Positions 1-64,000 of a stretch of DNA of 64,000 nt are shown in pieces. The stretch comes from Umbelopsis ramanniana AG (lineage: Eukaryota; Mucoromycota; Umbelopsidomycetes; Umbelopsidales; Umbelopsidaceae), in assembly GCF_025399195.1 (NCBI RefSeq), contig NW_026252090.1, positions 434,001 to 498,000 of the forward strand, in the 5' to 3' direction. The position numbers and the translations under genes were made by a program. Numbering within the stretch: position 1 is the stretch's first letter; each line of letters begins with the position of its first letter. The notes beneath the pieces are model-generated. The model had not been told where the DNA came from and made no database searches. It saw only the letters and a program-made list of their open reading frames with translations.

Positions 1-1723
1 GAAGCATGACACAATAAGTGAACGCGTTGGGCTGCTTGTTTTCTGTCTCCTTCATGAGGTGGAAAATCTTTTGCGCCACATCCATCTGAGACGTATTGAC
101 ACAAGCTTCGATTAAGGACGTGTAGGTATATACATTTGGGTTGATACCCACTGCTAGCATATCGCTGTGAATGCTAAGCGCTGCCTGCATGTTGGCGGTA
201 TCCGCATACATCTTGATTAAGGTGGTATATAAGACGACATCGGGTTTAATACCAGTCGCGACGGCCTGCTCAAAAATGCGAATCGAATTCCTGACCGTGG
301 CTTCCGGATCGTCAGACGCAAATGCCTTGATCAAAGTGGTAATGGTGACATGGTTGGGTAGTATTCCGTCCGCCAACATTGCTTGAAACCAGTGAATCAC
401 TTCCGGCGTATTCCTGGCTTCCGAAAATGCGTTAATCAGGATGTTGTAGCTGTAGATATTAGGCTGAATGTTGAGATCTCTCATCATATGATAATATTCT
501 ATACAAGCGTGAAGATTCCCCGCCTGGGCGTTGGCCTTCATTGCCTCTGAAAATGACGCCGCATCAGGCGGATATCCTCGATCGATCATAGCCTGTATCA
601 TGATTGATATCTGGTCCGTTGCTCTCTGGTCTGAAAACACTTGAAGAAGGACGTTGAACGCTTCGATGGATGGTTTGATATCACTGGACATTAATTCCTG
701 AAATGTTTCGAGAGCTTTGGTGTGCTGTTTGGACTTTTGATAGTGTCTCATAAGAAACACGTAGGACTCGCACCTTGGTATAGTACCGTCCACCTTCATC
801 GCTTGAAAAAGATCTTCCAAAAGGTGATATTGCTTCCAATGATATGCAACCCACATTAGATGCTCCAACTTTCCTGCCACCTCGCCAGTCTCCATAAGGC
901 TGTATAAACGCTTTGTTGCCTCTGCGCCATTATTAGATTTGAATTGCGAATAAATGTCAGTTGACACCTTGAAATCATCTTCTGACATGTTGGATAGCTG
1001 GTTCTTGGTTACATATTCTATAACCTCGCTACATAATTCCGATTCTTGTCCTTGTGAGAACAGATGTAAAAGTTGATATATCCAGCTTCTCGTCAACTTT
1101 TTGGCATCTCCCATTGTCACCATTTGTCGAAATATCGTTATGGCCGCTTCGGGTTCCTTTGCACGTATGGCACGGTGAAGCATCTTGTAGTCTGAAATGG
1201 GTATATCGTTGACAAAAGCTAAAAAATCTTCCTTGCCAACCCCAGAGACTTCAACGTCGTTTAAAATACTTTCTATCTGTTGATCTTTCTTAAGCGCTGC
1301 CGGCTCCATCACAGTAAGTTGGCGAGCATACCGAAGCAATGCATAAAGATCACCAACAACCTCAGTTGGGATGGCTGGATTCCGGCTGCTTTTCCGTAAT
1401 GAACGATATATAGACCAAGCTCGTTCGCATTGTCGCAATTTGAGGGCTTGTACAAGATGTGACAGTTCCAAACTGCTTGCTAGATTGAATACTAGGTGAC
1501 TGTTATAAGAGAGATGTCGACTAAATCTCAGGCGACCTAGTACCTGAGCATGTGCAAACACACGTCGCTGTGCTATTGCTCGCTTGAAGAAGTCTCCATG
1601 AGGTGAATGAGTTATTGCAGGTACTGTAGAAGTCCATGAGCGATCGGCCGCCAGTGTCAGAGTCCGGATTAAATGCGTTTTCCAACAGTTCGGCCGCTGC
1701 GGTGTCCTCCTTGGAAGTGCCAT
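1..1723 (-). CDS. Pentatricopeptide repeat (PPR) protein, C-terminus beyond window
   Basis: One open frame runs from an ATG at 1723 to the window edge, so the C-terminus is missing. The N-terminal 60 residues are rich in Arg and Thr with no acidic stretch, which fits a mitochondrial presequence. From about residue 330 the protein shows tandem degenerate 35-residue helical repeats with the PPR signature, for example PNVYTYTSLIEACV and PDVVLYTTLIKMY (positions 1-480). PPR proteins bind organellar RNA and act in processing, stability or translation. No intron is evident. The ATG at 1723 is the only Met near the N-terminus, so the start is well constrained. The RNA target cannot be inferred. A second frame (1521-1997) overlaps the first 200 bp on the same strand and is treated separately. 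Confidence 0.85.
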   Translation of the reverse strand, partial: MALPRRTPQRPNCWKTHLIRTLTLAADRSWTSTVPAITHSPHGDFFKRAIAQRRVFAHAQVLGRLRFSRHLSYNSHLVFNLASSLELSHLVQALKLRQCERAWSIYRSLRKSSRNPAIPTEVVGDLYALLRYARQLTVMEPAALKKDQQIESILNDVEVSGVGKEDFLAFVNDIPISDYKMLHRAIRAKEPEAAITIFRQMVTMGDAKKLTRSWIYQLLHLFSQGQESELCSEVIEYVTKNQLSNMSEDDFKVSTDIYSQFKSNNGAEATKRLYSLMETGEVAGKLEHLMWVAYHWKQYHLLEDLFQAMKVDGTIPRCESYVFLMRHYQKSKQHTKALETFQELMSSDIKPSIEAFNVLLQVFSDQRATDQISIMIQAMIDRGYPPDAASFSEAMKANAQAGNLHACIEYYHMMRDLNIQPNIYSYNILINAFSEARNTPEVIHWFQAMLADGILPNHVTITTLIKAFASDDPEATVRNSIRIFEQAVATGIKPDVVLYTTLIKMYADTANMQAALSIHSDMLAVGINPNVYTYTSLIEACVNTSQMDVAQKIFHLMKETENKQPNAFTYCVML

Positions 1724-1997
1724 GGACCGTATCATGCTCAATGGTACTCCAAAGTGGCACGACCTTGGCATTGAGTTTCGAAGAATATTTTTTTTGCTTA
1801 GCACCTGCGAATCTCTGGTAAACGGTTTGACTTTTTACAAGACCAATTTTTTTGCAGGTCCGACTGAATTTTCCGTTTTGACTGTACGAGCCTCCACTGG
1901 CAGTGAAGGGATGATCTTTTGCTTCTACAAGGTAGCCAGATCGAGTCTCCTGAAGAATCAATATAACCAGCACATATGCTAAGATATATTGTTTCAA
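1521..1997 (-). pseudogene. Possible cyanovirin-N-like (CVNH) secreted protein remnant, no ATG
   Basis: An open frame of 158 codons begins at a TTG, with an in-frame stop just upstream and no in-frame ATG. It encodes a hydrophobic leader (ILAYVLVILIL) and then a segment, FSRTCKKIGL plus KKYSSKLN, that resembles the F-S-x-x-C and SSxLN pattern of CVNH lectin domains in secreted fungal proteins. It overlaps the start of the PPR gene in another frame. It may be a decayed gene, a gene whose first exon is spliced from upstream, or a chance open frame. The resemblance is from pattern only. Confidence 0.25.
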
Positions 1998-2769
1998 AAT
2001 GCCTAATTATCTTTGTAGGTCGCGGCAATCACTGGTAGCCATGTTGTGCTGATAATGATGCTGTATTGGTAGTAGTGAGATGCCCTGCATATTAAATTCA
2101 TTGTAGTCACTGAGAGTGTCTATGAGGGAAATCAACGGATCTGGGCCTTCATTTTATACAATATTACAACTCTCTTTTCCCATGATGAATTGACTACTTC
2201 TGTATAGACCTTTTTCAATCTATGCTCTTCTTCGAACACAACTCCATCGTCCTAATATTTGACCCAGCTTTCTTCATTGCCATCATCTTCTATGGACAGT
2301 TTCCAACATAGAGATATGACCAGATCAGCCTTTTGTCCACAGATCAATCATCTGCATTGTTACTTTAAACTGAAAATAATATTGTGGGATGGATATGCCA
2401 CATTTCTTTTTTGAGTTCGGCGATGCTAGGCTTGAGCGAACGACCACCTGTTCCGGTAAGCGAAATAGCACCATTTGAAGGACGAAAGGCAGTTTTTTGA
2501 ACATAGTAACTATTGAACTATCTTATATGACCGGTTTCATTACCAAAACTCCCATTTACCCAAAACTAATTTATACACCTAAAGTTATACCGTCATGAAA
2601 GCGGCGAAGCACGCCATTGGAGTCCAACCCCTTTTTTGGGCAACCATCCCACCACAAGTTCTCAACTTAAATTAAAGCCTATATAACACTCATCCCTCGA
2701 ATTCAACTGACCTTACTACCTTGCAAGTCGCCATTAGCATACTTTTGACCAACCTGTGGTATTGTCCTA
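1724..2769. other. Intergenic, divergent PPR / F-box promoter region
   Basis: About 1.05 kb between divergently oriented genes. Apart from the CVNH-like frame that enters its left end, only short meaningless frames are seen. A TATA-like stretch (cctatataac, about 2680) lies roughly 90 bp before the F-box gene start. Confidence 0.5.
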
Positions 2770-3885
2770 ATGCTAACTTCGTCCTTGCTGACCGCTTCTT
2801 GGCTCGATACTTGTCCTACTGAGATAAGACAATACATATTCAAACTACTCGGACTAAGCCTAGACGCACCCGCTGCCTCCAATACCGATGCTCTACTGGA
2901 TGGTTTCTCACTGTTACTTGCATATCCTCAATTTCTTGACTTATATCAGTACATCAAAGTCTCTCTTGAAGTCTTACCAGCGTTCAACGAAGAAGAGCAG
3001 ATACGGTTCTCGGAATATTCTCTGACTGCAACATTATGCCCAGTAAGCCGAGAGTTACTACACGTACCCAAAGCGGTCTACCTTCAATTAGATTCACTGC
3101 ACTCCAAACAACTTGAAAGAGACTCCATTCGCTTTCAGACCTTGGATTTGTCTCCATACACACATAGCAACGTTCTTCGTCTCTTCCCAAACATATCGTC
3201 AATCACCCTTACTTGCAGCGATACATATACGTACTGTTCATCTCATGAGGTACAACTATGTCAGCTCATTCAGCCTATTGAACATCAACTTCAGGAATTA
3301 CAAATTTCCTTTCCAATTAGTAGCGGAAGTCTGTATGCATCTCTCGTGAAGTGCTTTGTTAACACAAAACTTCAAAAAGTAATCATACAAGGATTCATGA
3401 GTATGGCTAGCGTCAGCTTTTTGAAGGAGCAAAAGCATATACAACATTTTGTGGCTACAGAAGTGAATGGACATGCCTTGGAACAAGTAGTCTGCTACTG
3501 GCCATCAATACATGATCTTGATATAGCGGGTATAGCACTGTTTTCTTCTGCACCAAGCGTCTGTAGGGCCCTTTACCGATGCTCAAATCAACTGAGGAGA
3601 CTGACGCTCAGTGGCACATGTGAAGAAGAAGTTCGTGGATGTTTAGGGTGGATGGCGGAGGATCAAGATGAGGATTCGCTGATCGAAAGTATCTCGGCAG
3701 GCTACAAAGCCGTTATAGGCTGCTGTTCATATCTAACTCACCTTTCCATATCCAAATTCCCAATATGTGGCGAGATACTGCTTCCACTGCTCAAGCAGCG
3801 GTTACGAAAACTTGAGGAATTGGAGTTTGTGTCCAGACCAGCATCGCAGGAGCATAACTCTCTTCCTGTATATCCTTGTACATGA
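2770..3885 (+). CDS. F-box / leucine-rich-repeat-like protein
   Basis: Single-exon ORF of 371 residues with a clean ATG at 2770. The N-terminus (DTCPTEIRQYIFKLL, residues 13-27) resembles the P-x-E-I/L-x-x-x-I-F-x-x-L core of F-box domains, which recruit Skp1 in SCF ubiquitin ligases. The rest carries irregular Leu/Ile-rich repeats (SITLTCSD, IHDLDIAGIAL, LRRLTLSGTC, LTHLSISKFPI) typical of the divergent LRRs that follow F-boxes in fungal proteins. The LRR part presumably binds the substrate, which is unknown. The F-box is degenerate, so the family call rests on the overall pattern. Confidence 0.6.
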   Translation: MLTSSLLTASWLDTCPTEIRQYIFKLLGLSLDAPAASNTDALLDGFSLLLAYPQFLDLYQYIKVSLEVLPAFNEEEQIRFSEYSLTATLCPVSRELLHVPKAVYLQLDSLHSKQLERDSIRFQTLDLSPYTHSNVLRLFPNISSITLTCSDTYTYCSSHEVQLCQLIQPIEHQLQELQISFPISSGSLYASLVKCFVNTKLQKVIIQGFMSMASVSFLKEQKHIQHFVATEVNGHALEQVVCYWPSIHDLDIAGIALFSSAPSVCRALYRCSNQLRRLTLSGTCEEEVRGCLGWMAEDQDEDSLIESISAGYKAVIGCCSYLTHLSISKFPICGEILLPLLKQRLRKLEELEFVSRPASQEHNSLPVYPCT

Positions 3886-4270
3886 ACAATATAATTTTCT
3901 ATAGCATATCGTCAAACCCTGGTCGATCGTAGGTTCCAAACCTATAGTGTATAAAACATGTCTCATTTTCATTTATATGATGGACTAAATTTTTGCTGAT
4001 GACCGTCGCTGCGCTTGAAGTTATCCGGCAGCCAAAAATTTCAATGTTGACGTTAGAGAATATGTGCAAGTCTTCGTTTCTCAGCAGGCCAATATCTGTT
4101 TACAATTTCACATTAAGGGTTATTTCCTTAAAATCCGTCAGATAGCATCACAGTTATAAAAACTGATGAATCTGTGATGAAAATAAAGGATCTGAACAAT
4201 TGTTTCCTTCATATAGATTTCTGCATTTTTATCTCACTCTACTCCACTTCATCTTTGAACCATACACATC
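3886..4270. other. Intergenic, 3' flank of F-box gene and promoter of membrane-protein gene
   Basis: 385 bp without a credible reading frame. It is AT-rich with a pyrimidine-rich stretch (tttttatctcactctactccacttcatc) just before the next ATG, as is common for fungal 5' leaders. Confidence 0.4.
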
Positions 4271-5200
4271 ATGAGTGATCAGACAATAGAATCGGATGCG
4301 CACATTGTTTTCTTCGGAATGCATATCGAACTATACCAGTGGATAGCTTTCTTTGCTGGAGCTCAGATGGTGAGAATCGCATTGGAAAGTACTTGTGGTA
4401 TGATCGGAGCCATTGGAAACTCATTCAACTCTACTTTTTTGGTCAGGTTCGACTGGCTTGGGAGGCATGGATGTCATTTCGCGCAAAGACTCCCAGTAAG
4501 AATTGAATCTAGTTACGCTTGACATGTAGAATCTGTATCATGTACTCACCTACCTTAGCCTATTTATCTAACTTGACAGTCCCAATCCTTTACGTGGGCT
4601 ACTCGCTCAGTTTACTATTAGTGGTTGTATCTTGTGCGTCGTTGTATATGATCAAGAAGGTAACAAAGGAGATCTCCCTTTTGCTCAAACCATATCTCGA
4701 AAAGGATATCGGAAGGTTACTTACTGAATACTGCTGAAATTACCATTTAGAAATTCATCAAAGGGGTTATCATCACCGCCTATCTGAGCTATGCTTTGAC
4801 AGTGTTGAGCTTTGCCGACTCATTGACGACTTTGATTGCCACAGTCATAGCTAGAGATCAACGTGTCGCAACTTGTGCCAGCCTGTACCTTGACACTCCT
4901 CCGTGCCCAGGATGTGACACCCATCAGTTCTGTGCTGAAATCATCACAGCATCGATAATGTGGCAATCTCTCGGTGTTGTTTTCAACCTTGTCATCAATG
5001 TGAGTATCTACAAATCCGCTATCACCTAGTATACAGCAATATCTGACTCGACCTCTTTCTAGTTGTTCCTATCACTTGGAATTCATCAACATTGCATCCA
5101 AACGAAGAAAGTTGGCAAGATAAACAACGATGAAAAACCCACTGTTGATTTCAAAGTCGACCTGGACGCTGAAGGCTTTCAAGTTGTGGAGTTGAAATAA
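4271..5200 (+). CDS. Small multi-span membrane protein, unknown function
   Basis: Five exons give a 211-residue protein: 4271-4369, 4447-4495, 4559-4659, 4751-4999 and 5063-5200. All introns are GT-AG and the summed length is in frame. Hydrophobic segments occur in exon 1 (YQWIAFFAGAQM), exon 3 (VPILYVGYSLSLLLVVVSCA), exon 4 (VIITAYLSYALTVLSFA) and across the exon 4/5 junction (LGVVFNLVINLFLSLGIH), so about four membrane spans. The loop before the last span has four Cys (CASLYLDTPPCPGCDTHQFC), suggesting disulfides in an extracytosolic loop. The C-terminal tail is short, charged and cytosolic. No family is recognised. A tetraspan topology does not make it a tetraspanin, because the CCG motif is absent. 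Confidence 0.6.
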
Positions 5201-5606
5201 TCTTTACAATTCATTACCATTCATTACCCTTTTTACCACTCAGTATCGCATTGTTACCCCTTAACCATTTACAGAAAACGAAAAATACACCACTCACCTA
5301 GTTTGACGGGTTGTGATCCATTGTATCCACATCTACCCTATGATCACTCATATTGCATCACGCAACGTTGAGCTAGTGCAAATTCACGTTTATTTGTGCA
5401 TAAAATTTACAGCAATTGTGAAAGCATGCCTTTATAAACGCCTCTTCTCCATCCAATCGCAAAGGCTTTGTAATGTAAAGATCAACAAATAACAGCAGAA
5501 ACTATAAATCGAACTGTGTGTACATAAGGAATGGTGTTGGTGTTGAGAAGACTTTGTGAAAAACAAACAGTGTGGCAGTTAATTTATTAGCATGACGAGA
5601 ACATGT
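5201..5606. other. Intergenic between convergent genes
   Basis: About 400 bp between the 3' ends of the upstream membrane-protein gene and the putative minus-strand orphan gene. No coding signal was seen. Short AT-rich stretches probably hold polyadenylation signals. Confidence 0.4.
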
Positions 5607-6194
5607 CTACATAGAATCCTTGGTATATCCCATGAAAGGGTCTGCGTCCGACTTATCCTAAAGACGGAATTGGACTATGTGTATCGGTAAACCCCATTAT
5701 TAAAGAAGTTCATACCGAAAATAACGAAAAAGTTACCATCTTTAGACCTGAAACTGGCTCGCCAGAACTGTAAACGTGCCTGGAAGCTATGTGAAACGTC
5801 GATGGCCATATAGGTAGATCTGTGATAATATTGTCGACGCAAACTTCATTTGGCATCGTGTGAATGATGTCTTCGACTAGAAATTCAAGTACTCAGATGT
5901 ATGCTCAGACAGCGGGATTTCCCTACTGTTGACATATAATTCAAACATGTTGATTTACCATGCATTTCCTCAGAAGACGTCGGGATGAATGCTTGAGTCA
6001 GAAGTAAATTCTGACCTTTGTCAATAATCTGCGATGCATCGGTATCCGTGGCAAGAACGGTGTTTGCATCTGTGATCAAAGCTGGTGTATCAAATTTTTT
6101 CAATGAATGCTACGCTTCGAAGCGATCAATGCATACCTTGGTCTTTGGCTTTCAAGGTCTCATGAGCTTTCAACTGTTTATCGTGGTTGCTCAT
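5607..6194 (-). CDS. Putative small orphan protein, 4 exons
   Basis: A spliced model on the minus strand gives about 123 residues: exons 6194-6137, 6081-5959, 5876-5737 and 5657-5607, all GT-AG and summing in frame. It starts MSNHDKQLKAHETLKAKDQ and ends DKSDADPFMGYTKDSM, with a polar, acidic, probably soluble middle. Support comes from frame continuity across good splice sites and a non-random composition, not from homology. The third exon can also be read in another frame (TYMAIDVSHSFQ), so its boundaries are uncertain. The 3' end converges on the membrane-protein gene at 4271-5200. No function can be given. Confidence 0.35.
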
Positions 6195-6350
6195 ATTGTA
6201 TACTAATGAAAAATGTCTTGGAGGAGTAATATCGAAGGGAAGAATGGGAGAAGGTTGGTGTTGAGTGTCTATAATTTTTTATTTTTGAATACAAAGTGGG
6301 GAGAAAAGCTGTCATGACACAATGCAGCAATTAAAGAATGACTTTTTATT

Positions 6351-8964
6351 TTACAACTCCTCTTCTAAGCACTGCAACAACGTCTGTTCAAGCACCTTAA
6401 TTTGTTCAGGTCGGGTTCTCTGAGATGCCATAACATAGATCACATTTCCAAGTGGGCGAGCAAACATGTTGATATTAGTATGCTCAAACTCATGGCTCCT
6501 CATCTTCGCTATGATCTTAGCCGAGGCAGCTGATGTGTAGCCTAAAACAAATTGAGAGCCTGCTGTTAGTCTACTGTCCAAATCAATTATAAGTCTTGTC
6601 AATTACATACCTCTTCCTTCGGCATCCTTCAACTCAACAGCCAAAACAGATCCAATTGCATTGACACCCTGAACATTGGGCAAGTGGGAAAGGAAATCAA
6701 CTGTGTTCTTGTTCCACATGGACCAAATGTTTTCATTCGCCTTGACTCCCCAATCCTGCTTATAGTGGCTCCATGAGCCATCGCTGTTCAATTGTTCCAA
6801 AATGTCAATGGAAGCTTTTGCAACTGCGCAACCCATTGGATGGGCAGTGTAGGAGTGACCGTGCAACAAACAATCGGCCTTATTGTCTGACAAGAAGTTG
6901 TTGAAAATAGAGTCGGTTGTAATGGTCAAGGCAAGTGGAATTAAACCTCCTGTCAAAACTTTTGCATATGCGGCAATATCTGGAGTCTGTAAATAGCCAA
7001 GTTAAAATTTTTGTACTTCTATTTTTCTTGAAACTCCCTCAGGTGCAATTACTTACCACACCAAGGTAACTACTAGCTCTTGATCGGCCCAGACGGTACA
7101 TGCCAGCAAAGACTTCATCAATGACGATAGGCAAACCTTGCCATTCGCCTGTTTGTCCTTGTGTACCATTACCTAACAGCTCGGCTCCATCCTTTCTGAC
7201 GACGTCCACAAGAGCCTTTTGAAACAAGGGATCGCTCACCACCATACCACCAGATCCCATCAGAACGGGTTCCATAAGTAATGCGCCAAACTTACGACCT
7301 TGACTTGAAAGGCTTTCCAGTGACTGGCGAATGAATCGCTGATAAACATCCTTCAACTCGTCATTCTCTAGACGCTCTGGGTCAAACAGACTTCCCAAGG
7401 ATTCATAACTGACAGAGTCCTGCTTGCTCTTGATTTCATCCGGAATGGTCACAACTACCTTTCCACGTCGAGTCTGCACGGTCGGTGGATCATACCAATG
7501 ACCTCTTGGTTGGTACCATTGTACTTGACCGTTGTACACATTGGGAGCGCAAGCATCCATAGCGCCGATAGTGTCACCATGGTAACTGCCGTTCAAACCA
7601 ATGATTTCAGGCTTGAGTTTATCGTCCCATCCGTAACGAATCGTCGTGGACCGGATAGCCATCTTGATGGCGACTTCCATTGCGGTACTACCGTTATCGG
7701 AGAAGAAGACTCGTTGAGCCCAATCATTTTGTTCCAACATCGCTTCCGCCAACTTCAAGGCGGGTTCATTTGTGGCCTCAGGGAACATGACGTGTCCATA
7801 ACGACCAGCAGCATAGGCAGCAGCGAGAGTTAGTTTAGGATTTGCATGGCCCAATCCTTGTGTCCACCAACTAGCGCATGCATCGAACATTTCCTTAGGT
7901 TGCAATTCCTTTTTACCAGGAGCTTCGGGAGCATAGGTATACATATGATCATTGTAAGCTGAGTCAATGACCGTGACTTCCTTTACCATGTCATGTTGTG
8001 TAAATGGCCACCAGAAAACATCACGCGATTTCTGTGCCATGGTTTCCAAGCGCTCAAATCTTTCTTGATGTTTGCGATCCAGTCGTTCAATCACCGGGTG
8101 AAGATGTTCGTCCACTTGCTCATAGTACTTCTTCATCGACTCCAATTCCTTGACTGGATCTTCCAATTGCGCTGGTGGAAGCGGTACGGTAGATACATCG
8201 GCTTCGTCTTTGAATCGCTTAACAAGGTATTCATGATTATTCCATGCTTTGTCATTGAAGAGAAGAATCTCTGGTATATCGTAGCCTCGCATCTGCAAGG
8301 ATTCGTAAGAGGTAACGGTGGTAGAAATACCTCCCAACTTAGAGTCTCCAATCAGAACAGTGGGTAATCTAAGAGAGCGATATAGCTCGGATTGCGATGT
8401 GCCTATATACCCATAAATGAAGTCAGTACCATTTCGATAGTGACTTTCTCACGATACACCAGCTAAATCAAGCCATTAAGCCGTACCTGACATTGCTGGA
8501 CTATGAACTCCACCAGCTGTTTCGAGAAACAGGTAAGATCCATTCACCTGTTTGCCATCTTCCACACATCCTAGCATATGCTTTCGAACTTTTTCGAGAA
8601 TCTCTTCATCGCGTGGTGCCTATATCAATAACCCTTTAGGAAACATTTACACGATACCGTGGCAACTCATCCGTGCAGTACATACCTCCAAAGTTGCAAC
8701 GTGAGGGCTAACAGGGTCTTTATACGCATACAACGTGGTTGTGGAAACGCCTTTTGTAAAGGTATCGACATGCCTGGCGTCACTGTCGACAGGATATCCA
8801 GTTTGCACGGGCTTCAGGTAAAAAACTCGTTTGTTGTTCTGTTGAGCTTGAAGTGCTGCTGCTCTACATAAACCGGTTGCGAAAATGGTCTTTCCGACAT
8901 TGGTGTTGGCAGCAAAGACATTGTAAGCTTGGAATGCCCGGGACGGCAAATGTAATGAAGGCAT
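6351..8964 (-). CDS. bioDA: Bifunctional dethiobiotin synthetase / DAPA aminotransferase
   Basis: Five exons (8964-8686, 8619-8487, 8402-7057, 6986-6611, 6541-6351) give 774 residues in frame. The N-terminal third is a BioD-type dethiobiotin synthetase: a P-loop variant AANTNVGKT with Lys25, then the KPVQTGYP substrate loop. The C-terminal two thirds are a class III aminotransferase (BioA, 7,8-diaminopelargonate synthase): the DNGSTAMEVAIKMA, SYHGDTIG and IVIDEVFAGM motifs, PLP lysine K595 in YAKVLTGG, then HSYTAHPMGC. The fused order D-A matches the BIO3-BIO1 proteins of plants and fungi. It converts KAPA to DAPA and DAPA to dethiobiotin, in mitochondria in known cases; no strong presequence is visible here. 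The start ATG at 8964 is chosen over an upstream TTG. It is divergent from bioB. Confidence 0.95.
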
Positions 8965-9458
8965 TTCCAAATGTCACGAAATAGAAGCCGTTCCCCAACG
9001 CGGTTTTCGTATTTTATTTTTTGACAGGTCCCAACGATACATGGTCAGTCACCTTTTTCAAACCCCTCCTTAGCCCCGAGAGGTCCAGCCCAGATGATGG
9101 GGTTGCGAAGTGTTGGGCCGGAAACAAATTGGTATCCTTTATCATCATGGGCCAAAGGTGCCTTCTACGCGTCTTAAACGAAAGATCCATCAGTGCAGTT
9201 GCAAATTTGCTAGGTTCATTCTTTGTTGTCGCGATTTTTTATTTAATATCCTGAGAACTGAGCGTGCGGGCTAGCGATTTGGCTGACCAATCATTCTCAG
9301 CTCCACCCCAGGCCATCATTCAGAAATCAAGGGCTACCCAGCACACGTGATCTGTTTGGGGTGTGAGCGGTGCCTTGAACGATAGAGATTTTTTTACCGA
9401 CTGAATATCTTTGCTGTTGTTTAGTTCTTCCCCCAACTCTGCATTACCGACGAGGATC
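8965..9458. promoter_or_regulatory. Shared bidirectional promoter of the biotin gene pair
   Basis: 494 bp separate the ATG of bioDA (8964, minus) from the ATG of bioB (9459, plus). A CCAAT box (gaccaatcattc, about 9286) and a CACGTG E-box (acacgtgat, about 9343) are visible on the bioB side. No reliable reading frame lies here. Co-regulation of the two genes is inferred from the arrangement; no known biotin operator is recognised. Confidence 0.6.
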
Positions 9459-11274
9459 ATGTCCGCCTTTCGCCTTGCATTCAAGCCTTTGAAGCTTTCA
9501 CAACGCCTTTATGGCACTGCCACTCCAGCTCGCATGGCGTCTGTAACCGAAGCTAAGAATGTCGCCCCCAAGGCCGTTTCTGCTGCTGCTGCTCACTCCA
9601 GTGGACCTCTACGCAACGACTGGAAGAGAGAGGAAATCCAGGAGATTTTTGACTCTCCCCTCATGGATTTGTTGTTTTATGGTGTACGTATCAATCTCGT
9701 GAAGGGCATATTTTGAGAGATCAAGTAGGGAAAAAAAAGATCAAGATTATCATCATCGACAAATACTGTTCATTGACACATCAATGAAAAAGCGCGATCC
9801 TCCCCATCTCGCCTCGTCTTATGTAACCTGTCGCTAATTTTTCTCAATGCATCTGCATCCATATGCAACAGGCTAAGGTTCACCGTGAGAACTTCAACCC
9901 ACTTGAAGTCCAGCAATGCACACTCCTTTCTATCAAGACTGGTGGATGCTCCGAGGATTGCAAGTACTGCCCACAATCATCACACCATAAGACACTTGTC
10001 AAGGCACAAAAGATGTTGGATACTGGAGAAGTGTTGGATGCTGCTCGTAAGGCAAAGGCTGCCGGTAGTACTCGGTAAGATCGATCATTGTCTTTCATTG
10101 GGGAACACCATAACCGGAGTGCTAAAAAAAAAAATGCGATGGGCTTATCTGACTCGAACAATGTTTTTAACTGGGTTTGGATTGACAGTTTCTGTATGGG
10201 TGCAGCATGGAGAGATTTGGCCGGTAGAAAGAGCAACTTCAACAAGATTTTGGGCTACGTGACAGAGATTCGGTAAGTGTTGTTTTTATCACAGGCTTCA
10301 TCACACCCACCTTGTTATGAAAGGTATGGATGATCGTAAGTGGGGTTTTAACCAATGCGTCATCTTATCTCTTTAGCGGAATGGGAATGGAAGTTTGCTG
10401 CACACTCGGTATGCTCAACGAAGATCAAGCCAAGCGATTGAAGGACGCTGGTCTTACTGCTTATAACCACAATTTGGACACTAGTCGCGAGTTCTATCCC
10501 AAGGTAAACCCTGTCCCCTTACCCAGTACTCAGACAATGGGCTACCATCACTTACTAAATATGGGCCTGTCCATATTATAGATTATCACCACTCGATCCT
10601 ACGATGAACGATTGGAGACCATTTCCCACGCACAAGGTGCTGGTATATCAGTTTGCTCTGGTGGTATCATTGGTCTTGGTGAAACGAACGAAGACAGAGT
10701 CGGTATGCTCCATACTTTGTCCACCTTGGGTCAACACCCCGAATCTGTCCCCATCAATGCTCTCTTGGCGGTTGAAGGTACTCCTCTGGAAAAGCAAGAG
10801 GTAAGACAGAAACAAACGTCGCGCGTGGTTGTTAGACCAGTGAAGTAACATTACATGCATCTTTTCAGCCCGTGTCTATTTTCGAAATGATTCGTATGAT
10901 CGCAACTGCACGTATCGTGATGCCCAAGTCGATGGTTCGCCTTTCGGCCGGTCGCGTCCGATTTAGTCAGTCGGAGCAAGCCATGTGCTTCTTGGCTGGA
11001 GCTAACTCCATCTTCACTGGTGACAAACTACTCACTACCCCCAACAACGAATTCACAGATGACCAAAAGATGTTTGAGCTTTTAGGTAAGCGCGAATAAC
11101 GGACTGAACTGGAAACACGGCATCTATTTTAAACCAACTAACCCTGTTCATCTCTTTCTACTTTCAGGCATTGTACCCAAGCCCCCGAACTTTGAGCAAG
11201 GGTCAGATAAGCCTGAACAGCCAAACTACAACAATGGCATTAAGATCAAGGCTGAATTGCCTTCCAGCGCATAG
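9459..11274 (+). CDS. bioB: Biotin synthase
   Basis: Seven exons (9459-9683, 9872-10074, 10189-10272, 10377-10503, 10582-10800, 10869-11085, 11168-11274) give 393 residues in frame. It is a radical-SAM enzyme that inserts sulfur into dethiobiotin. The 4Fe-4S site is C101-SED-C105-KY-C108 inside [17 protein letters not shown]. Further family motifs are [51 protein letters not shown] and RLSAGRV (Arg ligand of the 2Fe-2S cluster). The N-terminus (about 45 residues, rich in Arg, Ser and Ala, no acids until Glu) looks like a mitochondrial presequence, where eukaryotic BioB acts. All expected catalytic residues are present. Confidence 0.97.
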
Positions 11275-11796
11275 AACCCTTTCTGTCTTCTTTACTTTCC
11301 TTTTGTTTTTCACCTATAAAAATTTCAGTTTTATCCACTGGGAACACAAGTGTTACACATCGTAATAACCCCGCAATTGGCAATCCATAGAAAGTTTTTG
11401 GCGCGATATTTATAAAATTGATCCTTGCCAGCGATCGACGGTATCATGACGCTGAGCAGCGCACATGATCTGTCAAGAGATCATTTAAAGGAGAGGAGAG
11501 TAGAGACCAAGGGGAAAAGGGGAGAGGCTTTTTGAACCATCTTATTTAGGATGGAGGAATAGGGCTGGGCTAGCACTAGTTTTTCCATAGAAAACTTTTT
11601 TAAGCTTGGGTGAGTTTTGTTTTTTTGCAAGTCAATAAATTTTTTTAAATATACACTATATATTTTTTTCAACATCCCTTTCTCTAATCATCATCATCTC
11701 GCAAGTTGCCCATTGACCCGTAAAGAGGTCATCTAATCTCTTACTACTCTTACCACATAATCATCTTGTACATCATCATTACATTCATTCCGCACA
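11275..11796. other. Intergenic, bioB 3' flank and CYRI promoter
   Basis: About 520 bp. There is an A/T-rich tract with a TATA-like stretch (aaatatacactatatattttt, about 11645) 150 bp before the next ATG. No credible reading frame. Confidence 0.4.
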
Positions 11797-13339
11797 ATGG
11801 GCCAATTCCTCTCCAACCTCAACATTCGCAACGGTACTGACGCTATGGTACCAGACGTCGCTTTCGATATCGAGAGTAAGTGATGTTCGCACCTTGACCA
11901 AAAAGTGATCTGCAAGGGACTCTTTTTGGGGGGAGGGGATAACCATTACAGATGGGATTCCGCCCCACTAGGGTCTCTTTTCTCGAACCAACCAAGGTCT
12001 CCCTAACTAAAAAAAATTAATTATTTTATTCACAGACGCAACGCCAAATGACGAAGAGCTTTTCTTGTATAATCAAATCTCATCCATGCTGGTCCAACCT
12101 GCTCCGGAATTGTTGAATCAATTGAAAAACTATCAATCGGCATCTGATCTTATTCGTGCAGCCATTGCGTCTCCCACGCCAGAAAACGAAAACCGTGCAT
12201 GGGAAGCCGTTTTGCCCATTGTCGACAAATTACGGGACTTTTACGAGTATGCTGCTGAACTAGGTAAAGAGAAATGTTTCATTCACCCAAATGGCTTGCC
12301 AATCGATGGCCCGCCGATCCTCCTTTCCCTGTCTTGTCCTTAAGCTGATCATTTTGTTATTTTCTCCCCTTTTAGAGGATTGCCTCCCCCAATTGCTCAG
12401 TATGCTCTGCTCGGGAGACGTGAACAAGAATTTGGAGAAGTATCAAGGTCTTACAAAGTTGTTGGCCGAGATACTGGACTTCGTCTTTGAGTTTGATTAT
12501 TTGAAGGTACCGGAATGAAAGATTCAAGTGATGAAATCCCCACCGTTCTCGTTTCTAATCCACCCGTTCCTTCTCTAGATGCGTAACGCCAGCTTGCAGA
12601 ATGATTTCTCATACTACCGAAGAATGCTTCAACGCGGTCGATACAGTAACAAGAATACCGATGACGACGGTCAGCAGTCGGATCTTCGCAACGCCATGAT
12701 TGAAGACGAGCAAGCTAACCGCATTTCATTGTTTATCGCTTACCCCACTCCAATGCTCAAATGCGTCATCGACACCACTGCCAACTACGTTCTTAAGCAC
12801 AGTGTTCAAAAGAGTGTTTGCGACTGTTTAACTGCCATATGGGCTTCCTGCTTCCTTGCCGTTAGCAAGAAGAGGTATGTTTTTTTAAGCGTGGATTTAC
12901 CTTTTATCTAATGATTTTTGACCTTTTTTTTTTTTACCTTTCTTCAGAAACCAACGACCGGAAACAGCCGCGTTCTGCCTTAAAGTCATGGTTGTGTCGA
13001 TCATCTTGTATGATCATATTGACCCCCATGGTGCCTTCTCTAAACAATCTCCCATCAATGTAATTATACTTATTTCTTTCTTTTTGGAAACGGAAAAGCT
13101 CATCGCGCCCCCTTGACTTTTTCTTCCGGATTTTTATTGCCTCAGCCCTCATGACTAACACTTTGCTTCCTATTCACTAGATTAAGAACTCGGTAAAGTT
13201 GATTCAGGCAATCAACGTTTTTAATATTCCACAGAATTCGAGTGCTTCCAACTTGATGCCTGCCTTGCGCTACAACTCGAAGCATCTCAATGATGACTCC
13301 ACTCCCAAAGGAGTCAAAAACCTGGTCATGGCGACATAA
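11797..13339 (+). CDS. CYRI / FAM49 homologue (Rac1-interacting, CYFIP-related)
   Basis: Six exons (11797-11875, 12036-12263, 12376-12506, 12579-12874, 12948-13059, 13181-13339) give 334 residues, the usual length of FAM49/CYRI proteins. The family's DUF1394 fold is supported by ELFLYNQISSML, LNQLKNYQSASDLIRAAI, LAEILDFVFEFDYLKM, NDFSYYRRMLQR, FIAYPTPMLK and VVSIILYDHIDPHGAF. The N-terminus MGQFLS supplies the Gly2 that is myristoylated in animal CYRI-B. In animals and Dictyostelium, CYRI binds active Rac1 and restrains the Scar/WAVE complex at the leading edge. A role in actin control here is inferred from that. The conserved YYRRMLQRGRYSN segment carries the basic Arg pair implicated in Rac binding. 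Confidence 0.93.
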
Positions 13340-14533
13340 TGGGCTCTTCTTCTTTATATCCCCCACTCCTCATTCTCCTCTCTCATATTCGTTCGATATT
13401 GGTATGTCTGGACATGACAGTATCGAATGACAACGAGTGTATTGAGTTTAATTATTAATTAGATATTTACGCGGTTATCTCTGTTCTTTGAAGTATCTTT
13501 TTTTTTTTTTTTTTATACAACACAACATGTATCATCTTGCTTCTTATCCCAACGACCTTTTTCCTTACTTCATCCCATTTTTTAAAATTAACCTTCGCTA
13601 CCCAATCACCCCCCAAGTAGAAGCTCATCTGTCTTCGTGCTTCACCACGTTTTCGTTAGCCTCCTTCATTTGCCAGAATAATTGTAAGTTAGAATTGCAA
13701 GCACTTTTGTTAGCATTCAATCTCTCACTGTACCAGCTTTTACCCCTCTCCCCCTTTTCATTTTTTTCTTTTCCTTTCTTTTTTCCTTTATGGACTCTCA
13801 TATCAAATGAAGAAGAGAAAAGAAAAGCTTGCTCGTGAAATGGTTGGCACTGAATGTGGGTAATGCCTGCTTTTCGTAATTTTTATTTATATTTTTATTT
13901 CATTTAATAATATTATTGGAGCGACATGAACCGTAAATTACATTATTGTTTGAAATCATCCACTACATTTCTCGGAATCATTCTTTCCTAGGCCTCTACA
14001 TAATTCTTGACCAGTCCAAGTCGTGGAATGACTTGGGGACTTCCCGTTGTCAAACTAGACTCCCACGAAGAAGCTATTTAAAAATTGTCCCACCTTCATA
14101 GAACAACGTTATGTATTACACAATTTGTCAGTCTATCTTTTTCACATGTTTTCAACCAACGGTAAACATGTTGGACGAGACCATAAACTTTTTTTTTTTT
14201 TGCATTTTCTACTGTTAGTCGCATTTGCAATGCGCCAAACCAATTGAATCGCCTTACAATGATTATCTGAGAAGCCAAGTAAGACACGGCATTCGTCATA
14301 TCGTCCTACCCGAGAATATGCGTACCAGTCGTGACATTCATTCTTCCGGATGGTAGATTTTTTTTGGGTCCGCCTCTTTTTCTTACCATAATTTTCACAA
14401 TAGTGTGGCTCCTTTGTCTTTACTGTTCGCTTGCTCGCGCAAAACGTTAACTTGCCTACAGGTACATCAGTATCAAGAACACTATCTATTATCCTCATTC
14501 TTTCTATTCACATCGGCATATACTAGAAAAGAA
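13340..14533. other. Intergenic, no supported gene
   Basis: About 1.2 kb. It contains homopolymer T runs (13499-13513, 14189-14199), pyrimidine-rich tracts and a 116-codon Phe/Leu/Ser-rich frame (13488-13838) that looks like translated low-complexity DNA. No protein family is seen. Confidence 0.4.
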
Positions 14534-15986
14534 ATGACAGACCGTCGACTACCACCTAAGATCACCGACTTCAACGAAGTTGAAAACAAGATGTATACGA
14601 TAACTAGTCTCAGGTAATGCATCATGCTCGAAAACGAATTCTCATGCGTTAAAGAATGTTTTATTCATATAAAAAAATTGCAATACTAGCAACTCGACAG
14701 ACACCATACCGAACAATCAAAGTGAAGTAGGGCCCAACTTGCCACAGGATGAGAAAGATAGGTCACCAACAAAGCCTGGCGTTCAGAGAGGAAGGCTGTA
14801 TTATGGATGGACAAAATCCCGATGGTTGCTGTTATTTTCCAACATCTTCGTAAGTAATTTCCTCGGATAAGGGAAAATAGAAAGTTTGCTACGATGATTT
14901 GCTAATACACTGGTTGGGTTTCGTACTAGTTTATGTTATATGCCACCATGGCATTCATTGCCTGCATGGTTACGTATGGAGAAGGTACATGGACAACCAT
15001 TCATCAATTTCGATCCATTTTTTGCGTACTTTAGTATTGAAAACGTCATTTCCTTTTACTATCTGACAGGCTACACCAACGCTCCAATCGTTGTTGCTGC
15101 CAACGCAAGTATTCTAGGAGGTAAAAAAAAAAAATTAATCCCCCCCGCCTTCGTGAAGCCCATTTTACTTATACCATGTATAATCAGTCACTCTCGCCTT
15201 CTCTCTACTAAGCATGGTGGTTGCTTGTATTGGAATGGCAGGTATCATCAGGAAAGACAGAAGGTTGCTTGGTTGGTATTGTCTATGGTTGTGGCCATGC
15301 TTTGGCCTATTGTGCGCTATTGGATATCTCGGCTACAAACAAGACACTTGGAATCTCAGCGCGAAACTAGGTATGCAATGGCGTTACAACCTAAGCAGTA
15401 ATGCTCGCATAGCCCTTCAGAATACCGTAAGTTGATAAGCCTCTGACAGTCTACCGTTTTTTCTGCTATTGATGCTGCCTTGACACTATAGTTACACTGT
15501 TGTGGATTCGATAACCCCTCCGATCATGCGACTTATTTTGACCGCTGCTTTCCAAAGTCACTGCTCCCAGGCTGCGAATACAAATTACATCAATTTGAAA
15601 GCTCGTTTCTTAAGACTACATACATAGTGGCATTTTCATTTGTTCCCGTTCAGCTTATCGTCATGATTTTCGCCATCCTCTGTTCCAACCATGTCACCCT
15701 TCAATTTGGTCGTAGAGCCAGACCAAATATTGCGTATTTGAATGGTCACAGCGATTGGCGAACTTGGGAGCAAGAACAAAAGCAGAAAAAAGCATCAGAA
15801 AGTGAATGCGATGCAAAGGGACTCCCATACAAATTCTCGCCTATCGACTTGTATTCTCCAGGGAAATTCTCCTTGGAAAGTGAGATTCTCCAAGCTCAAG
15901 ACAAGACTTTTGCTACAGGCGGTGCAGCACTTAGCAGTGGAGAGGTAACACGAAGGAGAAGTGGTCATAGACAGGTCCAGCGTTAA
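14534..15986 (+). CDS. Tetraspanin
   Basis: Six exons (14534-14613, 14690-14849, 14930-14984, 15070-15120, 15188-15426, 15492-15986) give 359 residues. There is a hydrophilic N-terminal tail of about 75 residues, then four membrane spans: WLLLFSNIFFMLYATMAFIACMV, the segment after GYTNAPIVVAANASILGGVTLAFSLL, LGWYCLWLWPCFGLLCAIGYLGY, and the last around residues 230-255. The large loop between spans 3 and 4 holds the hallmark CCG (C198-C199-G200) and further Cys (FDRCFPKSLLPGC), as in tetraspanins. The 100-residue cytosolic C-tail is long for the family. Fungal tetraspanins organise membrane microdomains, and some are needed for appressorium or hyphal functions. The role here is not determinable. 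Confidence 0.85.
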
Positions 15987-16390
15987 TATATAGCATATTC
16001 ATAAAAAGAGGACAATACTTCATAAATGGTGGCCGACTGAAGATTCTATTAACTGAAAAATGGTATTCCACCATATCATATAACTTTACAACTCCTTGGT
16101 TAGCTACATACAATAGACGCTACTACACTATTAATAGACCTCTTCTTAATGATGTGCCTTCTCTATCAATATAACGATGTATATGGGCTAATTACATTGC
16201 GCTACCAAATATTTACAAACTGGTCAAGATGTTTGCCACCACAGCAATGTTTGAATTTTTTTGACTCACAGAAGTGTCCCGAAAAATTGATGACTGTTGA
16301 CCCGAATTCCACGTCACAATTCATTGACTGTGCCAGTAACCAAGTTTATCGAACCCCCTTTGCTGACCAAAAACCCTTACTGTAATTCAT
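15987..16390. other. Intergenic, tetraspanin 3' flank and MPP beta promoter
   Basis: About 400 bp. Nothing coding beyond a short frame (16149-16385) without family features. Confidence 0.35.
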
Positions 16391-18063
16391 ATGGCTTCAC
16401 GTTTACTGCTCTCGAATGCGATCAAATCTCGCACCGGCATTGCTAAGAAGGTAAATAACTAGAACTAAACTAGTGTTTTTTGCTGCTCTATTTGAGGCGC
16501 CTCCTAGCTTCTTTAGTGTATACGATCTACCCAATCTACATTGGCGATCGTCAAACGTGCAATAGAGTTGACCATTTCCTTCTGCTTCTATGTATTGAAA
16601 AGCCGTACGATAACCTCCATGATTGACAATTATTCTTATTCCTCTAGTTTATTCGACCTCTCGCAACCGCTACTAATCTCTTCCCAGCCACTCGCACCAC
16701 CACTTTGGCAAATGGATTGACAGTTGCTACGGAAGAGAATCCAACTGCTCAAACAGCAACTGTTGGCGTATGGATTGATGCTGGCTCTCGCGCAGAGAAC
16801 GAAAAGAACAATGGCGCTGCTCATTTTCTTGAACACATGGCATTCAAGGCGAGTACCGACTCCGACTTCTCGAAGACAATGTCCAGAACTACTAACACTT
16901 GTTTCCTATAGGGCACTAACACTCGCACGCAAAGAGACTTGGAACTTCAAATTGAAAACATGGGTGCTCACTTGAACGCCTATACTTCTCGAGAACAAAC
17001 CGTTTATTATGCCAAAGCGTTCAAAAGCGACGTTCCCCAAGCTGTCGAGATTTTGTCCGATATTCTTCAAAATTCCAAACTCGAATACAAAGCTATTGAA
17101 CGCGAGAGAGATGTTATCTTGAGAGAACAGGAAGAAGTGGATAAGCAACTCGAAGAGGTCGTGTTTGACCATTTGCACGCCACTGCTTTCCAGGGACAGT
17201 CTCTTGGCCGTACTATCTTGGGACCCAAGGAAAATATTCAGTCTCTCACCCGAGATGACCTTGCTAATTACATCAAGACCAACTACTCTGGTGACCGTAT
17301 GGTCTTGGTAGGTGCTGGAAGTGTGGACCATGACCATCTTGTCAGTCTGGCTGAAAAGAATTTTGGCAATCTGCCTTGCGAGACTAGTCAATCGGTTGGA
17401 TCCAAGGTCATGACAGGTAAACCCAAGTTCACTGGTTCTGAAATCCGCATGCGTGACGACACCATGCCTCAGGCACACATTGCCATGGCTGTCGAGGGAG
17501 TTAGCTGGACATCCCCTGATTATTTCCCTATCCTCGTTCTCCAATCCATTATTGGATCTTGGGATCGTACTTTGGGAGCCACCGGTCATATGTCTTCTAG
17601 ACTTTCAGCCGTCGTGAACAAGCATCAACTTGCAAACTCTTTCATGTCTTTCAACACTTCCTACAAAGATACCGGTTTGTGGGGTATTTATCTCATTTCC
17701 GAGAACAAAACACAACTGGACGACTTGATCTATTTCACACAAAAGGAATGGGCACGACTTGCTACGACTGTGACAGAGGGAGAGGTCGAACGATCCAAGA
17801 TGCAGTTAAAGGCTAGCTTGTTGCTTGGTTTGGATGGATCCACTGCCATTGCTGAAGACATTGGACGACAAATGTTGACGTCAAGCAAGCGAATGTCGCC
17901 ACATGAGGTTGAAGTCGCTGTTTCCAGCATCACTGTAGATGATGTTCGTCGTGTCGCCAAGGAATATCTTTCGGACAAGGAAGTTGCCATTGTTGGCCTT
18001 GGTCCCATTGAAGCCCTTCCAGACTACAACCGGGTCCGCGGATTCATGTCAGACAATAAGTAA
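16391..18063 (+). CDS. Mitochondrial processing peptidase beta subunit
   Basis: Three exons (16391-16450, 16648-16848, 16912-18063) give 470 residues, normal for the family. This is the catalytic subunit that removes presequences from imported mitochondrial proteins, paired with MPP alpha in the matrix. The zinc site is H79-FL-E82-H83 within [13 protein letters not shown], with the distal Glu in the downstream segment around [51 protein letters not shown] is diagnostic for MPP beta. The N-terminus is basic and serine-rich, a presequence. The second intron (16849-16911) begins with GC rather than GT: the upstream exon ends FK and the downstream exon starts GTNTR, exactly the conserved junction, so a GC-AG intron is required to keep the frame. 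Confidence 0.96.
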
Positions 18064-18975
18064 GTTTCATTGGAAGCATGTATAAGCGAGGTTCTTGTAC
18101 TGATTTGGGGAGCGTCTCTTTGACACAGATTTTAAACCAGCAAAAGCCTGAATGAATGCCATTCATTTCATATCCCTTGCTGAGACAACAGCAAAGCCCC
18201 CCCCCCCATAGAAGTCAATCATTTGCTGATTCTTATGACAGCCGTCTTTACCTTTCATCCTACCCACCGTTTTTCTTAATGTACTCAAATTGTCACATTT
18301 ACATCAGACCTTATTTTTATCTTGTAAAGATACAACACACAAAAAAGTTGCTCAAACACCCATGTTCAATTATATATTTCTTACCAGGAGATTGCACGCT
18401 GTACGCATGGATGAGGGGCTAAGTTCTGACCAAATGACTGGAAGGAGTGATTCAAAAATCAATGCTAGCTTACTTGCTATAGCTTTGTAATGCATTCCAA
18501 GACAGGGGAGGTCATCTTTGTTGGCCAACAAAACGGACAGGCACACATTAAGAAAGTGACTATAAAAAAGGGGTAAGGTTTGACATTCATATAGCAATAC
18601 AGCAGCGAGGTTTTTTTTTTTTGCCATTCAGATGGGCAAAGGTGGCAAAGTGACAGGCCTGCGTTGACGACGGTATCTTTTGCTGGCATAAGCTGAGGAT
18701 AGAAGCCATCAACGACAAAACCAGTCAAATTGAAGTTATCCATCAGCCCGTGTGAACGATGCCCCATTCAGGGCCCCCTTTACAACTCCTCATTCAATAA
18801 TCAACGAGGCAAAACCCCGTCTTTCTTGCATTGAACTATGCATTGTCTCCGCAAAGATATGATGTGCCTTATAACAAGTGCAAATTCCCATTGACTTTAT
18901 TATGTAATTACCTTTGGATTTTCCTTTGTCTTGCTTCCCCCATTCATTCCTTTCCTTGTGTCACCGTATGTTAGC
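18064..18975. other. Intergenic, no supported gene
   Basis: About 0.9 kb with a poly-C run (18196-18207) and poly-T tracts. Open frames up to 96 codons overlap on both strands and show no family features. Confidence 0.35.
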
Positions 18976-19427
18976 ATGTTCGCTCGTAAATCTTCCTACA
19001 TCGTCATTGTTTTGATAGTAGCCACTTTAGTGTCGGCACAAGGTGAGTAAATGCTCAGCTATTCTATTTTAAAGCTGTGGCACACAAAATTGCTGAACGG
19101 TTTCTTGTCTGGGATATAGACGAGCAAGGTGAGACGCAGAAAGTCGGAGATGTTGCAAATTCCAACCCGTTTGATGAGGCGGTAAATCACAACGTCAATG
19201 ATGGCAGTAAGGCGCAAATTGTACCTGTCATCAATACCACCGGCACCCTTCACGCAACAGCATCGTCTACAATGGACGACTTCGCTCCTATTACTGTTGC
19301 ACCAAGCCCGTCTGTCACCAAATACTCTGCAGGCCAAAATTCAGTACCACGGAATTTCTCACAAGCATCCTTTCTTGTAAGGTTGGCCATACTGTTGACC
19401 GCCTTAAACCTTGTAAATAGTATCTAG
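18976..19427 (+). CDS. Small secreted, probably GPI-anchored, surface protein
   Basis: Two exons (18976-19042, 19120-19427) give 124 residues. The N-terminus MFARKSSYIVIVLIVATLVSAQ is a signal peptide with a likely cleavage before QDEQ. The mature part is short, rich in Ser, Thr, Asn and Val, and has two N-glycosylation sequons (NTT, NFS). The C-terminus SFLVRLAILLTALNLVNSI is hydrophobic with no cytosolic tail, the form of a GPI-attachment signal; the omega site is probably among the preceding small residues. This is typical of fungal cell-wall or plasma-membrane mannoproteins. No domain is recognised. Confidence 0.65.
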
Positions 19428-19963
19428 ACACGCCATACATAACTCTGTTTTTCAACCTTTTTTTCTTTTCTTTTTTAATACTTAGAAAGGTAGTATTGTT
19501 TTCCTCCTTTTTCGTTGACAGCGGAGAACCTCTTCGTCTATAGCCTGTTCAACTAGGCCTGAGCCCTGAAAGTGTACTCCATGTTCTTTGAAAGAAACAT
19601 AGATGGACTAGTTCAAGCAGAAACAGAATAGCTTATAAAAATGAAAAACCGATGTCGTGGTGGATAGACATTTTTCCATGTTTTCCAGTCCTCTCAGCAG
19701 AGAGCAGTCCACGTGCATGAAGTGGTGGTGTCTCTATTGCAAATCCCTTGACACATGCGGAGGAAAGCGGACTTATGATTGGACAACTGTATTGAACTTT
19801 TTTTTTTGCCATGTTGTCTGTGCGGTTATTCTGGAAGGTGGCACAGGCGATTGTGGGATATACAAGCGTAATAATAACCAGCTGCGAAGTTTTCGGGCTT
19901 TCGAACTTGCTTTTCATATTAGGATCAGTTACGGTAGTTTAAATACTGGTGTCCTGTACTTCC
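19428..19963. other. Intergenic, promoter region of the PH-LRR gene
   Basis: About 535 bp with pyrimidine tracts. Antisense frames of about 100 codons appear by chance. No feature recognised. Confidence 0.3.
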
Positions 19964-22900
19964 ATGCTCAAAAATTTTGGCTTTAGCGATTCGTCTCGGA
20001 AGAACACCGTTGCCAGTCGACCACCTTCATCCAACCGTTCAACCTTACTTAGTCACAGAACGTCCATCTTCAGTACTCTCTCCAGAGCCTCCACAGCCGC
20101 CACTGAAGACGACATAAGTGTTTCTTCTTACAAGCATCCTCGGGACTATTCACAACATCGTTCTTCCATGTCTGTCCACTCCAGTGATTCAATAAGATCA
20201 GCACCCCTGAGAACGAACACCTCTCTCTCGGCCCTGTCAAACGATGTCTATGCCTATAGGTCGTCTTCCATTTCGGACCCAAACTCCCCGGCTTTGTCGC
20301 ATCCTAACCTGTCAAGGAGCAACACTTCAGACACTGTGATGGGTAGTTCGTCATTGATACCACTTTCCCCTCCTCACACTCCAGGGGTAGTTGATGTGAA
20401 TCAGTTCCCGACATACCCACCATCAAATGCCGAGAAGCAAGCCGCCAGAAATGCTATGAACCAGCATGAGGCCACAATTAACGTCGTCTACGCCAGTGAT
20501 GTTACTCACGACTTTGAGCGTAGCAGGTTATCGAGAACCAAAAAGGAATATGTAGTCCTCACCAATCAACATCTACTGCGGTTTAAAAACCAACAGAAAG
20601 CTAATCAGTCCCTGGACTTGTTTGCGTCCAACCAATCCCGTAGCATCCCTGTCTCACCACCGTCCAAAATCTTTACCAGCAAGGATCATTTTATGCTGCG
20701 AGTGGACAACATCATTGCAATTCACGCTGTTGGTGGAGCTCCCTACACTTTCCGCATAGACTACGTAGCTGATGAAGAAGCAAGACAGGTATCATCCATT
20801 AACTTTACGGTGGTGTCCTCCAGCGATCGTTTAAAATGGATGGACCGACTTCGCTCTCTCACTCGTGTCTACCTGCCCCGAACCCATTTTGTTTCAAGAC
20901 AAGACCGACTTCGTGGTACGCATCGCCTTTCCAGACATAAGGACATTCCCGACAATAACGACGAAATAGTGATGCATAAGGCAATCTTTAGATATAAGCG
21001 ACTGAAGAGTGATAATTCGGGACAGTACAAGGAATTATTCGCTACCATCAATGTTGCATTGGGAAAGTTCAGTATCTATATCTTACCAAATGAACAATCG
21101 GACGAAGATCATATCAACACTGTTGGCCGTGATAGGTATGGCTTTTTGGCTTTGCAGTCGATGACTTTGGATGGGAATGACGATACACTGCGCCTCAAGT
21201 TTCGCCAAGTCCAAGCTGACTCCAAAATTGTGGAATTGGCCACCAGTCACTGCGAAGAACTTCTACAAGATATTCGTAGAGCTATCCATTCTCTGGTCCC
21301 TCTCTACCCCACGCCTCCATACCAACTGATTGCAAATGACAGTATCCAAAACGTACGCATGTTGCCTATGACCGACATTAGCAAAATCGATGATTTTGGA
21401 TTCAATCGCCTTTTAGAAGCTTATTGCGCCGCATTCAATTTAAACAAAGCTAGATTCAATTACGTGGTGGATTCTACAGCCGATACAGAAGATGGATTGA
21501 GCTTGGAACTTCACCCTGCCAACGAGATAGGCGAATCTACTCCGTTGTATACCCGATATGAGCTCTTAGCCTTTATGAGATCTCTACGACATAATGTAAG
21601 TTAAACTTTGATGCACAGCCTGAGCATGCATAATACTATTTCAAATCACTGCCCCCTTCTCACACACAATTCATATTTTTATGCCATCTTCAGACTACCT
21701 TCCGCAAAATATCCTTTGCCAATGTCGATCTAAGCGAAATCAACTCTTGGTCCGGAAAGAAAGATGATGGCTGGACCGTCAGCATTGAAGACGGTCAACA
21801 TGTTGAAAACGTTTTGGCAAGTGAACTTTATACCCTTATTCTCCACAATAAGAAACTCCGGGGTCTGGATCTATCCGATTGTAATATCGGAGGATCCAAG
21901 CACACGCATTCTCCCATTTCCGTCATTGGTACAGTTTTGCAGTCCAAGCAAACAGGCTTGAACAGCCTTCACCTCAAGAACAATACCCTCTCTGCCAATG
22001 ATGTGGATGCTCTCGCCCGAGGAATTCTAGTGGCAAGAAAGGCAATTCGAGAGCTTGTAGTGAGTGGCTGTGGTTTGGATGCCATGCAAATTGATACAAT
22101 TCTGCAAGCCGTGTATATGCGCTCTCCTGGCCACATGAAATATTTGGACATATCCTCCAATACCAGCAACATCAGTGTCGCGCAAGTTGACGGCATCTTC
22201 CGCCGTTGCAATCGTCTCGACCATATCAGACTCCGAAATTGTGGCTACCTTCCAGACCCAATGACATTAGATCTAACTAAGCTGGAAACTCTAGATCTCG
22301 GCTTAACACCACTTTCGGATGAACATGTGCTCACTTTGTGTCAATGGATTATAACGCCATCTTTCGCTAACATCAAATCGCTCCACTTGGACGGATGTGG
22401 CTTACATGCTGGCCATGTTCGGGATATCTTGATCGCCATTGCCCGGTCCAAGAACATGGCCATCCATGTTGACTTTTCGCAGAACCCAATTTTCAGACAT
22501 ACCAATCATTTGCCTAGACTTTGGTATGCCATCATGCAGAGTTACACACCCCTTAGCATGGGTTTCCGTGACCTTGAATGGGATGAAAACTCTCTGCAAG
22601 AGTTCTTGGATAGTATGATGGACAACGAGACGCTTGTTAAATTGGATCTGTCAGGTATGCGTGTCCTTCCGTCCTCCAGACAAAGTGGAGCCGTGGGTCC
22701 GGATACCATCAAGAAACTTGCCACCCTGTTTGAACGTAACAAGAAGTTACAAGAACTTCACTTGTCCGGCGGAGAAGACGAGAATGGCACCAGAATTGGT
22801 CTTGGAAAAGCCATGTCTTCTGCACTCTCTGCACTTGCCTATAACACTGTGCTGAAGAAGTTGGTCTTGCGTGGAGTTCGATTTGGCGATGTTGGCATTA

Positions 22901-23696
22901 CAGCTCTGGCCGACGTTATCAAGGTCAACCAAACCATTACCTATCTTGACATTGAAGACAATAGCGTAAGTTTCTTTTTTCAATGACCACGATGCAGCAT
23001 GAAGTGACAAATTCGTTTTGTTTTTCCGGTAACTAACCATCCCCCCATATCCTTCCAACATAGGTTACAATTGACGGCTATCGTATGCTGAATGAGGCAC
23101 TTATGACCAACAATATCCTGATGACCCTTCCTAGACCTCGTATCGATCTTCGCAATCAAATAGCGCAATTGAAGGAAGCCATCAGAGAACTGACGTTGGC
23201 TGAAAATGAAACTCGTTATATCATTGCCAACTCTGGTGGCTCAGATACTAGAAGAGCAAGACTGCAACTCCAAGTACAAGTGCGAAGTCAAGCCGAGTCC
23301 GCCATGGAAAGAATCACTTCTGAAGTGGATAAGGTGATGGCGGCCATTGACAGAAACAAAAAACTTTGGGAACGCGTGCAGGCACAAGTTCGACTCCAAG
23401 CCCAGCAACCTTATGTACCTCGAAACGACTATGCTGACCATATGATGAATGACTTGACCGATACCATCAACATGTTCGGTATCAACCCTCCGGTTCTCAA
23501 TCAAGAGCAGCGTACTCCACCTTCCGACGTCTATGCTTCTGTGCCTTGGACCTCTACTGGGTTCTCGGATGTAGACTACATTACCATGCATCCGCGCTCT
23601 GCGTCCAGCCCTGGTACGCCGTCAGAGCATAGTTCTGTTGGCAGTCAGTTTGTGCCTTACAACCAACCTTATAACAAACCCGACAGTGTAATGTAA
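19964..23696 (+). CDS. PH-LRR-coiled-coil protein, CARMIL-like architecture
   Basis: Three exons (19964-21595, 21694-22965, 23064-23696) give 1178 residues. Order of parts: Ser/Thr-rich disordered head (1-160); a PH-like fold (about 165-310, containing KEYVVLTNQHLLRFKN and ending in a WMDRL helix); a second PH-like segment (about 335-445); a leucine-rich-repeat solenoid (about 555-985) with repeats such as LRGLDLSDCNIGG, LNSLHLKNNTLS, LKYLDISSN-type, LETLDLGLTPLSDEHV, LVKLDLSGM and ITYLDIEDNSV; a coiled coil (about 1000-1075, IAQLKEAIRELTLAENETR onward); and a Pro/Ser-rich tail. CARMIL proteins combine PH and LRR parts and bind capping protein and Arp2/3-linked factors. A capping-protein-interaction motif was not identified here, so CARMIL is a comparison and not an assignment. 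The ATG at 19964 is preferred over an upstream GTG. Confidence 0.8.
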
Positions 23697-23922
23697 TATG
23701 ATGATATAGCTCATTTATTTAATTCTTTTTCCATTAATCGTTTGTAAAAAACCAATATCACCAAAGAAAAATCCGCTGTGGCTAAAGAAAACCTGCGGTT
23801 TAACCCCTTCCATTCATTCGATTTTTTTCTTCATACATTGAATTCATTCATTCCCCTTCCCCTCTTTTTTTTTTTAGCCATACAGTATGCTATAAAAAAT
23901 ATACAAACAAAAAGGTTGAAGG

Positions 23923-25395
23923 CTATATTGAGTTGCCATATTCTATCATAACATCTACCCCGTTGTTGAGCACATGCTCAATTCGTTTCTCCGTGGCCAA
24001 GTTTGTCTTGTCAGGCCAAGTCAGTAAATGCAGTCTCTGTAATAGGTGCAGTAGCCGAGAATGTTATAGAAAGATCATGAAACTAGGGGTAAAAGTCACG
24101 AGCATCACTTACGTTTGGATCGACAGAGTCTAATTTATGATTGTTATTGGATATATTGCCCAACTGTGCTATCCGGTCTAGCATGCGGCCAATCGACTGA
24201 GTCTAACATGGAGAAAAACTTTTCAGCAACATGGCGTAATGACTGGTAGCAGCTTCAAGCTGAGGTCGAATCCCAAATTATTTTTTTTGGAAGGCAGAGG
24301 ATGATGTTTTTTTTTTTTTTACCTTATCAAAGAAGAGAGGAACGGGGTCCTTTTTACTGCTTTCTGGAAAGTGAACAGTGAAGTAGAGGCGAGACTCTTG
24401 TGGCACACCGTCATCTCCTTTAGCCCTCGTCTTCAATTTCATCAATTCCAACTTAGGATTGAGCCGCTTAGGTCTAACTATAGTGGAAGGCGTAGCTGTT
24501 TTCTCCAATGGACGTTTTCCTAAATGCTCTTCAATTTTCATCCGAGCAGTGATCTTACGATCCTCTTTATCCTTGATAGCCTTGGCGTCCGCAGAGCATT
24601 GATGCGCAGCCCGATACCGGTGTCTACCAAAATTGGGAATGTTGTTAATAACATCACTTGGCATGACAAGCCTAAAAANNNNNNNNNNNNNNNNNNNNNN
24701 NNNNNNNNNNNNNNNNNNNNNNNNNNNNNNNNNNNNNNNNNNNNNNNNNNNNNNNNNNNNNNNNNNNNNNNNNNNNNNTGTTGAAAATGGCCAAAAAAAA
24801 AAAAAAACTTACTTTAGACAGAACAAACTGGAACATGCGTTGCACTGCACTAAACCAATCATGGGATCACCTTCATGACATCCTTCCACACTACACGGAA
24901 CTCTGGATCCTTTGGCAGGGGAGGAATACAAATAATCGCAACATCTGGACTGTATATGGCGCTCAAGCTAAACGGTCGGAGGGATTAGATAGCTGCAAAT
25001 CGGAGGTGAACGCATGTAAGAGATTACATTTACGGTATCATCCTTTGATATGCCGGGTGCTTTGAATATCCGACCAGAACAGATACTACAGTCGAATATT
25101 ATACGATCATTGAGCTCTGCGCTGTTACAATCATGTGTAGCAGGGAAACGGTGTGGACCACTAGTGGTGTAAAGGAGAGTTTTTAGTGGAAGTTCTAAAA
25201 CCTGCTGAAATGAGGCTAGAGGTATGTGACTTTACCAATACGTGTTGGTGCATAGCGGACAGGGGTGAGGTAAAAAGTCTATGTGTTTTATCGATAAACA
25301 TCCACTGCAATGACTCTTCTAGCATTAGCGACGTGCCTACCTAATTCACGACAGTTAGCGAATGAGCAATGACTGCCCAAGTGAGGATATTCCAT
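23923..25395 (-). CDS. AN1-type zinc finger protein, ZFAND1/Cuz1 family (gap in an intron)
   Basis: Seven exons (25395-25341, 25278-25236, 25160-25028, 24967-24813, 24623-24323, 24202-24113, 24036-23923) give 296 residues in frame; the 100-N gap lies inside intron 4. Two AN1 fingers are seen. The first starts MEYPHLGSHCSFANCRELDF and ends GPHRFPATHDC. The second runs from PCSVEGC through CNACSSLFCLKHRYRAAHQC. Between them a segment with DCSICSGRIF and ERHIQSRC resembles the inter-finger part of ZFAND2. The C-terminal half (LELMKLKTRAKGD, SRLYFTVHFPE, PLFFDK, QSIGRMLDRIAQL) is the ubiquitin-like region of ZFAND1/Cuz1. These proteins link Cdc48/p97 and the proteasome during arsenite and proteotoxic stress. 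Finding all exons in order makes the model secure despite the gap. Confidence 0.88.
24679..24778. other. Assembly gap (100 N)
   Basis: Exactly 100 N, the standard placeholder for a gap of unknown size. It lies in intron 4 of the ZFAND1-like gene, so no coding sequence seems lost. Confidence 0.95.
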
Positions 25396-25532
25396 TTGGG
25401 GGAGTCAAGCCTACCGGTTGATAGAAAATTTGACAACGTGGGCACAAGTTGAATGACCGCGTGAGTTGGGGGGTCATCACAAGCGGACCATTCACGTCAC
25501 GCGGTTTGCTCGCACAGCTCGGCATTTGCTAT

Positions 25533-25569
25533 CTTTTGAAAGGCTATAAAAAAGCATACCTTTCAAAAG
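25533..25569 (+). promoter_or_regulatory. Perfect inverted repeat enclosing a TATA box
   Basis: CTTTTGAAAGG (25533-25543) and its exact reverse complement CCTTTCAAAAG (25559-25569) flank the 15-bp sequence CTATAAAAAAGCATA, which contains a TATA box. It lies about 110 bp before the ATG at 25656. It could be an operator-like site for a dimeric factor, or a cruciform. It is seen directly; function is inferred. Confidence 0.6.
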
Positions 25570-25587
25570 TATTTTTATAATTTTACG

Positions 25588-25617
25588 TCTCTTTCTCTCT
25601 CTCTCTCTCTCTCTCTT
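25588..25617 (+). repeat. CT dinucleotide repeat in a 5' leader
   Basis: A (CT)n microsatellite of about 12 units preceded by ctcttt lies between the TATA box and the ATG of the 77-residue gene. Pyrimidine tracts are common near fungal transcription starts. Confidence 0.8.
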
Positions 25618-25655
25618 GGCTCTTAAAAAAGAAACCAACCTACTCGAAATCAAAC

Positions 25656-25889
25656 ATGTCAGCTCATCCCTTTGATCAAACTGAACCTTTCAATATCTAC
25701 GACGATAGTGATACCGACTCCATTACTGAGGATTTCCAATCCATATCACTTTCCGAGATCCAATACTCTTCTCCTTCATGGGAGGTTGACCACTCCTTGC
25801 AACAACCCAAATTGCCAGCTTATGCAATGAGAAGGCGTAATGCCATTGTTGGAGAGCTACCTGATGCTCCTTCAAGGTTCTATAACTAA
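25656..25889 (+). CDS. Small acidic protein, 77 residues, unknown
   Basis: Single-exon ORF with good support from its 5' context: TATA box at 25545, CT-rich leader, ATG in context caaacATGTC. The N-terminal half is strongly acidic and Ser/Thr-rich (YDDSDTDSITEDFQSISLSE), the C-terminal half basic (AMRRRNAIVGELPD). No signal peptide, membrane span or known domain. The composition suggests a small disordered regulatory protein. The SDTDSITED stretch offers casein-kinase-2-type sites, an inference only. Its promoter arrangement makes a real gene likelier than its length alone would suggest. Confidence 0.6.
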   Translation: MSAHPFDQTEPFNIYDDSDTDSITEDFQSISLSEIQYSSPSWEVDHSLQQPKLPAYAMRRRNAIVGELPDAPSRFYN

Positions 25890-26105
25890 ACCGCCTTTCC
25901 CCCCGCTCCAACCCGACCACACTGAAAAGATATACCCCGTTCCTTTTACTTCCTCTTTCTTTGCGTACAATAGACTCTAGCTGCTCCTGTGTTTCTGATT
26001 TTTTTTTATTTTCCCTCTGTGTCATATATATCATTCATAACTTTCTCGATTTATTATTATTAAAAAAACAACAACGAAGGAATACAAATTACAAAGTGTT
26101 CTTCG

Positions 26106-27061
26106 TTAATCATCAATTACAACAGCATCAACTTCAGTCTCATGACCGCCTAGTTCCCTTTCCTAAGTCGAAAAATTTAGTATTGGATCATTTAAAACAC
26201 ATGGAGTTCTGCCCGCATTCGCTTAGTCTCCACGTGGAAGCACCTACCTTCTTTCTCTTTTTTTTCTTTTTGTGATCGCTGTGCACATGGCCGCCTTCGT
26301 CTTCATTCTCATGTCCATGCTTTCGTTTCTTTTTCTGGATGCGATAGGTTAAACACAAGAAAAAAAAAAGTCGCTCCCCCCCCCCTCTTCAATTCAGTCG
26401 TTCGTAGTACACCAACCTTCTTTTTGTGCTTTTTGTCCAGGCCTTGATCACCTGCATCATGCAAACCAGTTGCTCCACTGCCTCCTATTCGTGTGCCAAA
26501 TGTCATTTTAATGCTAGGCATACGATTCACAGCGCCATGTAGGTTGGTCTCGCCATCATCTAATCCAAGCAGCGAAGTATCAAACTATCCAGGGCGGGAG
26601 AGGCGTCAGCTGGGTTAGACTGGATGTTGGCGTATAAAAGAAGGAAGTATCGCTCACCTCGGGTATACGTCCTTGTTGTAGTGAAAAGCTTTCTCTTAGT
26701 GTTTCGTCGGAAAATGGCTCAATGCCTCTGCCAATGTCAATTTGTTGTGGATTTCGTATAAGTTGCATCAAGGAATTGTCTGGAGTCATGTCAAATTTGC
26801 CTAAGGAAAGAATGATCGAAGCACATGAAAAGCATGCTGAGATCAGCCAATAGATCCCTCTTCGATTAAAGGTGGTTGCGCTCGCCTCATTAGCTTACCA
26901 GGTAGATGTCCAATGTAGCTAGCAAATGTCGGCTCTAACGATTCAGCTTCATTCCCAGAGAGGGACGGCCGAACGTATTCATCATATAAAGGGTTTAATT
27001 TAAATAAAGTCAAGAGATCCAGACTTCCTGTCAATCCCTGTTGTTCATTGCTAGTAAGCAT
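26106..27061 (-). CDS. MED19: Mediator complex subunit 19 (Rox3/Med19)
   Basis: Five exons (27061-26899, 26800-26658, 26584-26417, 26334-26248, 26162-26106) give 205 residues in frame. The conserved N-terminal block reads LDLLTLFKLNPLYDEYVRP and then SYIGHLPGKFD, the signature of Med19, with LMQLIRNP after it. The C-terminus is Lys-rich (KKHKKKKKRKHGHE and KKKKKRKK) as in animal and fungal Med19, followed by an acidic end (DAVVIDD). Med19 is a head/middle hinge subunit that bridges Mediator to RNA polymerase II. It sits 312 bp downstream of the ATR gene on the same strand. The start ATG at 27061 is short of upstream sequence but contains the whole conserved block. Confidence 0.85.
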
Positions 27062-27373
27062 GCCAGCAATGCATCAATCGACTGTGTCCCAAGTAGGCGC
27101 GCGACTGAGATTACGAGTCGATACTTTTACCGATTGTCAGCTTTCCTGGGTCACGTGGAAATAACCTTGCCTAGCTCCCGTCATCTCAATGGTGTTTATT
27201 CTCGAACCCAACGGATGTCTCCTTTTCGTCTCTAACTTCTGCATATTGTCAATCCAAAAGTAAAATATACATTATTTACTAATCCTTACTATTGATTTTC
27301 ACTAAAATACAAGGTATTGCCATGATCTATGCTATATTGAAGTGTATGGTGTGTTCTACAAATGTACAATGGC
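27062..27373. other. Intergenic, ATR 3' end to Med19 start
   Basis: 312 bp between tandem minus-strand genes. It presumably holds the ATR polyadenylation site and the Med19 promoter. No gene seen. Confidence 0.4.
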
Positions 27374-30300
27374 TTACAACCACGGAGACCAGCCTATTGC
27401 GACAAACAAACATCATGAGTCCCAAGCAAACAGAATCTTACATCAAACAGCCTTCAGTGACTTTATACACCCAGTTCAACGTACCTATAAACATGGTTGC
27501 AAGATTGGAGTTCGACGTAGCCTCTTCAATCAGCCTTGAAACTTCATCTTGAATGCTATTGCCTGTGGCATCAATCTTCCTCTCAATGCCATCCAGTTGT
27601 CGCTTAGCACGAGCTTGAATTGTTTGCCTCTCGCCATACCGCTTCCACTCGACAATGGGATCATGTACCAAGGTCTCAAACACAGATAGCAAAGACATTT
27701 TGTTCTGTTGTAAGACTCGGAGAACAATCTCGCATGACTTTCGATACGTGCCTTCGTAGCCAGATGGGCCCATAGCGTCCAGTAGGTTTTGGGTTAGACG
27801 AAATGGCACAACCTCAGGCACTGGTAGCTTTTGACCTCGATCGAATAACATGTTGACGTCCACATGCACAACATCTCCTGTTATCTCGTGTAATAAAATG
27901 TTTTCCGCATGTCGATCTCCAAGACCCAAGATATAGCCTACAATCGACATAGTAGCTAGTGTTCGAGAAAATTGAGTACGCGCAGCTAACCACTGTGATG
28001 GCTCACGGAACGTTTTGGAGAACCATCGATGGAGAACAGCAGGACATTCCGGTAACACCTTATTCTCAAATGACCATATTCTCTCCTGTGCTGACTTCAG
28101 ATTGTTGGCATCCAATTCTCGTTTGGTGAACTGTGCAAGCTTGCTGATGTCTTTCCCGATCTCTGTCAATTGCTCGTGGACGATCACTTTTAATGGCTTG
28201 GTATGGTTAACCCATTCAATCAAGCCCCAAAGATCACCAAGTGGTGTCACAGCATATGTTCGGATAGAAAGAGATCGCTCTCGTGCGTCTCGATCTTTGC
28301 GTAAGAACGTATTGATCATAACATTGAATTCCATCATTCTAGCGTCTTTTCGTAAATCGTCGTTTGATTTGCATAGGAATTTGTAGTGTTTCCCGTCACT
28401 ACCAATCATGGTGATCCTTCGAGGTTTTTGGAGGGATGACATTACCATCACCTTTGGACCAAATCGAGCAATGGTTGGTAAATCTGTAATCATGGAGGTA
28501 GAGGGCATAAGAGCGGCTTCTATTGGTACACAGATGTCGATATCTTTCAAGTGCACCATCGATGCTGGTAAAGACTGATTTCGACTGCTGGCTTCGTATG
28601 GATGCTGAGCCAGTTCTTTCAGATACCTGACAAGGATTTTCGCTTGGTCGACGATCCTAAGTAACGTGCGTCCTTCCTCTCCTACTGCTGTCTTTTTCAA
28701 AATGCTCTCACAATGTAAACTTCTTGATCTGCTTGACGGATTTTGACCATCTGACCCGTTTATATGTGCTATGAGATGCCAAACCGTTGATCGAGGAAAG
28801 GTGCGGAAGATCTTCTTGAGAATACCAATCAATGTTTGGCATATCGCCCCGTTTTGGTGATCTAAGCGAGATACCATTCTAGGCAAAACCACAGTCCATG
28901 ATTGAGGTGGAATCGAACTATTGAGCAGGATGTTGTTGATCTCTTTGAATATCTGTCGTACATTGGCTTGGCTGCCTCTTGTGTCATTGGCAATGACTGT
29001 TCCCAATTCCAGCCATATCGTCAGGAGCCTTGGCATGGCATTGTAAAGAAATTTGGACCCATTTTCCATTGTCAGGACGTATTGCACACACACTGCTTTA
29101 GCTCTTCGCAAGTACTGCTCTTCTATCACGTCGTCTGAAGACATGAATATCTTGTCATAGTAGCTTCCTAGATAGTAGTGTGCCTTCTCCTTCCAGTTTT
29201 TACCTCCCCACAGCTGTAAATCGTTCGCATCTGACATGTCATACAAAATACGACGATACTCTGTTTCGATTTTGGAAGGTGAGAGCATGCCTAGTTCCTG
29301 CTTCCAGCGTGTGAGAAGTAAAAGGGTATAAGAATCCATAGTCTGTTCAGATAAAAATTGTACAGCATCAAGATTTTGGTTGCTTTTCCACAAATATTTT
29401 GCCCTTGCCACAATGGTCCGTTCATTGTCCTGATATTCAGCTTTGACCAGAGAATGATATGCTTTCTGCAAGCTGCCTTCTTTCATCGCGGCTTTGTACC
29501 GATGGAGATTTCCGTCCACCAAATAACGTCTTAGCGGGTAATTCAACCCATCGACATCCAGCAGACGAAGCGCGGTTTCTCGAATATCTAAAAGGTATTC
29601 TCTATATTTCAGCGCTGGCGACATCCATTCCAACTTGCGATGCCAATCTCCCATCTCTTCGGTAAAAGAATTCATTCGAATGTTGGAGGTATTCTGATCA
29701 TCACTGTACATAAAACTGGTCTCCAACTCAGACAAAATTTGGAGATTGAGAATATCGTCATAGGATCGAACATAAGATTCCAACTTTCCATCGGCAAGTT
29801 GCTGCACGCAATGAATGCGGGCTTGCTGCAGTGCTCGGTATACACCTTGCCTGTCTCGATTTCGTAAGCAAGCTATCACTTTCGCAATACGTGTGCTGAT
29901 GGTATGTTCGGTCACTTTCGACAACAGACTGTCCAACATATCCCATTCTTGCTGATGCCATGCCGCTTCCACCATGAAAGGAATAACGCTTGAAGTTATG
30001 TCAGGGTTCTGCTTCTGAAACGTCGACGACATAGATAGGATAGACTCTGTGGGAGAAAATATGTTAGCCGATGAGTAGAGTATGAAGGTGCATTTAACGG
30101 GTTCGTTATATAGGCAAGCAAGCATACCATATTTGAACTGCTTTTGTAGACAGTTCAGATATCCTACGACGTTGTTACGATCCAAGGTTGAATTGCTATT
30201 CAAACTTTCGTAATGATATTCTGCCAAGTCCCACTTGCTGTTACTCTCTAGAAGTAAAAGTTCAAGTTCTTGAGAGTACTTTGGCGTGAAAGTTTCTCTC

Positions 30301-33300
30301 AAACCATTCATAGTATCGGCATCGTCTAGATGGGCGTGAATCCGCAAGAACAACCCGAAAGAGTCATCCTTCATGCCATGTGCACGAATATCTTGCTCCA
30401 GCTCAAGTAACGCACGTGCATATGCTTTACACTGATACGCAGCTTTTGCCATGCTACCGTGGGGAATGGTATCGATGAATATAGTCACTAAATCTAAGGC
30501 GCGAGATTTGACTCTAGAGCCCAATTTTTCTTTCATCCTACGGATCCAAATACTGCAGTGCTCAACCACATTCACAATGACCTAAATACAGATTCGTATA
30601 TAAGCGTTATAAAGACATATCAGCGACCCCATCCATATAAAACACAACTGCCATTGGAAACGTACCTGCAAGCACGCCTGCCTCTTCTGTTCCGAGTGGT
30701 TTCCCTTTGCCTCTAATACAGACATAATCTCACGAAGGATGTCCTTCCCTTGCATATTGATGACATTGTTCAGCGCTATATGCGGTACTAGCTGGGTTGC
30801 TATAGCGATATTCTTTGTGAGTATAAGTGGTGAGCAGCTGTTGAACACTGTGTATGCTTCCCCTTTTGAGGCAGTAATTAAGCTCATAGTCCATTCGATC
30901 AACCATTCGTCAAACGATTCTGTGTTGTCGTAGATAGTTGAATATTTTCGTTGCCAAGTCCAATTGCAGGCTAAGGAGGAAGTGAGAAGAGGTGCTACGG
31001 CTGCCCTACAATCCGCAGATAGTTCATTCCAAAGGTTATCATGGGTAGTGGTGCTTTGTACGCCATCCATGTTCATTGTGAACCCACAATAACGAAGTAG
31101 AGTTTGAATGGAGAATTGGACACGTCGTTGAATACTGCCGTTTTGTGATTCAAGCAAAGCTCGATAGAGATAGTTTTGGATAATGTAGAGCGCAAGAAAT
31201 CGGTTTTCATCCATGTCCACAAAGTTCTCCATCATCACAAAGCGATGGTCACTAACTGATACATTGATACGCTTGGGGTCAGCAGCTCCAAGAGCACCTA
31301 AACATTTGGCGATCAAGATTTGGACCGATTCAACGCTGATTCTTCTTTGGCATAGCTCAAGGAGTAAGTTATACACTTGGTTTCTTTGATCATCTTCCAA
31401 CCATCCCTGATATCCTGTTACCAAGTTCTGATGTTCATCAAGCGGTTTGGTGGTCAAGATAATGTGTATGGATCTTAATGCTACTTCTACATCGTTCACA
31501 TCACCATCGTATGCTTTTCCAATCCAGTTCTCAAGCTGTTGCTTTAGGGGTACGGCCCGCCTACTTGAGTTGATCATGTCATTGATTTTACGTAGCTCTG
31601 GTCGATTGGGAATGTTCAATGCAACGGCATAATCTTCTACGTTTTTTCCATCTGTAGTCACCAAAGACTTTAATAAGTCCACTATTTTTTGCACAGCGTT
31701 GATTTCGCTTCTACATAGGAGAGACGCCAATGATCCTACAATAATATTGGCGCATTTAGATTTATCTGCTGGCTGGAGTACACTGATGATAAGTCCCCAA
31801 CAATCAACAGCAATGTTCTGGCCATCAGTGAGCTGTGATATCCCGACGATTGTGGCTGCAATCTATTGCAAAATGATTTTTAGTTTCCTGTCACCGCAAA
31901 ATAGAAATCAAGAAAAGCAATGATGCTTACATATGAGATATGGCGATTGATATTGGATCTAGTCTCTTGAATAACATAGATTAAAGAATTGAACACTTGT
32001 ACGTTTGGGGCATCGACTTGTCTCTTCTGAACTTTTTCAACCAAAGTATCCATGTACGTCAATATGTTTAGCATATGATTTGAGAGAAGAGCAGTAACTC
32101 CATCAAGGTGAAGTATTTTAGCGATGCGATCCAATGCACTATATATCTGTCATTTACATTGCTTTAGCATTGTTTCTCTGCATTTTGATAGCAGTCATAA
32201 ACATACCTGCTGTCCTTCAGCCGCACCACTCAACTCTAATGCTAGGTTTTGAACCAGCCGTACTTCACATAGCTCTATCAGCTCTTGAATTCCGATATAC
32301 GAGTCTGTGATCAGTTCGAAGAACTCTATTGCTGCAGTGTATTTATCTTCGGACTTTTGGGTGAGAATACTTTTGGCTATCTGGTACGCATGTTGAACAC
32401 ACAAGTCGGACAGGCGAATGTGCATAGCGTCAGCCAAGGCGTCGAGTCCAGCTCTTTTCCTTTCAACAATGAGGTATGGAAGAACCACTGGTGATGCAAA
32501 TTTTAGAAAGTTCTCTAAATCAGAGTCGTATAGATATGCGATATCTGATGCAAGCTGTAGGTTGGTGGATAAATTATCACCTATTATCGCACAAATCTCC
32601 TGCTCGTAACTATGTAGTAGCTGATGCTTGCTTTGGCATAGATGTTCCGCTAGCTTTGTGACCTATCGTAATGACATAAGTTCCTTTTTCACGACATGCT
32701 TGATCAAAATAAGTACAAGTAAACCTACTTGATCACAATATCTCCTTCGGCTTTGCGAAGATGGTGCATTTTTAATGCTTGTTATCAAAGGTGGTAATAG
32801 CTCAGTTTTCATATCTTTTTCCTAAAGCAAACAGAAAGATTTAATCTATGAGAGTAATTGGCCGGGACAACTTGACTCGCACGCTCCATACCAAGGAATT
32901 TCTGATGACTTTGAACGGTATCACCGAATCTTCATCCAGATTTTCTCGCAAACGCTGTTGTATTAAAGGTCAAACACTTGATAACCAACTTCACAATAGA
33001 TAAATAATGCAAATCAATGTAATCACCTTTTTGGAGAGCGCCTGTTTACCCTTTGAATTGTCAGATTTCGTGACGATGTCCAGTCTTGCAGCAATAATTC
33101 GGAGTTCAGCGTGTGCGCGACATCGATCTATCCATTGCTGAATGCCTTTGAACCTGAGATCGCTCACTTCCATAATTTTGCATGCCAATAACAATGCTGC
33201 TTCCTGTTTCAATAAATTGTGAGACATTAAAAATCGTACAGCCAGCCATACAACCTATTCTCTAGTTTACCATTAAATCGGTTGGAGGGTGATCAATAGC

Positions 33301-34459
33301 ATCAATGCGCTCGAGCAAATTACGAGTAGGAAGATACAACTTTGAATAGGTGACTTGGAAAGAAGACTCTGAGTTCTTGAGTTGAATGAGAAGTGCTGAA
33401 CTCAACACTTGGAGGAGTTTTTCGTTTATACTGAAAGCAGCCGATCGTTAACCACAACTTCTCTTGCAGATATGATCAAGTCAATTACAAAACCAAGTAC
33501 CTTCTCTGTCGATTACTTGCCAAATGACCCAGTAGAGCAACTGCTGCCTCAAAAAACTGCTGCTTGTTATAAAGCTCGGTCGTGCTTGCTTCATTGACCT
33601 GATCGTTTTGCAACAGCCGAGTAGCATACTATACTCCCAAAATTAGTTACAAGAAAATCAAATATGCTGTTGTAAAGATATTGCTTACATTAATGATACC
33701 ATTCATAATTTCGTCTGAAGTTGAATGCAGCTGCCAAGTGGTGAGAAGATTGATGGTTGCTGTTACACTTTCGAATAATTGTAGATATAGATCGCAAATG
33801 CAGTCAGGTTCTCGCTCAAGAATGAATGTAAACGTCACTAGGAAAGTGGCCAGCGTGTTGCCAACGCTATCAACACTTTCGAACAGAACAATACTTTCAG
33901 CATCAATCTAGAAACATGACTCCAGTTAGCCCTTGGCTAAGACATTTCGGGTACCAGAGTATAATTTACCTTCACAGAGAGAGGATATGACGCCATTTCG
34001 TTGCGTAGATTTTGTATTATACCTATTTGAAATATCTCATCAACAAAAGCATAATTTAAGCTTTGTACAGATGCTCATCAATCCGTTTAAACTTACACGA
34101 GTACAGAAACATCAGCCGGTGTATGAAAGACTTCGCGGTAAAGCGATGAGATTGACGTAACTTGGACACAACGTCACGAATAAAGTCAGCATAAACATGG
34201 CAGTGCGCCAATGAAACCTCCTTCGTAAGAACGCGAGGAATTTGATCCGCAAGGGCCGAGAATAGGAAAGGCTGTCGCAATCGTGATCCGCCAGCTAATA
34301 GTACATTCGCGCAAGATTGCAGATCTGAAATAATTCAGGTTAAAAAGAAAAGACATACATGCGCGATCAAGGCTAGACATAATTACCTTCTAGAGTTGTT
34401 AGGCTCCTGATACTGCCCAGAAGTTCAGTTTTGATCTGGGAGTCACCTTCTACTTGCAT
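27374..34459 (-). CDS. ATR/Rad3/Mec1-type PI3K-related checkpoint kinase
   Basis: A large multi-exon gene coding for roughly 2,100 residues. Early exons are 34459-34387, 34324-34097, 34022-33970 and 33907-33689. There are at least a dozen in all, including introns at 30127-30047 and 27484-27394. The N-terminal part is HEAT-like helical; the middle (31730-28600) covers the UME and FAT regions. The kinase part shows KPRRITMIGSDGKHYKFLCK, RKDARMMEF, catalytic loop GLGDRHAENILL and activation segment HVDVNMLFDRG, then the ATR-specific stretch VVPFRLTQNLLDAMGPSGYEG. The FATC domain ends in a 20-nt last exon (27393-27374) that supplies GWSPWL. ATR senses RPA-coated single-stranded DNA with ATRIP and signals to Chk1 in the nucleus. 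A DVN where most ATRs have DFN is unusual. Exon boundaries between 33689 and 31730 are only partly resolved. The start ATG is the first in the continuous frame, but an upstream exon is possible. Confidence 0.93.
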
Positions 34460-35564
34460 TAGAAATGTGTCTGGGTCATCGAAGAAAAAACGTCTAACAA
34501 CGCGACGGTCATCCAAATCGTGTTAGCTTGAGTCACGTGGACGTCCACAGCTTTGGGCTTTCAACGCTTCACGAAAGCTGTTTTTTTTAGCGGCATGAGA
34601 CCATAGACTGACTGACATGAATACGGCGAGATAAACTGCTTTGACTAGACATGTTGAGATGTTCCAATTATTTTCAGAAGTAATTCTCTTCTTTGGTTAT
34701 ACTAGAACTGAATGATTTTGAAAGGCTACTAAGGCCTGAGTGTGATTATATAGGAAAGAGCAACGAGGAAACATGAAATTTATCTCAGCCATTTCAGAAA
34801 CCCGTCTGTATGTCGTAGTTTTGTGATGACCTCCTCCAATATACCAGTAATTGTTGTAGATGTTAGCTACAGTAACTCCATAACTTATGCAGGTAGTTGA
34901 TGTCAACACACATATTTTATAACGATCCACCGTATGGCTACTGAAGATCTCAAAAAACAGATATCTTTGATTTAGTTTCCAAACAAACAAAGGAAAATCT
35001 TTTCATGCAGTAGTGGCGTATGTTTACATTACTGTAGATCTTTGGCGGCAGGTAATTGTTATAGCGAACTAAATCATGATCAAGGTAGAAATTCGTGTTA
35101 CGGGATAAAATTTCCAGGAAGAGCCAGCGGTTGCTATCCTGCTGCAGAAGTGAGAACGTACGATGTATGCGCACATAAACTGGGTTGAACTTTTGCTACT
35201 TGTTATTTATTTTATTATCTTAAGCAAGAGTCTCGTATTTTAGATTTTGGTGAGTGTTTTCTTTTGGGGAGCAAAGTAAAAAAAGACTTTCACCCAGTTG
35301 TTTGTCGTCTTCTTCCTGCATGATAGATTGGTCTTTTCCGGTAGAAGATGCAATGGTAAGCATAATGGAGAGAATGCCTGAAGGAACGTCATCCTAGATG
35401 CTGTAATGATTATTGACGAATTCTTTATAATAAAATGAGTCTGATGTGTTGTATGATAAGGTGCCATGTTAAATAATTATGTCCGCTGAAGAAAATACTA
35501 TAAGAACTGGGTAAAATCCCCTCTTTTTTTTGCGTCTTGACCATGCAAAATTTAACGAGGAACA
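34460..35564. other. Intergenic, no supported gene
   Basis: AT-rich 1.1 kb upstream of ATR. Minus-strand frames at 34697-34990 and 34950-35174 are free of low complexity but show no family motif and no convincing splice link. Confidence 0.4.
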
Positions 35565-36900
35565 GCTCTGGTAAATCAGAGCGCGCATACATAGTAGCTT
35601 TAAAGCGCTACTTGCTACAGAAGCACCCCGCCAAACTTCACCCTCCAATACCCACGCTCTCGTCCTTCTCTCCCACTGTTTCGTTGGCGTCCTAGGCCAA
35701 TAGCTGTGGACATGCCACCCCTCGATGTTCCTACGGACATCGACCAGCCTCATGAGCTAGAGGCGGTGGACATTCCACCGCCCCGGGACTCCCAACCCAA
35801 CCATAGGGCATGGACATCCGTCCACCCTTTCTGTGCCGTCGTAGCCGCTGGGAATGTTCTATTCCCAGTGATCGATCCCCTTCTGGTCTCCCGCGTGGAC
35901 TTTTGTCTTCGGCTTCCCATTCTCCTCCTGTGCGTTGGCCTCGCATCCTTCTGTTGTTCTTGTGTCTTGCGTTGTCTCTTCTCCCACCATTTCTGCGCCC
36001 TGCGGTGTATCTTCTCCCGCTTCTGTTCGTGAACCCTGTAGTGTTTGGTCACCTCGCGCCATTTTGGCTGTTGCTCATTCTCCGTCTTCCTCGTCTCCGG
36101 ATTTTTCGGTTGCTGCTTCGCCTCTGCCTTTTTCTTCTTCTTCTCGCTTGGCTTCTCCTGCTCCTGCCGGCCCTTCGCCCGGATAAGGCAAGGGTAAGGA
36201 AGTTGAGCGTACGCTTGCACCTTTTGCGACTTTACGTGCTCCTCTTCTTTTGCTGGCTCGTCGCCTCAGAGTACTCCCTGTTTGTCAGGCAAATTTCCTG
36301 AGAGTGGGTCTCTCAGGAAGATAGCGATGCCCACTGGTCGCTTTGCCTTTAGTTCGCGGAAGGTTTACCTTCTGCCAAGATTTTTTCTTCTTCTTCGCGC
36401 TTCCGTATCCTGCGCCTTCGGCATTGCGCCGTTGGGTTTGTCGTCGGTTGGCGGTGCTAATGCAACATGCTGGCTCAGTGTTGCAACCCGCCACTCCCTT
36501 CATTCCTTTTTCTCCACCTTCGTTGGCTCATTCTGCTCTTTTGCCTTCCGTGGCTCTTAACGCCACCACCACGATGAATTGCGGGACGGTACTCCTCCTT
36601 CCATGGCATCCTGGGACAGGATGATTATCCCACTAGAGGCTGAGGCCAATCTCAGCCCAGCGAATGGTCCTGTCTGCGTGCCTATCGGACGTTGAAGTCG
36701 TAATTAGCCCTTTATACTCTCTAATCAAACTGCCTGGGAAAACAATTTGTTAACATTTTACTCTATCTTCAGGTCGTCGACACACTCCAGCCCCTTGGAT
36801 AATTTCCAAGGGCTGAGAGGGAGGAGCAGAACCTCCGACCACCGCTTGCCGTCCTTGAGGACTACGGTCCCTCGGACGTAAGTACCTAACTTTTAGTTAG
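35565..36900. repeat. Array of short perfect hairpins around an S/P-rich decayed frame
   Basis: Perfect inverted repeats with 3-8 nt loops occur repeatedly: GCTCTG/CAGAGC (35565-35582), AGTAGC/GCTACT (35593-35612), TCGATGT/ACATCGA (35722-35743), GGCGGTGGA/TCCACCGCC (35762-35782), TGGAC/GTCCA (35811-35824), CTGGGAAT/ATTCCCAG (35848-35868), TTCCTGAGAG/CTCTCAGGAA (36295-36319), CATCCTG/CAGGATG (36607-36623), GGCTGAG/CTCAGCC (36638-36657), CCCTTGGA/TCCAAGGG (36792-36812), GTCC/GGAC twice (36851-36877) and CTAACT/AGTTAG (36886-36900). The arms are unrelated in sequence, so this is not a tandem repeat. The hairpins form two blocks flanking a Ser/Pro-rich, GC-richer stretch (35870-36290). Function is unknown; see findings. 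Confidence 0.75.
35712..36620 (+). pseudogene. Interrupted Ser/Pro-rich coding-like region, possibly a mobile-element remnant
   Basis: Composition differs from the flanks (GC-rich, C/T-rich). Plus-strand frames give Pro/Ser-rich protein-like text in pieces: MPPLDVPTDIDQPHELEAVD (from 35712), then in another frame SSPTISAPCGVSSPASVREP (about 35975-36035), then after an in-frame TAA at 36184 GKGKEVERTLAPFATLRAP. A low-complexity basic stretch such as GKGKEVE after a Ser/Pro linker would fit a Gag-like or ORF1-like protein of a retroelement broken by frameshifts, but no reverse transcriptase, integrase or long terminal repeat is visible. It may equally be noncoding. Confidence 0.25.
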
Positions 36901-37313
36901 TTACGCATAAAGCCATAATTAAAGTTAGATCACTTGGATGTTTTCGCTGCTTATTGTCGGAAAAGACATATGGAATAAAGGGAGAGGTTACAAATGACAT
37001 CAATATATTGCAAAGCACGTACTCAAGTAACATAACTTTTCGGCCTCAATTCAATAATGCAAAGATGGTTACCTTACATGCGCTCAGAGTCTCACATTGC
37101 TCAATTGTACTTTCCTATAAAGTAAAATTCAGCTTGTCAAAATACTTGTCGGCTCGGCTCGGCTTTGTGCCTAAACCTAAGTTGAACCCTGATATCTTTC
37201 TATTCAAGTGTTACCCAGCTGCAAACTCATGCAAATCAGAATGAAAGCAATTACTTCATTTACAATGATTTGAAACGCTGTTCTAGATATTTAATATTAC
37301 ACTATATATTATG
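36901..37313. other. Intergenic, CSB 3' flank
   Basis: About 410 bp, AT-rich, with no coding signal. Confidence 0.35.
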
Positions 37314-40300
37314 CTAGTAGTACTCCTCTTTGAGCACCCACATACCGCGTCCAGGCTGGTCTTCGGAGCCCTCCCGCTCAAATCGCGCAATGGCTTGGAG
37401 CATTTTACGAAAGACGACAACATTTTCCTTTGGAACTTCAATCTGTAGATTGTTGATTATATCGGTACTTGAAGCTATACCACCATGATCGTAAAGATAG
37501 TCTCGTATCTTGACAATCAACCCTTCTCGATTTGATTCATTGAGCACTATATCCGGCGCTATCATTGAACGACACTATGGTTAGCAACGCATTCACCGTA
37601 CTTTAAAGATAGACGTGACGCTTACAGCTAATACTGATACTGGATGGCGAAGATCCCGCTTCTTGTTCCAGAGCCTTCCTCTCCTTCATTTGTGCCAACA
37701 AGTCGCCTGAGCTAGCAACTGGTGGTTTCCTACTTGCTTCAATTCCTTTGAATCCTGACACTTTACCCGCTCCAAATCGAGGAGATCCACTAGGAGATAA
37801 ACTAGATTGTTTCTGCCCTGATAATGCTGGTCGAACCTTGGATCCAAAACGTGGTGGTGGTGTTGATGAAGGTCTAGGCGCTCCAGCAAATCCTACAACA
37901 GGTATTGTTGATGAGACATGAATCCAATTAGGAAATTGCATCCAGCATATTTTGCCTTACCAGAACGACCTGTCCAAGTTGGAGTGCCTATCTGTACACG
38001 GTTCAATCGTCTCCTAGACTCCTTTAATGCTTCTGCAGCTCTATCCGCGATTCGACTCGCTAAATATATTCTTATTAGAAACAGCAAACGGAACCGGCTT
38101 TCATGAGATATAGGTTACCTTCACGATCAACAATCATTTTCTCTTGATCTGCCCCATCTACAATTTGATCATGCTGTATAGCGCTTTGAATTCCGGTCAT
38201 TTCGAATAAGCTGCTTAGAATGTTGTCGCCATTTTCATTATCATCACTATCTCCATGACTTTCATCTTCCTTTGTTTGGCTGAAAGTGCGCAGTAAGTAT
38301 AAGCTTTTGTATAGGGTATGTTTGCATCTGATGACTTACTATTTCTCCAGTTTACTAACGCCTTCTAACGCTCGCAAGTTCTCGGCGCTGTCGTCATTCT
38401 CATCATGCGACTTTATAGTTTTCTTCTTCTTTGACTTTTGCTTTGGACGAGCTATAATTTCAGAGTCCTTAAAAAGGCTGCCAGTTTCCGTTCCAGCGGC
38501 ATCATCTGTCGACAGGGTGAATAAGTTTTGTAAATTGCTAGCCTATAAGATAGAAGTAATGAGTATCATTTTCTGAAAACCCGATTAATTTTCGGAGCAA
38601 CACTCACATCAAAAAATCTCTTTTGCTTTGGATCCTTCAATATCTTGTTGGTCAAAAATTGTTTGAAAATTTGTCTATGGTAGATCTTCTCCTCAATGGT
38701 TCCACTGGTCATCAGTCTGTAAACTGTCACACTTTTCTTCTGACCCAATCTCCACGCTCTCTCTCGTGCTTGTACATCAGTAGATGGATTCTGGTATATG
38801 TAAGGTTATAATGATATTTTCATAAAGAACCATTTATAAAAATGTGCGTATAGCTTACCCAGTCAGGATCGAAGATGATGACTCTGTCTGCACCAGTCAG
38901 ATTGAGACCGAGACCGCCGACTTTCGTGGTGAGCAGGAAGACAAAAATATCCTTATTGGCGTTATACTGATCAACCATTGTCATTCTATTTTGAATAGCA
39001 GTAGTTCCATCCATTCTAAAATACTGGTAGTCCAATGACTTGATCATCTTTTCAAGGATATCCAGCATTTGCCTGGTCTGGCTAAATAGCAGAACTCTAT
39101 GACCTTCTTTCTTCCACAAGGATAACAATGCTTTCACGACCACCATCTTGCCACTCTTCTCTGGATCGCCATAATTTGGGTCCTGACGAAAGATATTAAC
39201 GCCGAATGTTTCTTAATAATCATTTTTTAAGTTGCTCTTACCTCGTTTGCTCTTTCACGATGCAGAATGTCCGGGTGATTACAAATCTTACGAACAATAT
39301 CGATACCAAAAAGTACTTGTCGTCTACCAGCCATGATAGAATCCATTTCTTTCGATTTGATGAATTCCTCGTATGCCCTACGCTGTGAAACCGTCAACTT
39401 GCAAAACAGCACCTTGATAAAATAGCATGTTAATGTTGTGCACAGGAAGCCATAGTACATACTTCAACCTGTAGACCAACCTGTTCGCTTTTTTTTGGAA
39501 GATCCGACGCTACGTCTGCTTTCATTCGCCTCAAAAGATAAGGGTTGATCAGGTCTCGAAGGACGCAAGCACATTTGTATGCGGTTTGAACTTGGACGTT
39601 CGTTGCATTTGCATAGCCTCCGATATTGATAGGTACTGAGAATTGAGTTTGGAACACTGGTAAAGTCTGGAAAAATTGATAAATCAGTTACGAACTGCGA
39701 CTTAGACGAATTCACTGGAGCGTCACCTACTCCAAGTCTGCCAGGGAAGACGAAATCGAACAAGGACCAAAGCTCAGCAAGGTTGTTCTGTATTGGTGTT
39801 CCCGATAATATCATTCTATGTGGTGTCTGGAATAAGACAGTCAGTATTTGAGAAACCGCCAAACATAGCATTGATTGTATATCGCAATACCTTCAACTGC
39901 TTGCACGATAGGGTAACTTCGGAATCTGGATTGCGGATCTTGTGTCCTTCGTCTAATACAACATATCCCCACTTGCGTCGAACAAGGATTTCACGATACG
40001 ATCGTACACCAGCGTACGTTGTGACTATTACACCACCTAAATTATTACATTAGAACATGGGATTCGTACCTTTCTGTACAGACTCCAAACTCTTACCATT
40101 TTGATAATAACGATCTACTAAAGCTGCTGCCATCCTTCCGGTCCTTGTCGTCAGAATACTGACTCTGGACTTTGCTACCTTTTTACTTCCTTTGACACGA
40201 AGTCGTCTATCCTTGTACCGCTCATCATCTTCGTTATCGTCTTCGTCGATATGAAAGTTTTTAAGCATTTCTTCCTCATACTCGTCCAGATCTTGATCGC

Positions 40301-42254
40301 TATGATATTCGCTGCGTAGTCCGCTTCCACTAGAATGAAGAATTGCTACACGAATGGGTGGCCACCATCGGTGAAACTCTTTGACCCATTGCTTCAACAC
40401 GGTTGCTGGGCAAACGACTAGGACAGGCTTTTCTGGGCCAAGCATTCTAGAGTGATGAAGACCAGCAACAAATGCAATGATTTGTATAGTCTTTCCTAGA
40501 CCCTAAAATATGAATTCCATCAGCATCACATCCAATACTTGGAAACCAAAAGTGTGATCGAATTACCATTTCGTCGCCAATGATGCCCCCTGCTTCTTGA
40601 CAATATAATTCCCATAGCCACTGCACACCTATAGTACGTTTGTAAGCCAATATATTCATGTTAGAAAGAGCCAAAGAATATTCACTCACAAGTCTTTTGA
40701 TAGTCGAACAGATCATTGTAAAGCTCGCCTGATATTCGAAAGTCGCCTTCAAACTTGACGTCTTCGGTAGCTGGATGTGGCTCAAAGATTTCATCTTCCA
40801 ATTCCAGCTCCCCGTCGTTTAAGGCAGCTTCTTCTAATTGATCTTGAGTCATATGAATGCTATCTGGCTATGTATCTCTAAAAGTTAGTATCATTCATAA
40901 GTTGCTTTTCAATCATGACAGTCACTTACATGCTGCAACTTGTATCGTAGTATTTTTCGACCGAGAGCCCACTGATATAGACGTTCCTATTGATGATTAT
41001 CGATTAGCATAGAGTAAACGACATACACAATACAATGGAATAGATCAGTACTTGAAATACAGCCTCCTTTCCATCGTCTTGAATGGCAATGACCTGTCCA
41101 TCTTGCTCAATCGGAGCTTTCTCATCCATATCATCCGTTATAAGATCTTCATCCTCTAACAATGGACTCTTTCCTTCTTGACCACTAGTGAATTCGTCAT
41201 CATCCTCATCACTCTGTACTTCTGGTGAAAAATCTGAACCACTCTCATCTTCAGGAGACGATGGCGTTGAAGATCTTCGGCGTTTACGTTTTGTTTTCTT
41301 TATGTCTTGGGAAGCGGTGGAAGTGGGTATAATATCTTGATATGATTTCCTTCTAAGGTCACGGTGAGAGCGACCGTGCGTGACAGTTTCAACGCCTGTT
41401 TCTGAGTACTCTACACCTGATTCTGAAATATGACGTATCAATAGTCTGCATCCCATCATCGTCAACCTCAATCACATTTACCATTCTGATGAGACGTTTT
41501 CTCCAAACCGGACATTTTAGCAAATGGTGTTATCTTGCCGGTACGAATTAGGAACTCCCTTTCGGACTCATTCACACCACGTTGATTTTGTTGAATGGCT
41601 ATCAATATCGACGTTAATGAAGTGTTTGTTAACTTATATTTTTGGCGAGTTAGCCCCATACCTTGTGAGTTTGTGCTTCTCGCTAGGCGATGACGTTCCT
41701 TTATTCTTGCAAGAATATCTGACTCATCCTGTCTTGCATTTCTGAGTCTCGCAGCCTGTTCATTGATCTTAGCAAGCACCCCATCCCTTTCAGTCGTGGT
41801 CATCACTCTTTCATTCATGCGCTTTTTGAGCGACGTTAAATTTTTTTGAGCAGCACTTCAATAGCTGTTAGTCGAAATATAACTATAAGGCAGAGCAAGC
41901 ACTCAAACGAAACCTACTCCATCTCTTTGTTAGCTTTTACAAGCCGTTTTTGATCCAATTCATCGTCACGAGCAGTCATAGCTTTATCAGCCTAAAGATG
42001 GCATTAATCATTTGAGGTTCTTTCAACACTTCAAAATTGACAGCAGGCTATACCTTTGCCATTAGCTCTCTCTCCAGCACATTCTGATCGACGAAGTTAA
42101 TACCGAGGTCCTGCAATTCTCCACCATTATCGGAGCTTGGGATTGCTGCGCTGACAGATGCATCGGCTTCAGCCATTACATGGTCTTGAAGCAAAGCTTC
42201 TGTAGCCGAAGACTTTTCTTGAATCGTTGATGGTGACTCTGAAGAATCGTCCAT
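37314..42254 (-). CDS. CSB/ERCC6/Rad26-type SWI2/SNF2 DNA-repair translocase
   Basis: Multi-exon gene (about 15 exons, around 1,250 residues) from ATG 42254 to TAG 37314. The N-terminus carries the CSB/Rad26 leucine-latch-like segment ([22 protein letters not shown]). An acidic and basic linker (40950-41480) precedes the helicase core. Motif I is completed by splicing as DEM/GLGKTIQ (intron 40564 to about 40502). Motif Ia is [14 protein letters not shown]. The DEGH-box region is followed by [20 protein letters not shown]. Helicase-C motifs are [18 protein letters not shown] and [18 protein letters not shown]. The C-terminus (residues from 37565 down, [19 protein letters not shown]) is a winged-helix-like end typical of CSB. 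It remodels stalled RNA polymerase II for transcription-coupled repair. It is divergent from BCS1 with only 124 bp between the start codons. Confidence 0.93.
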
Positions 42255-42378
42255 TACAAGTCGAGAGGGGTAAAGGTAACAAAGTCTTGACGCTGGCGGA
42301 AGTCAAGATTCGTAAAAGTGACGCTTCAAATTCGACGCTTTTTTGGACTGCGGTGCAAGTCACGTCAAGCATTGCACA
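42255..42378. promoter_or_regulatory. Compact bidirectional promoter, CSB / BCS1
   Basis: Only 124 bp lie between the ATG of the CSB gene (42254, minus) and that of BCS1 (42379, plus), so core promoter and leader elements of both genes must overlap or lie inside transcribed sequence. No TATA box is evident. The region contains several gacgct/ggaagtc-type GC-containing blocks. Confidence 0.6.
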
Positions 42379-44517
42379 ATGCATCCTCGACAAGCATTGT
42401 TCACGCCACAACTGGGCCTCATTGCCCGCAATGCAAACACCATTTCCCGAAGTTACTCTTCATTACCCGATCCAGCCGGTACAGGCTCAAGTTCACTCGG
42501 TGGCTTTGTTTCGAATGTTGCAAACCAATTAGGAGTCGGCGAGTAAGGCAATCACATAGAGGCATTTACTGCTTTATTATGCATTCTACTGACGCCATTT
42601 TGTTAGGTTTGCCACTGGAGGATTACAACTAGCTGTTATAGGAGGTTATTTATGTTCATTGCCATGATACCAGATAATTGGAGCGTCACTGATGGACGTA
42701 TTGTTTAGGTATCCTCGCCGGAGTTCGACTGTTTGGGGGCTATTTTGTCGATTATGTTAGAAAGCGTATTATCGTAACGGCTAATTTCGATAGTAGAGAT
42801 GAATCGTACAGGTATGCTACTTTACTGTGAGTCTATCGCTCTCTTCTTTCACATATTTAATATCTCCTGTAGCTGGATCTTGAACTGGCTGAATGAGCAT
42901 CCATATAGTGCTCAAGCTACACAATTTTCAGTGTCTACTGTCATTTCTCGTGGTGGCCAAAGATTACCTGGAGAAGGCCTTGATACCACTGCTCCACCTG
43001 TGTATTTTTTGCCTGCTTATGGTGAGTAATTGAGTGAGGACAATCTTGTTACTTTCGCAAGCTGATCTGTCTTGTTACTAGGCTTCCATATGTTGAGATA
43101 TAAAAATCGACTTATTTGGCTTCGCAGAGAGCGACCACCGTCGAATGCTGTAGCCAACGTTGGGCAATCAAATGCACCAGCCGAACTTATTTCAATAAGT
43201 ACATTTGGTCGATCTAGAGAGCCGCTGCATGACTTGGTCTGGTCAGCGAGAATGACATTTTTGCAAAGAGACAAAAGCCGAACTGTGGTGTTTGCAGCTG
43301 GTAAATATAATCGTATGTTTGAAAGGATTGACTATATGCCCTCACTGAGCGTATCTCTCCAGATCAATATGGAGCTTGGCGTCGCACTCAATCTCGGCCA
43401 AAGCGACCTTTAAGCACTATTGTGATTTCTCCAACTGTAAAACAGCGACTTGTCAGCGATGCCAAGGAATTTTTAGAGTCAGAGAATTTTTATGCTGAGA
43501 GAGGATTGCCTTATAGACGTGGTTATTTGCTGTATGGACAACCAGGATCTGGCAAATCTAGTATGATCCATTCACTTGCAGGAGAACTTGGACTCAACAT
43601 CTATGTAATTACACTCAGTAACAAAAGCTTGACTGACGACACTCTAGGAGAGCTTGTAAGCGATACACCAAGCAGGTAAGTCGAGATGTCACACAAAGCT
43701 GATGTGTACTGAAGTACTTACATGTCTTTGGCAATTTGGCGAATTCACAAAAGGTGCTTACTGCTTATTGAGGACGTTGATTCGGCATTTGTCCAGAGAA
43801 CACAGGGAGCAGCATCCTCTTCAGTTACCTTTTCTGGTAAATCTATTGTTATTTCTCTCCACTGAACGAATATCTGTGTGACCACGCTGCTGATCCCGCA
43901 CCACCTACTTTCCCCACTGCATAGGTTTACTTAACGCTATCGATGGTGTAGCTGCGCAAGAAGGCCGCATACTGTGTATGACCACCAAGTGAGTAATTTC
44001 ATCATTGATGCATGTAGTGAATTGCACAGCACTTATGTCAATTTTGCGTAGCCATATTGAGCGCTTGGACCCGGCATTAATTCGACCAGGTAAGTGGGGG
44101 CTGAATTGAACAAATTGTATTCAATTTCTAATACCCTGGCTTTTAGGTCGCATCGATGTTAGAATTCTATTTGAGAATGCTACGCAAGCTCAAGCCGCTG
44201 AGCTCTTTAGAAAGTTTTATCCTCGGATACCCGAAATAGAAGCTGCCATGATGTCCAAGGAGTTTTCCTCAAGTATTCCTGATAGACAATTCAGCATGGC
44301 TCATTTGCAAGGATACCTTATGGGTCAAAAAAATGACCCAGTAGCGGCGGTCACGGGAATTACAGAATGGGTTCAACGTCACGAAAACGCTGATGAACAG
44401 ACGACAGCTTTCCAAGATCAACCCGTGGAAGACTTTGGGAACACAGAAATGTCTGGTGCGTCCACTCCCTCGCGACCAAGTACACCCAACCGTATCCCAC
44501 TATCATGGCGAAAATAG
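42379..44517 (+). CDS. BCS1: Mitochondrial AAA chaperone BCS1
   Basis: Multi-exon gene whose first exons are 42379-42542, 42607-42653, 42709-42811, 42873-43021, 43082-43312 and 43363-43675, followed by about four more. The N-terminus has an Arg/Ser presequence-like stretch and a transmembrane segment (LQLAVIGGYLCILAGVRLFGGY), then the BCS1-specific domain (WLNEHPYSAQATQFSVST, PAYGFHMLRYKNRLIW). The AAA module has Walker A GQPGSGKSSM, Walker B LLLIEDVDSAF, sensor-1 region [21 protein letters not shown]. BCS1 translocates the folded Rieske protein Rip1 across the inner membrane for complex III assembly. The C-terminus carries an extra Ser/Thr/Pro-rich tail (GASTPSRPSTPNR). Intron 2 seems to start with a weak donor, GTTCAT. 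Confidence 0.92.
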
Positions 44518-44645
44518 CATATAAGCCAAAAAAGAAAAAATGTCATAGTATGTAAACTGTTTGAAGGACAGGATGTTTAGAAATGAAATATATTATGCTT
44601 TCAAACTAAGGAGAAAGGGTTATATAACTCTAAGCTGCGATGTTT

Positions 44646-45341
44646 TTATAAACCCTTGGATTGCTTGAACTCATCCAAGATTTGATCAGTAGATGATGAT
44701 CCACAACGGGTGGCACCAGTATTCAAGATGGCAATAACTTGATCCAGAGTCTTGATACCGCCGGAAGCCTTCACTTCAATGTGGTCAGATACGTTTGCAC
44801 GCATCAACTTCAAGTCCTCGATGGTATGTCCGGACTTTGCGAACCCGGTAGAGGTCTTTACAAACTCGGCACCAGCGCGTTCAGAGATTTTGCAAGCAGC
44901 GACAATCTCTTCGTTGGTCAAGTAGGCGTTTTCGAAAATGATTTTGAAGATGACCTTGGGATTCTTAGCTTTGCTTTTGGTGATGATTTCGCGGAGTTCT
45001 TGCTCAACCTCATCGTGAGAACCAGACTTGAGATGGCCAATGTTGATGACCACATCGAGTTCAATAGCACCATCCTCGATAGCTTGCAGGGACTCGGCGA
45101 CCTTAGCGCTGGTGGGAGAATTACCGTGAGGGAAACTGATGACAGTGCCAACGAGGACGTCGGAACCGGCGAGAAGCTCAGCGGCCTGCTTCACATCGCA
45201 GGGCTTGACGCATACTGATTTGACATCGTATTTTTTGGCCAATTCGCAGCCTGTGACAACGTCAGCTTTGGTTTGTTCGGGTTTCAAGATGGCATGGTCA
45301 AAAACCTTGGCCAGTTGTTGGTAAGTAAGCTGTGATGCCAT
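44646..45341 (-). CDS. deoC: Deoxyribose-phosphate aldolase (DERA)
   Basis: Single exon, 231 residues from ATG 45341. The open frame extends upstream to 45674 but that part is low-complexity and is not family-like, so MASQLTYQQLAKVFDHAIL is the start. It cleaves 2-deoxyribose-5-phosphate to glyceraldehyde-3-phosphate and acetaldehyde in deoxynucleoside breakdown. Schiff-base Lys162 lies in EFVKTSTGF, and the proton-relay Lys191 in EVKASGGI. KSVCVKPCDV, GTVISFPHG and ELDVVINIG are typical. The substrate phosphate loop reads GATRCGSSS. No intron, in contrast to most neighbours. It ends 130 bp upstream of the adenylate kinase stop on the same strand. Confidence 0.96.
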   Translation of the reverse strand: MASQLTYQQLAKVFDHAILKPEQTKADVVTGCELAKKYDVKSVCVKPCDVKQAAELLAGSDVLVGTVISFPHGNSPTSAKVAESLQAIEDGAIELDVVINIGHLKSGSHDEVEQELREIITKSKAKNPKVIFKIIFENAYLTNEEIVAACKISERAGAEFVKTSTGFAKSGHTIEDLKLMRANVSDHIEVKASGGIKTLDQVIAILNTGATRCGSSSTDQILDEFKQSKGL

Positions 45342-45471
45342 CTGTGAGCGTGGAAAAAGTACGAAAGAAGGTAACAAACAGAATATTATTGGCGGTCGCG
45401 CGGGCGGGGGAAAAATACACAAATTTTTTTTTTCTTTATTTCGAAAACCAACACATGCGTATGCAAGTCGT

Positions 45472-46882
<1,411 letters not shown>

Positions 46883-49800
46883 TCAGCTTTCGCTAGCATA
46901 ACGCTTGGCCAAGGCCGCTTTAAGTTCGTCTTCAGCGTTCTTTAGAGGGGATGGCCCTACCGCATTGTATTGACGCGGTGGAACACTGGGAGGTTGAGCT
47001 AAGGGCCGTGGAGGCGCCTTCGGTGAAGGAGTTACTGGGACATGCCTTGGTGGTACATTTGGAACAGTGGGTGGTTTAGGAGAAGTGAAAGTTTGCGGAT
47101 GTGTATCGTTGGTCGTAGGACTCGAGTAGGCATTGGGCTGTTGCTTTGACACTGCCTGATCCGCTACGCTTTTCCATATTGCATCGTCCACGTTATTGTG
47201 TGAAGTCATCATATCTGGTTTAGCCGAACGAATTTCTTTTTCACTATCGTCATCCTCTTCAGCCATGTCATTCATAGAGCTATTGCCAGCCACTACTGTT
47301 CTTAAGTCAGTCATACTGCGTCGTCCAACAAGACTCCCAAGATGGGATCGATTGACGTCGCTGCTTTTCCGAAGTGGGTTGGCGAATGACCAAAAACCTC
47401 GCTGTTTAGCTTCGGTAGTGGTAGGGGAATGCTCTTCACTAATATGATTACCGAATTCTTCTGTGCTAGTCGGTCGACTATCAGAGCCACTTCCGCTGGC
47501 TGTTGTGTACAGAGAGGTATTTCCAGCACTGAATCGGCTGATCGTGCTAGTGGTGCTTAGTACTGAGCCGGCATATGTTCCACTTCCTGTTCCGCTTCGG
47601 GTGCGAGCATGACCAGGTGAAGATCCGCGTCGTTGCTTTGGAGGTTCTCTCAAGAAACTTAATTCATCAATATTTTTCTCACTAACCCAAGGTCGCATCA
47701 AGAGATACTGTGTAATGATCTGTTGCTGTACTTCGACTTCCTTATCCACTTCGTATTCATCAACACCATTACTAAAGAACATAGTATTACTCATGCGAGT
47801 CTTCGATGAGCTAGATCGATGAAGAGCATTCGTTATGGAGGTAGGTCGGAAGGAGTGTTTCTGTGACAACTTAATGTAGGCACTGGGTGGCATCTCAGGG
47901 TATTTTGGTCCGCTCTGGAACTGCTGCATGATGAGAAGGATGCCTTGTATACGTGGATCGTCAATAGGTTCGTTCAGTGACTTGGTAGCTGCCAGCAGGT
48001 ACGTCATGTCATGGATAAATGTGCCCAGGAAAGGTACAGTTGGCTTCAGGATATGTACAGGCTTGATGCTGATAGTAGATGATCTGTTGTCCTCCCCAGA
48101 CGTGTTGATCATACCCATATGCTCTCGGTAATTCTCGTAATTGTTCGACTCTGACATAAGTTGCCCCAAAGTTTCCAATTTGGATAAGCTCTTCTTTGGT
48201 ATACATGCCCAGGTTCGTTTCAATCGCTGTACAGGAGGAGTGCCTAAAGCCGATATAATCGCTTTAAGTGTTTGATAGTTGTTGAGAGCTAAGCATTTTC
48301 CTGCAACCTTGACCCATAGATGTATATGTTCCGCACGATGTGCAGCTTCTTGTTGCAATAAGATGGAATGTTCTATGGCGCGAGTCGTGTAGTTGAAGAA
48401 ATCGGTTGATGAGACAATTCTTGCGTGCGGAGTACGCGCTGAATGACATAGTAACGCATCGGGTGGAATTTCTGAGAAGATGGCGGATTCGATTAACGTC
48501 AATTGATATGCTATCAAATGAGGTGGAAACTGTGTTATGGTTGGCACAGTCGCGGCACTCATATAAAGCGTTCTAACTTTGTTGAGAGTATCCTTTGTCT
48601 CGGCAGTGAGAGAAGTATACTCAAATATAGCGTCGTTGATAGATTCTTCGTTTGGATAAATGAGCATATCTTCTTCATCGGAAGACTGGCTCCACGTAAC
48701 TGACTCGTTTTTGAGCAGTTGTTGCTTTCTTGTCTTTAAATTGTTCAGCTTGCCTTCCACCTTTGTAAGTTTCTGCTGAATGTTGCGATAGGTGGTCAAC
48801 AAGGGTGGCACAGGTATATTTGGCACATAATCAGACGGTTGACCACCAAATGAGCTGGGAGGTGCCAGACTATCACCTGGATTTGTCTGTGCCGGAACTA
48901 GGTCGGTAGGGTCGACATGTCCTTCTGCCACAATTCTTATTGTGCTCATGCCTGAGTCTTCAGCGGACGACAAATCCATAGTTTTGGGTCTAATCCCGTG
49001 TGATGGGACTGACGACGATAACGGTCTTGACGTGGGCTTCTCGCGTATATTGTATAGATTGGGTGATGAAATTCGACGCATCAAATGCTGAGAGCTACTT
49101 TCTGTTTGATAAAAAATAAATGGCAGCGTTAATCCTATACCAAGATTAATATTGTGAATACACGCTAATGGAAATGACTTTCACCTTCCGCTAAACCAAA
49201 ATCGACCTCCTCGTCGTCGTCGTCGTCATCGTCGTCTTCAATGACTTGTACAGGGGTAGTAGGCTGTGTACTGTCATTGTCTTCTGAGGATTGATCTGTT
49301 TGTGTTTGATCTGCAAAACTCACAGAACTTGCTCTGGGTCTTTGTTTTAAGGCGGACCGTGCTATAGCACTAGGTAGTTTCAGTCGTTGTGTGGAGGCTG
49401 AAGTTGATGTTGTGATGGCTGGAGGTAGTGGAACGGGTCTCTTGACTGGAGGATCTGTTGTTGGTGGAGTGGATGTAGATATCGTAGAGGTTATTGACGA
49501 AATTGAGCTTATCGCAGACCGATCAAGCTCTGCCGGAGTTTGTGTGCTAGGCGGTGAGATCGAACGTGGTGGTTTCCATATAGGCTTTGGTGCGACACTA
49601 GGTTTTTGCATCCTAGTAGGTTTTGGCGGTATCAAAGGTGGAGACTTCGCTCGAGAGCTATGATCGCTGCCAATGCTTTGAGAATCATCAACGTCCTCAG
49701 AATGTGATGAGCGACGTGCATGGCCATTGGATACGTTGTTCCATTTTTTTTCCAAGACAGGTGATCCAGTGCGATGAGTATGGATACCACCGGAGGCGTG

Positions 49801-50182
49801 AGTTTGAATAGGCGATGAAGCCCCATGACGCTTTAGTACAATCGAATCTAAACTGTCCAAGCTCGACCTTATCGTCAACACCAACGCTTCATAATGTGCC
49901 GGGTGAGATACCATAGCTGAAAAAGCGACATTAATAACCACTTCCTTAACACCAACAAAATATCAGGTGATGCTTACAATGATGGACAAATTTGGCTTCT
50001 CGTAGCTGCTGCAAAGAGACCTCCATGGCGCCTATGTATCCCAAATATGCATCCTTCGAGTTTTTTATGATTAAGTTCGTTAATCGTTCAATTATGAAGT
50101 AAGGGCTTTACCAACATACCTTGGTATTACCTCCGTCTAAAGCGTTGGCTGCTTGGGAGAGAAGAAGTTGCGGATCTTCCAT
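46883..50182 (-). CDS. Ras guanine-nucleotide exchange factor with MIT-like N-terminus
   Basis: Four exons (50182-50120, 50053-49978, 49916-49185, 49101-46883) give 1029 residues in frame. The first 75 residues (LLLSQAANALDGGNTKDAYLGYIGAM) resemble a microtubule-interacting-and-trafficking (MIT) three-helix bundle. A long Ser/Pro-rich linker follows with PPLIPPKPTR and RPVPLPPAI motifs (SH3-type ligands) and an acidic cluster (EDDDDDDDDEE). The catalytic RasGEF (Cdc25 homology) domain is around residues 480-700: FPPHLIAYQLTLIESAIFSEI, NYTTRAIEHSILLQQE, KVAGKCLALNNYQTLKAIIS, PVQRLKRTW and PTVPFLGTFIHDM. The C-terminus is Ser/Pro-rich with PPRHVPVTPSPKAPPRPLAQ. It would load GTP on a Ras-family GTPase. 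The partner is unknown. Confidence 0.9.
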
Positions 50183-52735
50183 ATGCTGATGGCGTCAATA
50201 TTTGATGAAAATAGTACAAGAAACCTCTTTCACTAAGCTGTAGCGGTTATTGTTGAAATTTTCAGCGTCTTGATTTGATTACAGCGGTAATGTGAGCATG
50301 CATTGGTAAAATGCCCTGTCGGAGACGTTGAAAGGAAAGCGACGGTAACGGGGCTGGTAAATTTCAACGGGCACAAAAGATTGAACATTTTGCAGACTCA
50401 GCTCACTTCACACGAAATTTTATATGGGTTCATTATGACGGATCAGGTTCATATCACTTTGTCAAGAGGTATCCATACCACATGTTTACAAAGGACGTGG
50501 ATCAAGTACGCCCTAGTATTTACCATTCCGTGGTTAACTTTCTCAAATAACATAGCTAAAATTTGTAGGAAAGCTTTTGAGGCATTAGAGATATTACAGA
50601 TACGGATATTATATTCCGGCCAAAGTAAATTCTCCATACATTTGACCCATCTCAATCTATCCCAATGGTCCTCCACTAACAGCGAGTCATTTCAACTACG
50701 ACATTCTTGATCAGGATCAGGCATATTTCCTAACCCGTTCCTAGTAAGATAACCGAACAGTTCCGATTGTGACCAGTTGCTGTGTGTTGGTGGTAAGATG
50801 AAAGACTACCTAACACGCATTCTTACTAATTTATATCGCTTCACCACGCATTCGAAAATTCATGTCGTTACCCGGCAATGTACATGTTGACCTGTTTATA
50901 AGCTCTTATTTGATGAGCGAGCGCCAATCGATGAGCTTATCTTGGAGGTAGAAGATCGATATAAAGTACCTTATGTGGACCTTGGGGGTAGAAAGAACCT
51001 GGCCTGTATTTTTGTCCGTCCAAATTTTCGCAGAAAGGTGCAAATGAAGAATACGTGTTCAAATAAACTGTCTAAAAGCCAACATAGAGTCAGCTACTCT
51101 CTGACAGCCGCCAGTTTTATGTATCCTTGACCTTCATTTCCGAAATGCTACTGGTACGACAATTTCTCGGCTAAGGAAAAAGACAGAGATTGCGCTAGCC
51201 TCGGAGAAATCTGCTACACTATGGCACTCCAATTTAAGGACTCAACAAAAAATTACCTCAGAAGTAGCTGAAGGTTCACCTTGCCTTGCCCCAAAATAAC
51301 CACGATTGCTGACCGTTCTAGCATGATAATATTGCAATTGCTTTTGAGCCTTCAATCTTGCAGTTCCTGAATATGGAGACCGAAATCAATCCCACCGACT
51401 GGCAGCACGCTCTTGCTTTGATAGCAGAGCAGAACCTTTTGTTAGCATACGCATTTGTTCCTAGCAATAACGGTGGAAGACTTAGCAAAGACCATCAATT
51501 TGTAACTTTTTAAATTCTTCATCTCTCTTCCTTGCACTTATTCCTGCAATTTAATTTGCCGACATTACCAAACTGGCCTAAAGGGAGCATAACAGCGCCA
51601 GTGCTTTACAAGTCTAAACCAAAGTTGAAATTCGTCATTTACAGTGACAGACTTTTACATTTTGTAGCTGGCTAGAAATTTCCCAGGAAATACCAGCGAT
51701 ATCAGCAATTACGCAAAGAGATCATTGCCTTTTGGAATCTGTGTATTCTTAAATTATGATTTTATTTCAATAATGGCGCACTTGATGGTGGGTGCAAAGT
51801 TTGGATTCAATCTAGGGTATACAAGGCAGGCTTGCGCACTTTTACGTCCTTTCTTTGAGCTTAGGATTGGGTTTATGATTGAAAAAAACCAACTTTAATA
51901 TTTTGTATCGCCAGTAGCCTTCATATTGTCCTATATTCCATCATGCGATGTACAAAAATAGATAAAAATGGAATGAATGGAGGGAAAATGGGATTAGCAC
52001 CTAGACGTCGAACTTTGGCACCTACACAATGAGAAATGCTCCAGATTATAACGCTCTTGCCTTGGTTACAATAAGAGAATGACCTACCATATATTCACCA
52101 AAGTCAACGTGAGACATAGTTAAATACCAGAGCTAAATTCTATTATAATATCAAGTGTACTGTTACAGCACTATGGCTTCATAATGTAACCAGTATCATT
52201 TGTAGAGTAATTAAAGCTCGTAGCGTTTTAATTATGAAGGTTTTCAACATCAAAGTCAAGAGGGGTTGATAGCAGAGTAGCAGTCTATATGTTAATCGCT
52301 TGCCATTTTATTTCAGCATTACCCTCATTGCTAGAGCTGTCTACTTTACGCGAGTACTCATTATCGGAAGGCAGGATCATATCATTCACAGAATATTCTA
52401 CCATACCTTTTACTTGATAAAATGCTACAGCAAAATAACACTAATCGTCATATCGAATGAAATTTGACGTACGATTGATATGTTTTGAAATGAACATTCC
52501 AGCGCATATTTATTACATTTTGTAAATCCCATGTGTCGTTTTCATATTATATATCGCTTTCAAAAGGTCGTCAAACTCAAAAACACTGCCCATTAACCAC
52601 TAGCTTTTCAAACAGCGACGTGAAAACGAAGGCAGGGGAAATGTCGGCACGTGACTTTGGACGATGGCCAGGTTCGATACACTTAAAACTACGCGCTAGA
52701 ATCTCAATTCGCCATCCATACCAATTATATCGATC
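50183..52735. other. Intergenic, 2.5 kb, no supported gene
   Basis: AT-rich sequence between the RasGEF start and the Ssr4-like gene. Frames at 50303-50710 and 50942-51130 have no family features. A 46-codon ATG frame (51373-51513) has protein-like composition but no context. No repeat, tRNA or terminal repeat is recognised. Confidence 0.4.
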
Positions 52736-54111
52736 ATGGCTTCCGCCTACTATTATAACCCTGCAGCAGGGAATGCACAAAATCCCAATATGCCAACAAT
52801 GCACAACATGAATCAAATACCTATGGGGATGCAACCTTATGGCCAGCCGCAATACCGAGGACAAGTGCCAGTTCAAGATCCAGCAGCAATGCGAAAACGC
52901 ACCCCTAGCAAGGTAATTTTGAATTGCTGGAGAGTGATCAATTTAGCAGAGTTTTAAACAGACGCTTTTAATAGAGCAAACCCTCTGGGCCACACCCTCA
53001 AAATGAAGAAGCAGACGAACCTTCTGGCGGTAAGCTACATTGCAATTATAAAATCTCAACTTGCTTCTTCATAGCTAATCATTGCGTGATATAGATGAAT
53101 TGGACGATATTTCTACTAGAGATATTGCAATGGCACGATATAAGCGTAACCATGATTACTTGTCTGAAATTTTCACGCCTTATACGTCGTGTAAGTGTAA
53201 GGGACACTGTTCAAAACAGAAAGGTGCAAAACGAGCTAATCTTTGATAACAGCCTCAATTATTCCACCACCGTTCAATTTGTCAAAGTCAGAGGAAGAGT
53301 TAAATCAATCTATTGTAAGTAAAGCCAGGTACCGAAATTGCATATAATCTCATATTAAAGACGTTCCTGACCCGAGCAGAAGGAGACGGAGGATGAAATC
53401 ACGCGATCGAAAGTACAACATACCGAGAAACTTAACTCTATAAGGCAGAAAATCGATGGCTTCTGGAAAAATATGAATGAAGTCAAGGATATTTCCGATT
53501 TGGAGGTGAGTTATCTCTGATACGTAATGGTCTGCCGTCGATCTGCGATGTTTAAATTCGTTTGAAAATAGGGTGTTTTGCGTTCACAGAAAAGCATGGA
53601 AGAATCATCAAATCTGAAAATGGAGCATAATGCTGAACTCGTCCACCATGTTCAAATACCAGGATTAGAGGCAGAAGATCCAATTCCAGATCATACATCC
53701 AACTTGATCCGAAACGTGAGCTCCATACCTGGGGTGGACTCTCAAATCAGCAACGAACCACAACTAGAGAGCGAGTTTGAAGCTCAATTAATGGCATCCA
53801 CTCAACATGTTGAGGACAGTAACAAAGAAGCTGAATTTTCATGGCAAACTCAGGGTAAGCTTGTCACTCATGGTTGCGTGAGATGGAGGGTTGTGAATAT
53901 TAACTAGATGTTTTCTGTAGGTCAATCTAACGCAATTGATGATAATGATTTCATGTTTAACGAGATGATGGCTACAACTCCTACTCAAGAGGAAACGCCT
54001 TCAGTAAACGAATTTTTACAAACGCCAGAATATGATAGTGTCACTAAGACACCTGAACAGTCTGGTAGTGACGATTTAGCCACTCAAAATCCTTCAGACA
54101 ATAATATGTGA
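52736..54111 (+). CDS. SWI/SNF-RSC subunit Ssr4-like protein
   Basis: Seven exons (52736-52912, 52975-53029, 53095-53190, 53253-53314, 53380-53505, 53572-53854, 53921-54111) give 329 residues in frame. After a Gln/Asn/Pro/Met-rich head comes DDISTRDIAMARYKRNHDYL with SEIFTPYT and, after a splice junction, SIIPPPFNLSKSEEELNQS. That order (D-I-S/T-x-R-x-I-A-x-x-R-Y, H-x-x-x-E-I-F, P-Y, then I-I-P) matches my memory of the C-terminal domain of fungal Ssr4. A helical stretch (KLNSIRQKIDGFWKNMNEV) and an acidic disordered tail follow. Ssr4 belongs to SWI/SNF and RSC chromatin remodelers. The N-terminal Ssr4 domain is missing, so this may be a related short subunit. Confidence is moderate on family, high on being a gene. 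Confidence 0.55.
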
Positions 54112-54249
54112 ATGTACAAACTGTGTTTTAATTCAATAGTTCTCTGAATGTGCGAGAATAAATGGTGCCTAGAGAGGTTGTAGCTGTACAGATTTTGGGG
54201 TATGGAGGTATTGATATAAGAAAAATTATTGTTGACTCTTTTAGCGATA

Positions 54250-54927
54250 TCAATAAATCCCACTAGCGACCATGCAGGTCTCGTGATCGCCTTTGAATGC
54301 TAAGCTTGCACACTTGTTTCGATTTTGATAAACTTTATGCCAAATAAGCGATTCCTTGCTGGCTTCGTACTGAAATCCAAGATATTTGCACTTTGCCCAA
54401 ACTGTGCTTCCAAAGAAAACATCTTCTAAGGAGGTAACAATGTCCGAGTCCTCTACCAAATTGGCAAAGCATTCTGCAATAGGTCTTGATACTCCGTAGA
54501 ACTTGCCATTCATACATCTGGCGTCATTATGGCCCGTAGCCGCTCCCATGCATGCCATTGGGTCTCCGAAATACAAGCGTCCATTGGATTCAATGTCTTT
54601 GACAACACTGAGAACATACTGGTAATCCACAATTACATCGTCGTCGTACTTCAAAAAAACATTTTCGTCGGGTAGGACGTCTATAGCTTTCTTGAACATA
54701 TCCATGGTTTTCTCTGGTAGCGTCCTATACTCGTAGTTCCGGTTCAAACTTATGTCGCAGTGAGGAAATGTTGTATCACGATCACAAACTGTCATGACAT
54801 TCGGAAACACTTTCATTTGCTTCAAAAATATATAGCTGGATGAGTTAGATACTGGAATTAGCGCAGTCCATGCAAAGCATTGGCTTATCAAGCTGAGTAT
54901 GAGAAACAACGACTGAGCTCTTGCCAT
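54250..54927 (-). CDS. GT31-like glycosyltransferase, short and intronless
   Basis: Single exon of 225 residues. A signal peptide or short anchor is at 1-19 (SLFLILSLISQCFAW). The sequence has the GT31 pattern: metal-binding DDD at residues 95-97 (FLKYDDDVIVD), the GDPMACMG loop, a YGVSRPIAECF segment and the E-D motif SLEDVFFGS. Eight or so Cys suggest a secretory-pathway enzyme. GT31 members transfer beta-1,3-linked galactose or GlcNAc. The protein is shorter than typical (over 300 residues): the usual stem is nearly absent. It is convergent with the Ssr4-like gene. The absence of introns, unlike most neighbours, may reflect its origin. Confidence 0.7.
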   Translation of the reverse strand: MARAQSLFLILSLISQCFAWTALIPVSNSSSYIFLKQMKVFPNVMTVCDRDTTFPHCDISLNRNYEYRTLPEKTMDMFKKAIDVLPDENVFLKYDDDVIVDYQYVLSVVKDIESNGRLYFGDPMACMGAATGHNDARCMNGKFYGVSRPIAECFANLVEDSDIVTSLEDVFFGSTVWAKCKYLGFQYEASKESLIWHKVYQNRNKCASLAFKGDHETCMVASGIY

Positions 54928-55857
54928 CTATGGTCGAATTCCAGGTTGTATGAGCGCAGGAGGTACGATGTCAGAGTAATTGTTTCAAGGAGAGAAACTG
55001 GGCAGAGTAAAGGCTTTATTTCCTGGAAGTTACGGTATAAATCCTGGTTCCTACCGCCCCAGCCCTACTCAGACCGTTATTCGATAAATTGGAAAGGTGA
55101 CTATGGTAATTTGGACAATGTCCACGCGAGGAATGCAAACACTTATATTCTAGTAACAGCAATAAAATTAAGTCTAAACATAAAACTGATGCTAACATAG
55201 GCACAAAAGGGAAAATTGCAGTCGGATGGACTACTCCAGTATACTCATACTCACGAAATAGCTACATGTTAGTTTGGCAAGTCTATCTCTGGATCTATGC
55301 TCTGATCTATTATGCCTTACCTACTTTGAGCGACAATTTTTGAATAGCTGAGAGAAAAAACCGAGACTCCGAAATAACATGCACTTCGGTCAAAGAATAA
55401 TTTTTCTTTTATTACTTAAAAAATATAAAACACGCCAGAAAAAACCCTGTGGGCGGTGTTTGGTACCGAACAACAGTACTCCTTAAACAGCCTTTCAGCA
55501 GCTGCCGGAAACAAGAAATATACCCGATATGCTAATAATTTTTTTTTTTATAAATCTAAAGTTCGATCATGTTTTCTGTTATGTAGACACAAGCTAAGTA
55601 CAGGCAGTACAATGATCAATGTGGCGTGGCCTTAACTCTCCGGTTGAGAAATGTCAGAGTTAAAAGTTTCAGAATATGTATGAAATAATTTCGACATGCT
55701 AAAATAGTAGATTGTGTCAATCTAAAAAAACAAGAAGCTCTATTGGAATATTAAGTTGACTTTACAAAAACTCAAGAAAGAATATCTAATTTGAAATCAA
55801 TATCATCATATAGCAATTAAAGACGTATATTATTTTATGGTCTTCATCCAGGAACAA
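54928..55857. other. Intergenic, GT31 promoter to tRNA
   Basis: About 930 bp of AT-rich DNA with poly-T and poly-A tracts (55543-55552, 55723-55731). No gene seen. Confidence 0.35.
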
Positions 55858-55930
55858 GCTTCGCTAGCGCAGTTGGCAGCGCGTCAGTCTCATAATCTGA
55901 AGGTCACCAGTTCGATCCTGGTGCGGAGCA
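55858..55930 (+). tRNA. tRNA-Met (CAT), elongator-type, no intron
   Basis: 73 nt fold into a cloverleaf: acceptor GCTTCGC pairs with GCGGAGC (one G-T), the D-arm contains TAGCGCAGTTGGCAGCGC (A box), the anticodon arm TCAGTCTCATAATCTGA shows CAT, and the T-arm ACCAGTTCGATCCTGGT holds the B box GTTCGATCC. Discriminator base A. A TTTT pol III terminator follows at 55931-55934. Confidence 0.95.
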
Positions 55931-55963
55931 TTTTATATTTTTCTTTCTCCGGTTTTTTATGGA

Positions 55964-55996
55964 CTGAAGTACACCAGTTCGATCCTGCTGCGAAGC
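55964..55996 (+). pseudogene. 3'-half tRNA-Met relic
   Basis: 33 nt starting ctgaag and containing CACCAGTTCGATCCTG match the variable region, T-arm and acceptor 3' strand of the adjacent tRNA-Met with few differences (a GT replaced by TA before CACC, G to C and G to A in the acceptor). The 5' half is absent. Confidence 0.75.
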
Positions 55997-56392
55997 ATAT
56001 TTTTTCGTTTCTCTTTTTTTTTTTTTTTTCATTTATGTCTTTGTCGTCGCTTAAAATACAAAATGACAGTTCAACCGAACGCCGGTTCAAGGGGACTTCT
56101 TTACCAGCGAAGTCACATTGAATATCCTCTTAAAATTAGATTTCTTTTACATTTTTATATAATAAGTCACGAATCAACAAGTATAAATAGAGCAGTTGAT
56201 TAATAGAATAAAAAGCAGTTTTTAACCTCACGAGAAGTTCACTCGTCTGTAGGATAATACAATAAGTCATACAGTAATCTAAACGACATCTTCTTAATCA
56301 ATGCACTTGCAAACAATTGTAAATATTGGTCTTCATTTACATTATAATACAAACTTCTTTTATTATTTTAAATATATATACAAGACAATTCA
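55997..56392. other. AT-rich spacer, tRNA downstream flank
   Basis: About 400 bp. The part at 56062-56122 (cagttcaaccgaacg ... gaagtcacattgaa) resembles the segment after the second tRNA copy (58410-58460), indicating a duplicated locus. No gene. Confidence 0.4.
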
Positions 56393-56492
56393 NNNNNNNN
56401 NNNNNNNNNNNNNNNNNNNNNNNNNNNNNNNNNNNNNNNNNNNNNNNNNNNNNNNNNNNNNNNNNNNNNNNNNNNNNNNNNNNNNNNNNNNN
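56393..56492. other. Assembly gap (100 N)
   Basis: Exactly 100 N ending 15 bp before the Kei1 start codon, so the Kei1 promoter and leader are missing from the assembly. Confidence 0.95.
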
Positions 56493-56507
56493 TTCATTTT
56501 CAGCACA

Positions 56508-57404
56508 ATGCCTTTATTTCGGCCGCGAAACTGCTTTGGTTGCGTACCTCTCTATCATGGTATGTTCAAGTATAAGTTTGATCAATGTTTCTGCGAAATA
56601 GCAACTCACTAGCGTCATCTTCATCCGATACCAACATCAGCCGCCATAATTATAACCGTCTTTGGCATGGTAGGTGCCTTTCGACCTTAAAGCTTGAATA
56701 CTACCTTCCCTAATTTCATGCACATTTCAGCTTAACAAACTAAGCGGTATATACGGGTTTATATCTATGGATTTCCAAGACCCTCTTGCGTTCATTTCGT
56801 ATATTTACTCTCTATTCGCCATTGCCGCTTTCGCTTATGGTGGCTATGCTATTAAATCGGTATGCATCGTTAAGGAACGGGTTGAACAGACATGACGTTA
56901 ACCGCAACTTATGCACAGGACTCCATCGTTGCTCTTCGTAGATATACCATCTTTTACTGGGCAGACCTTATTTCAAACGCTGTTTTGACTGCGTTATTCT
57001 CTGTTCGATGGTTTGTTTTCACCGACCACAGTCTTCCAGAGTCTGCCGAGGATCAGATTAGCGAAGAGGAACACGAAAAAAGTTTCGCCATGGAAAGTGC
57101 CGTCAGTATCGCCATCCTTGTAACATTATGGCTAGTGCACGTAAGTCAAAAACCTTGTGTGGCTCCCTCCCAAGGCAGAATGAACCAAATTCAAACTCTC
57201 TTGTTACAGGTATACTTTGGGTTTGTTCTCACATCATACTACCATTCTATCAAATCGAGAGGTTTGAAGGCTGTACCAGTGTCTTTCGATCGAACATCTG
57301 GAGGTTTTGATGACGAATATGAGCTGGATGAGGAAGCAGAGTCAACTTTTAGAGGATATAAGCCTGTCAACACGGAAGATTCTAGAGCGAATAAGCTCAA
57401 CTGA
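56508..57404 (+). CDS. KEI1: Inositol phosphorylceramide synthase regulatory subunit Kei1
   Basis: Five exons (56508-56559, 56641-56669, 56731-56859, 56919-57140, 57210-57404) give 208 residues. The family core is CFGCVPLYHGAAIIITVFGM followed by LNKLSGIYGF, then ISYIYSLFAIAAFAYGGYAI and YTIFYWADLISNAVLTALFSV, four membrane spans in all, with a hydrophilic C-tail. Kei1 is the regulatory partner of Aur1 in Golgi IPC synthase, a fungus-specific sphingolipid step. A 29-nt exon 2 uses the acceptor AACATCAG at 56640; this choice, and not the nearer CACTAG, is what restores the conserved core. The C-tail has acidic DDEYELDEEAESTF and ends GYKPVNTED. The N gap lies just upstream. Confidence 0.85.
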
Positions 57405-58233
57405 GCTACCTGTCCTTCAAGTACAATGGCACTCGTGTAATTGACAACTTCACCTATATTTTGTTACATGTACAATGAATACCTTGTAAACATATAATGC
57501 AATTTGTTTGCTGCGGCCTAGCACCACAACTCTTTTGCTCGCTACAAGCCAATGCCTTCAACTTGATCATATAAATGCATAAAAATGTAAATCGAAACAG
57601 GCCAACACTTAGAGTTAAGATACATGCATGAAAAACCAGCTATATGTAACATAAACGGCGGGCGTATACATGACCAGATTGCCAAATGGAGTTACTATAT
57701 CAAAGCGAAAAGCAGATGTGATATGTAACCTCGTAGCTGTGCTTTATATCACTTGCTCCCACTGAAAACATAGATAGCGTTGATTATCATTTGTATCAAA
57801 TTGCATACCGAAAAGGGCGGGCTGTTCTAGCTGCAGGTTTATGGCATACTTTGTTAAGAAAATACATTCATAATAGTGCCACAACGCCTTCCGCTAATAT
57901 CCATTTCAAAGTAATAATTCAAATTTCTCCAGTAATTTCAGTATACTTATTTCAAAATATGCTTCTTATAAGTAATCTTTAGTTATAACTAGGTCTATCA
58001 GTCTGTTTGTTAATCTGTTCAAGAGCTAAGTTGGTGGCTATATACTTCAACGATAGTACCATGTTCACCTAATTCATCCAACCACTAAACTTTTCCGTAC
58101 ATGACTGATCAAAACCCAATTTCTGTACAATGCTATTGCTGCACCTTTGCTCATTGTACGATGATCCTTCCTCTGAATAATCACATTTTAATTGTTGAAT
58201 GTTTATACTTTACCAATCCCGTTCGCGAAGCAA
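57405..58233. other. Intergenic, no supported gene
   Basis: About 830 bp AT-rich. Directly before the second tRNA, GCGAAGC (58225-58231) is the inverted complement of the first 7 nt of the tRNA acceptor arm and may be part of another decayed tRNA end. Confidence 0.35.
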
Positions 58234-58306
58234 GCTTCGCTAGCGCAGTTGGCAGCGCGTCAGTCTCATAATCTGAAGGTCACCAGTTCGATCCTGGTGC
58301 GGAGCA
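58234..58306 (+). tRNA. tRNA-Met (CAT), second identical copy
   Basis: Identical over 73 nt to the copy at 55858-55930, with the same cloverleaf and CAT anticodon. A T-rich terminator (ATTTTTGG) follows at 58310. No intron. The flanks share partial similarity downstream with the first copy. Confidence 0.95.
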
Positions 58307-59900
58307 TTCATTTTTGGTAATTTTGGGGACTGAAAAATTGCATCCGAACGAGTGAATTTTTGGTCGTGATTTATGCTATGAAAATATAGAGGAAATCGTA
58401 AATTACAGTGGTAGTTCAATGGGAGGCTTCTTTGCAGTCAAAGCCACTTGAACTGATGTTGAGTTGAGCCAACATTTTATGAATATATGTACCACAAAAG
58501 GAAGACGACCATTATACAAGTCGGTACATTTGCCTTTCCAAAGTTAGATGAAATTTACTATTGAGCTGCACACCTTCTCACAAGTAACACTCAATAGACA
58601 GTCAACAATCTCTTAATTGGAAGCAGAGGTGAGACATAGATAAAACAAGCATTTTCCGATGCATGATACGTCAGTGGGATACGCTTACTAGTATTAAAGG
58701 ATGTAATAACGGTAAGATGGGTTCGTCGTGGCGCCTGTATTTGACTCAACATCTAGCAATACTCCTTCTCGTACGAGGCAAAATAGCGGAAATCTGTAAA
58801 ATCTTTTGTGGCCAAGCACTAGGATATAAGGTTACCATTTTAATCCTATACTCGTACTCACAGCTTAATCAAGAATGGACAAAAAGTCCATACGCCAAAT
58901 CGTTACAAAAGAGAATTGGACACAGAAAGACTTTATCGAATAAAAGGAGAATGTAAATCATCTAGTAATAGAGCTGACCGGCAAATTGCTAGTCAATAAT
59001 GAGCTTCAGAAGTTATGAAATACTCAATAAATGATCAGGGAGACCATATTTCTGCGGAGCGCACGGAGGCATATATGAGTGATAAATGGATGGGAATGTT
59101 GCTGCAGCATTATTTTTGAAAGCAGACGCTCCATAAAAACAAATCGCCTGATTGAAGACAACAACACCTTCCACGTCCAACAAGACGCCACGTTCAGTGA
59201 AAGTTCGCAAACGAATATTTCAACCAGTTTGGTGGATACGAAAAAAAAAAAGAGTCGGGTCGAACAGTCAGAATCTATGCGATTGCTGAACACCAGACCA
59301 CGCGCTGCATAGGCAAGCTTATTCGGTCAGTGTCTCCATAGACCCACGACGAAAATTTGTAAAAAGTTCTATTTACGCCAGAAAATTTTGTTGATGAGTG
59401 ACAGTATCAGAACGTAACAATAAGAAAAATTCGATTGGGCGATGTCTTTGGCCCCAATTTGTAACATGCCAAATAACACCATCTTTCAACACCCCATCCA
59501 ACGAATGCTTGTTTTGCTATACATTCCTACAAGCCGACTGTGCGAAGATTGAATTCTGATCCTGTGCGTCTTGTGGGAAAGTATATTTCGTCAAAGGCAA
59601 CAGGTCGTACTTGCTACGGCTATGCCTAAGTTGTACGGATACCATCGAATGTGAGATGTTATTATAACAGCGGTATTCATTCCCACGGTTCTCAAGGAAT
59701 CTTCCAAGTGCAGGCGTTAAAACAGGGAACAATTGTGAGACGCCAATAGGCGTGGCCTGGCCAGCCAGCTCGGCGCTTGAACATCAATGATGTCGTTGTC
59801 TGCTCATCGGTGACTGTTTCATTGGACCCGCACCAAACACACCGCGAAGACATTTCAAAAGGGGGAAATGCGGAAATATGGCACTCTTGTTCAACTAACA
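58307..59900. other. Intergenic, no supported gene
   Basis: About 1.6 kb. A 97-codon frame (58663-58956) rich in Lys, Arg and hydrophobics has no recognisable family, and antisense frames near 59020-59300 are weak. A CCAAT-like element and a pyrimidine/GC stretch (59750-59900) are expected to hold the promoter of the fasciclin gene. Confidence 0.35.
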
Positions 59901-62486
59901 ATGAAGATTTTATTGATATTGGCTCTTCTGGTGGAGATACTTCCTGTCTTCGCTCTAAAAACGATCATTGACGTTTTGGCTGGTGACTCTCGCTTTAAAG
60001 AGTTTCTTGGCCATGTACGACGCACGGGCCTAGCGTCGGAAATAGACGACCTCCAAAAGGCTACCGTTTTTGCGCCTACCAATGATGCTTTCAAGGATTT
60101 TTTCAAGGATAACAAGGATTCCATCACAAAAGAGCAAATACTGTACCATTTGGGTAGAGACCAGATTACAGGCAAAGACTTCTTCAACGGCCAAATTGTC
60201 GAGTCGTTGTATATCCGAGATGAATATCTTGGCAGCGGCGACGAAGGACAACGTATTCGAGTCACTCAAGAAGGCAAGAAAGGAGATATCTACGTCGGTG
60301 AAGCCAAAATCACGGATTTCGACTTCAAGGCTGCCAACGGTGTCATTCATGCTATTGACAAACTCATGCCATTGCCAAGAACCCTTAGTAAGTGTCGGAG
60401 ATTATGTACCCACTCAAAGTAGAAAGCCAATTTACCGATATGTCCAACAGCCGATTCCTTGAGCAAGATCGATGACTTGCGTGACTTCAGTGACTTGGTT
60501 CAAAAATCAAAGGTTTCAGATCTACTATCTGAACCTCGTCCCTTCACCGTTTTTGCCCCTACAGGCGATATTTTATCAAACTTCACTTCCATCGAAAAAT
60601 CATACCTGCTTTCTCATGAAGGTAGAGAAGATCTAACATCGATCGTCGAAAGACATATTCACGACGGTGCATTTTATGCAAAGCAGTTCTCAAAAGGTAA
60701 AGGCTCACTCGATTCCATTCAAGGCGAAAAAATTCTGCTTGATGTCAAGGACGAAAATGAGATTTATGTTGATGGAGTGCGCCTAACTTCTAAAGATACG
60801 ATAGCTGCGAATGGTAAGTAATTGAGAAGCCAAGATATCACTTTTAATGCTCTTTAATAATTCCTTTTTGAAGGTGTTTTCCACGAAATCGAAGATCTGA
60901 TTATCCCTAAGGCTATTAAATTTAATTTGCGCAAGCATTTAATCGGCATGAATGCTACCAAGTTCGTTTCGCTACTGGACGAGGCTGGTTTGGGACATTA
61001 TTTGGAAGACAGTGACAATGCATACACCATTCTTGCTCCACTCAACGAAGCTCTGGATCTCGATGAAGTACCTAGAAAGTACTTGAAGAATTGGCTTAGC
61101 TATCACATCCTGAAGGGTCAATGGATGCCAGACAATTTTACCGATGGTCAGTTGTTGAAGACAGAGTCCAGGAGCGACGAATTGGATGGTCGAAAGCAGC
61201 GCCTAAAGGTTTATGTGGAGAACAGTCGTCTCAATGCCGATGATCACAAATCCATCACATTTGGAAGATCTGGCGTGGCCACTGAGCCAGGTATGTGTTA
61301 CAAACCAATTCCTGGCTGACAATTTTTTTTTTAACTTACATATGAGTGCTAACCACCGTATCCTTCAGCCAAATCTGGTGACAACGTAGTTTACTTACTA
61401 TCAAGATCACTGAAGTTGCCTGAGGATATCATTTCCACTTTACCTCTTGATTTGGATCTCTCAACCCTTGTTGCTACCATTTACGCCACCGGTTCTCGAG
61501 ATATCATCAATAATGCCAAAGGAATCACTCTATTTGCACCTTCAAATGCAGCCTTTGAGCGACTGGGCCTGGTAACCAAGTATCTATTGTTGCCGGAAGA
61601 GCAGAGCAAGAAGAAGTTGCAAACTCTGCTAACGTTCCATGCCACTAAGGAAATCTTTTATACCGATTACATGAGAGTAGGCGCTGTCAATGCTCAGACT
61701 TTGGCTGGAGCTGACATAACAGTCAACAAGACCGAAGATGGTGAAATATTGTTACGAGGTATTGGAGCCAAGGATGGAAGTGACCGGTCTACCATCGCAA
61801 AAGTTTTCGAGGCCGATACCCTTGTATCCAATGGTGTTATGCATAAGATTGACCGAGTTGAGCTGCCTCACAACATCCAAATCTCAGTGACTGATATCCT
61901 CAAGGGAGTCGAATCCAGTACTTTTATGGCTATCATGCAGCAAGCCGACCTCAGTGACCTTTTGGAAGACGACAGAGACTATACTATCTTGGCACCCACT
62001 GACAGAGCATGGTCACGCATCAACTTGACTGCGCTTTTGACTGATCATGAAAGACTCCAACGTGTAGCTCGCTTGCATATCTTGAAATCACCCATCAAGA
62101 AAGGAAACTCAGATTCACTTCTTGGCGATGATCGCGAGTACCCCACCTTACTCTCTGACGACGACAAGATTGGTGTTCGACAGGTTTCTGAAAGCCATTA
62201 CGTACTTGATGTCAAGGGATCACCTGGAGGTGATGGCAGCAGCAGCAGAGTACTGGGATATGGCCAAACCACATCTGGTGGTGGTGTTATCCAATTGGAA
62301 GAAGTGTTAATTCCCAAGGATGAGCCTACCTTGTCACCTCACAAGGGTCTCAAGTGGTGGCAGATCCTACTGATAGTGTTAGGAGCGATCTTAGGTTTGA
62401 TCCTACTAGCAGTCATTGCATTCTTTGCCTGGAAGTGGTACCAGAAGAGACGTGGTGGCTACATTGCTCTGGGAGAGGATCATTAA
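59901..62486 (+). CDS. Fasciclin (FAS1) domain type I membrane protein
   Basis: Four exons (59901-60387, 60451-60813, 60874-61290, 61369-62486) give 794 residues. A signal peptide (MKILLILALLVEILPVFA) precedes about five FAS1 domains at roughly 20-160, 165-285, 290-425, 440-580 and 585-715. Each shows the H1 box (ATVFAPTNDAF, FTVFAPTGDIL, YTILAPLNEAL, ITLFAPSNAAF, YTILAPTDRAW) and in several the H2 box (ANGVIHAIDKLMPLP, NGVMHKIDRVELP). A single membrane span (WWQILLIVLGAILGLILLAV, about 752-775) is followed by a short basic tail. FAS1 proteins act in cell adhesion or cell-surface/vacuolar roles; in yeasts one is vacuolar. Exon breaks fall near domain borders. The start MKILL is preferred over an upstream ATG-less extension. 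Confidence 0.9.
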
Positions 62487-62683
62487 AATATGTTCTAACA
62501 AAGATGATCATGTTATTATGAAAAACATGCACCCATTGTTATCACTTTTAACCAAGTATGTGAATAAACCCTTCATTCAAAAATTCTTTATGCAAATTTA
62601 TACATTTTTTCGCCTTTACTATGCTAACTGTATAGCTAATGTTCTTGGTCAACATCAATCAATAGCTTTGATGCTATGTAAAC

Positions 62684-63963
62684 TCATCTCCCTAACAGTC
62701 TGTCGTTCTCTGGCTCAGTTGAGTCTGTTTGATCAGCAGGCACATCTGATGTATCAACAAGTGGGTCTGATGGATCAGCAGGCGGGTCTGATGGATTAGA
62801 TGGCAACGGTTCTCCTGCTGAGTTATTCATGCCTTCTCTTTCAAGAGGAACATGACTAGCACCATGCTCTTTAAACTGGCTGTATTGCATCCTTTCCAAA
62901 GTTGGGGATTTGATATTAGGTTGAGGTGTGTACTCAGGTGGATGCAGTGCTGCTAGTGATTGCTTCATATGATCTTTTCTGAGCACGTTCTTCTGATAGA
63001 TCTTAGAGTATAAGGCTGACCGATTATCGTACAGATCACGATTTGTATCTTCAGTGGGGTCTTGCTTATAAAATCGGTATTTGAAATCGGGCACCATAGG
63101 TTTGTACTCTTCTTCGACGTCTTGCATAGTCTGATTTATGCCACTTACGTAATCTGCATTGAAGTCTTGTAGTTCGTTAAGATACATGCGCAAAACAAAG
63201 AGGCAAACAACCTACAAGTTTCCGTTAGACGTTACAAACCTAACGAAATGTACAGGTAATAACAAGTAAACGAAGCATACCATGATAAGTAAGGATGAAA
63301 GGAAGCCTGCTGTATATACCAGGATTATATTGGTCCAATATCGGTAGCAGCCGGCCTGAACTTCAAGTGCAGCATTAACAGAATTCGTCAGGTAGTCCAG
63401 AGTGGTTAGTTGTTCCATATGTTTGTACTGGCATTCCGTAATGATGGCACTCTTCCTGGTGGTGGCTAGGAAGATGATACTTATAATTTCGACGATAATG
63501 ATAATGAAGATATTGATATAAAGCCATTTAAGAGTTTTTGCCAATCCACGTCCATCCCTCTGTGAAGCAATCACCTTTCAATATGAGAGCCATATAATGT
63601 CTGCGCATAAACGTCACTAACCTGCCCAATGGTTGCAATCCCTATCGAGGTCATAGCTATTATAGGGGCGTAGACGCACAGGTGTATAACGTATGTTGTC
63701 AATGTCGAGTTTAATAGAATGGCTGGAAGTATCTGTTTGTTAATTTTGATACATCTGAAAGGTATTCAAATGCCCTACGCACCTGTGCTGTAAAGACCAC
63801 TCAATACGAGTACGACTATGCTGATGGTCTACATGGATTCATTAGAAGAGTGTCTCATTGGAGAATGCTACGTATATATGACACATACCATTATGACCAG
63901 TTCTGCCAGAATAGCGGACCATCGAAGTGATATACAGCCACAAATTGTTCTTTTCTCAGCCAT
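62684..63963 (-). CDS. Multi-span membrane protein with Pro/Asp-rich tail, unknown
   Basis: Five exons (63963-63889, 63828-63783, 63722-63622, 63574-63281, 63211-62684) give about 347 residues. Hydrophobic segments suggest six or seven spans: SAILAELVIM with TISIVVLVLSGLYST, LTTYVIHLCVYAPIIAMTSIG, YINIFIIIIVEIISIIFLAT, WTNIILVYTAGFLSSLLIM with VVCLFVL. Between the middle spans is a loop with three Cys. The cytosolic tail of about 160 residues ends in a run of PSDP/PADPSDP/VPADQTDS repeats. The topology and size fit a fungal GPCR-like protein, but no family motif is recognisable. The start is 37 bp from the window end. It is convergent with the fasciclin gene, 197 bp apart. E3 is defined by the acceptor ACTTCCAG, which keeps the frame. 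Confidence 0.6.
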
Positions 63964-64000
63964 TAAGAAGGTATTTTGACAAAACAAAAACGATTGAGTG

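Follow-up and report, generated by a model that had tools for sequence, protein, structure and literature searches.

Coding transcripts that carry conserved RNA structure are a known kind. The enod40 RNA of plants has conserved structured domains and also short open reading frames (ORFs), local mRNA folding is selected in coding sequences, RNA viruses have ordered RNA structure at genome scale, and small inversions in plastomes have been linked to hairpins. In Saccharomyces cerevisiae, the spliced product of RPL32 folds into a structure that is bound by the encoded protein (PMC5640933). Here we describe a gene family of Umbelopsis ramanniana that is unusual in how far the fold extends, in that it overlaps a long ORF, and in that it depends on splicing. 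The family resembles RPL32 in having structured RNA inside the gene's own transcript, but the RPL32 structure is a single regulatory element, whereas the Umbelopsis family is structured from coding exon 1 to exon 4, and binding of the RNA by the encoded protein is for this family a proposal. Whereas enod40 carries short ORFs, the family has a long one that the structure overlaps (three copies have 309, 615, and 718 codons up to the stop). What it shares with selected coding folds and with RNA viruses is structure beyond codon usage; the differences are specific helices, compensatory changes across splice junctions, and a nuclear gene family as the setting. As with the small inversions of plastomes, hairpin tips are inverted between relatives, but the Umbelopsis case is nuclear and the inversion a side effect at most. 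A literature search gave nothing on the family in the titles and abstract openings among the matches listed, which is weak evidence of absence, and neither Umbelopsis nor Mucor occurs in the main text of two papers on fungal structured RNAs (PMC8216456 and PMC5640933).

Results

A hairpin cluster in a broken gene copy

The window, by which we mean the whole 64,000-nt stretch that was analyzed (contig NW_026252090.1 of U. ramanniana AG, positions 434,001 to 498,000), contains a cluster of short hairpins at 35565–36900. We counted non-overlapping perfect stems with arms of at least 6 bp and loops of 3–8 nt and compared the counts with 300 dinucleotide-preserving shuffles. We found 10 stems of at least 6 bp (shuffle mean 1.24), 7 of at least 7 bp (0.24), 4 of at least 8 bp (0.09), 2 of at least 9 bp (0.03), and 1 of 10 bp (0.003). 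None of the 300 shuffles reached the observed count at any of the first four thresholds, and 1 of 300 did so for the 10-bp stem. The first-pass annotation had reported a stem excess over chance and had named equally stem-rich shuffled sequence as its refutation; the excess survived this control, the 10-bp stem, the 9-bp stem, and the two 8-bp stems that it listed were all found on recount, and the arms of the hairpins are, as it had stated, unrelated to one another. When the whole window was divided into 1336-base tiles ranked by the number of stems of at least 8 bp (then at least 7 and at least 6), the top three tiles overlapped the hairpin locus. The density of stems of at least 7 bp was 5.3 per kb in 35557–36877 (7 in 1321 nt) versus 0.24 per kb elsewhere in the window (15 in 62,050 nt outside 35001–37000). 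These results confirm that the hairpin cluster is real.

The interval had been described as gene-free, with a frameshifted Ser/Pro-coding stretch between the hairpins. That stretch is present, and the interval is a broken gene copy: judged by its alignment to the intact gene on contig C23 (73% identity over 35126–35929 and 71% over 35968–36895), the segment is a 3'-truncated, frame-broken member of a Ser/Pro/Arg-rich gene family (Table 1). In its exon-1-like part the start codon is aligned to AGG, several 1-nt indels are present, and each frame contains 8–9 stops; the 5' splice site of intron 1 is changed (GTAATTAG). Family homology ends inside intron 2, and the window copy is therefore without exon 3 and the stop-codon hairpin. 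The flanks of the copy do not share the fold of its exon-like parts (z +0.3 and +1.4). Most of the stems lie in exon-like parts; the 6-bp stem at the right edge lies in an intron relic and is probably outside the structure. The window copy and C23 differ by 267 substitutions, yet 6 stems of at least 7 bp remain, whereas random placement of the substitutions left a mean of 0.4 and reached 6 in 0 of 300 trials. Thus, the substitutions between the two copies spare or rebuild perfect stems far beyond random placement. Pair-by-pair covariation of the predicted exon-1 pairs between the same two copies was at chance level whichever copy supplied the direction of the test (263 of 2000 permutations one way and 820 of 2000 the other).

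Table 1. Parts of the window copy and its perfect hairpins (positions in the window)
Feature	Position	Strand	Remarks
Whole duplicated segment: upstream flank, exon-1-like part, intron 1, exon-2-like part, start of intron 2	35126–36910	+	Homologous to intact C23 gene; last ~15 bases by eye
Exon-1-like part	35558–36699	+	Fold z -4.1 versus shuffles
Hairpin, 6 bp, adjoining lost start codon	35565–35582	+	None at C23 counterpart
Hairpin, 6 bp	35593–35612	+	C5, C26, C42, C101: hairpin at same codons in other register (by eye)
Hairpin, 7 bp	35722–35743	+	Counterpart is a 9-bp hairpin of C23
Hairpin, 9 bp	35762–35782	+	Tip CAT, inverted relative to C23 (ATG)
Hairpin, 8 bp	35848–35868	+	3' arm starts at deletion breakpoint of C23-type repeats; absent from C23
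Hairpin, 10 bp	36295–36319	+	C23 counterpart has 11 bp; inverted tip matches at 4 of 5 bases
Hairpin, 7 bp	36607–36623	+	From perfect-stem count
Hairpin, 7 bp	36638–36657	+	From perfect-stem count
Intron 1 relic (GTAATTAG...CAG)	36700–36772	+	Unstructured, z +0.6
Exon-2-like part	36773–36877	+	Fold z -3.1
Hairpin, 8 bp, exon-2-like part	36792–36812	+	Homologous to helix of family consensus
Intron 2 start (GTAAGT)	36878–36910	+	Family homology stops here
Stem, 6 bp, intron 2 relic	36886–36900	+	From perfect-stem count

A multicopy family with a long ORF

A search of the same genome for copies, as the first-pass annotation had proposed, yielded at least eight more. Structure was examined in six of these, and hairpins occur at more than one site. 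The genome of U. ramanniana thus holds at least nine family copies (the window copy, C23, C101, C5, C26, C42, C54, C52, and C14). C23 is an intact gene whose exon 1 runs for 549 codons without a stop, and exon 1 is stop-free for 652 and 240 codons in the other two intact copies (C101 and C5). The length of exon 2 is a multiple of three in all six copies (141, 141, 150, 150, 144, and 156 nt), and exon 4, which follows the stop codon, has 60–62 nt. We conclude from the stop-free exon 1 of three copies, the exon 2 lengths, and relatives in other Umbelopsis that the family ORF is real and under selection.

A protein predicted from C23 has a public database entry, as a hypothetical protein of U. 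ramanniana AG. Related proteins with a source name are all from Umbelopsis, with P0003–P0006, P0009–P0011, and P0013 belonging to U. vinacea and U. sp. AD052 (P0008 and P0012 stand outside this count), a limited statement because only ~7980 candidates sharing most words were scored in the protein searches. Seven family proteins (P0001, P0003, P0005, P0009, P0010, P0012, and P0013) had no Pfam match, and a search of Rfam at E ≤ 1 with the unspliced DNA of window positions 34500–38000 and of four copies' loci gave no match. A comparison of two environmental relatives with viral contigs gave nothing. Ser, Pro, and Arg are abundant in the protein, which has a conserved N-terminal region rich in Arg and is probably disordered. 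An AlphaFold prediction for P0003 with 11 relatives carries little weight because the mean pLDDT was 45; its sole predicted element is a helix at residues 4–22. In Umbelopsis vinacea, P0005 and P0010 come from contigs of equal size with locus tags 11 apart, and the family may therefore be clustered.

Introns of 65–93 nt were placed by hand in six copies from splice-site motifs and the alignment. C54, which is broken, has two non-canonical predicted donors, GTTAG at intron 2 and AT at intron 4. The database model of C23 (P0002) agrees by eye with hand-placed junctions 1, 2, and 7 and with the first junction of the 3' units; contrary to hand-placed junction 3, it skips the stop-codon hairpin through another splice. 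By eye, the peptide that the stop-codon hairpin encodes forms the end of models P0003, P0004, and P0009. In C23, C101, and C5, the structured exons are followed by a series of short exons that are very rich in A, with introns between them. The end of the C23 gene (L009:1813-2866) consists of 5.4 tandem copies of a 196-bp exon-plus-intron unit, and the spliced junctions of these units form hairpins, one of them a perfect 10-bp stem. C54 carries a long inverted repeat: a part of its exon 1 recurs downstream in inverted orientation (L033, oriented ~3400–3550 and 5200–5500, by eye).

Spliced exons fold and introns do not

We computed minimum free energy (MFE) z scores for the six copies with placed introns. 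Spliced exons 2–4 were strongly folded (z -7.3 for C23, -9.6 for C101, -8.3 for C5, -6.9 for C26, -8.4 for C54, and -3.1 for C14), whereas the concatenated introns 1–4 of the same copies gave z of -1.9 to +1.5. In all six copies, unspliced exons 2–4 were less extreme by z than the spliced form. Perfect stems of at least 7 bp numbered 19 in 6746 nt of spliced exon versus 0 in 2716 nt of intron (35 introns). Exon 1 was compared with 100 codon shuffles that keep the same protein and the same codons, giving z of -9.9 (C23), -3.5 (C101), and -6.3 (C5); for control genes, namely eight single-exon stretches of ordinary window genes (two of them cut to 1647 nt) with 60 shuffles each, all eight values fell between -1.0 and +0.7. 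We conclude that the exon 1 fold is not explained by the protein or by codon usage.

The structure is not uniform along the gene or specific to one strand in single-sequence folds. Exon 8 of C23 was folded (z -3.6); exon 7 of C5 (z -0.7), exons 8–9 of C5 (z -1.4), and the leaders around the start codon in the three copies tested had no significant structure. Single-sequence folds showed no clear strand bias, the antisense strand being as strong as the sense strand (z -7.4, -12.2, -7.4, -7.0, -7.0, and -4.3). With pairs defined in a manner free of strand bias, G-U and A-C cells were not clearly unequal (24 versus 27, 33 versus 13, 21 versus 20, 21 versus 32, 42 versus 17, and 15 versus 12).

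Compensatory change in spliced exons 2–4

The spliced exons 2–4 of the six copies were aligned (alignment A2), to the exclusion of the window copy, C42, and C52, in which parts are lacking or lost. The consensus fold has 77 pairs and an energy of -95.6 kcal/mol, compared with -29.9 ± 3.8 kcal/mol for column shuffles. In the consensus, 92.4% of cells pair, and 19 of the 77 pairs and 28 cells change on both sides; consensus pairing, two-sided pairs, and two-sided cells were each reached by 0 of 500 shuffles. The count of further pair types was the one measure of covariation, out of five, that stayed at the shuffle level (43 versus 42.5). Structures slid by 1–3 columns had at most 7 two-sided pairs versus 19, a comparison that favors the consensus because the structure was derived from the same alignment. 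The consensus was stronger in the sense than in the antisense direction (-95.6 versus -78.7). These sequences are paralogues from one genome with pairwise identities of 55–95%, and C101/C54 (90%) and C5/C26 (95%) are near-duplicates, so that the effective depth is about four lineages. The stop-codon hairpin (helix 5) is paired in every cell that has letters, and in C101 it is a 14-bp stem of which both arms are unlike those of C5, with changed amino acids. From the codon shuffles and the covariation, we conclude that RNA structure is conserved beyond the protein.

Predicted pairing across splice junctions

In 11 of 12 cases at junctions 1 and 2, the two bases that splicing joins lie in one uninterrupted stack of pairs, bridging introns of 73–93 nt; the exception is junction 1 of C14, which pairs poorly, as does junction 2 of C54. 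The exact junction was the best of 17 offsets in 7 of the 12 cases. Among the perfect stems with 7 bp or more, three reach over a junction; C101 has two of these and C54 the third. When exon ends were permuted among copies, the pairing of the cognate combination was reached by 2 of 720 permutations at junction 1 and 3 of 720 at junction 2, the cognate one included. Junction 3 gave no cognate signal (72 of 720), partly because its stem is almost invariant, and when the six tandem 3' units of C23 were compared informally, pairing was not best for cognate ends.

Junctions also lie near hairpin tips. After 11 of 43 junctions had been dropped as A-rich, 26 of the remaining 32 had a hairpin loop, with 4 or more pairs across, no more than 3 nt away, versus 42% of 842 other positions in the same RNAs, although the copies are not independent; the measure is coarse because ordinary coding sequence has hairpin tips at 41% of 801 positions. 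Taken together, the junction results favor selection on the spliced RNA over palindromes in DNA.

Hairpin tips inverted between copies

Three homologous hairpins have tips that are inverted between copies (ATG/CAT, GCCCA/TGGGT in 4 of 5 bases, and TAC/GTA). Tips are unlike in 43 of 54 pairs of homologous hairpins, and for 10 of these 43 the reverse complement is a closer match than the direct sequence.

Discussion

The hairpin locus is a broken duplicate of a gene whose family probably keeps its spliced coding RNA folded as a train of hairpins, and we consider it quite likely that the structure of the mature RNA is itself what is selected. Exonic structure, covariation, junction continuity, and coding constraint are all computed here. 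The suggestion that the hairpins could be a structured RNA fares well when moved to the gene family and its spliced transcript, where folding, codon shuffles, covariation, and junction tests agree, and poorly for a free-standing array. In our model, a multi-exon transcript would code for the Ser/Pro/Arg-rich protein, and its splicing would give short hairpins along exon 1, exons 2–3, the stop codon, and exon 4, some of which would form only once the introns are removed. Selection would act on the folded mature RNA, with stems that cross junctions, arms that change together, and introns that stay unstructured; that this RNA is folded in vivo, and to some functional end, is our inference. The window copy keeps hairpins of exons 1–2, but its start codon, reading frame, exon 3, and 3' portion are gone.

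A more far-reaching version is tentative and, in our judgment, doubtful: in a family specific to the genus, a single sequence would encode both a protein and an RNA folded over the length of the gene as successive hairpins. Introns would sit at hairpin tips or close to them, and splicing would thereby finish the fold; the RNA would be the main product and the protein its partner, and copies might lose the ORF and keep hairpins, as in exons 1–2 of the window copy. As to function, the simplest proposal would have the family protein bind its own RNA, the fold serving as a cis-acting platform for the Arg-rich protein in autoregulation or in the formation of an RNP; this is our best guess, although we hold it to be less likely than not. 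If the reading of a selected, folded mature RNA is right, a nuclear gene family is under very strong dual constraint, with a fold that spans a coding exon, the stop codon, and splice junctions, and it offers a natural test of the coevolution of protein and RNA structure and of the benefit of a hairpin-rich mature mRNA. The compensatory non-synonymous changes in the stop-codon hairpin (C101 versus C5) make an RNA-first hypothesis directly testable.

The alternatives differ in where the stems would be made and for what. Stems could be made and perfected in DNA by template switching or fold-back synthesis (quasi-palindrome correction), in which case no selection on RNA would be needed. The inverted tips, the unlike tips that match better as reverse complements, the window stem at a deletion breakpoint, and the lack of clear strand bias in single folds and G-U cells all fit such a process, and so does the window copy, which, though broken, has the densest perfect stems. 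However, a process in DNA should treat introns like other sequence, yet they contain no perfect stem of at least 7 bp; nearly all stacks at junctions 1 and 2 continue over introns and the exon ends coevolve across introns 1 and 2, and the consensus is stronger in the sense direction. We therefore regard an origin in DNA alone as improbable. Lower still is the probability that the stems serve splicing, complementary exon ends bracketing the introns and holding the splice sites together while the other hairpins are by-products. The excess of junctions near hairpin tips would be expected of it, with copies that are not independent, but that measure is coarse, much of the structure lies away from junctions (as in exon 1 and the stop-codon hairpin), and spliced exons 2–4 fold better by z than unspliced ones in all six copies.

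Comparably improbable is a selfish or mobile element that needs structured RNA for its spread, the nine copies being insertions; the first-pass annotation had suggested the structured region of a mobile element. The family is multicopy, several copies are broken, and the named relatives are confined to one genus, all of which such an element would show. Against it stand the gene content and the form of the copies: no transposase, reverse transcriptase, or integrase was found in the seven family proteins, in 10 ORFs beside the C5 and C23 copies, or in nine window ORFs, and introns are kept in the six copies in which they were placed, and the upstream sequence is common to the window copy and C23, so that these copies are DNA duplicates. 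A source of small RNAs, with hairpins feeding Dicer, has in its favor the longer composite stems of exons 2–3; the perfect stems of the copies reach 14 bp at most, which is short for Dicer, and we give this reading very little credence. Chance or base composition has no point in its favor, is contradicted by the shuffle, codon-shuffle, slide, and column-shuffle controls, and has a negligible probability.

Selection on the folded mature RNA, the reading that we prefer, leaves room for events in DNA, and template switching at the DNA level probably adds to the hairpin pattern. The description of the locus as a hotspot of templated hairpin formation is borne out to this limited extent, by three inverted tips and one stem at a deletion breakpoint. 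The tips that are inverted between copies suggest flipping of hairpin tips in nuclear DNA, and the hairpin at 35848–35868, whose 3' arm lies at the deletion of C23-type repeats, resembles a fold-back templated insertion.
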